Translations under genes and position numbers: made by a program
Source of the DNA: Thalassococcus profundi
GTDB taxonomy: Bacteria; Pseudomonadota; Alphaproteobacteria; Rhodobacterales; Rhodobacteraceae
DNA: 64,000 nt
Reading direction: 5' to 3'
Assembly (NCBI RefSeq): GCF_003344785.1
Contig: NZ_QPMK01000002.1
Coordinates: 186,001-250,000 of the forward strand
In this document: in pieces, positions 1 to 64,000 of the stretch
Numbering within the stretch: the first letter of the stretch is position 1
Layout: each line of letters begins with the position of its first letter
Notes under the pieces: model-generated
Told to the model about the DNA's origin: nothing
Databases searched by the model: none
Seen by the model: only the letters and a program-made list of their open reading frames with translations

Positions 1-194
1 CCTTGCTCTTTGCCATGCGCCGCCGGGTCGCGGCTCGCACCGGCAGGATGTTTCCCGGGGTGGGCGACAGCTTGGCCGGATGGCGCGAGTTCCTGACCGC
101 ACCGGAGCATCGCGTCACGCGCAGGCGGCTGGGGCTGACGACGCTGGCGCTCTTTGCCTGGATCGCGCTGAACGCGCTGGCCCTGCGGCCGTGA
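1..194 (+). CDS. C-terminal fragment of an unrecognised membrane-associated protein (partial)
   Basis: The reading frame is open from the window edge to a TGA at 192-194, so only the last ~64 codons are visible. The fragment is arginine-rich and ends in one hydrophobic segment (LTTLALFAWIALNALAL), which looks like a C-terminal membrane anchor. I do not recognise the family. Its true start lies upstream, so the internal ATGs here should not be taken as the gene start. It ends about 50 bases before the next gene, on the same strand. Confidence 0.5.
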   Translation, partial: LLFAMRRRVAARTGRMFPGVGDSLAGWREFLTAPEHRVTRRRLGLTTLALFAWIALNALALRP

Positions 195-216
195 AGCCAG
201 GCGCGGCAACGATTTG

Positions 217-224
217 TTAACCAT
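217..224 (+). promoter_or_regulatory. TTAACCAT motif resembling a CtrA half-site
   Basis: The octamer TTAACCAT lies 20 bases before the ATG of the small lipoprotein gene. TTAACCAT-like half-sites are the accepted CtrA recognition element in Rhodobacterales. It lies so near the start codon that binding would more likely block than activate transcription. A single half-site can occur by chance, so confidence is low. Confidence 0.25.
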
Positions 225-244
225 GATTGCCGCAGAGTCGGGGC

Positions 245-637
245 ATGCGCCTCATCCCGCTCCTTCTAATTCTCTCTGCCTGTACGGTCGCCGGACCGGG
301 CTTTCGCGGCATCGACCCGGTGCCGCGCAGTCTGGGCGGCAATGATTTCCTGATCCGGCAAAAGGGCACCGTGGCCGAGGTGATCCGCACCGACCGCAAG
401 ATGCTGCCGCGCTTCGTGCCCATCGCCACCCGCGCGGGCCTCGTGGTGCAGGAACTGACCGGCTGTTCGGCCGACTGGATCGTCGGTGACGTGTCGATGC
501 TGCTCGTGGGGGTGCGCTGCGATGGTGCGCCGGTACCAAAGAAACCCAGGCGCCCGAAAAGCTATTCCTGCGACGTGCTGGATGCATACCGGGGGGCCGG
601 TGGCATCGACCTCGCGCTGGATTGCACGCAGACCTGA
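245..637 (+). CDS. Small hypothetical lipoprotein
   Basis: This encodes 130 residues. The ATG at 245 was chosen over an in-frame start at 227 because the protein then begins with a classic lipoprotein signal: MR, a short hydrophobic core, and the lipobox LSAC with Cys14 as the likely lipidation site. The mature part is basic to neutral with two further cysteines near the C-terminus (in YSCDV and LDCTQ) and one each in LTGCS and VRCDG, consistent with disulfides in the periplasm. I do not recognise a named family. It sits just upstream of smc on the same strand but about 140 bases away, so co-transcription is uncertain. Confidence 0.7.
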   Translation: MRLIPLLLILSACTVAGPGFRGIDPVPRSLGGNDFLIRQKGTVAEVIRTDRKMLPRFVPIATRAGLVVQELTGCSADWIVGDVSMLLVGVRCDGAPVPKKPRRPKSYSCDVLDAYRGAGGIDLALDCTQT

Positions 638-778
638 CGGCCTGCCCTTGCACTTGGCAAACGCGCAATATCTTGTGGATATCCGCCCGCACTCATCCAT
701 ATGAAGCGCAAATGCGTTGACTCGGGTCCGGCCCGGCCAGCACACTCGGGTTCAGAGCAGAATCACGAGGCCCCACAG

Positions 779-3700
779 GTGCGCTTTTCCAAACTCCGAT
801 TGACCGGCTTCAAGAGCTTCGTCGACCCGACCGACCTGATCATCGCGGACGGGCTCACCGGCGTCGTTGGCCCCAACGGCTGTGGCAAGTCCAACCTGCT
901 CGAGGCGCTGCGCTGGGTGATGGGCGAAAACCGCCCGACGGCGATGCGCGGCGGCGGGATGGAAGACGTGATCTTTGCCGGCGCCGCCTCGCGCCCGGCC
1001 CGCAACTTCGCCGAGGTCAGCCTTCAGATCGACAATACGGAACGGCTGGCACCCGCGGGGTTCAACGATCAGGACCAGCTCGACATCGTGCGCCGCGTGA
1101 CCCGCGACATCGGGTCGAGCTACAAGGCCAACGGCAAGGACACCCGCGCCCGCGACGTGCAGATGCTGTTCGCCGATGCCTCCACCGGCGCGCATTCGCC
1201 CGCGCTGGTCCGGCAGGGCCAGATCGCCGAGCTGATCAACGCCAAGCCGAAAAGCCGCCGCCGCATCCTCGAAGAGGCCGCCGGCATCTCGGGCCTTTAC
1301 CAGCGCCGCCACGAGGCCGAGCTCAAGCTCAAGAGCACCGAGGCGAACCTGACCCGCGTCGACGACGTGGTCGAACAGCTGGCGGCGCAGTTGGCCACCC
1401 TGGCCCGGCAGGCCCGCCAGGCGGCGCGCTACCGCGCCATCGGCGAGGACCTGCGCCGGGCCGAGGGCATGCTGCTCTACCGCCGCTGGCGCGAGGCCGA
1501 CGAGGCGCGCGCCAGCGCCGAAGAGGTGCTGCGCACCCGCACCACCGCCGCCGCGCAGGCCGAAACCGCCGCGCGCACCGCCACCAAGGCGCGGACCGAG
1601 GCGGAGGAGAAATTGCCCCCCCTGCGCGAGGAAGAGGCGATCGCCGCCGCGGTGCTGCAACGGCTCACCGTGCAGCGCGACACGCTCGACGCCGAGGAAA
1701 AGCGCGCCGCCGAGCTGATCGAGACGCTGAAGCGCCGGATCGACCAGCTGAGCCACGACATCGAGCGCGAGACCGGCCTCAACCGTGACGCCGGAGAGAC
1801 GATCGAACGGCTGGAATGGGAAGCGCGCGAGCTGGAAAAGGCGGGCGAGGGCCATGACGACCGGCTGGCCGCCGCCGCCGAGGCCGCGCGCGAGGCTGCT
1901 GCCGTGTTGCAGGAACGCGAGGGCGATCTGGCGCAGCTGACCGAAGACGTCGCCCGGCTGGCCGCGCGGCATCAGTCGGCGCACCGTTACCTCGCCGACA
2001 CCCGCAAGACGCTCGAGAAATCCGAAGCCGAGGCCCGTCGCGCCCGCGAGGCCGTCGCCACCGCCAAGGCCACCGTGGCGGAGGCTGGCGAGGCGATGCA
2101 GGCCGCCGAACGCGACGCCGCCGCGGCGCAGACCATGGCCGACCGCGCCGAAAAGGTTCTGGCCGATGCCGAAGCCGCCCGCGCCGAGACGCAATCGCGC
2201 GAGGCCGATGCCCGCGCCGAACGCTCCGAGGCCGAAGGCGAGGCCAACGCCCTGCGCGCCGAGGTCTCGGCCCTCGCGCGGCTTCTGGAACGGGACACCG
2301 CCGAGGGCGGGCAGATCCTCGACCGGTTGCAGGTCGAACAGGGGTTCGAGAAGGCGCTTGGTGCCGCGCTGGCCGACGACCTGCGCGCCCCGCAGGTGGA
2401 CGAGGAAGGCCCCTCGGGCTGGACCGTGCTGCCCGCCTATGACACCAGCCAGCCGCTGCCCGAGGGCGTCACTGCGCTGTCGCATCACGTCTCGGTGCCA
2501 GAGGTTCTGGAACGACGGATGAGCCAGATCGGCCTGATCGACCCCGAGGATGCGGCGCGTCTGCAACCGCTGCTGCGCCCCGGCCAGCGGCTGGTGAGCG
2601 TCGAAGGCGATCTCTGGCGCTGGGACGGCTACCGCGCCTGGGCCGAGGATGCGCCGTCTGCCGCCGCCCTGCGGCTGGAACAGCTCAACCGGCTGGAGGC
2701 GTTGAAACAGGAGATGTCCCGCGCCACCGCGCGCATGGACGGCGCCCGCGGCGCGCATGAGGCGCTGACCGCGCGGCTGGCAGAGCTGACGCGCGCCGAC
2801 AAGGCAGCCCGCGACGCGCGGCGCGAAGCCGATGCGGCGCTTACTCAGGCGACCCGTGCCCTTGGCCGGGCCGAGGCCGACCGCAACATGGCGCAGGGCA
2901 AGCTGGAGAGCCTCGGGATGGCCGTGACCCGGCACGAGGATGACGCCACCCAAGCTCGAAAACAGGTGCAGGAGGCCGAGCGCGCCGTCGCCGACCTGGG
3001 CGATCTGGACAGCGCCCGCGCCGGGGTCGAGGACATCAAGATGACCGTCGAAGCCGCGCGCATGACCATGATGGCGCGCCGGTCGGCCCATGACGAGCTG
3101 CGCCGCGAAGGCGACGCCCGCACCGCCCGCGCCCAGCAGGTGACCAAGGATCTCAGCGGCTGGCGCCACCGGCTCGACACCGCCAAGACCCGCAGCGGCG
3201 AACTGCTCGAACGGCGCGACAGCACCGAGGCGGAGCTGGCGGAGGCTTCCAGCACACCCGCTGAGCTTTCCGCCAAGCGCGCCGAGCTCAACCAGTCGAT
3301 CGGCGCGGCCGAAGCGCGCCGCGCCACCGCCGCCGACGCGCTGAGCCAGGGCGATTCCGCCCTGCGCCAGGCCACAGACGCGGAGCGCGAGGCCGAACGC
3401 GCCGCGGGTGAAGCGCGCGAAGCCCGCGCCGCCGCCGGCGCCCGTGCCGAAGCCGCGCGCGAAGCCGTGACCGCCGCCGCCGAGCGCATCGAGGACGAGT
3501 TGGAAAGCACGCCTGCGAAACTGCTCGACGCGCTCGATGCCGATCCCGAGAAGATGCCCGGATCGGACGAGATCGAAGCGCAGGTAAGCATGCTCAAACG
3601 CCAGCGCGACGCGCTGGGCGCGGTGAACCTGCGCGCCGAGGAGGACGCCCGCGAGGTGCAGGAAGAGCACGACACGCTGGTCAATGAAAAGGTCGACCTC

Positions 3701-4234
3701 GAAGAGGCGATCAAGACCCTGCGCGCCGGCATCGCCTCGCTGAACCGCGAGGGGCGCGAGCGGCTGCTGACCGCCTTCGAGCAGGTGAACGCCAACTTCA
3801 GCCTGCTGTTCACACACCTTTTCAACGGTGGCGAGGCGAAGCTGGTGATGGTGGAATCCGAGGACCCGCTCGAAGCGGGGCTGGAACTGCTCTGCCAGCC
3901 GCCGGGCAAGAAGCTGTCGACCCTGTCGCTGCTTTCGGGTGGGGAACAGACGCTGACCGCCATGGCGCTGATCTTTGCGGTGTTCCTGGCCAACCCCGCC
4001 CCGATCTGCGTGCTGGACGAGGTCGACGCGCCGCTGGACGACGCCAACGTCACACGCTTCTGCGACATGCTGGACGAGATGTGCCGCCGCACCGACACGC
4101 GGTTCCTGATCATCACCCACCATGCCGTCACCATGAGCCGGATGGACCGCCTGTTCGGTGTCACCATGCAGGAGCAGGGCGTGAGCCAGCTGGTGTCGGT
4201 TGACCTGAAACGCGCCGAAAAGCTGGTCGCCTGA
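779..4234 (+). CDS. smc: Chromosome segregation protein SMC
   Basis: This is the SMC ATPase that, with ScpA and ScpB, loads on origin-proximal DNA and organises and segregates the chromosome. The protein is 1151 residues, the usual length. The GTG at 779 is preferred over the ATG at 701: it follows an AGG-type ribosome binding site and gives the family's N-terminus (RFSKLRLTGFKSF). Visible motifs are Walker A GPNGCGKS (31-38), two long Glu/Arg/Ala-rich coiled coils flanking a hinge near residues 490-620, the ABC signature LSGGEQ (about 1052-1057) and Walker B ending in D1080-E1081, followed by the D-loop. scpA and scpB are not in this window. Confidence 0.97.
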   Translation: MRFSKLRLTGFKSFVDPTDLIIADGLTGVVGPNGCGKSNLLEALRWVMGENRPTAMRGGGMEDVIFAGAASRPARNFAEVSLQIDNTERLAPAGFNDQDQLDIVRRVTRDIGSSYKANGKDTRARDVQMLFADASTGAHSPALVRQGQIAELINAKPKSRRRILEEAAGISGLYQRRHEAELKLKSTEANLTRVDDVVEQLAAQLATLARQARQAARYRAIGEDLRRAEGMLLYRRWREADEARASAEEVLRTRTTAAAQAETAARTATKARTEAEEKLPPLREEEAIAAAVLQRLTVQRDTLDAEEKRAAELIETLKRRIDQLSHDIERETGLNRDAGETIERLEWEARELEKAGEGHDDRLAAAAEAAREAAAVLQEREGDLAQLTEDVARLAARHQSAHRYLADTRKTLEKSEAEARRAREAVATAKATVAEAGEAMQAAERDAAAAQTMADRAEKVLADAEAARAETQSREADARAERSEAEGEANALRAEVSALARLLERDTAEGGQILDRLQVEQGFEKALGAALADDLRAPQVDEEGPSGWTVLPAYDTSQPLPEGVTALSHHVSVPEVLERRMSQIGLIDPEDAARLQPLLRPGQRLVSVEGDLWRWDGYRAWAEDAPSAAALRLEQLNRLEALKQEMSRATARMDGARGAHEALTARLAELTRADKAARDARREADAALTQATRALGRAEADRNMAQGKLESLGMAVTRHEDDATQARKQVQEAERAVADLGDLDSARAGVEDIKMTVEAARMTMMARRSAHDELRREGDARTARAQQVTKDLSGWRHRLDTAKTRSGELLERRDSTEAELAEASSTPAELSAKRAELNQSIGAAEARRATAADALSQGDSALRQATDAEREAERAAGEAREARAAAGARAEAAREAVTAAAERIEDELESTPAKLLDALDADPEKMPGSDEIEAQVSMLKRQRDALGAVNLRAEEDAREVQEEHDTLVNEKVDLEEAIKTLRAGIASLNREGRERLLTAFEQVNANFSLLFTHLFNGGEAKLVMVESEDPLEAGLELLCQPPGKKLSTLSLLSGGEQTLTAMALIFAVFLANPAPICVLDEVDAPLDDANVTRFCDMLDEMCRRTDTRFLIITHHAVTMSRMDRLFGVTMQEQGVSQLVSVDLKRAEKLVA

Positions 4235-4361
4235 CCGCCGGATACTCCGAACGGTTTGTTAACTCATCGCACCTAGGGTGGGAAAGCGTCGGCGAAGCCC
4301 GATGTGGAATCCGGGGCTGTGCGCAGAAACGTCCGCGCCTCGCGAAGTAACCGGAGCGATC

Positions 4362-5966
4362 ATGGCGTTCTTCCCCATCGTGACGGGCAGCGGCCTCAAC
4401 GCTTGGGCCTTTCTGACCGGCACGCGCGAAAAACAGATGGCCGCGTTCGAATCCTCGCCGCTCATTGCGCGGGATACCGAACGCTTTGCGGCGCGGATCC
4501 AGTCGGTGCAGACCTCCGAACAGCTGATGAGCGATCGCGCCCTGCTGCGCGTGGCACTCGGCGCCTTCGGGCTTGACGACGACATCGACAACCGCGCCTT
4601 CATTCAGCGGGTACTGGATTCGGACCTGACCGATGACCGGTCACTGGCCAATCGGCTGGCCGACAAACGCTACCTCGCGCTGGCGCAGACCTTCAACTTC
4701 GCCGGTCCCGGCGGTCCCCAGATGGGCGGTTCGGACTCCGCTTCGATCCTGTCCGACAAGCTCGCCGCGATACAGACCGCCGACGACCTGCTGTCGGACC
4801 CCGGCCTGCTGCGCGCCGCACTCAAGACCTTTGGTCTGGAGTCCGACCGTGGCAACGTCTTCTTCCTGCAAAAGGTGCTCGAGTCCGATCTCGAAGACCC
4901 CGCCTCCTTTGCAAATCGTCTGTCGGACACGCGCTATGCCGACATGGCGCGGGCCTTCGATTTCCAGACGAGGGCGCAGTCTGCCAGCGGCGTTCAGGGT
5001 TTCGCCGCCGTTTTTGCCGATGTCCTGCCAGACCTGGAGACCGCGCAGGACCTGCTTGACGCGCCCGAATTGCGCGAGGCGGCGCTCAAGGTCTTTGGTC
5101 TCGAAAAGGATTTCGTCAATATCGACCGGCCGGATTTCCTGCTCGATATGCTGTCCTCGGATCCCTATGACGCGGAATCCCTCGCCGCGCAGCAGGACGA
5201 CCCGCGCTACCTCGCCCTGTCGGGCGCTTTCGCCTTCGGCGACCCGGACACCGCAACCGTGGACAGCCCCGCGGGCCAGATGATCGCCGCGCTGACTGGG
5301 CGCGCGGCGCCGGTCGAGACGGCCGCCGACCTCTTCGACGATGTATCCCTGACCTTGAAGGTCATGGAGTTCTTCGACCTGCCGCAGGGTCCGGGAAAGA
5401 TCGACACCGCGCGCCGGTACATCGAGTCCGACCCCGAGGACCCGATTTCCCTGCGCAACGCCTTGCCGGAACCGCGCTACGAGGCCTTCGCCAACGCCTT
5501 CAGCTTTGCCGAACCGTCGACGGGAAGGAGCTATTCACCGGACTTCGTCGACACGATCACCCGCAACTACGTCGAGCGCCAGTTCGAAGCCGGCGTCGGC
5601 GAGAGCGACCCGAACATGCGCATCGCCCTGTCGATGGAACGCGAGATCACGCAGCTGGTCGCGCGGGTGCAAAGCACGGATTCCCAATGGTTTTCAGTGA
5701 TGGCCTCCGCCCCGCTGCGCGCGGCCTTCGAAGGGGCATTCCGCCTGCCGTCGAGCTTTGGGTCGCTCGACGTGGACCAGCAGCTTTCGATTCTCAAGGA
5801 CCGGTCGGAACGCTTCTTCGGCACCGACCGCGTCTCCGACTACACCGATCCGGATCGGCTCGAGTCTCTGCGCCGGAGTTTCCTCGTGAACAGCAATCTG
5901 TCCGGCAGCGGCGGGCCGCTGACCAGCGCCGGGATCGTCTTTACCCTCTTGTCGGCAAGCGGTTGA
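4362..5966 (+). CDS. DUF1217 flagellar-type protein with four internal repeats
   Basis: The protein is 534 residues. The start at 4362 follows a GGAG site 6 bases upstream; earlier in-frame starts lack one. It matches the DUF1217 family, which in alphaproteobacteria is usually found among flagellar genes. Four imperfect repeats of about 70-75 residues are visible (about 45-113, 133-201, 218-292, 311-382). Each carries a T-A-[DE]-L-L..P.L..A-L..FGL core, then an [LI]ESD.ED or DSD pattern, and ends RY..[LM]A.AF.F. There is no signal peptide or membrane segment. A GTTAAC motif lies about 100 bases upstream (4258-4263). No other flagellar gene is present in the window, so a motility role is inferred from the family only. 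Confidence 0.75.
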   Translation: MAFFPIVTGSGLNAWAFLTGTREKQMAAFESSPLIARDTERFAARIQSVQTSEQLMSDRALLRVALGAFGLDDDIDNRAFIQRVLDSDLTDDRSLANRLADKRYLALAQTFNFAGPGGPQMGGSDSASILSDKLAAIQTADDLLSDPGLLRAALKTFGLESDRGNVFFLQKVLESDLEDPASFANRLSDTRYADMARAFDFQTRAQSASGVQGFAAVFADVLPDLETAQDLLDAPELREAALKVFGLEKDFVNIDRPDFLLDMLSSDPYDAESLAAQQDDPRYLALSGAFAFGDPDTATVDSPAGQMIAALTGRAAPVETAADLFDDVSLTLKVMEFFDLPQGPGKIDTARRYIESDPEDPISLRNALPEPRYEAFANAFSFAEPSTGRSYSPDFVDTITRNYVERQFEAGVGESDPNMRIALSMEREITQLVARVQSTDSQWFSVMASAPLRAAFEGAFRLPSSFGSLDVDQQLSILKDRSERFFGTDRVSDYTDPDRLESLRRSFLVNSNLSGSGGPLTSAGIVFTLLSASG

Positions 5967-5971
5967 GACAC

Positions 5972-6014
5972 ACGAAAAGCCGGTCAGGGTGAGAAATCCT
6001 GGCCGGCTTCGTGA
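5972..6014. terminator. Bidirectional terminator hairpin between convergent genes
   Basis: A stem pairs AAGCCGGTCAGG (5978-5989) with CCTGGCCGGCTT (5999-6010), with one mismatch/wobble position. Outer CACGA/CGTG bases extend it across a small bulge. It follows the DUF1217 stop by 5 bases and faces the 3' end of the lytic transglycosylase gene. There is no strong T-run on either side, so it may be only part of the termination signal. Confidence 0.6.
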
Positions 6015-6091
6015 GCAATGCGACGGTGTCTACGGTCACCGGTATCTAGTTCAAATTTTACCGGTCACGCAACGCAAACCGGTCGACATGA

Positions 6092-7276
6092 TTAACGCGC
6101 CAGTCGCGCCAGAAGTTCGGGCGTCGGCCAGGCATCGGCCGGCAGGCCAAGCTCGCGCTGGACATCGCGCACGGCCGAGCGCGTGCCCGCGCCCAGGATG
6201 CCGTCGATCTTGCCCACGTCGTAGCCGCGCGCCTGCAGCAGCCGCTGCAATTCCTTCATCTGCGCGTCGTTCAGCCCGGGCGCCGGGCTGCCTGCATCGT
6301 ACACCGGCGCACCTTCAAGACGGGTGGCGAAATAGGCGGCGGTCAGCACGTAGGTAAAGCTCTGGTTCCACTCGAAATAGACCCGGAAATTCGGGTAGGC
6401 GATAAACGCCGGGCCGCCGCGTCCCTGCGGCAGCAGGATCGACGCCTCGAGCCCCTGCTCGAGCGACCCGTTGCGGGCCGTGACACCCAGCGCCTGCCAT
6501 TCCGACGCCGGTTTCCTGGTCTCGAGCCCGGTCAGGTAGAGATCCAGATCCTCCGGCAGAACCACTTCCTGCAGCCAGGGCTCGTTCGGGCGCCAGCCCA
6601 GCTCCGACAGCATTTTCGCCCCCGACAAAAGCGCATCCGGCGCCGATGTCTTGAGGGAAACATGCCCGTCGCCATCCCCGTCCATGCCGTTCTCGAGGAT
6701 GTCGCGCGGCAACATCTGCACCATGCCGATTTCCCCCGCCCAGGCGCCGGTCGTGGTGCGCGGATCGAAGTCGCCGCGTTCGAAAAGGGTCACGGCCGAA
6801 AGCACCTGCGGCCGGAACAGGTCGGGCCGGCGGCAGTCATGGGCCAGTGTCACCAGCGCGTTCGCGGTGTTGAAATCGCCCTGGAAGCTGCCGTAATCGG
6901 TTTCGAACGCCCAGAAGGCCAGCAGGACACCGCGGTCGATGCCGTAATCCGCTTCGATCCGGTTGAACACGCTGTCCCACTTTTCGGCCATCGCCCGGCC
7001 CCGGTCGATCCGGTTCTGGCTAATCAGCTTGCGCGAGAATTCGATGAAACCGGACTGGAAAATGCCCTGATTTCGGTCGGCACGCAGCACCGACTGGTCC
7101 TGGCTGACGCCCGAAAAGAATCGCTCCGCGACCTCGGGCGCGCGTCCTTCGGCGACCGCTTCGGCCTCGAGCGCTTCGACAAAGGCACCGAAATCGCCGC
7201 CGCAATTTTGCGCACTCAGCACAGTTGGCACGCTGAGCGCCATAAACAGACACAAACCTGATGTGGGAAACCGCAT
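6092..7276 (-). CDS. Lytic murein transglycosylase (MltB-like) with peptidoglycan-binding domain
   Basis: This enzyme cleaves the MurNAc-GlcNAc bond of peptidoglycan to give 1,6-anhydro products. The protein is 394 residues. A Sec-type signal peptide covers residues 1-22 (cleavage near SAQ); there is no lipobox, so it is probably soluble in the periplasm. The SLT_2/MltB domain spans about 25-320, with the catalytic glutamate in WAFETDYG (E125) and the family motif TGAWAGEIGMVQMLP. A C-terminal PG_binding_1 domain (about 328-392) has the usual LQ..L...GYDVGKIDGILG pattern. An AAGG site precedes the ATG. It is convergent with the DUF1217 gene. Confidence 0.92.
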   Translation of the reverse strand: MRFPTSGLCLFMALSVPTVLSAQNCGGDFGAFVEALEAEAVAEGRAPEVAERFFSGVSQDQSVLRADRNQGIFQSGFIEFSRKLISQNRIDRGRAMAEKWDSVFNRIEADYGIDRGVLLAFWAFETDYGSFQGDFNTANALVTLAHDCRRPDLFRPQVLSAVTLFERGDFDPRTTTGAWAGEIGMVQMLPRDILENGMDGDGDGHVSLKTSAPDALLSGAKMLSELGWRPNEPWLQEVVLPEDLDLYLTGLETRKPASEWQALGVTARNGSLEQGLEASILLPQGRGGPAFIAYPNFRVYFEWNQSFTYVLTAAYFATRLEGAPVYDAGSPAPGLNDAQMKELQRLLQARGYDVGKIDGILGAGTRSAVRDVQRELGLPADAWPTPELLARLAR

Positions 7277-7384
7277 GAGAATGCCTTAAAATGATGTGAT
7301 CGAAGGCGCTTATGCAGAGTCGGCGCCGCTTCCGCAAACATGACGGGCAACTTTTCGCCTGTCTTTACCCTTGAATGACCTACG

Positions 7385-7400
7385 TTACCGTAAACTTAAC
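7385..7400. promoter_or_regulatory. Near-consensus CtrA full site (TTAC-N7-TTAAC)
   Basis: TTAC, seven bases, then TTAAC closely matches the classical CtrA consensus TTAA-N7-TTAAC. It lies in the intergenic region between the divergent lytic transglycosylase and receiver genes, 74 bases before the receiver ATG. The base pattern is observed; CtrA binding is inferred from it. Confidence 0.35.
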
Positions 7401-7447
7401 TTTCTGTTATATGTTCACGCCAGTCGCCTCTAAGACTGCGTTTGTGC

Positions 7448-7461
7448 ATTCGTTAACGAAT
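7448..7461. promoter_or_regulatory. Perfect 14-bp palindrome upstream of receiver gene
   Basis: ATTCGTTAACGAAT is an exact dyad centred on GTTAAC, ending 12 bases before the receiver ATG at 7474. Its position is typical of a repressor operator, and its core overlaps a CtrA-like half-site on each strand. The binding protein is unknown. Confidence 0.4.
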
Positions 7462-7473
7462 ACCGGAGCCCGG

Positions 7474-7860
7474 ATGAACGTCCTCATCGTCGAAAGCCGC
7501 GCCGAACTCGGCGCTCTTTGGAAGCGCCACCTGGAGCGCCATGGGACAATTGTGACTCTCGTTCACTCGCAAGACGATGCCATCGAACGGCTGGGCGTCG
7601 ACAGCTTCAACATCATCATTCTGGACCTGGTCCTCGAAGGCGGCAGCGCGCTGGCAGTGGCGGATTTCGCCAGCTTCCGCCACCCTGAGACGCGGGTGAT
7701 CTTTGTCACCAACACCAGCTTCTTTTCTGACGGGTCGATCTTCCAGCACTGTGCCAACGCCTGCGCGTTCCTGCCCTCGGCAACGGCGCCCGCGGACCTG
7801 GCCGCCATGGTCGAGCATTATGCGACCCCGCCGGAGAGCCGCCGCCGCAACACGAACTGA
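7474..7860 (+). CDS. Stand-alone response-regulator receiver protein, degenerate active site
   Basis: This is a 128-residue single receiver domain with no output domain. The ATG at 7474 is chosen because MNVLIVE is the canonical first beta-strand. The phospho-acceptor aspartate is present (D51 in IILDLVLEGG), and a Thr follows beta-4 (VIFVTNTS). The acidic pair after beta-1 is reduced to one glutamate (E7 in VESR), and the near-invariant beta-5 Lys-Pro is replaced by FLPS, so the lysine is missing. Such domains often bind partners without normal phospho-switching. The upstream region holds a CtrA-like site and a perfect palindrome. No kinase gene is adjacent. Confidence 0.8.
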   Translation: MNVLIVESRAELGALWKRHLERHGTIVTLVHSQDDAIERLGVDSFNIIILDLVLEGGSALAVADFASFRHPETRVIFVTNTSFFSDGSIFQHCANACAFLPSATAPADLAAMVEHYATPPESRRRNTN

Positions 7861-7867
7861 CGAAACG

Positions 7868-8857
7868 TCAGGCCGCCTTCAGCGCCTCGCGCCCGTGCGG
7901 CGCATCGAGCTCCAGGTCCGGTCCGATCGGCAGGATCCGGTGCGGATTGATGCTTTCGTGGCTGCAGTGATAGTGCCGCTCGATATGGTCGAAGTGCACG
8001 GTGTCCGACACCCCCGGCCATTGGTACAGTTCCCGGGTAAAGCCCCAGATGTTCGGATAGTCGACGATCCGCCGCTTGTTGCATTTGAAATGGCCGTGGT
8101 AGACCTTGTCGAACCGGATCAGCGTGGTGAAGAGCCGCCAGTCCGCTTCGGTGATCCGCGCGCCCATCAAGTAGCGAGAGCCCGCCAGCCGGTCCTCGAT
8201 CCAATCCAGAGACTCGAAGAGCGGCACGACCGCCTGGTCATAAGCCTCTTGCGAGGTGGCGAAGCCGGCCTTGTAGACGCCGTTGTTGACCGTGTCGTAA
8301 ATCCGCGCGTTCACCGGCTCGATCGCCTCGCGCAGGTCTTCGGGCCAATAGTCGTCGTGGTTGCCGGTGATCCCGTCGAAGGCCGAATTCAGCATCCGGA
8401 TAATCTCGGCGCTTTCGTTCGACACGATGGTCTCGCGCTCCTTGTCCCAGAGGATCGGCACCGTCACGCGGCCCGACACCTTGGGATCGGCGCGCAGATA
8501 GATATCGCGGGCAAAGGGCAGGCCATAGAGCCTGTCACCGGTGGCCCCGTCGAAATCCGTGTCGAAGGTCCAGCCGTCGCTCAGCATGTCGGGATGGACA
8601 ACCGAAACGCCGATGTGGTCCTCGAGCCCCTTGAGCTTGCGGAAGACCAGCGACCGGTGCGCCCAGGGGCAGGCATAGGAAACGTAGAGGTGATAGCGCC
8701 CGCTCTCGGCCTTGAACCCGCCCTCACCTGACGGGCCCGCGCTGCCGTCCGCGGTGATCCAATTGCGAAATCCGGCTGTGGAGCGTTCGAATTTCCCGCC
8801 GGTGGACTCGGTGTCGTATCCCTTGTCCTGCCATTCTCCGTCGACCAAGAGGCCCAT
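7868..8857 (-). CDS. Glutathione S-transferase, glutathionyl-hydroquinone reductase type (YqjG/Xi class)
   Basis: The protein is 329 residues, typical of Xi-class GSTs, which use glutathione to reduce glutathionyl-hydroquinones. The catalytic cysteine is C63 in the CPWAHR motif. The thioredoxin-fold N-terminal domain includes VPILWD and the SNESAEIIRMLN glutathione-binding segment; the helical C-terminal domain (about 180-320) includes GARITEADWRLFTTLIRFD. The cytoplasmic location fits the lack of a signal peptide. It ends 7 bases from the convergent receiver gene and has a GGAG site before its ATG. Electrophile detoxification is inferred from the family, as no aromatic-degradation genes are nearby. 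Confidence 0.92.
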   Translation of the reverse strand: MGLLVDGEWQDKGYDTESTGGKFERSTAGFRNWITADGSAGPSGEGGFKAESGRYHLYVSYACPWAHRSLVFRKLKGLEDHIGVSVVHPDMLSDGWTFDTDFDGATGDRLYGLPFARDIYLRADPKVSGRVTVPILWDKERETIVSNESAEIIRMLNSAFDGITGNHDDYWPEDLREAIEPVNARIYDTVNNGVYKAGFATSQEAYDQAVVPLFESLDWIEDRLAGSRYLMGARITEADWRLFTTLIRFDKVYHGHFKCNKRRIVDYPNIWGFTRELYQWPGVSDTVHFDHIERHYHCSHESINPHRILPIGPDLELDAPHGREALKAA

Positions 8858-8952
8858 CTGCTGTCTCCTTCTCTCTTGGAGAAACAGCTAGCCTCGGGTC
8901 GCGAATTCTCAATACACCGCTGCCGCGCAGCCCCCGCGCGGAGACGCACAAC

Positions 8953-9189
8953 TTAGCCGCCGCGTATCCGCCGCCAGATCCAGATCAGCAGCATCGCGCC
9001 CAGAACCGCCCCCACAAGGCCGCCCACCAGCGACCCCACAGTCAGGAGAAAGCGCAGCACCAGCCCCCCGATCACCGCCCCCGCCATGCCAATCGCGACG
9101 GTCTCGACGATGCCCGTCTCCAGGCGCATCAGCCGCGTGGCGAGAAACCCCGCCGCGGCGCCCACGATCACCAGCCAGAGGATCGGCAT
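8953..9189 (-). CDS. YeaQ/GlsB-family small membrane protein
   Basis: This encodes 78 residues with three hydrophobic segments separated by glycine-rich turns (GAAAGFLA, GMAGAVIGG, GGLVGAVLGA), the pattern of the transglycosylase-associated/YeaQ family of small inner-membrane stress proteins. The molecular function is not established. An AAGGA site lies 7 bases before the ATG. It follows a second YeaQ-like gene by 18 bases and is the last gene of the def-fmt group on this strand. Confidence 0.7.
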   Translation of the reverse strand: MPILWLVIVGAAAGFLATRLMRLETGIVETVAIGMAGAVIGGLVLRFLLTVGSLVGGLVGAVLGAMLLIWIWRRIRGG

Positions 9190-9207
9190 GTCTGTCCTTT
9201 CCGCGGC

Positions 9208-9447
9208 TCAGCGCCGCCGCCAGTGGGTGGGCACGATGATCAACGCCCCGATAGACGAGGCAATGGCGTTCAGTCCCGGCGACCCGAAGCCTATGCCGAA
9301 CATCAGCCGAACGAAATAGGCCAGGAACGCGCCGCCGATACAGATGATGATGCTCTGCAAGATGCCGTTGCGGGTGAACCCCGTGCGCTCCGAGACATAG
9401 CCGACGATGCCCGCGATCACGATGGTGCCGATCATAACTGGAAACAT
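9208..9447 (-). CDS. Small membrane protein, YeaQ-like
   Basis: This encodes 79 residues and starts 3 bases after the fmt stop codon, with a GGAGG site that overlaps the end of fmt, so it is translationally linked to fmt. There are hydrophobic segments at about 4-16, 28-50 and 58-72. The layout resembles the neighbouring YeaQ/GlsB-like protein, but the glycine pattern is weaker and the segment YVSERTGFTRNGILQSIIICIGGAF is distinctive. It may be a diverged tandem relative. Function unknown. Confidence 0.6.
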   Translation of the reverse strand: MFPVMIGTIVIAGIVGYVSERTGFTRNGILQSIIICIGGAFLAYFVRLMFGIGFGSPGLNAIASSIGALIIVPTHWRRR

Positions 9448-9450
9448 CGC

Positions 9451-10362
9451 CTAGCCTCCCAGTACCGTGCCCGCAGGCACCGGCAGACCGTTCAGGAACA
9501 CCGCCGCCGCCTGCGCGCCCTTGCCGGCCCGCTGCGCCCGTGTGATCTCGACCGCGCCTTCGCCACAGGCGATGCGCAGATCTCCGGTCAACGCCTCGCC
9601 CGGTTGGCCTCTGCCCTCCGCCAGACGCGACCCCAGAAGTTTGACCCGCTCGCCCCCGATCAGGGTCCAGGCGCCGGGAAAGGGCGACAGCCCGCGGATT
9701 TGCCGGTCGACTTCGATCGCCGGGCGCGTCCAGTCGACCGCCGCCTCGGCCTTGTCGATCTTCGCGGCATAGGTCACGCCCTCCTCCGGTTGCGGCTCCG
9801 GCGTCAGGCTTTCAAGCCGCGCCAGCGCCTCGACAACCGCTTCGGCGCCCAGCACGCTCAGCCGGTCGTGCAATGCTCCGGTCGTCTCTTCCGCGCCGAT
9901 CTCCATCTCGCGGCGCAAGAGCACGGGCCCGGTGTCCAGCCCCGCCTCCATCTGCATGATGCAGACGCCGGTACGCGAGTCCCCGGCCATCACCGCCCGA
10001 TGGATCGGCGCCGCCCCGCGCCAGCGCGGCAACAGCGAGGCATGGATGTTGAGGCAGCCGAGCCGCGGCGCGTCCAGCACCGCCTGCGGCAGGATCAACC
10101 CGTAGGCCACGACGACCGCAGCATCCGCATCGAGATCGGCAAAGGCCTCCTGCGCCTCCTCACCTTTCAGCGACACCGGATGCCGGACCTCAAGCCCCAT
10201 CTCCAGCGCGCGCGCGTGCACCGGCGTCGGGCGATCCTTCTTGCCCCGCCCGGCGGGTCGGGGCGGCTGGCAATAGACCGCCGCGACATCGTGCCCCGCC
10301 GCCACCAGCGCCTCCAGCACCGGCACCGAGAATTCGGGCGTTCCCATGAAGATCAGCCGCAT
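9451..10362 (-). CDS. fmt: Methionyl-tRNA formyltransferase
   Basis: Fmt transfers a formyl group from 10-formyl-tetrahydrofolate to initiator Met-tRNA. The protein is 303 residues. The ATG at 10362 is preferred over an in-frame GTG two codons earlier because GAGAGG then lies 5 bases upstream. The N-terminal formyltransferase domain shows [11 protein letters not shown] and the active-site motifs [13 protein letters not shown] and [15 protein letters not shown]; the C-terminal tRNA-binding domain starts near residue 205 ([12 protein letters not shown]). It follows three def genes on the same strand, joining formylation to deformylation. The 82-base gap from the last def gene is filled by a hairpin repeat element. 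Confidence 0.97.
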
Positions 10363-10378
10363 CCGCACCTCTCCCCTG

Positions 10379-10444
10379 CTTCTTCGGTTTCAAAATACCT
10401 CAGAGAGCGCGAGAGACTGGTCTCTCGCAGCCCGCATCGCGGGC
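10379..10444 (-). repeat. Dispersed hairpin repeat, copy A (between def3 and fmt)
   Basis: Read on the minus strand, a 6-bp stem (10430-10435 with 10439-10444) is followed by a 9-bp stem GCGAGAGAC/GTCTCTCGC (10409-10417 with 10420-10428) and then the tail TATTTTGAAACCGAAGAAG. The last ~38 bases differ at one position from copy C at 58379-58445. The element begins at the base next to the def3 stop and ends 16 bases before the fmt start, so it fills the spacer of a presumed operon and abuts the fmt ribosome binding site. Confidence 0.8.
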
Positions 10445-10936
10445 TCACCCCTTACGCGCCCGGCGCAACAGCATGTCGCGTTTGACCTTGCTCAGCCGGT
10501 CGAAATACATCCGTCCCTCCAGGTGGTCGATCTGGTGCTGCACGGAGGTCGCCCAGAGCCCGACAAAATCGCGCTCCTGCACCGTGCCCTCGGCATCGAG
10601 AAACCGCACCGTCACCGCCCGTGGCCGCTCGATGCTGGCCCAGACACCGGGCAGGTTGGGGCTGCCTTCCTCGTGGGCGCGCAGCTCGACACTGGCATGC
10701 AGCACCTCGGGGTTGGCCATGCGCACCGCCTGCCCGCGTTCGCTGCTGGCATCGACCACGGCGAGCCGTTGAAGGACACCGATCTGCGGCGCGGCAAGGC
10801 CGACGCCCGGCATCGCCTCCATCGTGTCGATCATGTCATCCCAGAGCGCCCGGATCTCGTCGGTGATCTCGGTCACCGGTGCGGCGCGGCTGCGCAGCCG
10901 CGTATCGGGCCAGGGAATGCAGCGCCGCGCCGTCAC
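10445..10936 (-). CDS. Peptide deformylase-like protein, catalytic residues altered (third of three)
   Basis: This encodes 163 residues with a GTG start at 10936 that overlaps the stop of the preceding def gene (GTGA). The fold-defining motif 1 is intact (GVGLAAPQ, 44-51). Motif 2, normally EGCLS, reads EGSPN: the metal-binding cysteine is Ser92. Motif 3, normally HExxDH, reads HQIDH: the catalytic glutamate is Gln135. The two metal histidines (134, 138) remain. In known deformylases the Cys ligand and the Glu are essential, so hydrolytic deformylation is unlikely. It may be a regulatory or binding paralogue of the two canonical copies upstream. Confidence 0.85.
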   Translation of the reverse strand: MTARRCIPWPDTRLRSRAAPVTEITDEIRALWDDMIDTMEAMPGVGLAAPQIGVLQRLAVVDASSERGQAVRMANPEVLHASVELRAHEEGSPNLPGVWASIERPRAVTVRFLDAEGTVQERDFVGLWATSVQHQIDHLEGRMYFDRLSKVKRDMLLRRARKG

Positions 10937-11430
10937 GCAGGCATCCCGTAAGCCGCTTCGAGCGCGGCGCGCTGATCCGCATCGACGCGGTCGAAGGTGA
11001 CGATCCCGTCGAGGTGGTCCAGCTCGTGCTGCGCACAGGCGGCGGCGAACCCCGTCAGCCGGGTCTCTCGCTGCCGTCCCGCGGCATCGGTATAGGCCAG
11101 TGTCACGGCATCGGGCCGGGTCACATCGGCCATAACGCCGGGGATCGACAGGCAGCCCTCTTCGCGGGTCACGACCGTTTCGCATGCATCGACGACTTCC
11201 GGGTTGATGCAGACCATCGGCGTCCGCGTCCCCTCTTTCCAGCCGACATCCATGACGAAGAGGCGCAGAAGCTTGCCCACCTGCGGCGCCGCCAGGCCCC
11301 GTCCGGGTGCGGCGTACATCGTGTCGAACATGTCGCCGATGAGCGCATCGACGGCAGCCACGTCGCACACGGGCGTGCAAACCTGCTGCAACACCGGGTC
11401 CGGCCAGCGCAGGATCTTCAGAACGCTCAT
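10933..11430 (-). CDS. def: Peptide deformylase (second copy)
   Basis: This enzyme removes the N-formyl group from nascent proteins at the ribosome. It is 165 residues with all three motifs: GRGLAAPQ (43-50), EGCLS with metal ligand Cys93, and HELDH with H135, E136 and H139. The Arg in motif 1 (GxGLAAPQ) is less usual than Ile or Val. The ATG at 11430 overlaps the stop of the first def gene (ATGA) and its own stop overlaps the third copy, so the three are translationally coupled. The C-terminus is short, lacking the basic tail of the first copy. Confidence 0.93.
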   Translation of the reverse strand: MSVLKILRWPDPVLQQVCTPVCDVAAVDALIGDMFDTMYAAPGRGLAAPQVGKLLRLFVMDVGWKEGTRTPMVCINPEVVDACETVVTREEGCLSIPGVMADVTRPDAVTLAYTDAAGRQRETRLTGFAAACAQHELDHLDGIVTFDRVDADQRAALEAAYGMPA

Positions 11431-11945
11431 ACCCGCGCCCGGTCGCGCTTGAGCTTGACCATCTTGCGGGTGATGAGCTGGCGCTTCAGAGGCTTGAGGT
11501 AGTCTATGAAGAGCTTGCCATCCAGGTGATCGATCTCGTGCTGCACGCAGGTGGCCCAGAGCCCGTCGAAATCCTCCTCGCGCGGGGTGCCGGTCTCGTC
11601 GATCCAGGCCACGCGGACCTCGGCGGGGCGCTCGACATCGGCATACTGGTCGGGGATCGACAGGCAGCCTTCCTCGTAGACGTTGCGATCGGCCGAGGAC
11701 TCCAGCACCTCGGGATTGAACATCACCAATGGCCGCGGCGTCGCGCCCTCTTCCTTGACGCAGTCGAGCACGATCAGGCGGCTCATCACGCCAACCTGCG
11801 GCGCCGCCAGCCCGATGCCCGGCGCGTCGTACATGGTCTCGAGCATGTCCGACGCCAGCGCGCGCAGCTCGTCCGTGAGGTCGGGCACGGGGGCGCAGAC
11901 CTTTTTCAGGCGCGGATCGGGGTGCAGTAGGATGGGCCGTTTCAT
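11427..11945 (-). CDS. def: Peptide deformylase (first copy, canonical)
   Basis: This is a 172-residue metal-dependent deformylase with GIGLAAPQ (43-50), EGCLS (Cys94 ligand) and QHEIDH (H136, E137, H140). A basic C-terminal helix (KRQLITRKMVKLKRDR) matches the ribosome-binding tail of the E. coli type enzyme. The start at 11945 gives the conserved MKRPILLHPD N-terminus; an upstream in-frame start at 12005 would add residues unlike the family. It heads the def-def-def-fmt group and is divergent from the C-S lyase gene. Confidence 0.95.
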   Translation of the reverse strand: MKRPILLHPDPRLKKVCAPVPDLTDELRALASDMLETMYDAPGIGLAAPQVGVMSRLIVLDCVKEEGATPRPLVMFNPEVLESSADRNVYEEGCLSIPDQYADVERPAEVRVAWIDETGTPREEDFDGLWATCVQHEIDHLDGKLFIDYLKPLKRQLITRKMVKLKRDRARV

Positions 11946-12059
11946 GGCCGTCCATGTAGGACATGCGACCCGGGCGCGCAATATGCCGCTTGGCCACCCT
12001 TGCACTCGGCGACCGCGTCGCTAGCGTGTCCAGCAACAGAAACAGGGGATTTCGCAGGC

Positions 12060-13238
12060 ATGGTATTCGATTTCGAAACGCCCATCGACCGCCGCGGCAC
12101 CGGGTCGAGCAAGTGGGACAAGATGGAGGCGCTGTTCGGCGTCTCGGCCGAGGACGGGCTGGCCATGTGGACCGCCGACAGCGACTATGCCACCGCGCCC
12201 TGCGTCATCGAAAAGCTGCGCGCCGCCGCCGAGCACGGCGTCTTCGGCTACATGCCGGAATACGACGGCTACCTGAACTCGGTGGCCTGGTGGATGACCA
12301 ACCGCCACGGCTGGCAGGTGGAACCCGACTGGGTGCTGACGACACAGGGGCTGGGCAATGCCGTGGCGCTGTGCATCGACGTCTGGAGCGCGCCGAACGA
12401 AGGCGTCGTGACCTTCAACCCCGTCTACCACGAATTCGCCAACAAGATCCGCAAGACCGGCCGGCGCGTCGTCGAATGTCCGCTGGCGCGGGACGGTGAC
12501 ACCTATGTGCTCGACCTCGAGGATGCGCAGGAGCGGCTTTCGGGCGACGAACGGGTGCTGCTCTGGTGTTCGCCGCAGAACCCCTCGGGCCGGGTCTGGA
12601 GCGCGGAGGAGCTGCGCGCGGTCGCGGAGTTCGCCGAGCGCAACGACCTGATCCTGGTCTCGGACGAGATCCACCATGACCTGGTGTTTCCCGGCGCGGC
12701 CTTCGTGCCGATGCACGTCGCGGCACCAGAGGCGGAACACCGCATGGTGATCCTCACCGCCGCGTCCAAGACCTTCAACATCGCCGGGCTGCGCACCGGC
12801 AACATGATCATCCCCGACGCCACCCTGCGCGCCGCCATGCGCGCGCGGCTCAAGACCCTGGACTACCAGCCCGGCACCCTGGGCATGATGATGATCGAGG
12901 CCGCCTATTCGCCCGAGGGTGCGGCCTGGGTCGATGCGCAGATCGCCCATCTGGCGCGCAACCGCGACGCCTTTGACGCCGCGGTCAACGCCATTCCCGG
13001 CGTGCGGTCGATGCCGCTGCAGGGCACCTACCTCGCCTGGGTCGATTTCTCGGGCACCGGGATGAGCCAGGAGGAGATCACCCGCCGCGTCCACGAGGAC
13101 GCCCGCATCGCGCCCAGCCCCGGCCCGGGATTCGGAACGGGCGGCGAGGGATTCCTGCGTTTCAATCTCGCCACCACGCACGCCCGGGTGGTCGAGGCCG
13201 GACGGCGGTTGCACAAGGCGTTTTCCGATCTGCAGTGA
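12060..13238 (+). CDS. PLP-dependent aminotransferase/C-S lyase, MalY/PatB family
   Basis: The protein is 392 residues, a fold-type I PLP enzyme. Family members cleave C-S bonds of cystathionine or related thioethers to give a thiol, pyruvate and ammonia. The PLP lysine is K237 in AASKTFNIAG; other motifs are SPQNPSGRVW, LVSDEIHHDL (PLP-ring aspartate) and the C-terminal GFLRFNLAT arginine. The ATG at 12060 starts the family-like MVFDFETPIDRRGTGS; an in-frame start at 12000 lacks support. It is cytoplasmic and transcribed alone, divergent from def. The exact substrate cannot be fixed from sequence. Confidence 0.9.
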   Translation: MVFDFETPIDRRGTGSSKWDKMEALFGVSAEDGLAMWTADSDYATAPCVIEKLRAAAEHGVFGYMPEYDGYLNSVAWWMTNRHGWQVEPDWVLTTQGLGNAVALCIDVWSAPNEGVVTFNPVYHEFANKIRKTGRRVVECPLARDGDTYVLDLEDAQERLSGDERVLLWCSPQNPSGRVWSAEELRAVAEFAERNDLILVSDEIHHDLVFPGAAFVPMHVAAPEAEHRMVILTAASKTFNIAGLRTGNMIIPDATLRAAMRARLKTLDYQPGTLGMMMIEAAYSPEGAAWVDAQIAHLARNRDAFDAAVNAIPGVRSMPLQGTYLAWVDFSGTGMSQEEITRRVHEDARIAPSPGPGFGTGGEGFLRFNLATTHARVVEAGRRLHKAFSDLQ

Positions 13239-13289
13239 CCATGGCTTGAGACTCGAGAGATCGGAACCGACGTCATGACGGGACCAACA

Positions 13290-13371
13290 CCGGGGGGCCA
13301 GCCCCCCGGACCGCGCCATAACCGGGGGGCCAGCCCCCCGGACCCCCCGGAGGTTTATTGGCAAGATGAAG
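13290..13371 (+). repeat. Dispersed hairpin repeat, copy D, with a duplicated hairpin
   Basis: The 20-mer CCGGGGGGCCAGCCCCCCGG, an 8-bp stem with a 4-base loop, occurs twice exactly (13290-13309 and 13322-13341) with 12 bases between. It is followed by GGAGG and the tail TTTATTGGCAAGATGAAG, shared with copies B and E. It lies between the convergent C-S lyase and TRIC genes and could stop transcription, though there is no T-run. Confidence 0.75.
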
Positions 13372-13437
13372 GGGGATCGTCACACCCGGGGCGGTTTGCG
13401 GTGCGCGCAGGATGGCGGCTGTGCAGTCTTTGACGGG

Positions 13438-14061
13438 TCAGGCGCGGGGCGGGCGGGATTTGTAGACCGGCAGCCGCCAGCCGAAGGACAGGGATCCGGC
13501 GCGCAGGCCGATGGTGACCGCGGCGCATGCGAGGGCCGCGAGGCCCGGAGTGGCACCGAGCGTCCAGGCCAGCGCGGTGGCGGCGGAGCCGGCGAAGGCG
13601 CAGGTGACGTAAAGCTCGCCCTGGTTCAGGATCAGCGGCACCTCGTTCGACACCACGTCGCGCATCAGCCCGCCCATGCAGCCAGTGATCATACCCATCA
13701 CCAGCACCACGGCCACGCTGTGTCCCAGCGCCGCCGCGACACCCGATCCGGCGGCCACGGCGATGCCCAGCGCGCAGGCATCGAGCCAGAGCAGCACCCG
13801 GTATCGGCTCTCGAACCGGTGCGCGGTGAAGAAGACCAGCACCGCCGCGGCGCAGGCCACCGCGAGGTAGGCCGGGTCGGCGATCCAGAACACCGGGTTG
13901 CGGTCCAGAAGCACGTCGCGCAGCGTGCCGCCGCCCACCGCCGTGAGGCAGGCAAAGAAGAAGAACCCCACGATATCGAGTTGCGCGCGGCTGGCGACCA
14001 GCGCCCCGGTCAGGGCGAAGACCAGCACCGCGGCATAGTCGAGCAGGGTGAAAAGCGTCAT
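13438..14061 (-). CDS. Trimeric intracellular cation (TRIC) channel-family membrane protein (UPF0126)
   Basis: This encodes 207 residues with about seven hydrophobic segments. The family signature appears twice, GGGTLRDVLL near residue 45 and GGLMRDVVSNEVP near residue 130, reflecting the internal duplication typical of UPF0126/TRIC proteins. Bacterial relatives form K+-permeable trimers in the inner membrane; the role here is inferred from the family. It is convergent with the upstream lyase, and its start is 55 bases from the rnhA stop on the same strand. Confidence 0.85.
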   Translation of the reverse strand: MTLFTLLDYAAVLVFALTGALVASRAQLDIVGFFFFACLTAVGGGTLRDVLLDRNPVFWIADPAYLAVACAAAVLVFFTAHRFESRYRVLLWLDACALGIAVAAGSGVAAALGHSVAVVLVMGMITGCMGGLMRDVVSNEVPLILNQGELYVTCAFAGSAATALAWTLGATPGLAALACAAVTIGLRAGSLSFGWRLPVYKSRPPRA

Positions 14062-14116
14062 GGTGGCCTCTAGTGGCTGTCGGTGCCCGGGGGCTTAGCC
14101 AAGCGCCGCGCCGATG

Positions 14117-14587
14117 TCACGCCCCGTTGGACTTGCCCGGCTTGAACGGCGCCATCCCGGTCCGCGCCAGTTCGTCGGCGCGCTCGTTCTCGGGATGGCC
14201 GGCGTGGCCCTTGACCCATTGCCAGGTGACGTCGTGGGTACGCTGGGCCTCGTCGAGGCGCTGCCAGAGCTCCACGTTCTTGACCGGCTTCTTCGAGGCG
14301 GTTTTCCAGCCGTTGCGCTTCCAGCCGTGGATCCAGCCGGTGACGCCGTTCTTCACATAGGCGCTGTCGGTCACGATGGTGATGCGCGTCGGGCGCGACA
14401 GGGTTTCCAGCGCGTGGATCGCCGCCAGAAGCTCCATCCGGTTGTTGGTGGTGCCCGCCTCGCCGCCGCAAAGCTCGCGTTCCTTGACGACCCGGTCGCC
14501 ATCCATGGCGCGCATCAGCACACCCCAGCCGCCCGGGCCGGGATTGCCCGAACAGGCGCCATCGGTATAGGCGAAAAGCTCAGGCAT
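14117..14587 (-). CDS. rnhA: Ribonuclease HI
   Basis: RNase HI cuts RNA in RNA-DNA hybrids, removing primers and R-loops. It is 156 residues with the D-E-D-D metal site visible: the first Asp in [16 protein letters not shown], Glu in NNRMELLA, Asp in [10 protein letters not shown] and the last Asp in NERADELA. The [10 protein letters not shown] loop contains the catalytic histidine. The ATG at 14587 gives the conserved start; a GTG four codons earlier is possible. The start overlaps the end of the methyltransferase gene by 8 bases (ATGCCTGA), indicating translational coupling. Confidence 0.96.
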
Positions 14588-15176
14588 CGGCGACAGCACT
14601 CAGGGTAAAGAAGGAGGCGACGCTGCCGTCGAGACCTGGCCCTTCGCCGCGGGTGGCGGGGCCGGGGCTGAAACCTGCGGCGCGCAGCATCGCCTCCATC
14701 TCCGGCAGGGTGAAATAGGTGTAGCGGCGGCCGAGGCTGTCGCGGGACTCGCCCGTGCCGTCCTTCACGCCGACGTGCAGCAGACCGCCCGGGACCAGCG
14801 CGCGGCGGATCGCCGCGAGGTGTCCGGGCACGTCGGCGCGGTCGGCGTGCAGGAGGCTGAAGTTGGCCCAGACGCCGTCGTATTGCGCCACCGCGTCGAG
14901 CGCGTCGAAGGACGCCTGCCAGGCCGTCACGCCGGGGTGCTGCGCGGCGAGGCCGACCATCGTGGCCGAGCCATCGGTGGCATCGACCCGCAGCCCCGCG
15001 CGCGCCATGTGCATCGCCGACCGGCCCGGACCGCAGCCGAAGTCGAGCACGCGGCCATCGGCGGGCATCGCGGCGATGAAGGCCAGCAGGGTGGCATCGG
15101 CCGCCTTGTCCGAGAACACTTTTTGATAGGTCAGCGCCATGTCGTCGTAGACGCGCAGGGTGTCGCGGTCGGTCAC
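14580..15176 (-). CDS. Class I SAM-dependent methyltransferase
   Basis: The protein is 198 residues with a GTG start at 15176 that overlaps the stop of the DUF3429 gene (GTGA). Motif I is clear ([16 protein letters not shown]), followed by an acidic post-I motif ([11 protein letters not shown]), motif II near [11 protein letters not shown] and motif III at [16 protein letters not shown]-terminal [14 protein letters not shown] segment is typical of this Rossmann family. The substrate is not evident. It is cytoplasmic. The long open frame running upstream in the same phase is not used, because it overlaps the LysE and DUF3429 genes. Confidence 0.85.
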
Positions 15177-15622
15177 AGGAACACCCCGACAGAAAGGCAG
15201 GCCACGACGACGGCGGTGAGCAGGAGACGCAGGCGCATCCACCAGTCCGGCGCGAGGCCCCAGCGGGCGAATTGCGCATCGAGGATCAAGAGGCCCAGGA
15301 ACCCGAAGATCAGGTTCATGCCGGCGCTGACCGGCCCGCCGCCGACCATGAAGAACGCCCAAAGCGCCGGGATCACCGACAAGGCATAGCCTGTCGCCGC
15401 CCGCGCACCGCCCGCGCGCGCGGCAAAGCCCCAGAGCACACCCGACATGAACGCCAGGATCACCGTGCCGTAGCTCAGCTGCACATAAGGCCCGACGAAC
15501 CGCGGGCCGAGCACTTCGAGCCCGAAATCCGCAAGCGACGGCACCAGCAGCGTCAGCGCCCCCCATACAAAGGGGATCAGGCCGGCAAGGCCGAGGGTCA
15601 GGGCAGAGCGTGGGATCGGCAT
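15173..15622 (-). CDS. DUF3429 membrane protein
   Basis: This encodes 149 residues with four to five hydrophobic segments. The central YGTVILAFMSGVLWGFA and the FMVGGGPVSAGMNLIFGFLGLLILD region are typical of DUF3429 (small inner-membrane proteins, function unknown). Its ATG shares one base with the stop of the LysE gene (TGATG), and its stop overlaps the methyltransferase start. The function is not known. Confidence 0.75.
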   Translation of the reverse strand: MPIPRSALTLGLAGLIPFVWGALTLLVPSLADFGLEVLGPRFVGPYVQLSYGTVILAFMSGVLWGFAARAGGARAATGYALSVIPALWAFFMVGGGPVSAGMNLIFGFLGLLILDAQFARWGLAPDWWMRLRLLLTAVVVACLSVGVFL

Positions 15623-16236
15623 CAGGCGCGTTCGAGGGCCAGACGTCCCGCCAGCGCGCAGAAGAGCGCGGCAAAGGAGCGGTTGAGCCAGCGCATGATC
15701 CGCGCGCTCGACAGCAGCCAGTCGCGCGCCTGCGCGGCAAAGAGACCGTAGAGGACGAAAACCACGAAGGTCATGGCCATGAAGATCGCGCCCATCGCCA
15801 CCATCTCGAGCGTCGCGGTGGCCGGGTTTCCCGACAGGAAGGGCGGCAGCAGGGCCAAGAAGAAGATCGACAGCTTGGGGTTCAGGATGTTGATCAACGC
15901 CCCGCGCCGCGCCGTGCGCCAGAAACTGTCCGCCTGACGGTCGGCGCTGACCGAAAGCGAACCGTCGGATTTCAGCGCCTGCCAGGCGAGGTAGAGCAGG
16001 TAGGCGACCCCGGCGAATTTCACCGCGTTGAAAAGCAGCGCCGAGGTGTGCAGCACCGCCGCGAGGCCCAGCGTCGCCGCCAGCAGGTGCGGCAGGATGC
16101 CAAGGGTGCAGCCCAGCGCCGCCGCCACGGAAGGCCAGCGCCCCTGCCCGAGGCCGATGGCCAGCGTGTAGATCACGCCGGTGCCGGGGGCGAGGACGAC
16201 GACCAGGGCGGTCAGGAGGAAGTGCAGGCTGATCAT
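15622..16236 (-). CDS. LysE/RhtB-family exporter
   Basis: This is a 204-residue inner-membrane protein with six predicted hydrophobic helices, the size and layout of the LysE/RhtB superfamily, which exports amino acids. The N-terminal APGTGVIYTLAIGLGQGR region and the central NILNPKLSIFFLALLPPF motif are diagnostic. The substrate cannot be told from the sequence; members export homoserine, threonine, leucine or similar compounds. It lies in a coupled train between the PNPOx-like gene (51 bases upstream) and DUF3429. Confidence 0.88.
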   Translation of the reverse strand: MISLHFLLTALVVVLAPGTGVIYTLAIGLGQGRWPSVAAALGCTLGILPHLLAATLGLAAVLHTSALLFNAVKFAGVAYLLYLAWQALKSDGSLSVSADRQADSFWRTARRGALINILNPKLSIFFLALLPPFLSGNPATATLEMVAMGAIFMAMTFVVFVLYGLFAAQARDWLLSSARIMRWLNRSFAALFCALAGRLALERA

Positions 16237-16287
16237 CGGCGGTCCCTCATGTTGCCGGCCCCTTGTCGGGCAAACCGGGTTGCAGGG

Positions 16288-16761
16288 TCAAGAGCCCGCG
16301 CCGCCGTCGCGGGCCAGATTCGGGCCCGTGCGGAAATAGCTGACATCGTTGGTGAAGGTGCTGTCGGGCACCAGCCGGATCAGGCGGCCGTCGGGGGCGT
16401 CGATCCGGGCGACGGTCTCGATGAACCACGGATTCCAGGTCTCGGGCGCCCCGAGGTAGCGCGTCAGCAGACGACGGAAGAGCGCGGTGTCCATCGGCTC
16501 GACCGTGGCGGTGCCGTGCAGGCCGAGGTGGCGCAGGCGGCCGGCAGGATTGTCGTACTCCACGATCTCGACCGAGGCGCGGGCGTCGCGGGCCAGCCGC
16601 CGGGCCGAACTGGCACTCTCATCGGACAGCATCCAGAGCGCGTCGTCCTTCCAGGCGTACCAGCAGGGGGCGCTGCGTGGCGCGCCGTCTTCGGAGAGCG
16701 TGCAGAGGATCGCCATCAGCGGCAGGCGCAGGACCTCCTGCGGGTCGAAGCCCTGCGGCAT
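16288..16761 (-). CDS. Pyridoxamine 5'-phosphate oxidase-like (flavin-binding split-barrel) protein
   Basis: The protein is 157 residues. The core MAILCTLSEDGAPRSAPCWYAWKDDALWMLS is the characteristic strand pair of the PNPOx-like split barrel, and the later LHGTATVEPMD segment also fits. Such proteins bind FMN, F420 or heme, so the specific activity is unresolved; it is not close enough to PdxH to call it that enzyme. The ATG shares one base with the ispH stop (TGATG), showing tight coupling. Confidence 0.75.
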   Translation of the reverse strand: MPQGFDPQEVLRLPLMAILCTLSEDGAPRSAPCWYAWKDDALWMLSDESASSARRLARDARASVEIVEYDNPAGRLRHLGLHGTATVEPMDTALFRRLLTRYLGAPETWNPWFIETVARIDAPDGRLIRLVPDSTFTNDVSYFRTGPNLARDGGAGS

Positions 16762-17711
16762 CAGGCCGGTTCGCGCAGCACGCGGGGGACCTTGAACTCG
16801 ACGTTTTCCTGCGCCGTCTCGACCTTCTTCACCGTCACGTCGTAGCGCGCGCGGAAGGCGTCGATCACCTCGTCGATCAGCACCTCGGGGGCGCTGGCCC
16901 CGGCGGTGATACCCACCGACGCGATGCCTTCGAGCGCCCGCCAGTCGATGTTCTCGGCCCGCATCACCAGCTGGCTGTAGGCGCAGCCGGCCTTGCGGCC
17001 GACCTCGACCAGCCGTTGCGAATTGGAGGAATTGGGTGCACCGACCACCAGCATGGCATCGCAGTCGGGCGCCATCGCCTTGACCGCTTCCTGCCGGTTG
17101 GTGGTGGCATAGCAGATGTCTTCCTTGTGCGGGCCAACGATCGCCGGGAACCGGTCCTTCAGCGCCGCAACGATATCGGACGTGTCATCGACCGACAGCG
17201 TGGTCTGAGTGACGAAGGCGAGCTTTTCCGGATCACGCACCTCGACCGTCGCCACGTCCTCGACGGTTTCCACCAGCAGCACCTCGCCAGGAGGCAACTG
17301 GCCCATCGTGCCGATGGTTTCGGGATGGCCCGCATGGCCGATCATGATCATCTGCAACCCGTTCTCGGCATGGCGCGCGGCCTCTATGTGGACCTTGCTG
17401 ACCAGCGGACAGGTAGCGTCGACATAGACCATTTCGCGCTTCGCCGCCTCGGCGGGCACGGCCTTGGGCACGCCGTGGGCGGAAAAGATCACTGGCCGGT
17501 CCGGCGGACAGTCGTCCAGCTCCTCGACGAATACCGCGCCCTGGTCACGCAGGGCATCCACCACGAACTTGTTGTGCACGATCTCGTGGCGCACGTAGAC
17601 CGGAGCGCCCCATTTCTGCAGCGCCATCTCGACGATCTTGATCGCGCGGTCCACGCCGGCGCAGAATCCGCGCGGTGCGGCAAGGTAAAGGGTCAGCGGT
17701 GGCTTGGTCAT
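16761..17711 (-). CDS. ispH: 4-hydroxy-3-methylbut-2-enyl diphosphate reductase
   Basis: IspH (LytB) carries out the last step of the MEP pathway, reducing HMBPP to IPP and DMAPP with a [4Fe-4S] cluster. It is 316 residues. The three cluster cysteines are C17 (PRGFCAGV), C101 (DATCPLV) and C200 ([11 protein letters not shown]). Substrate histidines sit in [10 protein letters not shown] and FSAHGVP, and the catalytic glutamate in [10 protein letters not shown]. The start at 17711 has a GGAGG site about 7 bases upstream; an in-frame start at 17780 is not needed. It heads the minus-strand train and is divergent from the cytochrome c gene. Confidence 0.97.
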
Positions 17712-17849
17712 TTCTGGCCTCCTGAGTTCCTCCAGACCTAAGCAAAGCGGGTCCACCCGTCCAGAGGCATTGCCGGTCACGGCGATGTGAGTGGCCTGCC
17801 CCCTGCTGGAAGCTGCAAAGCTGCGTTGGTTCCAACCTCAGGAGTGACC

Positions 17850-18284
17850 ATGCTGCGCCCGATCCTCGCCACCGTTGCGATTTTTGCCCCGTCCACCGTG
17901 CTGGCCCAGGGGCTTCTGCCCTATACCGATGCCGCGCGCGTGGCCGCCGGAGCGGAACTCTACGCAGAGAACTGCGCGTCCTGCCACGGCGCGGACCTGC
18001 AGGGGCAGCCGAACTGGAAGGTGCGCGACGCCGACGGCTACCTGCCGGCCCCGCCGCACGACGTGACCGGGCACACCTGGCACCATCCCGATACGCAGTT
18101 GATCGACATCGTGTCGCGCGGCACCGAGGCAATCGTCGGCAACGGCTACGCATCCCGGATGATCGGTTACGGCGAGATCCTGTCGGACCAGGAGATTCGC
18201 GACGTTCTGGCCTATATCAAGAGCACCTGGCCTGCCGAGGTGATCGAGATGCACAACGACATCAACGCGCGGTCGGGCAGCTGA
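17850..18284 (+). CDS. Periplasmic cytochrome c (class I, mono-heme)
   Basis: This encodes 144 residues: a Sec signal peptide (1-19, cleaved after LAQ or VLA), then one heme-c motif CASCH (42-46). The later GYASRMIGYGEILSDQEIRDVLAYIKSTWP gives the axial methionine and C-terminal helix of class I cytochromes. The segment WHHPDTQLIDIVSRGT is typical of cytochromes linked to copper-oxidase or dehydrogenase chains. The ATG at 17850 follows an AGGAG site 6 bases upstream. The partner is not evident. It is 4 bases from the convergent YqaA stop. Confidence 0.88.
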   Translation: MLRPILATVAIFAPSTVLAQGLLPYTDAARVAAGAELYAENCASCHGADLQGQPNWKVRDADGYLPAPPHDVTGHTWHHPDTQLIDIVSRGTEAIVGNGYASRMIGYGEILSDQEIRDVLAYIKSTWPAEVIEMHNDINARSGS

Positions 18285-18288
18285 GCCG

Positions 18289-18732
18289 TCAGGCACCCGA
18301 GGCCGACGCCGTGGCCCAGGCCACCGCGATATAGCGGCCGGTCTTGGCAAGGCTCACCAGCAGCACGAACAGCCAGACCGGCGTACGCATCATGCCCGCG
18401 ACGACGGTGAAGGCGTCCCCAAGCGGCGCCCAGCTCAGCAACAGCGTCCAGACGCCCCAGCGGCGGTACCAGCCCTGCGCGCGGTCCAGCTGCGCCGGCG
18501 TCACCGGGAACCAGCGGCGGTCGCGGAACCGCTCTATCCCCGCGCCCATCACGTAGTTCACGCAGGCGCCAAGGATGTTGCCGACGCTGGCAAACAGTAC
18601 CAGCAGCCACACCGCCGCGTCTTCACGCAACTGCATGGCCACGAACACGATTTCGGACTGGAACGGCAGCAGGGTGGCCGCGCCGAAGGCCGTTGCGAAC
18701 AGCACCCCGAGCGCGGTCAACTCTGCCATCAT
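18289..18732 (-). CDS. YqaA-family inner-membrane protein (SNARE-associated/VTT-like)
   Basis: This encodes 147 residues with four hydrophobic segments. The motifs LPFQSEIVFVAMQL, FASVGNILGACVNYVMG and LLSWAPLGDAFTVVAGMMR match the YqaA branch of the DedA/VTT superfamily, the last being the conserved G-D-x-[FL] loop. DedA relatives are implicated in lipid scrambling and membrane homeostasis; the exact role of YqaA is unknown. Two adjacent ATGs (18732, 18729) are possible starts. Confidence 0.85.
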   Translation of the reverse strand: MMAELTALGVLFATAFGAATLLPFQSEIVFVAMQLREDAAVWLLVLFASVGNILGACVNYVMGAGIERFRDRRWFPVTPAQLDRAQGWYRRWGVWTLLLSWAPLGDAFTVVAGMMRTPVWLFVLLVSLAKTGRYIAVAWATASASGA

Positions 18733-18760
18733 CGCGGGAAACCCGCGTCAGGCCGGGCGA

Positions 18761-19336
18761 TCAATTGCCGCCGCTGGCCACTTCGAAGTTACGCTCTTGC
18801 GGCACGTCGCGAGGCGGGCGGCCGATCACGTCCTTGAGCTCGTCGAGTTCGATGAAGTTGTCGGCCTGGCGACGCAACTCGTCGGCGATCATCGGCGGCT
18901 GGCTGCGGATGGTCGACACGACCGACACGCGCACGCCCTGGCGCTGCAGCGATTCGACCAGCGGACGGAAATCCCCATCGCCCGAGAACAGCACGATGTG
19001 ATCGACGCGCGGCGCCAGTTCCATCGCGTCGACGGTCAGCTCGATGTCCATGTTGCCCTTGACCTTACGCCGACCCTGGCTGTCGGTGTATTCCTTGGCC
19101 GGTTTGGTCACCATGGTGAAACCGTTGTAGTGCAGCCAGTCTACCAGCGGGCGGATCGGAGAATACTCGTCATTTTCCAAAAGAGCCGTGTAGTAGAAGG
19201 CGCGCAGCATCTTGCCCCGACGCACGAATTCCTGGCGCAGAAGCTTGTAGTCGATATCGAACCCAAGCGCCTTGGCTGCGGCGTAGAGGTTCGACCCGTC
19301 TATGAACAGCGCCAGCCGTTCGTCCTTGTAAAACAT
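18761..19336 (-). CDS. NYN domain protein (LabA/DUF88 family, PIN-like fold)
   Basis: The protein is 191 residues. The NYN (PIN-like) nuclease fold is shown by ALFIDGSNLY (Asp13 region), KGNMDIELTVDAM and IVLFSGDGDFRPLVESLQRQGVRV, which carry the conserved acidic cluster. Family members are predicted or shown RNases or RNA-binding proteins. The start at 19336 is chosen because MFYKDERLALFIDG is compact and follows AGGAC; an upstream in-frame start at 19495 would run through the folK promoter. It is divergent from folK. The C-terminus (FEVASGGN) is probably disordered. Confidence 0.85.
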   Translation of the reverse strand: MFYKDERLALFIDGSNLYAAAKALGFDIDYKLLRQEFVRRGKMLRAFYYTALLENDEYSPIRPLVDWLHYNGFTMVTKPAKEYTDSQGRRKVKGNMDIELTVDAMELAPRVDHIVLFSGDGDFRPLVESLQRQGVRVSVVSTIRSQPPMIADELRRQADNFIELDELKDVIGRPPRDVPQERNFEVASGGN

Positions 19337-19477
19337 CAAAATGTCCTTTCGATAAATAGGGAAAGCCGGGGGTCCGTGAGTGGCGATGTTCGTGAGTGAG
19401 TATTGGCCTTCCACTGTGGCGGAAAATAGGTAAAAGCAAATCCGCTTCAAGTAATCTAATGAGAAAAGGATACGCAT

Positions 19478-20062
19478 ATTCCACCCGACGGACAAGAAAT
19501 TCTGATTGCCCTAGGGTCAAACCTTGGGGTGAGCGCAAGATCGCCGACACAAACACTGGTTGCATGCCTCGCGGCTTTTCCTGCGGCTGGACTGCGCTTG
19601 AGACGGCTGAGCCGTTTTTTTTCAACACCTTGCTTTCCGCCGGGCGCGGGCCCCGATTACGTGAACGCCGCGGCCGTGCTGACCGCTTCGGGAACCGCTG
19701 GCGAAATTCTGCGCAAATTGCATGACGTGGAGGCATCTTTTGGGCGGGAGCGCTGCGAACGATGGGGCATGCGGACGCTCGACCTCGATCTTCTGGGCGT
19801 CGGATCGCAGGTTTTGCCCGACCGCGCGACTTACGAATCATGGTCCAGCCTGCCCTTGGACCAGCAGCGGGAGCGCACGCCCGACCGGCTGATCCTGCCG
19901 CATCCGCGTTTGCACGAACGCGCATTCGTGCTTGTGCCCCTGGCCGATGTTGCGCCAGACTGGGTGCATCCGGTCTTGCACCGGTCCGTGTCGGCCCTGT
20001 GCGACGCGCTTCCTCCCGAAGCGCGCGCAGAGGTGGTGCCGAGCGCCGATATCGGCTTGTAA
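19478..20062 (+). CDS. folK: HPPK, 2-amino-4-hydroxy-6-hydroxymethyldihydropteridine diphosphokinase (probable ATT start)
   Basis: FolK transfers pyrophosphate from ATP to the pterin in folate synthesis. The conserved N-terminus [10 protein letters not shown] lies upstream of the first ATG or GTG that could start a full protein: the GTG at 19529 falls inside it (the V after SNLG) and would delete strand beta-1. The frame is open only from 19463, and the one codon well placed behind an SD is ATT at 19478 (AAGGA, 7-base spacing), giving 194 residues. Other hallmarks are intact: [28 protein letters not shown] (substrate Arg/Asp residues) and [20 protein letters not shown] at 19502 is an alternative start. 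Confidence 0.85.
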
Positions 20063-20126
20063 ATCCGGCAGTCGCGCGTTAGGTATTCACCTTCTGACGG
20101 CGACCCGACTGATATTGGAGTGTTCC

Positions 20127-20480
20127 ATGGCCCGCGTGACGGTAGAAGATTGCGTTGACAAAGTTCCCAACCGGTTCGAGCTGGTGATGCTTGCCGCGCA
20201 CCGTGCCCGCGAAATTTCCTCGGGCGCCGCGATCACCGTGGACCGCGACAACGACAAGAACCCGGTCGTGTCGCTGCGCGAAATCGCTGACGAGACCCAG
20301 TCCGCCGACGAGCTGCGCGAGCGTCTGATCGAATCGAACCAGACCCAGATCGAGGTCGACGAACCCGAAGAGGACGCAATGGCGCTGCTCATGGGATCCG
20401 AACCCGACAAGCCCGCCGACGACGACATGTCCGAGGAAAAGCTGCTGCGCGCCCTGATGGAGGCGCAAGGCCAGGGGTGA
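20127..20480 (+). CDS. rpoZ: RNA polymerase omega subunit
   Basis: This is a 117-residue protein beginning [33 protein letters not shown], the invariant omega N-terminal fold. It assists RNAP assembly and, with beta', forms a ppGpp site. The C-terminal half is acidic and probably flexible. The ATG has GGAG about 7 bases upstream. It precedes rsh (33 bases), the same pairing as rpoZ-spoT in E. coli, joining an RNAP ppGpp sensor and the ppGpp enzyme. Confidence 0.96.
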
Positions 20481-20512
20481 TCCCGCGCCGAGGCTCAGGT
20501 TGAGGACCTCCC

Positions 20513-22654
20513 ATGATCGCGGCCGAAGACCTGATTGCCCTCGTACGCAACTACAATCCAAAGACCGACGAAAAACGCATCCGCGCCGCCTATGATTACG
20601 GCAAGCGGATGCACGAAGGCCAGCAACGCCAATCGGGCGAGCCGTACTTCACCCATCCGGTGTCGGTGGCGGCGATCCTGACAGAGCAACAGCTCGACGA
20701 TGCCACGATCATCACCGCGCTGTTGCACGACACGATCGAAGACACCAAATCGACCTATGCCGAGATCGCTGAGCGTTTCGGCACCGAGGTGGCCGACCTC
20801 GTCGACGGCGTGACCAAGCTGACCAACCTGCAACTCTCCAGCTCCGAGACCAAGCAGGCCGAGAACTTCCGCAAGCTTTTCATGGCCATGTCCAAGGACC
20901 TGCGGGTGATCCTGGTCAAGCTCGCCGACCGGCTACACAACATGCGCACGATCAAGGCGATGCGCAGCGAAAAGCAGGTGCAGAAGGCGCGCGAGACCAT
21001 GGATATCTATGCGCCGCTCGCGGGTCGCATGGGCATGCAGTGGATGCGCGAGGAACTCGAGGACCTGGCGTTCCGGGTGCTCAATCCCGAGGGCCGCGCG
21101 TCGATCATCCGGCGCTTCATCACCCTGCAAAAAGAGGCCGGCGACGTGATCCACCGGATCACCAGCGACATGCGCGCCGAACTCGACAAGGCCAAGATCG
21201 AGGCAGACGTCTTCGGCCGCGCGAAAAAGCCCTATTCGATCTGGCGTAAGATGCAGGAAAAGGACATGGGCTTTTCGCGCCTGTCCGACATCTACGGGTT
21301 TCGCGTCATCACCCGGACCGAGATGGACTGCTACCGTGCGCTCGGCACGATCCACCAGCGCTGGCGCGCCGTGCCGGGGCGGTTCAAGGATTACGTCAGC
21401 CAGCCCAAGTCGAACGGCTACCGCAGCATCCACACCACCGTGTCGGGCCGCGACGGCAAGCGGGTCGAGGTGCAGATTCGCACCCGCCAGATGCACGATG
21501 TCGCCGAAACCGGCGTCGCCGCGCATTGGTCCTACCGCGACGGCGTGCGGTCCAAGAACCCGTTTGCCGTCGACCCGGCGCGCTGGATCTCGTCGCTCAC
21601 AGAACAGTTCACCGCCGAAGAGGATCACGAGGATTTCCTCGAGGCGGTCAAGCTCGAGATGTACACCGACCAGGTGTTCTGCTTCACCCCCAAGGGCGAC
21701 GTGGTGAAACTGCCGCGCGGCGCGACGCCGCTGGATTTCGCCTATGCGATTCACACCCGCATCGGGTCCGCTTGCGTCGGCGCCAAGGTCGACGGGCTGC
21801 GGGTGCCGCTCTGGACCCGGATGAAGAACGGCCAGTCGGTCGAGATCATCACCGCCGAAGGCCAGACACCGCAGGCGACCTGGCTCGACATTGCCACCAC
21901 CGGCAAAGCAAAAAGCGCCATTCGCCGCGCCCTGCGCGAGGCCAACCGCGAACGCTTCATCAAGCTGGGGCACGAACTGGCGCGCTCGGCCTTCGAACAT
22001 GTCGGCAAGAAGGCCAGCGACAAGGTGCTGGAACGCGCCGCCCGCACCCTGCGGCTCGACGATGCCGACACGGTGCTGGCGCGGCTGGGCAGCGCCGAAC
22101 TGACCGCGCGCGAGGTGGTGCAGGCGGTCTATCCCGATCTCGCGCCGCAGAAATCCGGCGACGTGGACATCAACCGCGCCGTCATCGGCCTGACCCACGG
22201 GCAGGGTTTCACCCGGGCGCGCTGCTGCCAGCCGCTGCCGGGCGAACGAATCGTCGGACTGACCCATCGCGGCAGCGGCGTGATCGTGCACACCATCGAC
22301 TGCGCCGCCCTGGCCGAGGCCGAGGAACAGCCCGGCCGCTGGATCGACCTGCACTGGGCCTCGGGCAACCATCCGGCAGGCTACGCCGTGACCCTCGATC
22401 TGACCATCGGCAACGATGCCGGCGTCCTGGGACGGATTTGCACATTGATCGGAGAGCAGAAGGCCAATATCTCGAACCTGCAATTCGTGGACCGCAAACC
22501 CGATTTCTTCCGATTGCTGCTGGATGTCGAACTGCGCGACGTTGAGCATCTGCATTCGCTGATGTCGGCCCTGGACGCGGAGAGCGATGTCGCTTCGATC
22601 GAACGCAGGCGCGATCCGGCTCTGGCCCTGGGCGCCGCGGCCGCGGCCGAGTAG
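20513..22654 (+). CDS. rsh: Bifunctional (p)ppGpp synthetase/hydrolase (RelA/SpoT homologue)
   Basis: The protein is 713 residues. The HD hydrolase domain (about 25-180) has H48, the HD pair 72-73 and the ED pair 76-77, so hydrolysis is likely active. The synthetase domain (about 235-355) contains KPYSIWRKMQ and RVEVQIRT. It is followed by TGS (about 385-445, VFCFTPKGDVVKLPRGATPLDFAY), a helical/zinc-finger-type region with RARCCQPLPG and a C-terminal ACT domain (about 635-705). It makes and degrades (p)ppGpp in the stringent response; a single Rsh is usual in alphaproteobacteria. GAGG precedes the ATG. Confidence 0.96.
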   Translation: MIAAEDLIALVRNYNPKTDEKRIRAAYDYGKRMHEGQQRQSGEPYFTHPVSVAAILTEQQLDDATIITALLHDTIEDTKSTYAEIAERFGTEVADLVDGVTKLTNLQLSSSETKQAENFRKLFMAMSKDLRVILVKLADRLHNMRTIKAMRSEKQVQKARETMDIYAPLAGRMGMQWMREELEDLAFRVLNPEGRASIIRRFITLQKEAGDVIHRITSDMRAELDKAKIEADVFGRAKKPYSIWRKMQEKDMGFSRLSDIYGFRVITRTEMDCYRALGTIHQRWRAVPGRFKDYVSQPKSNGYRSIHTTVSGRDGKRVEVQIRTRQMHDVAETGVAAHWSYRDGVRSKNPFAVDPARWISSLTEQFTAEEDHEDFLEAVKLEMYTDQVFCFTPKGDVVKLPRGATPLDFAYAIHTRIGSACVGAKVDGLRVPLWTRMKNGQSVEIITAEGQTPQATWLDIATTGKAKSAIRRALREANRERFIKLGHELARSAFEHVGKKASDKVLERAARTLRLDDADTVLARLGSAELTAREVVQAVYPDLAPQKSGDVDINRAVIGLTHGQGFTRARCCQPLPGERIVGLTHRGSGVIVHTIDCAALAEAEEQPGRWIDLHWASGNHPAGYAVTLDLTIGNDAGVLGRICTLIGEQKANISNLQFVDRKPDFFRLLLDVELRDVEHLHSLMSALDAESDVASIERRRDPALALGAAAAAE

Positions 22655-22681
22655 CGCGGGAAAGAAAGGACAGGGCACTTC

Positions 22682-23332
22682 GTGTTCAAGCGCCGGGACA
22701 GACGGCCCCTTTGGAAGGCACTCCTGCAAGCGCTCTGGCCGCGTGGCGGCTGGGGGCGTGCGGCGCGCTATGTCCAGCATCGGCTGCACCGGCTGCCCGA
22801 TCCGCCGGAAAAGATCGCCCGCGGCATCTTCGCCGGCGTGTTCACCACGTTCACGCCCTTCTACGGCCTGCATTTCTTTATCGCCGCCGGGCTGGCCTGG
22901 ATCATGCGCGGCAATATCGTCGCCGCCCTGCTGGGCACATTCTTCGGCAACCCGCTGACCTACGTGCCCATCGGCGTCGTCGCGATGAAGACCGGGCACT
23001 GGATGCTGGGGCTCGACCATCCCGAGGGCGTGCACCGGTCGATCGGGCGCAAGTTCGTCGAGGCCGGGCGCGACCTGACCGACAATTTCTACGCCATCTT
23101 CACCGACAAGACCGCCAATTGGCAGGACCTGTCGATCTTCTACTACGAGGTCTTCTGGCCCTACCTGGTCGGCGGCATCGTGCCCGGCATCGTCACCGCG
23201 CTGATCTGCTACTATGTCTCGGTGCCGCTGATCCGCGTCTACCAGAAGCGCCGCCGCGGCGCGATCATGGCCAAGTTCGTGGCGCTCAAGAAAAAGAAGA
23301 AACAGGCTGACGGCGGCGCCTCGTCGGACTAG
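22682..23332 (+). CDS. DUF2062 membrane protein
   Basis: This encodes 216 residues with a GTG start at 22682. DUF2062 is recognised by SPEKIARG-like [29 protein letters not shown] and the [11 protein letters not shown] segment. There are two to three membrane helices in the first half and one near 165-190, with a basic cytoplasmic tail (VALKKKKKQ). The function is unknown. It lies between rsh (27 bases) and pdxJ (28 bases) on the same strand, an arrangement I would expect to be co-transcribed. Confidence 0.8.
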
Positions 23333-23360
23333 GTTCGCGGCAAACCTCTTGAGGGCCGCC

Positions 23361-24113
23361 ATGACTGAATTTGCCGGACGCCTGCGCCTGGGCGTCAACA
23401 TCGACCACGTCGCCACCGTGCGCAACGCCCGCGGCAGCGCCTATCCCGACCCCCTGCGCGCCGCGAAGCTGGCCGAAGAGGCCGGCGCCGACGGCATCAC
23501 CGCGCATCTGCGCGAAGACCGACGCCACATCTCGGATGCGGACATCGAAGGCTTGGTTGAGAGGCTGACCGTTCCGCTCAACTTCGAGATGGCCGCCACC
23601 GACGAGATGCAGAAGATCGCCCTGCGCCACAAACCGCACGCGGTCTGCATCGTCCCGGAAAAGCGCGAGGAACGCACCACCGAAGGCGGGCTCGAGGTCG
23701 CGCGCGAGGAAAACCGTCTGGCGCATTTTATCGCTCCCCTGCGCGAGGCCGGCTGCCGCGTCTCGATCTTCATCGCCGCCGATCCCGCCCAGATCGAAGC
23801 GGCGCACCGCATCGGCGCCGAGGTGATCGAACTGCACACCGGCGCCTATTGCGACTTCCACGCCGAGGGCGACTTTGCCGCCCGCGACGCCGAACTCGAC
23901 CGGCTGAGCGACATGGCCGCCATGGCCCACGACCTCGGACTCGAGGTCCATGCCGGCCACGGGCTGACCTACGACACCGTCACCCCCATCGCAGCGCTGC
24001 CGCAGGTGATGGAGCTCAACATCGGCCATTTCCTGATCGGCGAATCGATCTTCCGCGGCTTGCAACCCGCCATTGCCGAGATGCGCCGCCTGATGGACGC
24101 GGCCCGCGCCTGA
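23361..24113 (+). CDS. pdxJ: Pyridoxine 5'-phosphate synthase
   Basis: PdxJ condenses 1-deoxy-xylulose 5-phosphate with 3-amino-2-oxopropyl phosphate to give pyridoxine 5'-phosphate. It is 250 residues, a TIM barrel. Motifs are [18 protein letters not shown] at the N-terminus (catalytic His), [30 protein letters not shown] (catalytic Glu) and [15 protein letters not shown], with [14 protein letters not shown] at the phosphate site. The ATG at 23361 follows GAGG with good spacing; a TTG start at 23349 is less likely. It is grouped with acpS as in many proteobacteria, here with a deaminase gene in between. Confidence 0.97.
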
Positions 24114-24116
24114 GCC

Positions 24117-24575
24117 ATGTCGCTGACCGTCCTCGAACAGCAGGCGCTCGACGCGGTGATCGACATGGCCTGCGCCCGTTTCGTCCCGGGGCAGGGGCCG
24201 GTCTTCACCGCCGCCGTCGTGCAGGGCGACACCGTGCTGACGCTCGATGCCAACGAGGTCTCGGAAAGCTGCGACCCCTCGCGCCATGCCGAAGTCGCGG
24301 CCATCGCCCGTGCCGCCGAACGCCTTGGCCGGACGGATCTTTCGGGCTGCACGCTGATCGCCTCCATGCAACCCTGCGAGATGTGCCTTGCCGCCATGCG
24401 CTGGTCGGGCATCGACCGGCTGGTCTTCGCCATGCCGCAGGAAGACGCGCCCGCGTTCTTCCAGTTTCCCGGCCTCACGCTCGACGACTTCGCCCGCGCC
24501 GCAAAAACCCCGTTCCACTGGCATGGCGGCATCGGCAAGGACCGCGTCGCGCATATCTACAAGGACGCGCCATGA
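24117..24575 (+). CDS. Nucleoside/base deaminase of the zinc-dependent CDA fold
   Basis: The protein is 152 residues with the deaminase zinc site: HAE (in [12 protein letters not shown]) and PCEMC (in [12 protein letters not shown]). The size and the C-terminal region ([19 protein letters not shown]) differ from TadA, and the usual PFGAV before the active site is replaced by PVFTAAVV. It may be a guanine- or other base-deaminase relative; the substrate cannot be assigned. It starts 3 bases after pdxJ and its stop overlaps the acpS start (ATGA), so it is embedded in the pdxJ-acpS operon. Confidence 0.8.
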
Positions 24576-24985
24576 TCCTCGGCATCGGCACCGATCTGGC
24601 GAACATCGACCGCATCGCCGCGACGCTCGACCGCTTCGGCGACCGCTTTCGCAACCGCGTCTTCACCGACACCGAGCAGCGCAAGGCCGAGCGCCGCGCC
24701 GACACGCCCGGCACCTACGCCAAACGCTGGGCCGCGAAGGAAGCCTGCTCCAAGGCCCTGGGCACCGGCCTGCGCATGGGCATCGCCTGGAAGGACATGG
24801 CGGTGAGCAACCTTTCCACCGGTCAGCCGGTGATGCAGGTCACCGGCTGGGCCGCCGACCGGCTGGCGGCCATGACCCCGCCCGGCCACGTTGCGATCAT
24901 CCACGTCACGCTCACCGACGACCATCCCTGGGCGCAGGCCTTTATCCTGATCGAGGCGCGTCCCATCGCCCAGGCCCCCGACTGA
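24572..24985 (+). CDS. acpS: Holo-[acyl-carrier-protein] synthase
   Basis: AcpS transfers 4'-phosphopantetheine from CoA to acyl carrier protein. It is 137 residues: [12 protein letters not shown] carries the Mg-binding Asp and [12 protein letters not shown] and [18 protein letters not shown] give the second metal/CoA motif (W-AAKEA). The ATG overlaps the deaminase stop. The C-terminal tail is a little longer than usual. No lepB or rnc follows; a hairpin repeat element comes next. Confidence 0.95.
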
Positions 24986-25066
24986 CCCCGTTTCCGCCCC
25001 CAAGACCCCTGCGCGCGCAGAAGACGCTGCATCGCCGCTGGACCGGTCGCCCGACACCCGCCGCCC

Positions 25067-25135
25067 CTTCATCTTGCCGATAAACTCCAGAGAGCACGAG
25101 AGACAGCGTCTCTCGTACCCGCGCGCCGCGCGGGT
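25067..25135 (-). repeat. Dispersed hairpin repeat, copy B
   Basis: Read on the minus strand, a 9-bp stem with a tight loop (25117-25125 with 25127-25135) is followed by ACGAGAGAC/GTCTCTCGT (25096-25104 with 25108-25116) and a tail TTTATCGGCAAGATGAAG. The inner hairpin and flank (29 bases) are identical to copy C, but the tail is of the type in copies D and E, so this copy links the two variants. It is antisense to both flanking genes (acpS and the aminotransferase). Confidence 0.8.
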
Positions 25136-25276
25136 CACACTCGGCAAAATTCAACGATGCGATTTTCCTGCCACAGGTCCCCGAATCCAAAGCGTTTTTC
25201 TGGACGCCTGCCCACCCTTTGCGTATCCTGATCCAAAGCGGGACGGCCATGATCCCGCAATCTGAGGCAGTCGAAT

Positions 25277-26452
25277 ATGTTTCCCGAGCGGTTTTCGAAC
25301 CTACCGGCCTATGCGTTTCCGCGCCTGCGGAGCCTTTTGGACGCCCATGATCCGGGCGGCCCTGTCACGCATATGAGCATCGGAGAGCCGAAACATGCCT
25401 TTCCGCCCTGGATCACCGAGATCATCGTGCAATCCGCGCAGGACTTCGGCCGTTACCCGACGAACGAAGGCACGCCCGAACTGCTGGACGCCATCGCCGC
25501 CTGGCTCCACCGCCGCTACGGCGTGACCCAGCCGGCCGAGCAGATCATGGTGCTCAACGGCACGCGCGAAGGGCTCTACAACGCCGCCATGGCGCTCTGC
25601 CCCGAAACCAAGCGCGGCAAGACGCCGGCGGTTCTGACGCCCAACCCCTTCTACCAGGTCTATGCGGTCGCCGCGGCCTCGGTCGGCGCCGAGCCGGTCT
25701 TTGTGCCCGCGACCGACGCCACCGGACACCTGCCCGACTACACCGGCCTCCCGGCAGAGGTGCTCGACCGCACCGCGCTGGCCTACATCTGTTCACCGGC
25801 GAATCCGCAGGGCGCCGTGGCCAGCCGCGCCTACTGGCAGGAGCTGATCGCGCTGGCCGAAAAGCACGATTTCCGCATCCTCGCCGACGAATGCTATTCC
25901 GAGATCTACCGCGACGACCCGCCGGTGGGCGCCCTGCAGGTGGCGCGCGACATGGGCGCGGACCCCGAGCGCGTGGCAATCTTCCATTCCCTGTCGAAAC
26001 GCTCGAACCTGCCGGGTCTGCGCTCGGGCTTCGTCGCAGGCGGGCCGGAGACCATCCGCCGCATCCGCCAGTTGCGCAACTACGCCGGCGCGCCGCTGCC
26101 ACTGCCGCTTCAGCACGTGGCGGAAAAGGTCTGGGCGGACGAGGCGCACGTGGTCGAGAACCGCGCGCTCTATGCCGAGAAATTCGCGCTGGCCGACCGC
26201 ATCCTGGGCAACGTGCCGGGCTACCGTGCGCCGCAGGCCGGGTTCTTCCTGTGGCTGCCGGTCGAGGACGGCGAGGCGGCGGCGCTGAAGCTCTGGCGCG
26301 AGACCGGCGTGCGGGTGCTGCCCGGCGCGTACCTGTCGCGCGACGTGGGCGGCGGCAACCCCGGCGCGGGCTACATACGGGTCGCCATGGTGGCCCCCAA
26401 GGATGAAACGCAGCGCGGGCTCGAGACGCTCCGCGACTGTCTCTATGCATAA
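25277..26452 (+). CDS. dapC: Aminotransferase class I/II, probably N-succinyldiaminopimelate aminotransferase (DapC-like)
   Basis: The protein is 391 residues, fold-type I PLP enzyme. [44 protein letters not shown] and CSPANPQGA are typical of the DapC subgroup. The PLP aspartate lies in [10 protein letters not shown], and the PLP lysine is K241 in [16 protein letters not shown]. DapC makes N-succinyl-LL-diaminopimelate in lysine and peptidoglycan synthesis. It precedes ftsK by 22 bases, consistent with a shared cell-wall/division theme. The exact substrate is inferred by family; other aminotransferase roles are possible. Confidence 0.8.
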
Positions 26453-26474
26453 GAAGAAACGAGGCGAGGACGTA

Positions 26475-29400
26475 ATGGCTTATCAGGCACGGGGGCGCGA
26501 TCCCCTCTTCGACAGCAACATGCAGGCCGCGATCGAAAAGCGGGGCAAGGAACTGATGGGCCTTGCACTTGTGGTGCTGGGGCTGATGGCCGCCGCAATG
26601 ATCGCCTCCTACACGCCCGAAGACCCAAGCTGGCTGTCGGCCACGGACGCACCTGTGCAGAACTGGATGGGCCGGCTGGGCGCCTCCATCGCGGCGCCGC
26701 TGTTCATGATCGTGGGGCTGGGCAGCTGGGGGCTCGCGCTGGTGCTGATGGTCTGGGGTGTGCGCATGGTCGTGCACCAGGGCGACGACCGCGCCCTGTC
26801 CTGCCTCATCTTCGCGCCGATCTGGGTCGCCCTCTCGGCGGTCTATGCCGCCGGTCAGCCGGTCGATGCGAGCTGGAGCCATTCCTTCGGACTGGGCGGC
26901 CTTTTCGGCGACATGATGCTGGGATCGCTCCTGAACCTGCTGCCGCTCAGCGCAAGCCTCGGCCTGAAAATGGCCATGCTGCTGCTCGGCGCCGGGATCG
27001 TCGCGCTGGGGGCGTTCGTGCTGGGCTTCACCAAGCCCGAGCTGCGCGCCATTGCACGGTTTCTCGTGCTGGGCGTGGTGATGGTCTATGCGACGCTGCT
27101 GTCTGTGCTGGGCCGCGGCGCGTCGGGCGCCGTGCAGGCAGCCATGTCGATGCAGGATGCTCATGCCGCGCGCCGCGAACGCCGCAAGGCCGAAGCCGCC
27201 GAAGCCGCCGCCTGGGCCGCGGCGCAAGAGGCGGTGCCGGCCCCGCCGGTGTCGCGCCGGCGCGTGCAGCCGAGCGTGACAGCCGCCCCCTCCCCTGCCC
27301 CGGCCGAGGACGATTATCCCGAGGCCCCGCGCGCCGAAAAGACCGGCTTCCTTGCGCGGATGCCGCAGCTGATCAAGCGCCCGGACCCGCTTCCCGAGCC
27401 GGAACTCGTGGAGGCAGAGACCTTTGCCGGCGAAGCCGAGATGCCCGGCGACGACCGCATCCGCGCCAAGATCGCCGATGTGATCAAGTCTCGCATCCGC
27501 CAGCCCGAGCCGCCCATCGAAGAGACCGCACCGCTCACCAAGGGCCGCGGCCGCCGTCCCGAGCCGCTGATCGTCCATACCACACGGGGCCATGCCCTGC
27601 CGCCCGAACCGCCGCTGACCGCGCGCCACGCCGCCGCACAAGCCACCCCGACGGCAGACGACCGTCTGGCTGCGCCGATGACGGCAGCGGGCGCCGCCAC
27701 CGCTGCCGCCGCGACGGTCGCGCGCGCCGCGGCCCCCTCCCCTGCCCTGTCGCGGGTCGCGGCACCGTCCGCCGTCCCCCCTGCCCCGTCGATGCACGAC
27801 CACGAGGATGGCCGCGACGAGGTGTTGACCGATTTCGAGGATGACGACGACGACGGCTATGACGTGCAGTCCTACATCGCCGACCAGGCCCAGGCGCCGC
27901 GCGTACCCGGGGCCGAGCCCCGGAAGGTGGTGCAGCAACCGGCGCGCAAACCCGTCCAGACCTCGCGCCGCGCCCAGGAAGAGGCGCAGCCGCGGCTCAA
28001 GTTCGAAGAGCCCGAGGTCGAATACGAACTGCCGCCGCTGTCGCTCTTGATGAACCCCGACACCATCACCCGCCACCACCTGAGCGACGACGCGCTCGAG
28101 GAGAACGCGCGGATGCTGGAATCGGTGCTGGACGACTACGGCGTCAAGGGCGAGATCGTCAGCGTCCGCCCCGGCCCCGTCGTCACCATGTACGAACTGG
28201 AACCGGCGCCGGGCCTCAAGGCCAGCCGCGTGATCGGCCTGGCCGACGACATCGCCCGGTCGATGTCGGCGCTGTCGGCGCGTGTCTCGACCGTGCCGGG
28301 ACGCAGCGTGATCGGTATTGAACTGCCCAACGACAACCGCGAGATGGTGGGCTTCCGCGAGATCCTGTCGACCCGCGACTTCGGCGACGGCAACCAGAAG
28401 CTGCCGCTGGCGCTCGGCAAGGACATCGGCGGCGATCCGATCGTCGCCAACCTCGCCAAGATGCCCCACCTGCTGATCGCCGGGACCACCGGGTCAGGCA
28501 AATCCGTGGCGATCAACACCATGATCCTGTCGCTGCTCTACAAGCTGACGCCCAACGACCTGCGGCTGGTGATGATCGACCCCAAGATGCTCGAACTTTC
28601 CGTCTATGACGGCATTCCGCACCTGCTGTCGCCGGTGGTGACCGACCCGAAAAAGGCCGTCGTGGCGCTCAAGTGGGTCGTGGGCGAGATGGAGGAACGC
28701 TATCGCAAGATGTCCAAGATGGGCGTCCGCAACATCGACGGCTACAACGGCCGCGTCGCCGACGCGCTGAAGAAGGGCGAAATGTTCAGCCGTACCGTCC
28801 AGACCGGGTTCGACGACGACACCGGTGAGCCTGTGTTCGAGACCGAGGAATTCGAACCCAAGAAGATGCCCTACATCGTCGTCATCGTGGACGAGATGGC
28901 CGACCTGATGATGGTCGCGGGCAAGGAGATTGAAGCCTGCATCCAGCGCCTCGCGCAGATGGCGCGGGCGAGCGGCATTCACCTGATCATGGCGACGCAG
29001 CGCCCGTCCGTGGACGTCATCACCGGCACGATCAAGGCCAACTTCCCCACGCGGATCAGCTTCCAGGTGACCTCCAAGATCGACAGCCGCACCATCCTGG
29101 GCGAGATGGGGGCGGAGCAGCTTCTCGGCATGGGCGACATGCTCTACATGGCCGGCGGCGCCAAGATCACCCGCTGCCACGGGCCGTTCGTCAGCGATGA
29201 AGAGGTCGAGGAGGTGGTCAACCACCTCAAGGCCTTCGGCCCGCCCTCCTATGTCGGCGGCGTCGTCGAAGGCCCGGACGAGGAAAAGGCCGATGGCATC
29301 GACGCGGTGCTGGGACTGTCCACCGGCGGCAACACTGACGGCGAGGACGCGCTCTACGACCAGGCCGTCGCCATCGTCATCAAGGACCGCAAGTGTTCGA

Positions 29401-29537
29401 CCTCCTACATCCAGCGCAAGCTGGCCATCGGCTACAACAAGGCCGCGCGGCTGGTCGAGCAGATGGAGGACGAGGGCGTCGTCAGCGCCGCCAACCACGT
29501 CGGCAAGCGCGAGATCCTGGTGCCGGAACAGCACTGA
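26475..29537 (+). CDS. ftsK: DNA translocase FtsK
   Basis: FtsK pumps DNA through the septum and promotes dimer resolution at dif. It is 1020 residues. The ATG at 26475 follows GAGGA; an earlier in-frame start overlaps the aminotransferase gene. Four membrane helices lie at about 25-210, then a long Pro/Ala/Arg-rich linker (to about 520) and the RecA-like motor: Walker A GTTGSGKS (670-677) and Walker B ending D806-E807. The C-terminal gamma domain (about 945-1010, ending before the stop) has the winged-helix segment [10 protein letters not shown] and [15 protein letters not shown] that reads KOPS. It is followed by a terminator. Confidence 0.97.
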
Positions 29538-29566
29538 GCCGGGCGAAGACAGCTTTGGACATGCAC

Positions 29567-29594
29567 AACGCCGGGCCCCTGGTCCGGCGTTTTC
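29567..29594 (+). terminator. Rho-independent terminator after ftsK
   Basis: AACGCCGG (29567-29574) pairs with CCGGCGTT (29584-29591), with a GC-rich 9-base loop that can pair further, followed by TTTT. It lies 30 bases after the ftsK stop. Confidence 0.75.
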
Positions 29595-29650
29595 CGTTTG
29601 CAGCGCTGTGCCCGGGACCCGCATGTCGTGAAGGTCGAGATGAACCAAAG

Positions 29651-29681
29651 CCTCCGGCGGGAGTTTAGGGGCAAGATGAAG
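29651..29681 (+). repeat. Dispersed repeat, copy E (short form)
   Basis: A short 4-bp stem (CTCC/GGAG) leads into TTTAGGGGCAAGATGAAG, matching the tail of copies B and D. The long hairpins seen in the other copies are reduced here. It lies between the ftsK terminator and lolA. Confidence 0.6.
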
Positions 29682-29819
29682 CCTGGAGCCTTGCGCGCGA
29701 GCGGTGGCGTGGACCCCGGAAAAGGCCGGGAGTCGCCCATGACACGGAGCTGCTATCGCATATCAGCGCCCCAGGCCCCATATGAAACCGAGACGACACG
29801 AGCAGACAGGACCGAATCC

Positions 29820-30413
29820 ATGAGACTTGCCCCCCTTTTCGCCGCCGCGGTGCTGAGCATCGCCACTGCCCTTCCGGCCGCGGCCGCCAAGCTGTCGCTG
29901 AACGAGATTTCCGGCTATCTCAACCAGCTGCAATCGGCGACCGGCAGCTTTACCCAGATCAACGGCGACGGTACGATCAGCACCGGCACGATTTACATCA
30001 AGCGGCCGGGCAAGGTGCGGTTCGAATACAAGCCGCCCGAACAGGCGCTGGTCATGGCCAATTCCGGGCAGGTGGCGATCTTCGACAAGAAGCTGGGCGG
30101 CCAGCCCGACAGCTATCCGCTGAGCCAGACGCCGCTGTCGATCATCCTCGCGCGCAACGTCAATCTTGCACAGGCGGGCATGGTGCAGGGTCACAGCTAT
30201 GACGGCACCGCGACGATCGTGACGGCGCAGGATCCGAAGCGGCCCGAATACGGGTCGATCCAGCTCAAGTTCACCGACAACCCGGTGGAGTTGCGCCAGT
30301 GGATCATCACCGATCAGAACGGCGGACAGACCACCGTCGTGCTGGGTGGCCTGAACCGCGGCGAGGTCAGCAACCGGATGTTCGACATCCGCGGCGAGAT
30401 CGCCCGGCAGTGA
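29820..30413 (+). CDS. lolA: Outer-membrane lipoprotein carrier protein LolA
   Basis: LolA ferries lipoproteins across the periplasm from LolCDE to the outer membrane. It is 197 residues with a Sec signal peptide (1-22, ending AAA-KL). The mature protein begins with the amphipathic SLNEISGYLNQLQSATGSFTQ and has GTIYIKRPGKVRFEYKPPEQALVMAN, the LolA half-barrel signature. The start at 29820 is chosen for the signal sequence and AGGA 9 bases upstream. ftsK-lolA adjacency is conserved widely, supporting the call, though a terminator separates them here. Confidence 0.92.
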   Translation: MRLAPLFAAAVLSIATALPAAAAKLSLNEISGYLNQLQSATGSFTQINGDGTISTGTIYIKRPGKVRFEYKPPEQALVMANSGQVAIFDKKLGGQPDSYPLSQTPLSIILARNVNLAQAGMVQGHSYDGTATIVTAQDPKRPEYGSIQLKFTDNPVELRQWIITDQNGGQTTVVLGGLNRGEVSNRMFDIRGEIARQ

Positions 30414-30458
30414 TGCAACCGGCGGGGCGCGCGTCGCCCCGCCAACTGCATTTCCGGA

Positions 30459-31052
30459 TCAGCGCGCCGCGCGACAGGACGCAAGCTGCGCCTGGTAAAG
30501 CCGCGACCGGTTGTCGACCTCGCCGGCGACCCGAACCAGCCACGCCTTGCTGTTGTAGCTGCCGCGGGAATAGCCGGTCCGGCCCTCGTGATAGGCCAGG
30601 TAGTGGTTGCGCGCGTCGTACATCTGCAGGCCGAGGCTGTCGCGGCTCTTGGCCATATACCAGCCCATGAAATCGGTGGCGTCGCGGATGTCGTCCCGCT
30701 TGGCGCGCCGGTTGCCGGTTTCCTCCAGGTATTCGTCCCAGGTGCCGTCCAGCGCCTGGCTGTATCCGAAGGCCGAACTTTGCCGGCCCATCGGGATCAC
30801 GCCCAGCGTATAGCGGAACGGCGTCCGGGCGTTGCCGATGAATTTGCTTTCCTGGTAGATCGTCGCCATCTGGACATGCATCGGTACGCCCCATTTGCGC
30901 TCTGCGGCACGGAAGGCGCGGGTGTAATGCGGGCGCTCGGTGAGAATCGCGCAGGCATTGTCCAGGTCGCGCGGCGCGGAAAAGTCTCCGCCGCCGCCCC
31001 CGCAGGACGCCGCCAACAACACGATCACCAATGCGCGAAGAGTTCTGCTCAT
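30459..31052 (-). CDS. Lytic transglycosylase SLT-domain lipoprotein
   Basis: The protein is 197 residues. The lipobox LAASC (Cys17) follows a short hydrophobic stretch, so it is probably anchored in the outer membrane. The SLT fold has the catalytic Glu68 in MATIYQESKF, then SSAFGYSQALDGTWDEY and YLAYHEGRTGYSRGSY, the usual GYxQ and aromatic substrate-cleft motifs. It cleaves glycan strands, probably for local wall remodelling. GAGG precedes the ATG at 31052. It is convergent with lolA. Confidence 0.85.
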   Translation of the reverse strand: MSRTLRALVIVLLAASCGGGGGDFSAPRDLDNACAILTERPHYTRAFRAAERKWGVPMHVQMATIYQESKFIGNARTPFRYTLGVIPMGRQSSAFGYSQALDGTWDEYLEETGNRRAKRDDIRDATDFMGWYMAKSRDSLGLQMYDARNHYLAYHEGRTGYSRGSYNSKAWLVRVAGEVDNRSRLYQAQLASCRAAR

Positions 31053-31224
31053 CTGCCTCTCGCTCGTTTTCTTGGTTTTTTATTGCGAATACCCTACCTG
31101 ATAAGAGCAGCCGGGGAAATCACAATTCCCGTGACCGGCGGGGCCTTGCGCGCCCGGACCGTCGTGGGATCGGGCTCAGACGCCACTGTGCCGTGCAGGT
31201 TCACAGAGTGTTTCCTCTGAATTA

Positions 31225-31241
31225 TGTCCAAAAGTTGGACA
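31225..31241. promoter_or_regulatory. Inverted repeat upstream of hspQ
   Basis: TGTCCAA and TTGGACA form a 7-bp dyad with a 3-base spacer, 44 bases before the hspQ ATG. The location suits an operator or a 5'-UTR hairpin. It does not match the CIRCE element. The binding factor is unknown. Confidence 0.4.
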
Positions 31242-31284
31242 ACCGGCCATTGAAAGGTCTAAAACGGGGCTGTAGGGGCTCGAA

Positions 31285-31620
31285 ATGATGAATATGCACA
31301 GTCAGCGCGCGAAATATCACCTCGGCCAGGTTGTCCGGCACCGCAAACATCCCTTTCGGGGTGTGGTCTTTGACGTCGACCCGGAATTCAACAATACCGA
31401 GGAGTGGTACGAGGCGATCCCCGAGGACAGCCGCCCGTCGAAAGAGCAGCCGTTCTATCATCTGCTGGCCGAGAACGATCAGAGCTTTTACGTGGCCTAT
31501 GTGTCCGAACAAAACCTCGTCGCCGACTATTCCGGCGAACCGGTGGACCATCCGGACATCCCGGATCTCTTCGGCGCGTTCCACGACGGCAGCTACGAGC
31601 TTCATTTCCAGATGAACTGA
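31285..31620 (+). CDS. hspQ: Heat-shock protein HspQ (YccV-like)
   Basis: The protein is 111 residues. HspQ binds hemimethylated DNA and acts as a specificity enhancer of the Lon protease in enterobacteria. The core motif AKYHLGQVVRHRKHPFRGVVFDVDPEF and WYEAIPEDSRPSKEQPFYHLLAE matches the family, and YSGEPVDHPDIPDLF gives its C-terminus. Three closely spaced in-frame ATGs (31285, 31288, 31294) leave the exact start uncertain. It is transcribed alone, divergent from the SLT gene. Role as a Lon modulator is inferred from the family. Confidence 0.88.
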   Translation: MMNMHSQRAKYHLGQVVRHRKHPFRGVVFDVDPEFNNTEEWYEAIPEDSRPSKEQPFYHLLAENDQSFYVAYVSEQNLVADYSGEPVDHPDIPDLFGAFHDGSYELHFQMN

Positions 31621-31635
31621 GCCCATCGGGCGTAG

Positions 31636-31655
31636 GGTGGGTTTTTCAACCCACC
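31636..31655. terminator. Bidirectional terminator between hspQ and threonine aldolase
   Basis: GGTGGGTT pairs with AACCCACC across a TTTC loop, in the 42-base space between the convergent stop codons of hspQ and ltaE. The loop is T-rich, but neither side has a distal T-run. Hairpins of this GGTGGGTT/AACCCACC type recur in many proteobacterial genomes. Confidence 0.55.
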
Positions 31656-31662
31656 ATCCGGC

Positions 31663-32706
31663 TCAGCCCGCACGCGCTAGGTCAACGAATGCCTTCACCG
31701 CCGCCGGGTCCAGCGACCAGTCGCAGACCAGCCGCGCGGTGAGCATCTCGTCCGGGCCGTCGCCGTCGAGACTGTCCCCCCACAGGTGATACTGCGCCCC
31801 TCCCGCCAAAAGCCGCTTGTGCACCGCCCGCGGCATCGCGGCGAAGAGCATGTTCGCGCGTGCATCATTGCGCGGCTCGGCGATACCTTTCAGCCCGTCC
31901 ACCAACTCTGCGCAGCGCGCATTGGCCCGCTCGGCGAGGTCGCGCCACAGGTCGTCCTGCAGATAGGCCGCCATCTGAGCCGCCAGGTAGCGGTGCTTGG
32001 AGAAAAGCTGCGCCCCGCGCTTGCGGCGGTAGCCGAAGGCCGCGGCCTTTGCCGGGTCGAAGAAGATCACCGCCTCGACCCCCATCAGCCCGTTCTTGGT
32101 GCCGCCGAAGACGGCGACATCGACGCCTGCCTTCCAAGTCATCTCGGCCGGGGTGCAGCCCAGCGCCACGCAGGCATTGGCGAACCGCGCGCCATCGAGA
32201 TGCACCGGCAGGCCGAACTCCGACGCCACCGCCGTCAGGGCGCGCAGATCGTCAAGGCCGTAGACATTGCCGTATTCCGTCACCTGCGTCAGCGACACCG
32301 GCCCGCGCTGCGGTCCGTGCACGCCGCGGGTCTCTTCGCCAAGGATCGTGGCGCGCAATGCGTCGGGCGACATCCGGTCCGATCCGGGCACCAGCGTCAG
32401 CTTCGCCCCGCCGGTGAAGAACTCGGGCGCGTTGCATTCGTCCATGTGGATATGCGCCTGCGGCGAACAGAACACCGTCTGAAAGGGCTGGCACAGGGTC
32501 GAGAGCGCCAGCACGTTCGCCGCCGTTCCGGTCGCCACCAGGAACACCTCGGCCTCGGGCGCCTCGAACAGCGCGCGCAACCGCGCCGTGACCTCCTGGC
32601 TCAGCGCGTCGGCGCCATAGGCATCGGCATGGCCGGCATTGGCCGTGGCCAGACGATCCAGAACCTGGGGCGGCACCGGGCCGCCGTTGTCGGATGCGAA
32701 GTACAT
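31663..32706 (-). CDS. ltaE: Low-specificity L-threonine aldolase
   Basis: This PLP enzyme cleaves threonine or allo-threonine to glycine and acetaldehyde. It is 347 residues. PLP-binding features are GTAANVLAL near 60, the substrate motif VHLDGARFAN (D171 contacts the pyridine nitrogen) and K204 in FGGTKNGLM. AGGAG lies 6 bases before the ATG. It begins 15 bases after ycgN, the last gene of a ribF-ycgN-ltaE group. The stereochemistry cannot be told from sequence. Confidence 0.9.
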   Translation of the reverse strand: MYFASDNGGPVPPQVLDRLATANAGHADAYGADALSQEVTARLRALFEAPEAEVFLVATGTAANVLALSTLCQPFQTVFCSPQAHIHMDECNAPEFFTGGAKLTLVPGSDRMSPDALRATILGEETRGVHGPQRGPVSLTQVTEYGNVYGLDDLRALTAVASEFGLPVHLDGARFANACVALGCTPAEMTWKAGVDVAVFGGTKNGLMGVEAVIFFDPAKAAAFGYRRKRGAQLFSKHRYLAAQMAAYLQDDLWRDLAERANARCAELVDGLKGIAEPRNDARANMLFAAMPRAVHKRLLAGGAQYHLWGDSLDGDGPDEMLTARLVCDWSLDPAAVKAFVDLARAG

Positions 32707-32721
32707 GGGCTCTCCTGCGTC

Positions 32722-33195
32722 TCAGACCGGCTCTTCGATGATGTGGTCTTCCCAGTCGTCCTCGTCGACCTCGAACTCTGCGACGGTGCGGTGCTGCATC
32801 GACACGCCCGCCGCGTGCACCGTGTCTGGCGTGCCCGAGATCAGCGGATGCCAGTCGTAAAGCGGCTTGCCCTCCCACAGCAGCCGGTAGGCGCAGGTGG
32901 CGGGCATCCAGTAGGCGTGATCGTCGATGTTGGAGGGTTTCAGGACGATGCATTCCGGCACGAACTGGTGACGGATATCGTATTGCGCGCAGCGGCAGGT
33001 GGTGTCGTCGAACAGGCGGCAGGCCACGCGGGTCAGCTCCACCTGCCCGGTGTCTTCGTCCTCGAGCTTGTTGAGGCAGCATTTGCCGCAGCCGTCGCAG
33101 AGCGCCTCCCACTCGGTCGGGCTCATCTTCGACAGCGGCTTGCGCTCCCAGAACCGCGGCGCGAGGCCGGTGCGGGGGATCGGATCGTCGCTCAT
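32722..33195 (-). CDS. YcgN-family cysteine-cluster protein (UPF0260)
   Basis: The protein is 157 residues with the family's cysteine cluster: CDGCGKCCLNKL and later CRLFD, CRCAQYD and ECIVL. These are arranged like a metal or Fe-S site, but the biochemical role is unknown. The ATG at 33195 overlaps the ribF stop (ATGA), so the two genes are translationally coupled. The longer open frame in the same phase upstream of 33195 is rejected because it runs antisense-like over ribF. Confidence 0.85.
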   Translation of the reverse strand: MSDDPIPRTGLAPRFWERKPLSKMSPTEWEALCDGCGKCCLNKLEDEDTGQVELTRVACRLFDDTTCRCAQYDIRHQFVPECIVLKPSNIDDHAYWMPATCAYRLLWEGKPLYDWHPLISGTPDTVHAAGVSMQHRTVAEFEVDEDDWEDHIIEEPV

Positions 33196-34124
33196 GATGC
33201 GCTCAGGATCTCGCGCGCGCGGGCGCAATCCGCTTCCATCTGCGCGATCAGCGCGTCGAGGCTGTCGAATTTCTCTTCCGGCCGCAGGAAGTCGACCAGG
33301 GCCACCGACAGCGTGGTGCCGTAAAGATCGCCCTTGAAGTCGAAGAGGAAGGTTTCGAGGTTCGCGCGGTTTTCGCCGAACATCGGCCGCACGCCGATCG
33401 AAGCCGCACCGTGATAGGTGCCCCGATGCGGCCCCTCGGTCACGTCCACGAGTACGGCATAGACGCCAAAGCGCGGCGGATGCAGCCCGTCGATGGACAT
33501 GTTGGCGGTGGGAAAGCCCAGCTCGCGCCCGCGCTGTTCTCCGCCGATCACCGGGCCTTCGATGCGGTGCCAATGGCCCAGCTGTGCCGCGGCATCCCGC
33601 GGCCGGCCGTCGCTCAGCGCCTCCCGGATCGAGGTCGAACTCACCTGCCCGCCCTCGCCTTCGACCAGTTCGGCCACGGTCACGCCAAAGCCCATCTCCC
33701 TGCCGAACCCCTGCAAATCCGAAACCGTGCCGGCACGGCCCTTGCCGAAGCAGAAATCCGCCCCCACGACGACGTGGCGCAGACCCAGCCCGTCGGTGAT
33801 GACCCTCTGCGCGAAGTCGCGCGGGGTCAGGGCCGCCAAGGCCGCGTTGAAGGGCAGCTCGTACAACCGCTCGACCCCCAGCTTGGCCAGCCGCGACGCC
33901 CGCGCCTCGCGCCCCATCAGACGGAAGGGCGGCGCTTCGGGTGCAAAGACCTGGCGCGGGTGCGGCTCGAAGGTCAGCACGCCCAGCGGTGCATCGGGCA
34001 TCGCCGCGCGCGCCTGCCGGATCACCGCTTGGTGGCCGATATGCACGCCATCGAAGTTGCCGATCGCGGCGCTGGCGCCCCGGTCCTGCGCTTCGACGAA
34101 ATGGTAATCCCGAACGATCCTCAT
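33192..34124 (-). CDS. ribF: Bifunctional riboflavin kinase/FAD synthetase
   Basis: RibF phosphorylates riboflavin to FMN and adenylylates FMN to FAD. It is 310 residues. The N-terminal FAD synthetase domain shows IGNFDGVHIGHQ (nucleotidyltransferase HxGH) and VVGADFCFGKGR; SSTSIREAL marks the KMSKS-like site. The C-terminal kinase domain (about 180-305) shows GRELGFPTANM and FGVYAVLV. The gene is preceded by a 210-base region with strong hairpins (34266-34335). I saw no match to the FMN riboswitch core there. Starts at the ATG 34124. Confidence 0.96.
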   Translation of the reverse strand: MRIVRDYHFVEAQDRGASAAIGNFDGVHIGHQAVIRQARAAMPDAPLGVLTFEPHPRQVFAPEAPPFRLMGREARASRLAKLGVERLYELPFNAALAALTPRDFAQRVITDGLGLRHVVVGADFCFGKGRAGTVSDLQGFGREMGFGVTVAELVEGEGGQVSSTSIREALSDGRPRDAAAQLGHWHRIEGPVIGGEQRGRELGFPTANMSIDGLHPPRFGVYAVLVDVTEGPHRGTYHGAASIGVRPMFGENRANLETFLFDFKGDLYGTTLSVALVDFLRPEEKFDSLDALIAQMEADCARAREILSAS

Positions 34125-34265
34125 GCGCCGCAGCGTTAGCGCCTCCGGCGACCCGGCACAAGAAGATGGCCCGCTTCTGTGGTCTCAAAATGCAGCGGGC
34201 TGTTGGGCTGTGTTCGCTCCGGCGGAGGCCGCGGGCGAAAGGGTGGGGCTTGAGGACTGCGCGTG

Positions 34266-34335
34266 CAGGACTCCGCAGAAACGCGTGGCGTTTCCGCTCT
34301 GTCCTGCCAAGCGCGTTTCCACTGGAAACGCGCTT
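34266..34335. other. Two strong hairpins between the MaoC and ribF genes
   Basis: Element 1 (34266-34306) nests a 7-bp stem GAAACGC/GCGTTTC (34278-34284 with 34288-34294) inside an outer CAGGAC/GTCCTG stem, with a symmetric 6-base internal loop. Element 2 is a perfect 12-bp stem AAGCGCGTTTCC (34309-34320) with GGAAACGCGCTT (34324-34335), loop ACT; its arm reaches the MaoC stop codon. The GCGTTTC unit is shared between both. There is no T-run on the transcribed side. Confidence 0.65.
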
Positions 34336-34778
34336 TAATCGAACTTCCTGGACGGGGCGAGCACCACGGCCTCGCCGATCAGCACCTTCTTGCCATCGAC
34401 GGCACAGTGGCAATCCAGCTTCACCCGGCGTTTGGCCATGTCGATATCGACGACCTTGACCTCGGCATAGACCATGTCGCCCGGGCGCACGGGAGCCAGG
34501 AACTTCAGCGTCTGACCCATGTAGACCGTGCCGTGGCCCGGCAGCTGTTCCCCGATCACGGCAGAGATCAGCCCGGCGGTCAGCATGCCATGGGCGATGC
34601 GTCCTTCGAAAATCGTGTCCTGGGCATAGTCCTCGTCCAGATGCACAGGATTGCGGTCGGTCGAGACCTCGGCAAACAGTTCGATGTCGCGATCCGTCAC
34701 CTCTTTGCGCAGGTACCGGGTCATCCCCATCTCGATATCCTCGATGCAGATGGTCCCGCGCGGCAGGTTGTCGAACAT
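34335..34778 (-). CDS. MaoC-like (R)-specific enoyl-CoA hydratase
   Basis: The protein is 147 residues with a single hot-dog fold. The catalytic Asp/His pair is in STDRNPVHLDEDYA and the flanking HGMLTAGLISAVIG is the R-hydratase signature. Such enzymes hydrate trans-2-enoyl-CoA to (R)-3-hydroxyacyl-CoA, often supplying PHA synthesis. The ATG at 34778 is chosen because GGAGG lies 5 bases upstream; in-frame starts at 34790 or 34835 lack this. It lies between the HAD gene and ribF on the same strand. No phaC is in the window, so the PHA link is inference. Confidence 0.85.
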   Translation of the reverse strand: MFDNLPRGTICIEDIEMGMTRYLRKEVTDRDIELFAEVSTDRNPVHLDEDYAQDTIFEGRIAHGMLTAGLISAVIGEQLPGHGTVYMGQTLKFLAPVRPGDMVYAEVKVVDIDMAKRRVKLDCHCAVDGKKVLIGEAVVLAPSRKFD

Positions 34779-35010
34779 GTCAGCCTCCATGATGATCGGC
34801 CCGGTAATAAATAGCCGGGCACATGCCCGCTTCAAGCAACTTTATTACTTCGCAGGCGCAGAAAATCAAGTGCTACTTACGGACAGACGCCAATAGCGCG
34901 GGTTTCATGGCCGTTTTGTCGCAGGATGCACGGCGCACCCGCAAAGCGTGACCGAACCGGGCAGGCAATGACCACCCGCCGGCCCCCGAATCCCACCCGT
35001 GCAGGGGACG

Positions 35011-35883
35011 TTACCGCAGAAAACCCATGGCGAAGGAGGGGTACACGCCTTCGGCCGCAAGATACGCCGTCAGCGCATCGGGCTCGGGCTGGTCGGTCGT
35101 GCGGGTCTCGGCGGCGGCGAGTCCGCCGGTGATGAAGAGCGAGTCGACGTCCTCGCCGACGGCCCCTGCGATGTCGGTATGCACACCGTCGCCGATGGCC
35201 AGGATGCCCGCGCTCTCCACCTCCCGGCCCAGCGCCGCCAGCCTGCGGCGCGCCAGATCGTAGATCGGCGGATGCGGCTTGCCGAAATAGAGGCTCTCGC
35301 CGCCCATCTCGGTATAAAGCCGCGCCAGCGCCCCGGCGCACCATTCCCGCGCGCCGCCGCGGTCCACGACGATATCCGGGTTGGCGCAGAGCAGCTTCAG
35401 CCCGCGCTGTTTGGCCAACAGGAACTGCGGGCGATAGTGCTCCGGGTCGGCGTGCGGATCCTCGGGTCCGCAGCAGACGATGCCCTGCGCGTCGTCCAGC
35501 GGCACCTGGGTTATCTCGACAGGGTCCTCGACCACCTGCAGCGGATGAAAGAACCCCTGGTCGTGCGGCTGGCCGACGAACCAGACCTTTTCGCCCACCG
35601 CCCCGGTGAACATCGCCGCCCGCGCGGCATCGCCGCTGGTGGCGATGGTGTCCCAGGCGTCCTCGGCCACGCCGAAGCGCGCCAGCTGTTTCTCGACATT
35701 GACGCGCGGCTGCGGAGAATTCGTCACCAGCACCACCGTGCCGCCGCTTCGGCGATACGCCTGCAAGGCTGACACCGCTGACGGGATCGCCTTGACCCCG
35801 TCGTGCACGCAGCCCCAAAGGTCGACGAAAAGCGCGTCGTAACGGGCGGAAATCTCGGACAGGGACTGGATCAGCTGGGTCAT
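35011..35883 (-). CDS. HAD-superfamily hydrolase, subfamily IIA (TIGR01459-like)
   Basis: The protein is 290 residues. The HAD core is clear: motif I ALFVDLWGCVHDG (nucleophile Asp and downstream DG), motif II VLVTNSPQ, motif III FGKPHPPIYDLA and motif IV ILAIGDGVHTDIAGA. The second Asp of motif I is replaced by Trp/Gly spacing typical of this subfamily (DLWG). Substrates for the family are mostly sugar or nucleotide phosphates, but none is established here. It is cytoplasmic. The start at 35883 is the only good candidate. Confidence 0.85.
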   Translation of the reverse strand: MTQLIQSLSEISARYDALFVDLWGCVHDGVKAIPSAVSALQAYRRSGGTVVLVTNSPQPRVNVEKQLARFGVAEDAWDTIATSGDAARAAMFTGAVGEKVWFVGQPHDQGFFHPLQVVEDPVEITQVPLDDAQGIVCCGPEDPHADPEHYRPQFLLAKQRGLKLLCANPDIVVDRGGAREWCAGALARLYTEMGGESLYFGKPHPPIYDLARRRLAALGREVESAGILAIGDGVHTDIAGAVGEDVDSLFITGGLAAAETRTTDQPEPDALTAYLAAEGVYPSFAMGFLR

Positions 35884-36035
35884 CGGGGATCTTTCGCAGG
35901 CTTCGCAATGCCCCTGATATGCCCTGCTCGTGCGCGCTTGACCACAGGCGCTTTTCCTGTGCCGGCTCAGGCGGCGTTAACAGGCTGCCAATCTTTTCGC
36001 GGCAGAGTTTGTCCGAGCGAAGGGAAAGGTCCGCA

Positions 36036-36545
36036 ATGAACGAACACACGAATGTCTTTGCCTGCGCGCCAATCGAGCGCAACCGCGACCAATTCCTGCG
36101 CGAATTGCTGCGCGAACTCTCGGCCGTACTCGAGAACACGGTCGGCCTCGACGAGGCGGAGGGATTCATTTCGCTGGTCGGCGCGCGGGTGGGCGAGATG
36201 ATGAACGGCGAATATCGCGGCGCCGCGGGGCAAAGCCCGCTGACGCTGGAACAGGTCGCCGATGCGCTGGTCGATCTGAAACGCCGGATCGGCGGCGGTT
36301 TTTCGGTCGAAAGCCTGGACGAAAGCGGCATCACCCTCGTGAACACCGCCTGCCCCTTCGGCGCCTACGTCCGCGACCGGGTGTCCCTGTGCATGATGAC
36401 CTCGAACGTCTTTGGCAGAATCGCGGCGGACAACCTGGGCTACGCGAACGTCGCCCTGGAACAGACTCTCGCCCGCGGCGATCCGGGCTGCCGGGTCGTC
36501 ATCCGTTTCGACACCACCGGCAGCGGTCGTGACTATTTCGGATAG
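36036..36545 (+). CDS. Methanogen output domain 1-like signalling protein
   Basis: This encodes 169 residues with no signal peptide or membrane helix. The sequence matches the domain annotated as methanogen output domain 1: an N-terminal helical part (FLRELLRELSAVLENTVGLDEAEGF), then LVNTACPFGAYVRDRVSLCMMTSNVFGRIAADN, whose two cysteines could bind metal. AAGG precedes the ATG. Its 3' end overlaps the start of a histidine kinase gene by 17 bases, so the two are probably translated together and could form a signalling pair. Ligand and role are unknown. Confidence 0.7.
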   Translation: MNEHTNVFACAPIERNRDQFLRELLRELSAVLENTVGLDEAEGFISLVGARVGEMMNGEYRGAAGQSPLTLEQVADALVDLKRRIGGGFSVESLDESGITLVNTACPFGAYVRDRVSLCMMTSNVFGRIAADNLGYANVALEQTLARGDPGCRVVIRFDTTGSGRDYFG

Positions 36546-37767
36546 CCCCCAGGCAGCGCGCGTTCGGACCGACGCCGTCTTTGCCGCGCTGCGCCGGTCT
36601 GCGCTGATTCTCGACCGGGACGGCTGCGTGCTGGCGGCGAACCCGGCGGCGAAACGGATGTTCGGCGCGCAGCTTTCGCAGGCGGGGCGGCACGGACCGC
36701 ATCTGGACGCGCTGTTCGAGGGGCCGCGCGACGGCCTGGCCCGCGACCTGCGCGCCGGTGCTTCGTTGGGCTTCATGACGCTGACGCACAAGGGCGTATC
36801 GGGAAAGGAACCGCGAACCCGCAGGTTTCAGGTCTCTGGCCTGCGCGGCGAGGCTGGACAGAACAACCAGTTCCTGATGGTCGAAACCCGGGCCGAACAG
36901 GTCAGCGGAAAGTTCCACGCGCTCAACCGCCAGCTTCATATCGCCAACAAGCGGGTCGAGATGCAGCGCAGGACGCTGGACGAACTGTCCAGCAGCTACG
37001 AGGAACTTGATCGCTTCAGCGCCTTCGCTGCCCACGACTTGCAGGCACCGCTGCGCGGCATTTCGAACTGGCTGCGGTTCCTGCGCGAGGATTTCGCAGA
37101 TCTTCTCCCGCCCGACGGGGTGGAGTGCCTCGAGATGGCCGAAGGATCTGCCAACCGCCTGGGCGCCCTTATCTCGTCGCTGCTGACGCTGTCCCGGTCG
37201 GACCACGCCGAAATGCACCGCACCGAAGTGTCCTTGCCCACATTGATCGGCGAGGTCACCGCAACCCTCGCCGCGGATATCGCCGATACCGGCGCGCGGG
37301 TGATCAGGGAGGCCGGCCTGGGCACATTGCGGGCCGACCGCGATCTGTTGCTGCTGCTGTTGCAGAACCTCATCGGCAATGCGCTGCGGTACCGCAGCCC
37401 CGACCGGGCGCCGGTCGTGCGGATCACGCGCACCCCGACCGAAGACGGCGGCGAAGAGATTGCGGTGATCGACAACGGCCGCGGTTTCGAGAACGGCTAC
37501 GCCGAACAGATCCTCAAGCCATTCCAGAGGCTGTATTCGGCATCGGAAATCCCCGGCAGCGGCATCGGCCTCGCGATCTGCGCCAACATTTGCGACCGTC
37601 ACGGCTGGCGGCTGAGCGCGGCGGGCGTGCCGGACGTCGGCGCGACCTTCCGCATTTCTATGCCCGCGGCCCGGCAATCGGACCGCGAAGCGGCTGCACG
37701 GGCGCCGAACGCCTCCTGCATTCCGCGCCAGCCCCGCAGGGATGCCTCCCGGCCAATCAGACCTTGA
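36529..37767 (+). CDS. Soluble sensor histidine kinase with PAS-like N-terminus
   Basis: This is probably a 412-residue protein from a GTG at 36529; the longer frame from 36412 would overlap the upstream gene by 134 bases. A PAS-like region (about 12-120) is followed by a coiled coil (125-165), the HisKA domain with phospho-acceptor H169 in FAAHDLQAPLRGI, and an HATPase domain: N-box LQNLIGNALRY (279-288), G1 DNGRG (315-319), G2 GSGIGLA (343-349). There is no membrane segment, so it is cytosolic. No response regulator is adjacent. The end overlaps the convergent ppaC gene by 11 bases. The C-terminal tail is Arg-rich. Confidence 0.85.
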   Translation: MTISDSPQAARVRTDAVFAALRRSALILDRDGCVLAANPAAKRMFGAQLSQAGRHGPHLDALFEGPRDGLARDLRAGASLGFMTLTHKGVSGKEPRTRRFQVSGLRGEAGQNNQFLMVETRAEQVSGKFHALNRQLHIANKRVEMQRRTLDELSSSYEELDRFSAFAAHDLQAPLRGISNWLRFLREDFADLLPPDGVECLEMAEGSANRLGALISSLLTLSRSDHAEMHRTEVSLPTLIGEVTATLAADIADTGARVIREAGLGTLRADRDLLLLLLQNLIGNALRYRSPDRAPVVRITRTPTEDGGEEIAVIDNGRGFENGYAEQILKPFQRLYSASEIPGSGIGLAICANICDRHGWRLSAAGVPDVGATFRISMPAARQSDREAAARAPNASCIPRQPRRDASRPIRP

Positions 37768-38677
37768 GGTTCGGGATGATCTGCTTCTTGCGGCTCATCA
37801 CGCCGGGCAGGACCACGATGTCGCCCTCGACCACGGCGCCAAAGCTCTTTTCGGCCACGCCCTTGACCATGTCGTTGGGCACCAGCAGCGTCGCCTCTTC
37901 CTTGAGGATGTCGACGACGAACAGCAGAACCTGGTCGGCGCCGTCCTCTTTCGCCACATCCTCCATCGACTTCATCAGGCTGTCCTTGCGGTCCAGCACG
38001 GTCTGCGGCGCGGTGGTCTCGAGCACAGAGACGCGGAATTCCTTGCCGTCGACGGTATATTCCTTGGAGTCCATGCGCAGCAGTTCGGCATCCGAAAACG
38101 CCGACACATCGGATTTCGCCGCGAACATCTCGGCGGCGTAGCTTTCGATATCGACGCCCAGATCCTTGGCCAGCCCGTGGGCGATGGCCTTGTCTTCCTG
38201 CGTGGTGGTCGGCGAGCGGAATTCGAGCGTGTCGGACAAGATGCAGGTCAGCATCGCGCCCTTGATGCTCTTCGGCGCCTGGGCGAGGTCGTCGCCGATC
38301 ATCTTCCACATGATCGTGGCGGTGCAGGCGAGCGGTTCGATGCGGATGTCGATCGGGCCCTTGGTCTCCAGCCCGCCGACCAGCTTGTGATGGTCAATGA
38401 TGCCCCGAATATCGGCCTCGTTGATGTTGTCGGGCAGTTCCGCCGGGTTGTTGGTGTCGACGATCACCACCGGCGCGCCGCTTTCGAGCTTGCCCAGAAC
38501 GCGCGGCATGGTCAGGCCCCAGTGGTCCAGCATGAACTTGGCTTCGGTGTTGGGTTCGCCCAGCAGCACCGCCTCTGCCGGGGTGCCCTTGATCTCGGAC
38601 AGGTACCAGGCCCAGATGATCGGGCTGCCGGTGCTGTCGGTGTCAGGGGATTTGTGGCCGAAAACCTGAATGGTCAT
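37757..38677 (-). CDS. ppaC: Manganese-dependent (family II) inorganic pyrophosphatase
   Basis: This hydrolyses pyrophosphate to two phosphates, driving biosynthesis. It is 306 residues, a DHH-superfamily protein. Metal ligands are visible in FGHKSPDTDST (H8, D12, D14) and in the DHH motif of GIIDHHKLVG, and the C-terminal SRKKQIIP motif binds substrate. The N- and C-domain layout matches family II enzymes. It is convergent with the kinase gene (11-base overlap) and preceded by a 140-base region with hairpins. Family I Ppa is not seen in the window. Confidence 0.95.
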   Translation of the reverse strand: MTIQVFGHKSPDTDSTGSPIIWAWYLSEIKGTPAEAVLLGEPNTEAKFMLDHWGLTMPRVLGKLESGAPVVIVDTNNPAELPDNINEADIRGIIDHHKLVGGLETKGPIDIRIEPLACTATIMWKMIGDDLAQAPKSIKGAMLTCILSDTLEFRSPTTTQEDKAIAHGLAKDLGVDIESYAAEMFAAKSDVSAFSDAELLRMDSKEYTVDGKEFRVSVLETTAPQTVLDRKDSLMKSMEDVAKEDGADQVLLFVVDILKEEATLLVPNDMVKGVAEKSFGAVVEGDIVVLPGVMSRKKQIIPNLKV

Positions 38678-38742
38678 GTGACTGTCCTCTTGTTCGAAAT
38701 GGCGTTTTCGCGCGCCTTATAGGTCCGCACAAAGACAATGTC

Positions 38743-38811
38743 ACCCCGCGTCGGCGGGGTCTTCAACACGGTTCGAAAGGGCGCGCGGCGCGCGCGATGC
38801 ACGCCGCGCCC
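38743..38811 (-). terminator. Two GC-rich hairpins after the DUF2125 gene
   Basis: On the minus strand, the transcript leaving the DUF2125 stop meets a GC-rich stem at 38776-38811 (GGGCGCGGCG-type arm pairing with a CGCCGCGCGCCC arm, with a 2-base bulge) followed by TTTCG. A second perfect 7-bp stem ACCCCGC/GCGGGGT lies at 38743-38760 with a 4-base loop, nearer the ppaC start. The first looks like a terminator; the second may be part of the ppaC leader. Confidence 0.5.
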
Positions 38812-38817
38812 CAGTGG

Positions 38818-40347
38818 TCAGCGGATGCGCTGACCGTTGGCCAGAACGTGCCCCTGGTCATTGACCTCGATGGTGGATTCGAGCGCATCGTCCCCGGCCG
38901 GGACGGTGAACATGCTCATCATCATCCGCGCGCCCATCGCGTCCTCTTCGGCCAGAAGGCCCATGCCGATCAGCTTGTCGATCAGCGCATTGGCCCCGGT
39001 CAAAGACAAGTCGACCGACCCTTCGGGTTTGGGAAAGCCGTCGAAGGTCTCCCTGTCGCTGTTGTCGAAGGTGAAATCGCCCTCGCCGGTCAGCCGCGCC
39101 CCGACCGCCGCCACTTCGAGGCTTTCGAGCGTCAGCGCGTTGAGCTCCGCCGGCGGCTCGCCGCTGGTCTCGAGGTTCTCCATGGCCTGCGGGTCGAGGA
39201 TATTGACGAAGGGCGTCGCCTCGCCGCTCAGCGCGATGGCGATGGTCGCCGGGTCGCGCGGCAGGTCGCCGTTCGGGTCGATCATGCCCCAAAGACTTTC
39301 CGAGGTCGTGAACCCGCCCAGCGTCAGGCCCAGGGCAAAGTCCTGCGGATCCTCGGAGGCGGCCACGGGCATGGCGATGTTGAAGCTCGACCGCTCCATC
39401 TGCCCGGTGATCGGAAACGGCACGTCGGGAGCGGTGATATTGACGTCAAGACCGGTGTTGCCAATCTCGTAGCTCAGCGCCTCGGGGCTGAGCGACACCG
39501 TAAGGCGGGCGCTGTCCGAGGACATCTTGCCGGTGGTGGTCTGCCCCTCTTCGGTGACGGTGAAATCGGTCTGGCCGTTCTCGTAGCTGATGCTGCCGTC
39601 GCCCGACAGGCCCGCGGCCATCATCGCCTCCATGTCGCTGGCGTCGAAATCCGCGGGGACAGAGCTGCTGCCCTCGAACCGCAGGTTGGCCATGCTGCCG
39701 GTGAACGACCCGGTGCCGCCGCTGTCGGGATCGGTGAACCCGAAATCGTAGGTCGCGCCGGCGGCCGTCATGGTCTGCGCGATCTCGCGCCCGTCGCCCG
39801 ACGCCGCCGAGGTCGACTGCCCCACCAGGTCGCTGAGCGACAGGCTGCCGCGCGCCATGTCGCGGCTGACGGTTTCGCCGTCGACGACCAGCTCGCCCAA
39901 GGCGATCCGCAGGGTATCGGCGGTGTAGTCGTAGACCATGTCGTCCGGATCGCCGGACACGATCATTTCAAGCCCCGACTGTTCGTAGCTGAGCGCGGTG
40001 CTGACCTCTTCGCCTTCCGACCCGGTCATGTCGAAAACCATCGGCATCTCGGGCGGGAACGCGACAAGCACGCTGCCATCGCCGCGGTCGGTCAGAACGA
40101 TCTCGTCCATCTGGATGCCAAAGCTGCCCTCTTCCTCGGGGATGTCCATCGCGATGGTCACGTCCGACACCACGAGGTCGGATCCGGTTTCGGTCTGGGT
40201 CGCCGTGACGGAATAGCCGAAGTTCTGCATGTATGCGCTCAGATCGTCCCAGACCTGCTGGGGCGTCACATCGGCCATCGCCGCCGGGGCCGAGACGGCC
40301 AGCAGGGCAACGGCGCTGGCGGCGGTTCTGGTGAAGCTCGACTGCAT
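38818..40347 (-). CDS. DUF2125 periplasmic protein
   Basis: The protein is 509 residues with a Sec signal peptide (1-25, AMA-DV). The rest is Ser/Thr/Asp/Gly-rich with alternating beta-strand patterns and no cysteine. It matches DUF2125, a family of long extracytoplasmic beta-rich proteins with no assigned function. The repeating strand pattern suggests a curved beta-sheet like LPS- or lipid-transport proteins, but that is speculative. The base composition matches its neighbours. It is divergent from the SDR gene. Confidence 0.8.
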   Translation of the reverse strand: MQSSFTRTAASAVALLAVSAPAAMADVTPQQVWDDLSAYMQNFGYSVTATQTETGSDLVVSDVTIAMDIPEEEGSFGIQMDEIVLTDRGDGSVLVAFPPEMPMVFDMTGSEGEEVSTALSYEQSGLEMIVSGDPDDMVYDYTADTLRIALGELVVDGETVSRDMARGSLSLSDLVGQSTSAASGDGREIAQTMTAAGATYDFGFTDPDSGGTGSFTGSMANLRFEGSSSVPADFDASDMEAMMAAGLSGDGSISYENGQTDFTVTEEGQTTTGKMSSDSARLTVSLSPEALSYEIGNTGLDVNITAPDVPFPITGQMERSSFNIAMPVAASEDPQDFALGLTLGGFTTSESLWGMIDPNGDLPRDPATIAIALSGEATPFVNILDPQAMENLETSGEPPAELNALTLESLEVAAVGARLTGEGDFTFDNSDRETFDGFPKPEGSVDLSLTGANALIDKLIGMGLLAEEDAMGARMMMSMFTVPAGDDALESTIEVNDQGHVLANGQRIR

Positions 40348-40474
40348 AATAAATCCTTTCGATTCCCAAACGAATTGGGCTCAGCATCATTCCGCAAACT
40401 AGTCCGGTCAAGGGGCTGGACCAGATCGATGTGAGGCTTTACCACCTGCTGCAAAGCAGCGAAGGAAGCAGGCC

Positions 40475-41227
40475 ATGACGGATTTCAACGGCAAGACCGT
40501 GATGATCACCGGCGCCAGCCGCGGCATCGGTGCCTCGGCTGCGCGGCATTTCGCCGACGCGGGCGCGCGGGTGGCGCTGGTCGCCCGCAGTGCCGATGCC
40601 ATCGCAGAGCTGGCGGGCGAGATCGGCCCGAACGCGGTCGCCATCCCCTGCGACATCTCGCGGTACTGGGAGGTCGAGCAGGCGGTCGAGAATTGCCTGA
40701 CCGCCTTCGGCTCGCTCGACGTGCTGGTCAACAACGCCGGCGTGATCGAACCGATCTCGCACATGGCCACTGCCGATCCGGACGACTGGGGCACGGTCAT
40801 TGACATCAACCTCAAGGGCGTGTTCCACGGCATGCGCGCCGCGCTGCCGGTGATGATCGAGGCGGGCGGCGGCACGATCCTGACCATCGGGTCGGGCGCC
40901 GCGCACGGCCCGGTCGAGGCCTGGTCGCACTACTGCGCGTCGAAGGCCGCGGCGCTGATGCTGACGCGCATGGCCGACAAGGAAAACCGCGACAAGGGCA
41001 TCCGCGCCCTTTCGTTGTCGCCTGGCACCGTCGCCACCCAGATGCAACGCGAGATCAAGGCGTCGGGCGTGAACCCGGTCAGCCAGCTTGACTGGTCCGA
41101 TCACATTCCGCCCGATTGGCCCGCCCGCGCGCTGCTTTGGATGTGCGGGCCCGAAGCCGACGACTGGCTGGGCGCCGAGATTTCCCTGCGCGACGAAGAG
41201 ATTCGCAAAAAGGTCGGCCTCGCGTGA
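40475..41227 (+). CDS. Short-chain dehydrogenase/reductase
   Basis: The protein is 250 residues, classical SDR. The cofactor motif is TGASRGIG (12-19); NNAG is at 86-89, and the catalytic triad is S140, Y153 and K157 (SHYCASKAA). The acidic residue that favours NAD (after the second strand, VARSA) is absent, so NADP may be used. A GGAAG site precedes the ATG. It overlaps the enoyl-CoA hydratase start (GTGA), suggesting a shared catabolic or lipid function; the substrate is unknown. Confidence 0.88.
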   Translation: MTDFNGKTVMITGASRGIGASAARHFADAGARVALVARSADAIAELAGEIGPNAVAIPCDISRYWEVEQAVENCLTAFGSLDVLVNNAGVIEPISHMATADPDDWGTVIDINLKGVFHGMRAALPVMIEAGGGTILTIGSGAAHGPVEAWSHYCASKAAALMLTRMADKENRDKGIRALSLSPGTVATQMQREIKASGVNPVSQLDWSDHIPPDWPARALLWMCGPEADDWLGAEISLRDEEIRKKVGLA

Positions 41228-41838
41228 TCGGCCTCGACCGCGCCGACGGCGTCTGGACGGTGACGCTAGACCGCCCCGACAAGGCCAATGCCCTGACCGA
41301 GGACATGTTGCGCCGCCTTGCAGAGATCGCCGAAGAGGCGCAGGAGGCGCGCGCTTTCGTGCTGACCGGCACCGGCCCGGTGTTCAGCGCCGGGGCCGAT
41401 CTCGAGGCCGCCCGCGCCGGGCTGGCGCGCTCGCCGCTTTGGGAACGGCTCTCCGGCGCCATCGCGGCGCTGCCCTGCCTGTCCATCGCGGCGCTGAACG
41501 GCACGGCGGCGGGCGGATGCATGGGGATGGTCCTGGCCTGCGATCTGCGCGTCGCGGTGCCGTCGGCCAAGTTCTTCTACCCGGTGATGAAGCTCGGCTT
41601 CCTGCCGCAGCCATCGGATCCGGCGCGGCTGGTGGCGCTGGTCGGCCCGGCGCGGGCCAAGATGATCCTCGTGGCCGGTCAGAAGATCACGGCAGACGAA
41701 GCGCAGGCCTGGGGCCTTGTCGACCGCATCGCGGAACCCGAGGCGCTGATCGACACCGCGCTTTCGCTGGCCTCCGATGCCCGCGCGGCGACGCCCGAAC
41801 ATGCGGCAGCGGTCAAGGCGATGATCCCTGCCGGCTGA
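41224..41838 (+). CDS. Enoyl-CoA hydratase/isomerase family protein
   Basis: This encodes 204 residues with a GTG start at 41224 that overlaps the SDR stop codon. Crotonase-fold hallmarks are LDRPDKANALTEDML, FSAGADLEAARA (oxyanion-hole strand) and LNGTAAGGCMGMVLACDLRVA. The protein is shorter than usual (about 255), lacking part of the C-terminal trimerisation helices, so activity could differ. Substrates and reaction cannot be told; crotonases include hydratases, isomerases and lyases. Confidence 0.85.
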   Translation: MIGLDRADGVWTVTLDRPDKANALTEDMLRRLAEIAEEAQEARAFVLTGTGPVFSAGADLEAARAGLARSPLWERLSGAIAALPCLSIAALNGTAAGGCMGMVLACDLRVAVPSAKFFYPVMKLGFLPQPSDPARLVALVGPARAKMILVAGQKITADEAQAWGLVDRIAEPEALIDTALSLASDARAATPEHAAAVKAMIPAG

Positions 41839-41902
41839 GCCGGACTTGCACCTCTCGGCCCAAGGGCGCACAACCCCCGCATTGGCCGGTGCGAGGATTA
41901 CC

Positions 41903-43297
41903 ATGGACAAACGCAGCTTTGCCTCCCCCCTGGCGGGACTGCTGCTCTGCGCCATCACCTTCCTGGTGATCTTCGACGAATGGGGCGTGATGGCCTGGAC
42001 CGCGCCCGCCAAGCCGGTGTTGGTGCTGGCGGTGGTGGCGATCCTGACCGTGCAGGTGCCCCGGACCCGGCAGGCCTTCGTCGCCGTGGCCCTGGCGCTG
42101 ACGCTGGCGCTGGCCCTGACCGATCCGGGCTGGACGGACGCGGTGCTGCGCGGACTGGGGTCGGCGGCATTCATTGCGGCCTTCTTCTCGGCGCTCTCGA
42201 CATTGCGCAACGTCGCGCAGTCCTCTCCGGCGATCCAGGCGGCAGGCACCTTCCTGTCCGGCCAGAAGCCCGGCCGGCGCTACGTCGCGCTGACCGTCGG
42301 CGGGCAGATGTTCGCGCTGCTGCTGAACTACGGCGCGATCCAGTTGCTGGGGTCGCTGGCGCTGACCAACGCCCGGACCGAACCCAATGCTGAAATCCGC
42401 GGCCACCGCATCCGCCGCATGCTGCTGGCGATCCAGCGCGCCTTCATCTCGACCCTGCCGTGGTCGCCGCTGTCCTTTGCCATGGCGATCACGATCAGCG
42501 TCGTACCCGGCAGCAGCTGGGCACAGGCGCTGGTCCCGGGGCTCGTCACCTCGGCACTGCTGGCGGGGATCGGCTGGGCGCTCGACACGATCTTCAAACC
42601 ACGGCTGAGCGTGCCGGCGCCGCGCAGCGAACCGGAGGGCACCTGGGCCACGATGGTGCCGCTGCTGGTGCTGCTGGGCGTGCTGGTCGCGGGCGTGGTC
42701 ACGCTGCACGAGCTGACCTCGGTTCGCATCGTCGGGCTGGTGGCGGTACTGGTGCCGCTGATCGCTCTTGCGTGGCTGGTGATCCAGAACCGGGAGGGCG
42801 CCCCGCTGGCCGACACCGGGCAAAGGGTGCGCGACTACGTGCTGCGCGAATTGCCGGGCTATCGCGGTGAGTTGGTGCTGCTGATGATGGCGGGATACAT
42901 CGGCACCATAGGGTCGCGGCTGCTGGGGCCGCTGATGGTGCAGGCGGGGCTCGACCTTGGCGGCATCCCGCCCTGGCTGATCCTCGTCTCCTTCGTCTGG
43001 ATCATCCCGGCGGCGGGCCAGATCGGCATGAACCCAATCCTCGCCGTCACCCTGCTGGCCCCGCTCATCCCGGATGCGGCGAGCCTCGGCGTCACGCCCA
43101 TCGCCATCGTCGCTGGGATCACCGCGGGCTGGGCGCTGAGCGGCGCAAGCTCGCCCTTCACCGCGACGACGCTGCTCATCGGCAGCTTCGGCAGCATCAG
43201 CGCCCTGCGCGTGGGCTGGGTCTGGAACGGCGTCTACACCGGGCTTTGCGCCGTGGTGCTGTCGGGCTGGGTGCTGGTCTACGCCTTCCTGTTCTAG
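41903..43297 (+). CDS. Multi-pass inner-membrane permease, family unclear
   Basis: The protein is 464 residues with 10-12 hydrophobic segments. The start at 41903 follows GAGG. Charged loops lie around FLSGQKPGRRY, EPNAEIRGHRIRRM and DTGQRVRDYVLRELPGYR. The C-terminal half with AAGQIGMNPILAVTLLAPLIP and GWALSGASSPFTATTLLIGSFG resembles anion/dicarboxylate (IT superfamily) transporters with paired Gly/Ser-rich re-entrant loops, so carboxylate transport is the best guess. The function is unverified. Its stop overlaps the convergent RND gene by 4 bases. Confidence 0.65.
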   Translation: MDKRSFASPLAGLLLCAITFLVIFDEWGVMAWTAPAKPVLVLAVVAILTVQVPRTRQAFVAVALALTLALALTDPGWTDAVLRGLGSAAFIAAFFSALSTLRNVAQSSPAIQAAGTFLSGQKPGRRYVALTVGGQMFALLLNYGAIQLLGSLALTNARTEPNAEIRGHRIRRMLLAIQRAFISTLPWSPLSFAMAITISVVPGSSWAQALVPGLVTSALLAGIGWALDTIFKPRLSVPAPRSEPEGTWATMVPLLVLLGVLVAGVVTLHELTSVRIVGLVAVLVPLIALAWLVIQNREGAPLADTGQRVRDYVLRELPGYRGELVLLMMAGYIGTIGSRLLGPLMVQAGLDLGGIPPWLILVSFVWIIPAAGQIGMNPILAVTLLAPLIPDAASLGVTPIAIVAGITAGWALSGASSPFTATTLLIGSFGSISALRVGWVWNGVYTGLCAVVLSGWVLVYAFLF

Positions 43298-46200
43298 GCC
43301 GGAGCCGCCGCTGCCGCCTTTTCCGCGCTGCGCTTGAGGAACAGCGAATAAAGCACCGGTGCCGCGATCAGCGTGAGGATGGTGGCAAAGGCCAGCCCGC
43401 CCATGATCGTCACCGCCATGCTGGCAAAGAACGCATCCGACAAGAGCGGGATCATCCCCAGGATCGTCGTCGCCGCCGCCAGCAGAACCGGGCGGACACG
43501 GCTGACGCAGGCATCGACCACCGCCTGGGTGAACTCCACCCCCTCGGCGCGGACAAGGTCGATTTCCTCGACGAGCACGATGCCGTTCTTGATCAGCATG
43601 CCCGACAGGCTGAGCAAGCCCAGAAGCGCCGTGAAGGTGAAGGGCAGCCCGGTGCCGAGAAGCCCGATCGCCACGCCGTTGACCGACATCGGCACCAGCA
43701 GCCAGATCACCAGCGGCTGACGGAGCCTGCCGAACAGGAAGATCGAGATCAGCACCATCACCAGGAAGCTGAGCGGCAGCTGCTGGCCAAGGCTCGCCTG
43801 CGCCTCGGTCGAATTCTCATATTCGCCGCCCCATTCGAAGCCGTAGCCCACCGGCAGGTCCATCGCCTCGACCGCGCCGCGGATCTCGGAATGCACCTGT
43901 GCGGCAGTGACATCGGCCGGGATGCCCGCCTCGACCGTGATCGTGGGCAGGCGGTCGCGGCGGTGGATCAGCGTGTCCTGCGGGACATGGCGGAATCCGT
44001 CGATGACCTGTTCGAGCGGCACAAAGGCCTCGGCGGCATCGGAATAGACCACCTGGCTGATAAGATCCGCCTCGTCCGGCTGTTCGCGCACGATGATCGG
44101 GATCAGACGCTCGCCCTCGCGGTATTCGCCGGCGCGGGTGCCGTCGGTGGCGAACTGCAGCACGTCGGCGATGTCCTGGCGTTCGATCCCCGCGGTCTGC
44201 GCCCGTTCGGTGGCAAAGATCGGCTGCATCACCAGCTCCTGCTCGCGCCAGTTGGTGCGCAGGTGGCGCAGGTTGTCGGACGCGTCGGACATGCGCGCCG
44301 CAGCCTCTTCGGCCAGCTGGCGCAGCACCACCGGATCGGGGCCGCTGAACCGCGCCGCGATGGGGGCGCCGCCGCCGGGGCCGAAGACCAGCCGTTCGGT
44401 GCGGAAGAGCCCCGCAGGCAGCGCCTCGGCGGCAAAGTCGATCAGGTCCTGCCGCAGCGCCGGGATCTCTTCGATCGTTTCGGTGCGGATGATCAGCAGG
44501 CCATAGCCCGGGTTGGCCTCTTCGGGGCCGTAGGTCAGCATGAAGCGCGTTGCGCCCTGGCCGATGAAACTGGCGACCGACACCGCGTCCTCGCGCTCGG
44601 CCAGCCACGCCTCGACCTTGGCCAGCTCGTCTGCCGTCTGGTGGATCGGCGTGCCCTGCGGCAGGGTCAGATGCGCGTAAAAGAGCGGCGTGTTCGAATT
44701 GGGAAAGAACTGCTGGCTGATCAGGCCAAAGCCGATGTAGCAGGCGACCGTCACGCCGATCAGCGCCGCCACCACAAGCAGCCGCACCCGCAGCGCACCG
44801 CGCAGGATCGCCGCATAGGCGCGGAAGAAAGACCCGCCGTAGGCGTCGTGCTGTCCGTCGCCGCTGCCGACCTTGAAGAGGTAATGCCCCAGAAGCGGCG
44901 TCGCGGTGATCGCAAGCACCCAGCTCAGCAGCAGCGAGATACCGATGACCGCGAACAGCGAGAACAGGAACTCGCCGGTGGCATCCGGGCTGAGCCCGAT
45001 GCCCGCAAAGGCCATTATGCCGATCACAGTGGCCCCCAGCAGCGGGATCTGCGTCTTGCCGCCGACGTCGTCGGCGGCATCGCGCGACTTCATCCCCTGG
45101 GCCATCTTGATCTGCATGCCCTCGGCCACGACGATGGCGTTGTCGACCAGCATGCCCATGGCGATGATCAGCGCGCCAAGCGAAATCCGCTCCATCTCGA
45201 TGGCGAAGATCGCCATGAAGAAAAGCGTCCCCACCACCGTCAGCAGCAGGGTCGTGCCCACCACCACCGCGGCGCGCCAGCCCATGGCGACGGCCAGCAC
45301 CAGCACCACGATGGCCACCGACATGGCCAGGTTCACGAGAAAGGCGTTGCTGGCCTCGTCGACGACCTCGTGCTGCTGGTAGATCGGCATAAGCTCGACC
45401 CCCACGGGGATCTCGTCCTCGAGCGCGGCCAAGCGCGCGTCGACGCGCTGGCCGACCTCGACGATGTTCTCGCTCGACAGCCCCGCCACGCCGAGCGTGA
45501 ACGCCTCCTGTCCGTTGAAGCGGATGATCTGCTGCGGATAGGCCTCGCGTTCGCGCACCACCTGGGCGATGTCGAACAGGTTCACCACCTCGCCGCCGAC
45601 GCCGATGGACAGGCCCGCGATGTCGTCGACGCTGTCGGTGCCTTCGGGCGCTTGGATGTCGATGCGGCGGCCCTCGCGTTGGACCGACCCGGCCTGACTG
45701 ACCATGTTGGCGTCGCTGACGGCCTGGGCGATGACGCCCGGCGGCACGCCAAGGTTGTAGGTCAGTGCCAGCGACGGTTCGACAAAGATCGCCTCGGGCG
45801 GCAGGCCCTGCGTTTCCACGTCGGCCACACCGTCCACGGCCAGCAGCTCGCGGCGCAGGAATGTGGCGATGCGGTGTTTCTCGGCGTCCGAAAAGCCTTC
45901 GGCGGTGATCGCGTAGAAGATGCCGAAGACGTCGCCGAAGCTGTCGTTGACCAGCGGCTCCTGCGCGCCCGCGGGCAAGTCGCGTGCGGCGTCCCGGATG
46001 CGGGCGCGCAGCTTGGTCCAGATCGCGGGCAGTTCGTCGCCGCCGAAGGTGGACTTGATCTCCACGTTGATGGTCGACAGACCGGGGCGGTTGGTGGAGC
46101 GGATCGTGTCGACCTCGCCCATCTGCTGGATCGCGGATTCCAGCGGCTCCGACACTTCGACCGCCACCTGCGCCGCAGACGCGCCGGGGTATCGGGTCAC

Positions 46201-46341
46201 AACCACGGCTTCCTTGATGGTAAAGGCCGGGTCTTCCAGCCGACCCACGTCGAAGAACCCCCAGACGCCGCCCAGCAGGCAGCCCAGCATCAGGATCCAG
46301 GTGAGCAGCGATTTCTCGATGGACGCGCGCGCGATGCCCAT
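43294..46341 (-). CDS. RND-family efflux permease (AcrB/HAE1-like)
   Basis: This is a 1015-residue inner-membrane pump with 12 helices in the RND pattern (one, large periplasmic loop, six, large loop, five). The family motif is GMLVDNAIVVAEGM in the fourth helix region (proton-relay Asp) and SLSGMLIKNGIVLVEEID near the C-terminal half. It exports hydrophobic compounds using the proton gradient. It is translated 4 bases after its adaptor. There is no outer-membrane factor gene here, so a TolC-like partner is encoded elsewhere. Substrates cannot be told. Confidence 0.93.
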   Translation of the reverse strand: MGIARASIEKSLLTWILMLGCLLGGVWGFFDVGRLEDPAFTIKEAVVVTRYPGASAAQVAVEVSEPLESAIQQMGEVDTIRSTNRPGLSTINVEIKSTFGGDELPAIWTKLRARIRDAARDLPAGAQEPLVNDSFGDVFGIFYAITAEGFSDAEKHRIATFLRRELLAVDGVADVETQGLPPEAIFVEPSLALTYNLGVPPGVIAQAVSDANMVSQAGSVQREGRRIDIQAPEGTDSVDDIAGLSIGVGGEVVNLFDIAQVVREREAYPQQIIRFNGQEAFTLGVAGLSSENIVEVGQRVDARLAALEDEIPVGVELMPIYQQHEVVDEASNAFLVNLAMSVAIVVLVLAVAMGWRAAVVVGTTLLLTVVGTLFFMAIFAIEMERISLGALIIAMGMLVDNAIVVAEGMQIKMAQGMKSRDAADDVGGKTQIPLLGATVIGIMAFAGIGLSPDATGEFLFSLFAVIGISLLLSWVLAITATPLLGHYLFKVGSGDGQHDAYGGSFFRAYAAILRGALRVRLLVVAALIGVTVACYIGFGLISQQFFPNSNTPLFYAHLTLPQGTPIHQTADELAKVEAWLAEREDAVSVASFIGQGATRFMLTYGPEEANPGYGLLIIRTETIEEIPALRQDLIDFAAEALPAGLFRTERLVFGPGGGAPIAARFSGPDPVVLRQLAEEAAARMSDASDNLRHLRTNWREQELVMQPIFATERAQTAGIERQDIADVLQFATDGTRAGEYREGERLIPIIVREQPDEADLISQVVYSDAAEAFVPLEQVIDGFRHVPQDTLIHRRDRLPTITVEAGIPADVTAAQVHSEIRGAVEAMDLPVGYGFEWGGEYENSTEAQASLGQQLPLSFLVMVLISIFLFGRLRQPLVIWLLVPMSVNGVAIGLLGTGLPFTFTALLGLLSLSGMLIKNGIVLVEEIDLVRAEGVEFTQAVVDACVSRVRPVLLAAATTILGMIPLLSDAFFASMAVTIMGGLAFATILTLIAAPVLYSLFLKRSAEKAAAAAPA

Positions 46342-46345
46342 GGGA

Positions 46346-47392
46346 TCAATCTCCGAAGCCGGTAAAGCGGCGCACCGCCTGACCGTCGCTCAGCCGGTTG
46401 GCCCCGGCGACGACGATTTCCAGCGGCTCCTGCGGCGGCTCTGCCAGGGTCAGACTGCCGTCCTCTTCGGTATTGAGCGTGACCGGCATCCGGCGAATCG
46501 TGCCGGTGTCGTCACCATTCGGCTCGAACACCATGACATAGGCCTGCCGGTCCGCCCCGAACACAACGGCCGAGGCGGGCAAGGGCACGATGGCGTCTTC
46601 GCGCGGCTGCACCGCGATCACCGTGGCCGAGGCACCGGGGATGATCGTCGGATCCGCGGAGCCGTTGTTCAGCGCCAGTGTCACCGTGTAGGTCTGCCCC
46701 ACCGACGAGGTCTGCGCCTGGAATTCGCGGATGCTCAGCGGGATCGACCCGTCGCGGCCCGGAAAGATCGCGCTCAGTTCCAGCGCGTCGGGGTCCTTCG
46801 CGCGCCGAAACAGGATTTCCGGCACGTCGATCTCGATCCGGGTTTCGGACATGTCGTGTAGGCGCACCACCGGGGTTCCGGCGCTGACGGTCGAGAAATT
46901 CGCCACCAGCCGTTCCGCCACCAGCGCGTCGAAAGGCGCTTCGAGCGTTGCGCGCTCCAGCGCCAGTTCCGCGTCGCGGACGGCGATCTGCGCCAGGTTG
47001 GCGGCGGTCTGCGCGTCTTCGAGCGACGCCTCGGACACCGCGGCGCGGCTCAGTGCCTGCTGGCGGTCCAGGCGCCGGTCGGCCTGCTGCTTTTCCAGCT
47101 GCGCCTGTTCCAGCCGCAGTTCGAACGGTTCGAGATCCAGTTGCGCAATGAGCCCGCCCGCGGTCAGCCGTTCGCCTTCGATCACCGGCAGCTCGACCAC
47201 CTGACCGGCCACCTGGAACGCCAGATCGACGGTCTGGCGCGCCACGACCTGGCCGAAGAATTCACGCTCCATGGCGTTCTGTTCGGTGGCCAGGGTCATC
47301 AGCTTGACCGGCCGCGGCGCTTGATCCTGCGCGGCGAGCGCTGCGGGAAGGCACGACAGGATGAGAAGGATCGAAAGGGCAAGACGGGTCAT
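46346..47392 (-). CDS. RND efflux periplasmic adaptor (membrane fusion protein)
   Basis: The protein is 348 residues with a signal peptide (1-22). The lipoyl/HlyD hairpin domain appears as VARQTVDLAFQVAGQVVELPVIEGERL and the helical hairpin EQAQLEKQQADRRLDRQQALS; the beta-barrel domain follows (GTPVVRLHDMSETRIEIDVPEIL). The ATG at 47392 has GGAGG 6 bases upstream; the in-frame start at 47413 is rejected. It links the RND pump to an outer-membrane channel. The spacing and shared strand show an operon with the pump gene. Confidence 0.92.
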   Translation of the reverse strand: MTRLALSILLILSCLPAALAAQDQAPRPVKLMTLATEQNAMEREFFGQVVARQTVDLAFQVAGQVVELPVIEGERLTAGGLIAQLDLEPFELRLEQAQLEKQQADRRLDRQQALSRAAVSEASLEDAQTAANLAQIAVRDAELALERATLEAPFDALVAERLVANFSTVSAGTPVVRLHDMSETRIEIDVPEILFRRAKDPDALELSAIFPGRDGSIPLSIREFQAQTSSVGQTYTVTLALNNGSADPTIIPGASATVIAVQPREDAIVPLPASAVVFGADRQAYVMVFEPNGDDTGTIRRMPVTLNTEEDGSLTLAEPPQEPLEIVVAGANRLSDGQAVRRFTGFGD

Positions 47393-47445
47393 GAACGCCT
47401 CCGGCGACACCAACCGCGCGGCACGACCCGCAGCGGCAAATTTCT

Positions 47446-47460
47446 AAACTGTTCGGTTCA
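47446..47460. promoter_or_regulatory. Imperfect palindrome in the efflux-operon promoter region
   Basis: AACTGTTCGGTT is an imperfect dyad (8 of 12 positions self-complementary) within an AT-richer stretch about 60 bases before the adaptor start, where a TetR-type operator would be expected. No regulator gene is adjacent. Low confidence because dyads of this size occur by chance. Confidence 0.3.
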
Positions 47461-47475
47461 GATTAATCACAGAAA

Positions 47476-47504
47476 GGGCAGCGGCACAAGACGTGCCGCT
47501 GCCC
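47476..47504 (-). terminator. Strong terminator hairpin after the cytochrome gene
   Basis: A perfect 12-bp stem, GGGCAGCGGCAC with GTGCCGCTGCCC (47476-47487 and 47493-47504) and a 5-base loop, is followed on the minus strand by TTTCT. It ends the aldehyde-oxidase/cytochrome transcript before the efflux promoter. Confidence 0.8.
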
Positions 47505-47530
47505 GAAATAAATGCGTTTTTTGAAAGGGT

Positions 47531-48124
47531 CTAGGCGTCAGGGCACATGGCGCCCGTGTCGATCCAGCTTTGCGTCAGCTCGCCCAGGATTTCCTGCGTT
47601 CCCGGCGCCGGGGTGCGGCCTTCGCCCGGTTCCCAACCCCAACCGACAAGCCCGTCTTCGGCCATGTGTTCATGCAACGCGGCAAGGTCCTTGCCGCCGT
47701 TGCGCTCGGGATCCTTGATCTGCGCGCAGATCTCGGCGGGCGATTTGCCGACCCAAGCCATTTCCACCGGCGCCAGCTGCCAGGGAGAATGGCCGGGAAT
47801 CGACCCTTCGCCGGTGACGAAGGCAACGTTCTCGGACCCGTGGCAGGTGGTGCAATACATGCCCGGCGCGCCGAAATCGGCCTCACCGCGGATCACCGGC
47901 GGCATGTGCGGCTGCATCTCGTCACCCTGCAGGGGGGTATCCCCGGCGGGATGACAGTTGAGACAGCGCGGATGTTCGATCACCTTCAGCATCTCTTCGA
48001 AGAGCGCGACCGACCGCGCCTCTTCCTCTGCGATGCCGTCGAATTCATCGACGGTCTTCAGGCCGTTCACGGTCTCGGCCACGGCGGGGGTGACCATCAG
48101 CATCAGGGCTATCAGAAAACGCAT
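47531..48124 (-). CDS. Di-heme cytochrome c, partner of the molybdenum oxidase
   Basis: The protein is 197 residues with a Sec signal peptide (1-16). Two heme-c motifs are visible: CLNCH (near 54-58) and CTTCH (near 91-95), and a further Cys pair lies at EICAQ and MCPDA. It begins 3 bases after the iorB-like gene, so the two are co-transcribed. It probably passes electrons from the Mo/Fe-S enzyme to the respiratory chain. Axial ligands include His residues in the CxxCH and perhaps the Met in MQPHMPP. Confidence 0.85.
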
Positions 48125-48127
48125 GGA

Positions 48128-50299
48128 TCACACTCCTGCCGAGGTAAAGGGAAGGCGGCGCACGGCGGTGCCTGTCAGCGCGCGCCAGGCATTGGCCACG
48201 GCGGGCGCGATGGGCGGCGTGCCCGGCTCCCCGATGCCCGTGGGGTCGGCGTCGCTCTGGATGATCGCGACCTCGACCTCGGGCATCTCGTTGATGCGCA
48301 GCATCCGGTAGGTGTCGAAATTGCGCTGCTGCACGACGCCGCCTTCGCCGAGCGTCAGCTCGTTGAAGAGCGCGGTGCCAAGGCCGTAGCCGATACCGCC
48401 TTCGATCTGCGCGCGGATGACGTTCGGGTTGACGGCAACGCCGCAATCCACCGCGACCCAGACCTTGTGCACGCGGGGCATGCCGCCCTCGTCCGACACT
48501 TCGGCGATCTGCGCGGTGTAGGTGCTGAAGCTTTCGTGCAGCGCCACGCCATAGGCGCGGTCGCCCTTGACCCGGTTGCCGTCCCAGCCGGCGATCTCGG
48601 CCACCTTTTCCAGCACGGCGCGGTCACGCCCCATGTCGGGCTTGAGCAGATCGAGCCGCCCCTGCACCGGGTCCTTGCCGGCCATCTCGAGCAACTCGTC
48701 GAGAAAGGTCTCGGTCGCATAGGCGGTGTGGGTGTGGCCCACCGACCGCCACCAGAGCACCGACACCGGGCTTTTCTGGCGCACCCAGTTCACCTTGAGC
48801 GCGGGCAGGTCGTAGGGCATCTTGGTCGATCCCTCGTAAGAGGTCGGGTCCTTCCCCTCGGAGTTGCCCTGGTCCATGAAGGTGTCGAGCATGATCGACT
48901 GGTTGACGATGGTGTTTTCCCAGCCGGTGATGTTGCCCTCTGCGTCCAGACCGCCGCGCAGGGTATGCACGGTCAGCGGGCGGTAATAGCCGCCGGTCAG
49001 GTCATCCTCGCGGGTCCAGACCAGCTTCCAGGCGCCGTCGCCGCCCGCAGCCTTCGCGATCTGCGAAACCTCGAGGCCGATCTGCGGCGAGGTCTGCGCG
49101 CGACGCCCGAAGGATCCGCCGGCAAGCATGACGTTCATCGAAACGTTCTCGGCGCCGATGCCAAGCACCTCGCCGATGGCGCCCGAGTCGATCCCGGGAA
49201 ACTGCGCCCCCATCCAGACCTCGGCCTTGCCGTCCTTGAGTTCCAGAACCGCGTCGAGCGGCTCCATCGGGGCATGGGCGAGATAAGGGAAGTGATATTC
49301 CGCCTCCAGCGTCTGCGCGGCGTCCGACAGGGCCGCGGCGCTGTCGCCCGATTCTTCGACCACGACACCCGGTTCGGATGCGGCGGCAGAGAAATCGGCC
49401 ATGATCTGGTCGGTTGTGCGGGTCTCGGCGTTGCTGGTGTCCCATTCCACCGTGAGCTTGCTGCGCCCCTTGAGCGCGGCACCGGTGGAGTTGGCATAGA
49501 CCGCGATGCCCTGCGGAATCTGCCGCACCGCGACGACGCCCGGCACTTCAAGCGCGGCGCTGTCGTCATAGCTGGTCACGGTCGCGCCGATCACCTCGGG
49601 GCGCTTGACCACGACGGTCTGCATGCCCTCGCGGGCGATATCCATGGTGAAGATCGCCTTGCCGGTGGACTTCTCCTGCGTGTCGAGCTTGGGCAGGTCC
49701 TGTCCGATCAGCTTGAACTCGGACGGGTTCTTCAGCGCCGGTTCGACCGGCACCGACTGCTGCGCGGCGGCATCGGCGAGCGATCCGAAGCTGGCGTTCT
49801 GGCCGCTGGCCTCGTGCCGGACTTCGCCATCCGAGACGGTGATCTCGCCCAGCGGCACGTCCCATTGCTCGGCCGCGGCCGCGACCAGCATGGCGCGGGC
49901 GGCGGCCCCGGCCTGACGCATCTGGGTGTAGGAATTGGCCATGGCGGTCGATCCGCCGGTGCCTTGCAGACCAAAGAAGAGATTGGCGTAAAGCTCCTGG
50001 TTGGCCGGGGCCGACACGGCGCGCATCTGGTCCCAGCGGGCGTCAAGCTCTTCGGCGACCAGGGTGGCAAGCCCGGTGTAGGGTCCCTGTCCGAACTCGA
50101 TGTGCTTGCAGATGATCGTCACGGTGTCGTCGGCGCTGATCCGGACGAATGCGTTGGGCGCAAAGGCGCCTTCGCTGACGTCATCGCGGGTCAGGACGGC
50201 GGCGGCACCGGATTGTGCCCTGGCGCCCAGGGGCAGCGACAGGCCGATCACCAGCCCCGCGCCGGTGGACAGGAATTGGCGGCGTGTTTGATGGGTCAT
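48128..50299 (-). CDS. Molybdopterin-binding aldehyde/xanthine oxidase-family large subunit (IorB-type)
   Basis: This 723-residue subunit begins with a twin-arginine signal (TRRQFL, then a hydrophobic stretch to ARAQ), so it is exported folded to the periplasm. The Mo-cofactor motif [23 protein letters not shown] matches isoquinoline 1-oxidoreductase beta-type proteins, which oxidise N-heterocycles or aldehydes. The ATG at 50299 is chosen to keep the TAT signal. It starts 4 bases after its (2Fe-2S) subunit. The real substrate is unknown; no xdhC-like maturation gene is in the window. Confidence 0.88.
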
Positions 50300-50303
50300 G
50301 GGT

Positions 50304-50762
50304 TCAGCCCTCCAGAGCTGCGGCAGCGTCGTGGATCGCCTTGCGGATGCGCACGTAGGTGGCACAGCGGCAGACGTTCCCGGCCATGGCGTTGTCGATG
50401 TCTTCATCGGTGGGCTGGCGCGTCATCTGCAGCAGCGCCGCGGCGCTGACCACCTGGCCCGACTGGCACCAGCCGCATTGCGGCACGTCCAGCTTTTCCC
50501 AAGCGGCCTGCACGGCCTTCGCCTCGGGGCTGTCCATCGCCTCGATCGTCTGGATGTCGGAGCCGTCGACTGACCCGACCGGCGTCACGCAGGACCGGCG
50601 CGGCATGCCGTCGACCATCACGGTGCAGGCGCCGCATTGCGCGATGCCGCAGCCGAATTTCGTACCTGTCAGGTTCAATTCGTCCCGGATGACCCAGAGC
50701 AGCGGAATGTCATCCTCCGACTCGATGGTCACGTCCTGTCCATTCACGGTGAGTGTCGTCAT
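50304..50762 (-). CDS. (2Fe-2S)-binding small subunit of the molybdenum oxidase (IorA-type)
   Basis: The protein is 152 residues. Both Fe-S clusters are visible: plant-type ferredoxin CGIAQCGACTV near 45-55 with a fourth Cys in RRSCVTP, and the helical CGWCQSGQVVSAA and NVCRCATYVRIRKAI domain. It shuttles electrons from the Mo centre to the cytochrome. The ATG at 50762 has GGGAG about 8 bases upstream. No Tat or Sec signal is present, so it presumably hitch-hikes out with the large subunit. Confidence 0.92.
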   Translation of the reverse strand: MTTLTVNGQDVTIESEDDIPLLWVIRDELNLTGTKFGCGIAQCGACTVMVDGMPRRSCVTPVGSVDGSDIQTIEAMDSPEAKAVQAAWEKLDVPQCGWCQSGQVVSAAALLQMTRQPTDEDIDNAMAGNVCRCATYVRIRKAIHDAAAALEG

Positions 50763-51049
50763 GCTGGGTCTCCCTGGCTGTTTTGCAAGGCTAACTAGCG
50801 CGGAGACCAACAGCAGCCACCGTCAAAACGAAATGTTTTGGAAAGAGCCGGGGACGGGCGGCCGCGCATGGCCGTTTTCCGGTAACCACCCGAAGCGGGG
50901 TAGGTTCCGGTCATGCGCGGTTGACCTGACATCTACGCAAGACCGCGGCGGTTTCGGGCGCGGTAACGACCGGCGGAACGAGGGCGCGCCCGGAGCCGCA
51001 TAGCGATTCCCGCTTGTCCCAAAGCGATTGCCGCGCCAGTGTCTGGTCC

Positions 51050-52039
51050 ATGACCGCGACCATTCCACAGCCCGAGACCCTGCCAGACGGCCGTGCCGCC
51101 CTTCCGATCCGGCTGAGCGGCGGCGGGCTGTCGCTGCGGCTGTCGCCGTTCGGCGCGCGCGTGCAGGACCTGCGTATGGACGGGGTCGATCACCCGCTTG
51201 TCCTGGGCAGCGACCATCTGGCCCCTTACGTAGGTGACATGATCTATCACGGCGCGCTGGTCGGACGGTTCGCCAACCGGATCGCGGATGGCCGCTTCAC
51301 GCTCGATGGCAGGAATCACCTCACCGACCGCAACGAAGGCGGCGCCACCACGCTGCACGGCGGCAGCGAAGGGAGCGCCGCGCAACTCTGGACCGTGGAG
51401 GCGCAGAGCGAGAGCAGCGCCACCCTGACCCTGCGGATGCCGGACGGGCACATGGGCTTTCCCGGCACGCTCGATGTCCGTGTCGTGCACAGCCTGCCCG
51501 GCGACGGCACGCTGGCCATCGAGATCACCGCTACGACAGACGCGCCGACGCCCTGCAATTTCGCCCACCACGGCTATTTCGCGCTCGACGGCGGCGATGA
51601 CGTGACGACCCAGACCCTGCGTATCGACGCCGACCGTTACCTGCCGGTCGACGCGCGGATGATTCCCCTGCCCGAGGCCCCGGCGCCGGTCGACGGCACG
51701 CGGTTCGATTTCCGTACGCCGCGCCCGATCGGCGACGCCGGGATCGACCACAACTTCTGCCTGAACGGCAGCGGGATGCGGCGGGTGCTGCGGCTCGAGG
51801 CGGTGAACGGCCTGAGCCTCGATGTCGAGACCGACCAGCCCGGCCTGCAGGTCTACGACGCCCGCAACCAGGAGCCGATCCTCGGGCTGGACGGCCGCCG
51901 CTATGGGCCTTTCGCGGGATTGGCGCTGGAAACGCAAGCCTGGCCCGATGCGCCCAACCGCGCGGATTTCCCCGATGCCATCCTTCGCCCGGGCGAGACC
52001 TACCGCCACCGCGTCAGCTATATCTTCGCCCGCGGCTGA
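51050..52039 (+). CDS. galM: Aldose 1-epimerase (galactose mutarotase)
   Basis: This interconverts alpha and beta anomers of hexoses. It is 329 residues. Catalytic features are the substrate-binding Asn/Arg in [10 protein letters not shown], the His of [10 protein letters not shown] and the Asp of [11 protein letters not shown]; the C-terminal Glu lies in [12 protein letters not shown]. The ATG at 51050 is chosen over a TTG at 51014. It is followed by the rimP leader, and is isolated from other sugar genes. GalM versus broader aldose epimerase (YeaD-like) is uncertain, but the motifs favour GalM. Confidence 0.88.
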
Positions 52040-52098
52040 CCCGGCGCGACGCATTCCCCTTGCAGTTTCCCGGACCGAGGCGTATATCCCGCCCAACA

Positions 52099-52167
52099 GC
52101 GGCGCGTCGGGGTCCACACCCGAGGCTCCACCGGGAAACATCGACGGGCCGCAGCGCCCGTTTTTTT
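52099..52167 (+). promoter_or_regulatory. Candidate rimP-leader attenuator (terminator with competing pairing)
   Basis: A terminator hairpin ACGGGC (52144-52149)/GCCCGT (52156-52161) followed by a T-run lies 35 bases before the rimP ATG. Upstream, GCGGC (52099-52103) and GTC (52106-52108) can pair with GCCGC (52148-52152) and GAC (52143-52145), which overlaps the terminator's left arm: an alternative fold that would block it. A smaller stem TCGGG/CCCGA (52107-52123) sits between. rimP leaders with attenuation are described in other proteobacteria. Confidence 0.6.
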
Positions 52168-52202
52168 GTGCCCGATCACACCGAACCGAAGACCAGAGGC
52201 TT

Positions 52203-52772
52203 ATGACCGACCTGATCGCCAAATCCGCCATGGACCGCCGCCTGGCCGAGATCGTCACCCCCGTCATCGAGGACATGGGGTTCGAACTGGTGCGCATCCG
52301 CCTGATGGGCGGCAACACGCCCACGCTTCAGATCATGGCCGAACGCACCGAGGGCGGCATCGAAGTCGATGAATGTGCCGATATCTCCAACGCCGTGAGC
52401 GCGGTTCTGGATGTCGAAGACCCGATCCTCGATGCCTACACGCTCGAGGTGTCGAGCCCCGGCATCGACCGCCCGCTGACCCGGCTCAAGGATTTTGACA
52501 CCTTCGAAGGCTACGAGGCGAAGCTGGAAACGGCAGAGCTGATCGACGGGCGCAAGCGCTTCAAGGGTGAACTGGCCGGTGTCGAGGGCAGTGAAGTGCT
52601 GATCAACATCGCCGAGGGCACGGTCGGGCTGCAGTTCGACTGGCTGACCGAGGCCAAGCTGGTGCTGACCGACGAGCTGATCAAGGAAATGCTCCGCGCG
52701 CGGAAGGCCGCCGCGGTGGACGAAACCAAGTATGACGCGATCGAGGCCGACGACGGCCCCCAGGAGGAGTAA
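52203..52772 (+). CDS. rimP: Ribosome maturation factor RimP
   Basis: RimP assists 30S subunit maturation. It is 189 residues: an N-terminal RimP domain (about 12-85) with [27 protein letters not shown] and an RNA-binding Sm-like C-terminal domain (about 90-160), including [18 protein letters not shown], the family signature. AGAGG precedes the ATG. It is the first gene of the conserved rimP-nusA-ylxR-infB operon and is preceded by an attenuator-like leader. The C-terminal acidic tail (DDGPQEE) is usual. Confidence 0.96.
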
Positions 52773-52777
52773 GACAG

Positions 52778-54448
52778 ATGGCGATTACCTCTGCCAACCA
52801 GCTTGAGCTGCTGCAAACCGCCGAAGCCGTGGCGCGCGAAAAGATGATCGACCCCGGCCTCGTGGTCGAGGCGATGGAGGAAAGCCTCGCCCGCGCCGCC
52901 AAATCCCGCTACGGCGCCGAGATGGACATCCGCGTCAGCATCGACCGCAAGACCGGCCGCGCGCAGTTCACCCGCGTCCGCACCGTGGTCGACGACGAGG
53001 AATTCGAGAACTACCAGGCCGAGTTCACCACCGAATCCGCCAAGCCCTATTTCGAGCCGCCGAAGCCCAACCAGAACGGCACTTGGGTCCGCGACGGCCA
53101 GCAGATCACCGATTTCGCCGGCGGTCCGCAGGTCGGCGACCGCTTCACAGAAGAGGTGCCGCCGGTGGACATGGGCCGCATCGCCGCGCAATCGGCCAAG
53201 CAGGTGATCCTGCAAAAGGTGCGCGAAGCCGAGCGTGACCGCCAGTACGAGGAATTCAAGGACCGCGCCGGCACCATCATCAACGGCCAGGTCAAGCGCG
53301 AGGAATACGGCAACGTCATCGTCGACGTGGGCCGCGGCGAAGCTATCCTGCGCCGCAACGAGAAGATCGGCCGCGAAAGCTACCGCCCCAACGACCGCAT
53401 CCGCGTCTATATCAAGGACGTGCGCCGCGAGGCGCGCGGGCCGCAGATCTTCCTGTCGCGCACCGATCCGCAGTTCATGGCCGAGCTTTTCAAGATGGAA
53501 GTGCCGGAAATCTACGACGGCATCATCGAGATCAAGGCGGTGGCCCGCGACCCCGGCTCGCGCGCCAAGATCGCGGTCATCTCCTATGACAACTCCATCG
53601 ACCCCGTGGGCGCCTGCGTCGGCATGCGCGGCAGCCGCGTGCAGGCGGTCGTGAACGAGCTTCAGGGCGAAAAGATCGACATCATCCCGTGGAACGAGGA
53701 CATGCCGACCTTCCTCGTCAACGCCCTGCAGCCCGCCGAAGTGTCCAAGGTGGTTCTCGACGAAGAGGCCGAGCGCATCGAGGTCGTAGTGCCCGACGAG
53801 CAGCTGAGCCTCGCCATCGGGCGCCGCGGTCAGAACGTGCGCCTCGCGTCGCAGCTCACCGGTCTCGACATCGACATCATGACCGAGGAAGAAGAGTCGA
53901 AGCGCCGCCAGGCCGAGTTCGAAGAGCGCACCAAGCTCTTTGTCGACGCGCTGGACCTCGATGAATTCTTCGCCCAGCTGCTGGTCGCCGAGGGCTTCAC
54001 CAATCTCGAAGAGGTGGCCTATGTGGACCTCGACGAGCTGACTGTGATCGACGGCGTCGACGAGGACACCGCGCAGGAACTACAGACCCGTGCGCGCGAG
54101 CAGCTCGAAGAGCAAGCCCGCAAGGCGCTGGAGCGGGCGCGCGAACTGGGTGCCGAGGACAGCCTTATTGAATTCGAAGGGCTGAGCCCCCAAATGCTCG
54201 AAGTGCTGGCAGAGGACGGCGTCAAGACGCTCGAGGATTTCGCCACCTGCGCCGACTGGGAACTGGCTGGCGGCTGGACCACGGAGAACGGTCAGCGGGT
54301 CAAGGACGACGGTCTGCTCGAGAAATTCGATGTCAGCCTCGAAGAAGCGCAGACCATGGTCATGACCGCGCGGGTGCTGCTGGGCTGGGTCGATCCGACC
54401 GAGCTTGAAGCGGAAGAAGAACCCGCCGAAGACGAACAGACCGTTTAA
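52778..54448 (+). CDS. nusA: Transcription termination/antitermination factor NusA
   Basis: NusA binds RNA polymerase and nascent RNA to control pausing, termination and antitermination. It is 556 residues, beginning [25 protein letters not shown]. The N-terminal RNAP-binding domain is followed by S1 (about 165-235), KH1 and KH2 (about 240-380, with [15 protein letters not shown] and [14 protein letters not shown]), and two C-terminal acidic repeats typical of proteobacterial NusA, ending [11 protein letters not shown]. It starts 5 bases after rimP. Confidence 0.97.
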
Positions 54449-54456
54449 GGCAGCGC

Positions 54457-55092
54457 ATGACCCGAGGTGGCCGAGACAAGGACCGCGAGGCCGGTCCGGA
54501 ACGCAAATGCATCGCCACCGGGACCGTGCGCCCGGCGGCGGAAATGCTGCGCTTCGTGGTCGGCCCCGACAACCAGATCGTGCCAGACCTGCTGGGCAAG
54601 CTGCCCGGGCGCGGCATCTGGGTCAGCGCGGATCGCTCCGCACTGGAAAAGGCAGCGGGCAAGAACCTTTTTGCCCGCGCCGCCAAACAACCCGTCACGG
54701 TGCCCGAGGGCATGGTGGAGACATTGGAACCGATGCTGGCGCGGCGCGTTGTGGATCTTATCAGCCTTGCGCGCAAATCCGGTGCCGCGGTTTCCGGCTA
54801 CGAAAAGGTCAAGGACTGGCTGTCGAAAGAGGTGGCCGAGGTTCTGATCCAATCCAGCGACGGATCCGAGCGGGGCAAGAGCAAGCTGAGCACACCGCAT
54901 TTCGGGCGGTTTATCGGCTGGTTGACCTCGGACGAGCTGGGGTTGGCCTTTGGACGACAAACTGTGATACACGCCGCCCTTGGCACTGGTGGACTCACGC
55001 AACGTGTTGTAGAGGAGGCCCAACGACTGAAGGGCCTACGCGTCGGAACGTCCGACGCTCAAGTCGGCGGCAGGGGCCGCCCGAGAGGATAA
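54457..55092 (+). CDS. YlxR-family RNA-binding protein fused to an L7Ae-like domain
   Basis: The protein is 211 residues. The YlxR (DUF448) domain at 10-85 shows ERKCIATGTVRPAAEMLRFV and LPGRGIWVSADRSALEKA. The second part (about 95-190) resembles an L7Ae-type fold (VVDLISLARKSGAAVSGYEKVKDWLS), a fusion common in alphaproteobacteria. It lies between nusA (8 bases) and infB (9 bases). The role is RNA binding; YlxR acts as an RNase P regulator in some bacteria. The Gly/Arg-rich C-terminus (GRGRPRG) is probably disordered. Confidence 0.9.
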   Translation: MTRGGRDKDREAGPERKCIATGTVRPAAEMLRFVVGPDNQIVPDLLGKLPGRGIWVSADRSALEKAAGKNLFARAAKQPVTVPEGMVETLEPMLARRVVDLISLARKSGAAVSGYEKVKDWLSKEVAEVLIQSSDGSERGKSKLSTPHFGRFIGWLTSDELGLAFGRQTVIHAALGTGGLTQRVVEEAQRLKGLRVGTSDAQVGGRGRPRG

Positions 55093-55101
55093 GAGAGCTT
55101 T

Positions 55102-57606
55102 ATGAGCGATAACGACGGCAAAAAGACTTTGGGACTGCGCGGCGGTGGCCCCCGTTCGGGGAATGTGAAGCAGAGCTTCAGCCATGGCCGCACAAAGAAT
55201 GTCGTGGTGGAAACCAAGCGCAAACGCGTCGTCGTGCCCAAGCCGGGCGCGGCCAAGCCGGCTGGCAGCGGCACCGCAGCCTCGGCGGCCAGCGCCTCCA
55301 GCAAACGCCCCGCGGGCATCTCGGATGCCGAGATGGAACGCCGCCTGAAGGCGTTGCAGGCCGCGAAGGCGCGCGAAGCAGATGAGGCCGCTCAGCGCGA
55401 GGCTGAAGAGCGCGAGCGCGCCGAGGAACGTGACCGCCGCCGGGCAGAGCAGGAAGCCAAGGAGCGCGAACAGCGCGAGGCTGCCGAAGCCGCCAAGGCC
55501 AAGGCCGAGGAAGAAGAACGCAAGGCCCGCGAAGCGGCCGAAGCTGCCAAGGTGGCCGCTCAGCCGGGGGCCGCAGCCGCGGCAACGCCGAAGGCGGACG
55601 ACCAGGGCGGCGCCCGTCCGGGAGCCAAGCCCGCGTCGGCGCCCCGCAAGGCCGAGCGCGAGCGCGAGGATCGCGGCCGCGGCGTCAAGGCGCGCGAGGA
55701 CGGCAACCGCCGCTCCGGCAAGCTGACGCTGAACCAGGCGCTGTCCGGCGGCGAAGGCGGTCGGCAGAAATCCATGGCCGCGATGAAGCGCAAGCAGGAG
55801 CGTGCGCGCCAGAAGGCGATGGGAGGACAGGTCCAGCGCGAGAAGGTCGTGCGCGACGTGCAGCTGCCCGAAGCGATCATGGTCTCCGAACTGGCCAACC
55901 GCATGGCCGAACGCGTCGGCGACGTCGTCAAGGCGCTGATGCAGAACGGCCTGATGGTCACGCAGAACGAAAGCATCGACGCCGACACCGCTGAACTCAT
56001 CATCGAGGAATTCGGCCACAACGTGGTGCGCGTGTCCGACGCCGACGTCGAAGACGTCATCAAGGAAGTCGCGGACGCGCCCGAGGATCTGCAGCCGCGG
56101 CCGCCGGTGGTCACCATCATGGGCCACGTCGACCACGGCAAGACCTCGCTGCTGGATGCGATCCGCAAGACCAAGGTCGTGTCGGGCGAAGCCGGCGGGA
56201 TCACGCAGCACATCGGCGCCTACCAGGTGACCACGGATTCGGGTGCGACGCTGTCGTTCCTCGACACTCCGGGCCACGCGGCCTTTACCTCGATGCGGTC
56301 GCGCGGTGCGCATGTCACTGACATCGTCGTGCTGGTGGTGGCCGCGGACGACGCGGTGATGCCGCAGACCGTCGAGGCGATCAATCACGCCAAGGCCGCG
56401 AAGGTCCCGATGATTGTCGCGATCAACAAGATCGACAAGCACGAGGCGAACCCGACCAAGGTGCGCACCGACCTGCTCCAGCACGAAGTGGTGGTCGAGC
56501 AGATGTCCGGTGACGTGCAGGATGTCGAAGTCTCTGCCCATACCGGTAAGGGTCTTGATGAACTGCTCGAAGCCATCGCGCTGCAGGCCGAGATCCTCGA
56601 ACTCAAGGCCAACCCGAACCGCGCTGCCCAAGGCGCCGTGATCGAGGCACAGCTGGACGTGGGCCGCGGCCCGGTGGCGACCGTTCTGGTGCAGAACGGC
56701 ACGCTCAAGCAGGGCGACATCTTTGTCGTGGGCGAGCAGTACGGCAAGGTCCGCGCGCTCATCAACGACAAGGGCGAGCGTGTGAAAGAAGCCGGACCGT
56801 CGGTCCCGGTCGAGGTGCTGGGTCTCAACGGCACACCAGAGGCCGGCGACGTGCTGAACGTGACCGAGACCGAAGCGCAGGCGCGCGAGATCGCCGAATA
56901 CCGCGCCAACACGGCCAAGGAAAAGCGCGCCGCCGCCGGTGCCGCGACCTCACTCGAACAGCTGATGCAGAAAGCCAAGGACGACCAGAACGTGTCCGAG
57001 CTGCCGGTCATCGTGAAGGCCGACGTGCAGGGTTCGTCCGAGGCGATCGTGCAGGCCCTGGAAAAGGTCGGCAACGACGAGGTGCGCGTGCGCGTCATCC
57101 ACTACGGCGTGGGTGCGATCACCGAGACCGACATCGGCCTGGCCGAAGCGTCGGGCTGCCCGGTCATCGGCTTCAACGTCCGTGCCAACGCCAGCGCCCG
57201 CAACACGGCGAACCAGAAAGGCGTGGAAATCCGCTATTACAGCGTGATCTACGATCTTGTGGACGATGTGAAGGCGGCGGCCTCGGGCCTGTTGTCGAAC
57301 GAGATCCGCGAGAAGTTCATCGGCTACGCCACGATCAAGGAGGTCTTCAAGGTCTCCAACGTCGGCAAGGTCGCGGGCTGCCTGGTCACCGAAGGCGTGG
57401 CGCGCCGCTCTGCCGGTGTGCGCCTGCTGCGCGACGACGTGGTGATCCACGAAGGCACGCTGAAGACGCTCAAGCGCTTCAAGGACGAGGTGCCCGAGGT
57501 GCAGTCCGGCCAGGAATGCGGCATGGCCTTCGAGAACTACGAGGACATCCGCCCGGACGATGTGATCGAAATCTTCGAGCGCGAGGAAATCGAGCGTAAT
57601 CTCTGA
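55102..57606 (+). CDS. infB: Translation initiation factor IF-2
   Basis: IF-2 is the GTPase that positions fMet-tRNA on the 30S subunit. It is 834 residues. A long Lys/Arg/Glu/Ala-rich N-terminal region (about 30-235) is followed by the IF2_N helical part and the G domain: G1 GHVDHGKT (341-348), G3 DTPGHAAF and G4 NKID. Domains II, III and IV follow, ending in the fMet-tRNA-binding [25 protein letters not shown] strong terminator follows; rbfA and truB do not. Confidence 0.97.
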
Positions 57607-57629
57607 TCCGGAGACTGTGCCAAAAACTG

Positions 57630-57658
57630 AAAAAGGGAGGCTGTCGCCTCCCTTTTTT
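57630..57658 (+). terminator. Rho-independent terminator after infB
   Basis: GGGAGGC (57635-57641) pairs with GCCTCCC (57646-57652) with a TGTC loop, preceded by a run of A and followed by six T. It ends the rimP-nusA-ylxR-infB transcript, so rbfA is not in this operon. Confidence 0.9.
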
Positions 57659-57691
57659 CGTATCCCGGTGGTGTTGGTCTGCTCGGCCGGA

Positions 57692-57814
57692 TCAGACCGG
57701 CAGGCCGGTAAAGAGCTGTGAGCCCACCCGCACGGAAATGCGGCCATCCGGCAGCGTGTTTTCCAGTATCCCCTGGACCATCACGCAGCTTCCCATAGCG
57801 ATTGTTCGCAACAT
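57692..57814 (-). CDS. Small 40-residue protein of unknown function
   Basis: A 40-codon frame from ATG 57814 to TGA 57692 encodes a protein beginning MLRTIAMGSCVMVQG and ending GSQLFTGLPV. The DNA has a strong Shine-Dalgarno (GGGGAGG, spacing about 8) and a TATAAT promoter upstream. The pattern of short beta-strands with G-x-x-V suggests a small beta-sheet. I have a vague memory of similar short proteins in Rhodobacteraceae but cannot check. It is convergent with infB. Confidence 0.65.
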   Translation of the reverse strand: MLRTIAMGSCVMVQGILENTLPDGRISVRVGSQLFTGLPV

Positions 57815-57880
57815 GTCATTTCCTCCCCAAGTCAATGATAGAGAAGAGCTAGCGCGAAACCGTTAGAAAAACCATAACAA

Positions 57881-57908
57881 ATTATAGACGCTTAATCATA
57901 ATTGTTCA
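57881..57908 (-). promoter_or_regulatory. Sigma70-type promoter of the small protein gene
   Basis: On the minus strand, TATAAT (57886-57881) is a perfect -10 hexamer. TGAACA (57908-57903) sits 16 bases upstream as a 4-of-6 match to TTGACA. The expected start of transcription is about 60 bases before the ATG at 57814. The region is unusually AT-rich for this genome. Confidence 0.6.
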
Positions 57909-57947
57909 CGAAATAGGCAGAATAGGAAACTTTATTATCCGAAAGTC

Positions 57948-58346
57948 TTAGAGCCAATCGCGCAGAATCGGGATCAGCGGCACATCGGCCGCAGGCATCG
58001 GGTAGTGCGCGAGGTCGCGCGCCCGCACCCACTTGAGGGCCTGATTCTCTTTGGGCTGCGGGCGACCCTCCCATTTGCGGCAGGCAAAGAGCGGCATCAG
58101 AAGATGGAAATCGTCGTAGCTGTGGCTGGCGAAGGTCAGCGGCGCGAGGCAGGAGGCCCAGGTGTCGATCCCCAGTTCTTCGCGCAGTTCGCGGATCAGC
58201 GCGGCCTCGGGCGTCTCGCCGGGTTCGACCTTGCCGCCGGGAAATTCCCACAGCCCTGCCATGGCCTTGCCTGCGGGCCGCTGTGCAAGGAGCACACGGC
58301 CATCGACATCTATCAGCGCGACGGCGGAGACGAGGATCATTTTCAT
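57948..58346 (-). CDS. mutT: 8-oxo-dGTP diphosphatase (MutT-type Nudix hydrolase)
   Basis: MutT hydrolyses 8-oxo-dGTP, preventing A:T to C:G changes. It is 132 residues. The Nudix box (38-60) is exact: GG, then GETPEAALIRELREELGI, matching Gx5Ex7REUxEExGU. MKMILVSAVALIDVDGRVLLAQRPAGK gives the typical beta-strands. It follows argJ on the same strand by 130 bases, the gap filled by a repeat element. A frame-shifted longer ORF on this strand is rejected. Confidence 0.9.
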   Translation of the reverse strand: MKMILVSAVALIDVDGRVLLAQRPAGKAMAGLWEFPGGKVEPGETPEAALIRELREELGIDTWASCLAPLTFASHSYDDFHLLMPLFACRKWEGRPQPKENQALKWVRARDLAHYPMPAADVPLIPILRDWL

Positions 58347-58378
58347 CGGCTGACGGCCCGCCTGCGGTCAATAAAAGA

Positions 58379-58445
58379 CGCCCGCACGCGGGCGACGAGA
58401 GACGCTGTCTCTCGTGCTCTCTGAGGTATTTTGAAACCGAAGAAG
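58379..58445 (+). repeat. Dispersed hairpin repeat, copy C
   Basis: A 7-bp stem (58379-58385 with 58388-58394, 2-base loop) is followed by a 9-bp stem ACGAGAGAC/GTCTCTCGT (58395-58403 with 58407-58415), then GCTCTCTGAGG and TATTTTGAAACCGAAGAAG. It lies between mutT and argJ, on the strand opposite to both genes. Confidence 0.8.
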
Positions 58446-58475
58446 GGCAGGATGGTCATCGCGCGGGCCCCCTGG

Positions 58476-59705
58476 TCAGGAGCGGTAATCGGCGTTGATG
58501 CTGATATAGCCGTGGGTCAGGTCGCAGGTCCAGACCGTGGCGGCGCCGGATCCGAGGCCCAGGTCCACGTTGATCGCGATCTCGGGCTGCTTCATCTGCG
58601 CGGCGCCCTGTTCTTCATGGTAGCCCGGCGCGACCCAGCCGTTTTCGGCGACCAGCACCTCGCCAAAGCGGATGGACAGCAGGTCGCGGTCGGCCCTGGC
58701 GCCGGATTTTCCGATGGCCATGACGATACGGCCCCAGTTCGGATCCTCTCCCGCGAGCGCCGTCTTGACCAGCGGCGAATTGGCGATAGAGAGCGCGTGG
58801 GTGCGCGCATCGGCATCGCTTTCGGCGCCGGTCACCGCGACGGTGACGAATTTCGTCGCCCCCTCGCCGTCCTTCACCACCTGCTGCGCAAGGTCCAGCA
58901 TGACCTCTTCGAGCGCCGACTCGAAGGCGCCATCCTCTGCCGTGACCGCGACGTCCGAGGCCCCGGTCGCGCCCATGAGCAGCGTGTCCGAAGTCGAGGT
59001 GTCGCTGTCGACGGTGATGCAGTTGAAGGTCCGGTCGTTGATGCGGCTGACCAGGGTCTGCAGGTCGGCGCGGCTGATCGCGGCATCGGTGAAGATGTAG
59101 ACCAGCATCGTCGCCATGTCGGGCGCGATCATGCCCGACCCCTTGGCGATGCCGGCGATCCGCACTTGGCCGCCGGCCATCTCGACCGTGGCCGTGGCGC
59201 CCTTGGGAAAGGTGTCGGTGGTCATGATGGCATGGGCCGCACCAGCAATGCCGTCTTCGTCCAGCGCCGCCACCAGCTCGTCGATCTTGGCGGTGATACG
59301 GGCATGCGGGAGCGGTTCGCCAATCACGCCCGTGGAGGACGAGAATACCCGGCCTTCGGGCAAGCTCATCGCCGCCGCCACAGCAGAGGTGACGGCGCGC
59401 GTCGCCTCGACCCCGTTCCGCCCGGTAAAGGCGTTGGAATTGCCGGAGTTGACGATGATCGCGGCACCGTCCGGCGACTCCGCACCGATCTTTTCCTGGC
59501 AGTCGAGCACCGGGGCGGACCGGGTGGCGGAGCGGGTGAACACCCCCGCCACCACCGATCCCGGCGCCAGGTGCGCCAGCATCACGTCGGTGCGTCCGGC
59601 ATAGCGAACGCCCGCCGCGACGGAGGAAAACCGCACGCCCTTGATCACGGGCAGCTCGGGAAAACGCTCGGGCGCCAGCGGCGAGCGCGCGGTGATCTTG
59701 GCCAC
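58476..59705 (-). CDS. argJ: Bifunctional glutamate N-acetyltransferase/amino-acid N-acetyltransferase
   Basis: ArgJ transfers acetyl from N-acetylornithine to glutamate (and can use acetyl-CoA) in arginine synthesis. It is 409 residues with a GTG start. The autocleavage site is KGSGMIAPDMATML, where the threonine becomes the N-terminus of the beta chain. Other hallmarks are VNSGNSNAFTG and SIANSPLVKTALAGEDPNWGRIVMAIGKS. It starts 6 bases after the PpiC-like gene, so the two are probably one operon with mutT downstream. Confidence 0.96.
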   Translation of the reverse strand: MAKITARSPLAPERFPELPVIKGVRFSSVAAGVRYAGRTDVMLAHLAPGSVVAGVFTRSATRSAPVLDCQEKIGAESPDGAAIIVNSGNSNAFTGRNGVEATRAVTSAVAAAMSLPEGRVFSSSTGVIGEPLPHARITAKIDELVAALDEDGIAGAAHAIMTTDTFPKGATATVEMAGGQVRIAGIAKGSGMIAPDMATMLVYIFTDAAISRADLQTLVSRINDRTFNCITVDSDTSTSDTLLMGATGASDVAVTAEDGAFESALEEVMLDLAQQVVKDGEGATKFVTVAVTGAESDADARTHALSIANSPLVKTALAGEDPNWGRIVMAIGKSGARADRDLLSIRFGEVLVAENGWVAPGYHEEQGAAQMKQPEIAINVDLGLGSGAATVWTCDLTHGYISINADYRS

Positions 59706-59711
59706 GGGGGG

Positions 59712-60566
59712 TTACTCCTCCAGAAGGTCGAGCTGGTTCAGCACCGAGGCGTCGATGCTGCCGGGTTCGGTCCGCGAAACATCGGCTTCGGCGACCAAGC
59801 CGTCAATATACTCCTTGAGCCGCGCGTCGCGCAGCTCTGCTGTCAGCTCTTCGCGGACCTCGTCCAGCGGCGGCGCTTCGGCGGTGCGTGTGTCGTTGAG
59901 CTTGATCACGTGCCAGCCGAACTGGGTCTGCACCGGGGCCGAGATCGTGCCGACCTCCATGCCCTCGACCGCTTCCTGGAACGGGGCGACCATCATGCCG
60001 GCACCGAACCAGCCCAGGGACCCGCCGTTGGGACCTGACGGTCCGGTCGATTTTTCCTTGGCGACGGCGGCGAAGTCGGCACCGCCCTCGAGTTCGGCCA
60101 CGACGGCCTGTGCCTCTTCCTCGGTTTCGACGAGGATGTGCGAGGCATCGAATTCCTTGCCCATCTCGGCATTGGCGTACTTGGCGTCATAGGCCTCCTG
60201 GATCGCCGCGTCGGACAGGTCCTGGCTGGCGGCGGCGGCCACCGCTTCGGACGCCAGAAGTGCGCGGCGCTCGTTCTCGAGCGCGATGGTCACGCGCTTG
60301 GTCTCGGTCGCGTCGTCGCTTTGGCTCAGCGCTTCCTGCTGCACCAGCTGGTCGAGGATCCCGGTCCAGAGCACGTCCGGCGGCAGCTGCTGGTATTGCT
60401 CGGGCAGACCGGCACGGACCATCAGCATGTGACCAAGGGTGATGTCTGTGCCGCCCACGGTAGCGACCACGGTGTCGGCGGTGGGGGCGTCGTCCTGTGC
60501 GACGGCCGGCAGCGCCAGCGTCACGGCCACCGCGGCGGCCGACAGGTGAGTGATGAAATTCGGCAT
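59712..60566 (-). CDS. Periplasmic peptidyl-prolyl isomerase, parvulin type (PpiC/PrsA-like)
   Basis: The protein is 284 residues with a Sec signal peptide (1-23, cleaved near AVAQ). The parvulin domain (about 135-230) shows FDASHILVETEEEAQAV, GGADFAAVAKEKSTGPSGPNGGSLGWFGAGMMVAPFQEAV and TQFGWHVIKLND, the full active-site set. The N-terminal helical region is the chaperone part. It assists folding of exported proteins and is divergent from secA, giving a secretion-related pair. The gene begins at ATG 60566. Confidence 0.92.
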   Translation of the reverse strand: MPNFITHLSAAAVAVTLALPAVAQDDAPTADTVVATVGGTDITLGHMLMVRAGLPEQYQQLPPDVLWTGILDQLVQQEALSQSDDATETKRVTIALENERRALLASEAVAAAASQDLSDAAIQEAYDAKYANAEMGKEFDASHILVETEEEAQAVVAELEGGADFAAVAKEKSTGPSGPNGGSLGWFGAGMMVAPFQEAVEGMEVGTISAPVQTQFGWHVIKLNDTRTAEAPPLDEVREELTAELRDARLKEYIDGLVAEADVSRTEPGSIDASVLNQLDLLEE

Positions 60567-60607
60567 TGATTCGTCCTTCCTTGCCCGCTCGGATCCCGGG
60601 GGCAGCG

Positions 60608-60635
60608 TTGACAGTCTCAGACCCGCCCCTTACAT
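60608..60635 (+). promoter_or_regulatory. Candidate secA promoter
   Basis: TTGACA (60608-60613) is a perfect -35 hexamer followed after 16 bases by TTACAT (60630-60635), a weak -10. It lies about 110 bases before the secA ATG in the divergent secA/PpiC region. The start site is not visible, so this is only a candidate. Confidence 0.4.
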
Positions 60636-60745
60636 CGCGACGTGGCGCATGAAGGCTGGTCCCTCACCCCCCGTGTCTATGGGCTGTGTTCGAGCCGGGC
60701 AAGCAGATGCCGCACACGAAGACGTCAAACCACGAAAGTGAGACC

Positions 60746-63493
<2,748 letters not shown>

Positions 63494-63535
63494 CACCCAG
63501 CACCCGGATACCGGAAAACGTCAGAAATCGACCAT

Positions 63536-63563
63536 AGCGGCGCCCCAGTGGCGCCGCTTTCTT
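63536..63563 (+). terminator. Terminator hairpin after secA
   Basis: AGCGGCGCC (63536-63544) pairs with GGCGCCGCT (63550-63558), loop of 5, followed by TTCTT. It lies 42 bases after the secA stop and before the next gene. Confidence 0.75.
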
Positions 63564-63607
63564 CAGGCACTTGAGAGGCTGAACGGAACCGCGCTCCGGA
63601 GGCACTC

Positions 63608-64000
63608 ATGGCCCGCAAACAGACCCGTATTCTCGCCCTTGGCACCCTTGGCTGCGCTCTGGCCATCGGCTACGTGATGCAATTCGGCTTCGGCCTGCCC
63701 GGCGGCGGCACAAGCGCTGCGGTCAAGAATGTGACCGTATCGGGCATCGTCCCGACCTCTTCCAGCGTGCCCAAGCCGCCGCTCGACCTGCAACAGCTGC
63801 CGAAACTGCCCGAGCCAACGGTGCAACTGGCCCGGGTCGAGGCGCCCGCCGCGCCCCAGACCGCGGACCTGCCGAAGGACGATGTGGGCGCCGGCTTCGA
63901 CTGCGCGGTCGATCTGATGGCGGAACCGGCCGCCGGGGCGATGGTCTCCCTCACGCTCACCGCGCCGTGCAATGGCAGCGAACGCGTGACGTTCCACCAT
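63608..64000 (+). CDS. Secretion-linked hypothetical membrane-anchored protein (partial, runs off the window)
   Basis: An open frame from ATG 63608 to the window end gives 131 codons with no stop. It has GGAGG 6 bases before the ATG, a short basic N-terminus (MARKQTR), a hydrophobic segment ILALGTLGCALAIGYVMQFGFGL, and then a Pro/Val-rich region (VPKPPLDLQQLPKLPEP) leading to a domain with FDCAVDLMAEP and LTAPCNG cysteines. In Rhodobacterales the gene after secA is often annotated as a translocase; the function is not established. Its C-terminal part lies outside the window. Confidence 0.7.
   Translation, partial: MARKQTRILALGTLGCALAIGYVMQFGFGLPGGGTSAAVKNVTVSGIVPTSSSVPKPPLDLQQLPKLPEPTVQLARVEAPAAPQTADLPKDDVGAGFDCAVDLMAEPAAGAMVSLTLTAPCNGSERVTFHH

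Follow-up and report, generated by a model that had tools for sequence, protein, structure and literature searches.

A short dispersed hairpin repeat is present in five copies (A to E) in the window, by which we mean the whole 64-kb stretch of Thalassococcus profundi DNA that was analysed. All five copies described in the initial annotation were located by direct reading of the sequence, with the start of copy E corrected to 29650. Using our own gene calls, copy A was placed in sense orientation between def and fmt, copy B antisense upstream of an aminotransferase gene, copy C antisense between argJ and a NUDIX gene (mutT), copy D between convergent genes and copy E in sense between ftsK and a lolA-like gene; the orientations assigned in the initial annotation agreed with these calls. 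The nearest named relatives of the Fmt protein were Rhodobacteraceae such as Sulfitobacter, Salipiger and Ruegeria. An Rfam search of the window returned no matches above the gathering score.

Read 5' to 3' on the minus strand, copy A was composed of a variable 5' hairpin, GCCCGC-GAT-GCGGGC (10430..10444), a core hairpin, GCGAGAGAC-CA-GTCTCTCGC (10409..10428, RNA fold z -4.0), a third arm, GCTCTCT (10402..10408), and the tail TATTTTGAAACCGAAGAAG (10379..10397), designated dialect 2 of this genome. Copy B, also on the minus strand, had the same arrangement, with the variable hairpin ACCCGCGC-GGC-GCGCGGGT (25117..25135), the core ACGAGAGAC-GCT-GTCTCTCGT (25096..25116, z -3.5), the third arm GCTCTCT (25089..25095) and the dialect 1 tail GGAGTTTATCGGCAAGATGAAG (25067..25088). 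On the plus strand, copy C carried the variable hairpin GCCCGC-AC-GCGGGC (58380..58393), the core ACGAGAGAC-GCT-GTCTCTCGT (58395..58415, z -3.9), the third arm GCTCTCT (58416..58422) and the dialect 2 tail TATTTTGAAACCGAAGAAG (58427..58445). Copy D (plus strand) was made of two tandem G-run hairpins, each CCGGGGGGC-CA-GCCCCCCGG (extra hairpin 13290..13309, core 13322..13341), of which only the second had a third arm, CCCCCC (13343..13348), equal in length to the G run; the dialect 1 tail GGAGGTTTATTGGCAAGATGAAG (13349..13371) followed. Copy E (plus strand, 29650..29681) was a minimal form in which CTCC-GGCG-GGAG passed directly into the tail TTTAGGGGCAAGATGAAG with no triplex core. The initial description is corrected in that copy E lacked the hairpin core. 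Features were assigned from the sequence together with tail counts for the tails (for copy C, comparison of the orthologous gap), a family test for the third arm of A and a mirror scan for those of B, C and D, and stem statistics and folding for the variable hairpins.

The common tails, noted from the start, occurred in the window beyond chance, with three matches to GGNNTTTNNNGGCAAGATGAAG against 0.11 expected and two to GGTATTTTGAAACCGAAGAAG against 0.00 expected. The paired change at the foot of the 9-bp stem was also real, G:C in copy A and A:T in copies B and C.

The genome (4,784,847 bases in 94 contigs) was searched by tail pattern with reversed controls, and 1.24 Mb of it, about a quarter, was mapped in detail. 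The tail type of copies B, D and E (GGCAAGATGAAG) occurred about 140 times (141 matches, reversed control 2; 153 against 7 with a looser pattern). The A and C type (AACCGRAGAAG) occurred about 25 times (range 21 to 30, reversed control 0 to 1), with 21 matches at up to three mismatches (reversed control 0) and 30 with a broader pattern. The genome-wide excess expected of a repeat family was present, far above the five copies of the window. In the mapped 1.24 Mb we found 67 copies. A covariance model, the kind of search proposed in the initial annotation, was built from 14 copies and gave 55 matches at E<0.01 in the same 1.24 Mb. A stretch of 0.8 Mb from two other genera yielded 9, and two loci on plasmids also matched. 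The E-values are rough, as the model was short-calibrated.

Across the family the order of parts was optional variable hairpin(s), core hairpin (5' arm X, loop, 3' arm X'), linker, third arm (X''), GGAG or GAGG, a T-rich stretch and the tag. X was purine and both X' and X'' were pyrimidine, and the linker before X'' was usually 3 nt and sometimes a further hairpin. Five types were distinguished: type I, ACGAGAGAC-loop-GTCTCTCGT-G-CTCTCT; type II, GCGAGGGGC-loop-GCCCCTCGC-G-CTCCCC; type III, (N)GGGGG-loop-CCCCC(N)-A-CCCCC; type IV, as type III with the linker replaced by a whole hairpin; and type V, CCTCCGGCGGGAG only. The second stems had been described as paired despite their different sequences, and this was borne out over 52 distinct type I copies, 60% of which had a perfect stem of at least 5 bp adjoining the core (21 different stems) as compared to 1.8% in shuffles. 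For the added hairpins of type IV the corresponding values were 65% and 3.7%. The added hairpins thus vary in sequence and remain paired, so the initial argument from compensatory change holds beyond the pair on which it was based.

Several variant forms were seen. Long type I forms with the 5' hairpin repeated and a CGATGCGCTTGCGCATCGGCGCAGCAG segment between were found on contig C13 near 93187 and near 124710. In three copies (C13 near 52102, C13 near 150872 and C1 near 222808) a second palindrome (GCGAGTTTTGCA..GCAAAACTTGC and variants) lay at the same point of the tail and resembles a nested insertion. Genome G041 had tails without the hairpin, indicating that head and tail can be separate. 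The tail was also considered as a conserved RNA hairpin and this was rejected, as TTTAT and ATGAA pair in dialect 1 and, by eye, not in other dialects.

The third arm was the mirror of X', not a copy of it, and was complementary to X in parallel orientation, as in GAGGGG/CTCCCC, GAGAGG/CTCTCC and GAGAGA/CTCTCT. For Watson-Crick pairing with X, X'' would have to be a direct copy of X'; a triple helix, whether Y·R:Y or R·R:Y in the other strand, calls for the mirror. The 1.24 Mb were scanned for every perfect hairpin with arms of 7 bp and an asymmetric core, and with overlapping windows of one copy counted repeatedly, the third arm was a mirror in 112 windows and a direct copy in 10, as compared to 6 and 1 in Markov-shuffled sequence. 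Most of the 10 direct cases were C-run shifts. Defining copies by their tails, 53 of 67 had a third arm, as a rule after a short linker. Asymmetric variants, taken without correction for shared ancestry, obeyed the parallel rule in other genera as well: GAGAGGGG/CTCTCCC in G035, and GGGGGAC/CCCCCTG and TTGGGGGT/AACCCCCA in G070. A few copies broke the rule, for example at one locus with CGAGGGGGC and CTCCCC, and in another TTGGGGGT copy of G070 that had G after it. The third arm as an antiparallel Watson-Crick partner of X was rejected; it fits G runs only and fails for GAGGGG, GAGAGG, GAGAGGGG and GGGGGAC. The family has three arms, a third arm in Hoogsteen geometry and short loops, as in intrastrand triplexes in the ITxF sense (three arms of 6-15 nt, third arm the mirror of the pairing arm, loops of 1-6 nt; PMC4666352). 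Judged from the sequence, the arrangement of the arms is that of an intrastrand triplex, and the core looks built to fold as a three-stranded hairpin, which we infer may form in the cell. The initial annotation had missed the parallel third arm and the tail dialects specific to each genome, and also that the window's two tail types are two among many in the family.

By our gene calls, 26 of the 67 mapped copies lay in convergent gaps and 39 in co-directional gaps (23 sense, 16 antisense), with one overlapping a gene, one at a contig end and none in a divergent gap. All but one were intergenic. From gap length, 11.3 convergent, 33.3 co-directional and 20.4 divergent copies were expected, and zero of 65 in divergent gaps has a binomial P of 2e-11. 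Orientation in co-directional gaps was near random (16 of 39, 41%, antisense) and not the sense orientation of intrinsic terminators. The elements read in G035 and G070 gave the same picture (7 convergent, 4 sense, 7 antisense, 1 divergent). Being intergenic, absent from divergent gaps and nearly random in orientation, the copies are REP-like and not ordinary terminators. High copy number, intergenic position, exclusion from divergent (promoter) gaps and occurrence in both orientations, the general features of REP-like dispersed repeats, were all seen here. Facing pairs, tail to tail and inverted, had a nearly fixed 16-20 bp between them in three genomes, an arrangement also known from BIMEs.

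Enrichment in convergent gaps, the position of copies only on the 3' sides of genes and the GC hairpin followed by GGAGTTTATT or TATTT would also fit a Rhodobacteraceae-specific module of transcription 3' ends, in which hairpin and T-rich stretch end or pause transcription, RNA polymerase or a termination factor recognises the tail, and transcripts running antisense are ended by the antisense copies. We consider this unlikely given the 41% antisense copies in co-directional gaps, the copies inside the murE-murF and def-fmt gene pairs, and the analogous E. coli intrastrand triplex motif TM_ECO, or PIT (Holder et al. 2015), which is without promoter or terminator activity (PMC4666352). In addition, at C1:308347 and C13:386284 the gap also held a canonical hairpin-TTTTT terminator, upstream of the element, and relatives without the element had kept this terminator. 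This argues against the element being a dedicated terminator and favours the view that it is tolerated 3' of genes. An element acting in RNA would also account for the location 3' of genes and the stable RNA folding of A, B and C (z -3.5 to -4.0); its third arm would form an RNA triple helix protecting mRNA 3' ends from exonucleases, and its tail would bind an RNA-binding protein. This seems very improbable, as antisense copies and copies downstream of terminators would not be in mRNA in the right sense, and C+·G:C triples in an unbroken run are unfavourable at neutral pH.

Presence and absence at orthologous loci were compared with the genus relatives G067, G198, G199 and G200, some of whose genomes are incomplete. 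Several sites were empty in relatives. At the site of copy C the argJ-mutT gap was 5-25 bp in G067, G198 and G199, with no element, as compared to about 130 bp here; murE and murF overlap by 4 bp in G200 and are separated here by an 82-bp insertion; further empty orthologous sites were C1:98480 and C13:386284. No clean target-site duplication was recovered. With respect to a MITE, empty sites were seen at argJ-mutT and murE-murF, with no clear duplication, and no parental transposase was found. Other sites were retained. At def-fmt (copy A), G198 and G067 had the same element with the same core and G199 had none, and the tails differed, TATTTTGAAACCGAAGAAG here, TATTTGTGGACAGATGAAG in G198 and TATTTAGGGCAGATGAAG in G067. 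The gap at C1:338404 was 78 bp in T. profundi, G198, G067 and G200, and a comparison of G198 with G200 gave 1 difference in 52 stem positions and 6 in 13 tail positions. Retention of elements across the genus at these two sites shows that many copies are old, and present-day mobility is hypothetical. At C1:191424, G198 and G200 shared a type IV copy opposite in orientation to the type I copy here, with different tails.

In 80 named relatives, the region upstream of fmt was mostly without the element; some had a hairpin with another tail and one had two facing tails. The def-fmt gap of Roseovarius aestuarii held a long palindrome made of two facing tails, which were separated by about a dozen bases and lacked a hairpin head. 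At five loci in G198 and G067, tandem GCGTATGGNNN units, another dispersed repeat, were seen in orthologous gaps that hold the hairpin element here.

The tail behaved as a genome-specific dialect, and at orthologous sites within the genus stems were kept and the tail was switched to the local dialect. With up to two mismatches, GNTATTTNNNNNCAGATGAAG occurred 145 times in G198, 50 in G067, 82 in G200 (in part a near-variant belonging to that genome), 16 in T. profundi and 9 in G199. For TATTTNNNNNCCGRAGAAR the counts were 62 in G200, 30 in T. profundi and 5-6 in the other genomes; counts of foreign dialects were near control level. Four loci in G199 and G198 had yet another dialect of the tail, GCGTATTTNGAAAGAGAAGAAG, in some cases with no hairpin head. 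That tags change in concert at many loci while the stems stay the same suggests a putative recogniser in trans or, alternatively, tag-specific conversion. About 160 small intergenic repeats with a genome-specific tag point to a DNA element, selfish or structural, with a putative recognition partner. Triplex- or hairpin-prone sequence duplicated and rearranged by replication errors, with no dedicated factor, would instead be a passive by-product, as in the proposal of genomic instability for TM_ECO. The geometry, the intergenic position and unbiased orientation as in TM_ECO, and the high turnover at orthologous gaps agree with this, but it leaves unexplained both the long tail tag common to about 150 copies per genome and the concerted tail change with stems kept, and we regard it as quite improbable.

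A REP-associated tyrosine transposase had been suggested as a helper; PF01797 (Y1/RAYT) was absent from this genome and 11 relatives, and the same search was positive in 5 of 14 control genomes. Translations of genes between outward-pointing copies revealed no obvious transposase. The consensus of the copies ends GGAG...GAAG and the stems begin ACGAG, GCGAG or GGGGG, and the GTAG or CGTC tag at the stem foot described for REPs (PMC3733652) was not found. Overall, the initial view of a REP/MITE-like family under structural selection, not simply terminators, stood with respect to copy number, orientation, absence from divergent gaps, insertion and absence at orthologous sites and the presence of separate terminators, and lacked support with respect to the REP-associated transposase.

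A 28-mer type II core was found in dozens of Rhodobacteraceae genera; among about 285 other alphaproteobacterial genomes, 1 had the form with a 3-nt loop. Plasmids of Leisingera, Sulfitobacter, Tritonibacter and Ruegeria carried the core. A plasmid of Rhodovastum (Acetobacteraceae) had the same three-arm core between mobC and parA, and three actinobacterial plasmids (Xylanimonas, Rathayibacter and Clavibacter) had it, without the tail, near parB genes; the loops in these plasmids were different. Plasmid copies possibly have a role in single-stranded DNA during plasmid transfer. A search for phage copies gave no convincing one.

Together these data suggest, with a probability of about one half, that the five copies belong to a non-autonomous REP-like dispersed DNA element of Rhodobacteraceae with a triplex head and a tail read by a putative factor. 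The anatomy, the mirror law, the distribution, the pattern of insertion and absence and the dialects are observed; for the triplex in the cell, the trans-acting factor and mobilisation we propose the following. With one strand laid open, as on the lagging strand, in a transcription bubble or during DNA transfer, X and X' would snap into a hairpin and X'' would fold back along it as a Hoogsteen third strand, and the complementary strand could form a pH-independent purine version (G·G:C and A·A:T). The folded head with its single-stranded tail would be the substrate of a genome-encoded factor that reads the tail, probably an endonuclease or transposase-like protein and not Y1/RAYT. Copies would spread into, and be tolerated in, transcribed 3' regions and be purged from promoters. 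As the specificity of the factor drifts, copies with the old tag would be converted or replaced, giving genome-specific dialects.

To our knowledge, triplex DNA in bacteria has so far been seen as possible on physical-chemical grounds, and there has been little to show that it matters to evolution. Here, in copies over several genera, the third strand varies in step with the hairpin in the orientation predicted for Hoogsteen pairing. We raise, tentatively and with more doubt than confidence, the possibility that the parallel covariation of X and X'' is evolutionary evidence for an intrastrand triplex that forms, and is under selection, in living bacteria. On this view the triplex would be the recognition head in a non-autonomous element of a new kind, and a putative factor, co-evolving with the tag, would read that tag. 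The genome-specific tags offer a further way in: they predict a trans-acting factor, with a specificity that can be read from the dialects.

A search of the open-access literature found no paper describing this element. DNA uptake sequences of Neisseriaceae and Pasteurellaceae are genome-specific short-tag dialects with inverted pairs at gene ends and thousands of copies. The present element shares the genome-specific short tag and the inverted pairs at gene ends, but it is only intergenic, has about 150 copies instead of thousands and has a structured head. With intrinsic terminators it shares a GC hairpin followed by a T-rich stretch; it differs in the GGAG spacer between arm and T stretch, the long conserved downstream tail, the antisense copies and the ordinary terminators alongside. 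Like REP, BIME and REPIN sequences it is short, palindromic and intergenic, lies near gene 3' ends and outside divergent gaps, forms inverted pairs and exceeds 100 copies; unlike them it has no GTAG/CGTC tag and no RAYT/Y1 in 12 genomes, but has a third arm and a long tail. TM_ECO forms a stable triplex in single-stranded DNA in vitro, with none detected in vivo by DMS footprint (PMC4666352), which weighs against the proposed triplex head. It has three consecutive arms, purine-pyrimidine triplex logic and a 3-nt second loop, is always intergenic without strand bias, forms inverted pairs and differs greatly in copy number among related strains, all as found here. The TM_ECO pattern, CCCTCNCCC-N3-6-GGGNGAGGG-N3-GGGNGAGGG (PMC4666352), did not fit the Rhodobacteraceae element, in which arm order and sequence differ: arms are Y-R-R in TM_ECO and R-Y-Y here (complement R-R-Y), and TM_ECO has no tail dialect and no added hairpins. 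TM_ECO is found in enterobacteria, and Rhodobacter-type genera are absent from the main text of PMC4666352. With a different arm order and sequence from TM_ECO, and with REP tags and RAYT missing, the element is a strict member of neither group; by analogy, it works like intrastrand triplex repeats in geometry and like REP/BIME in distribution.
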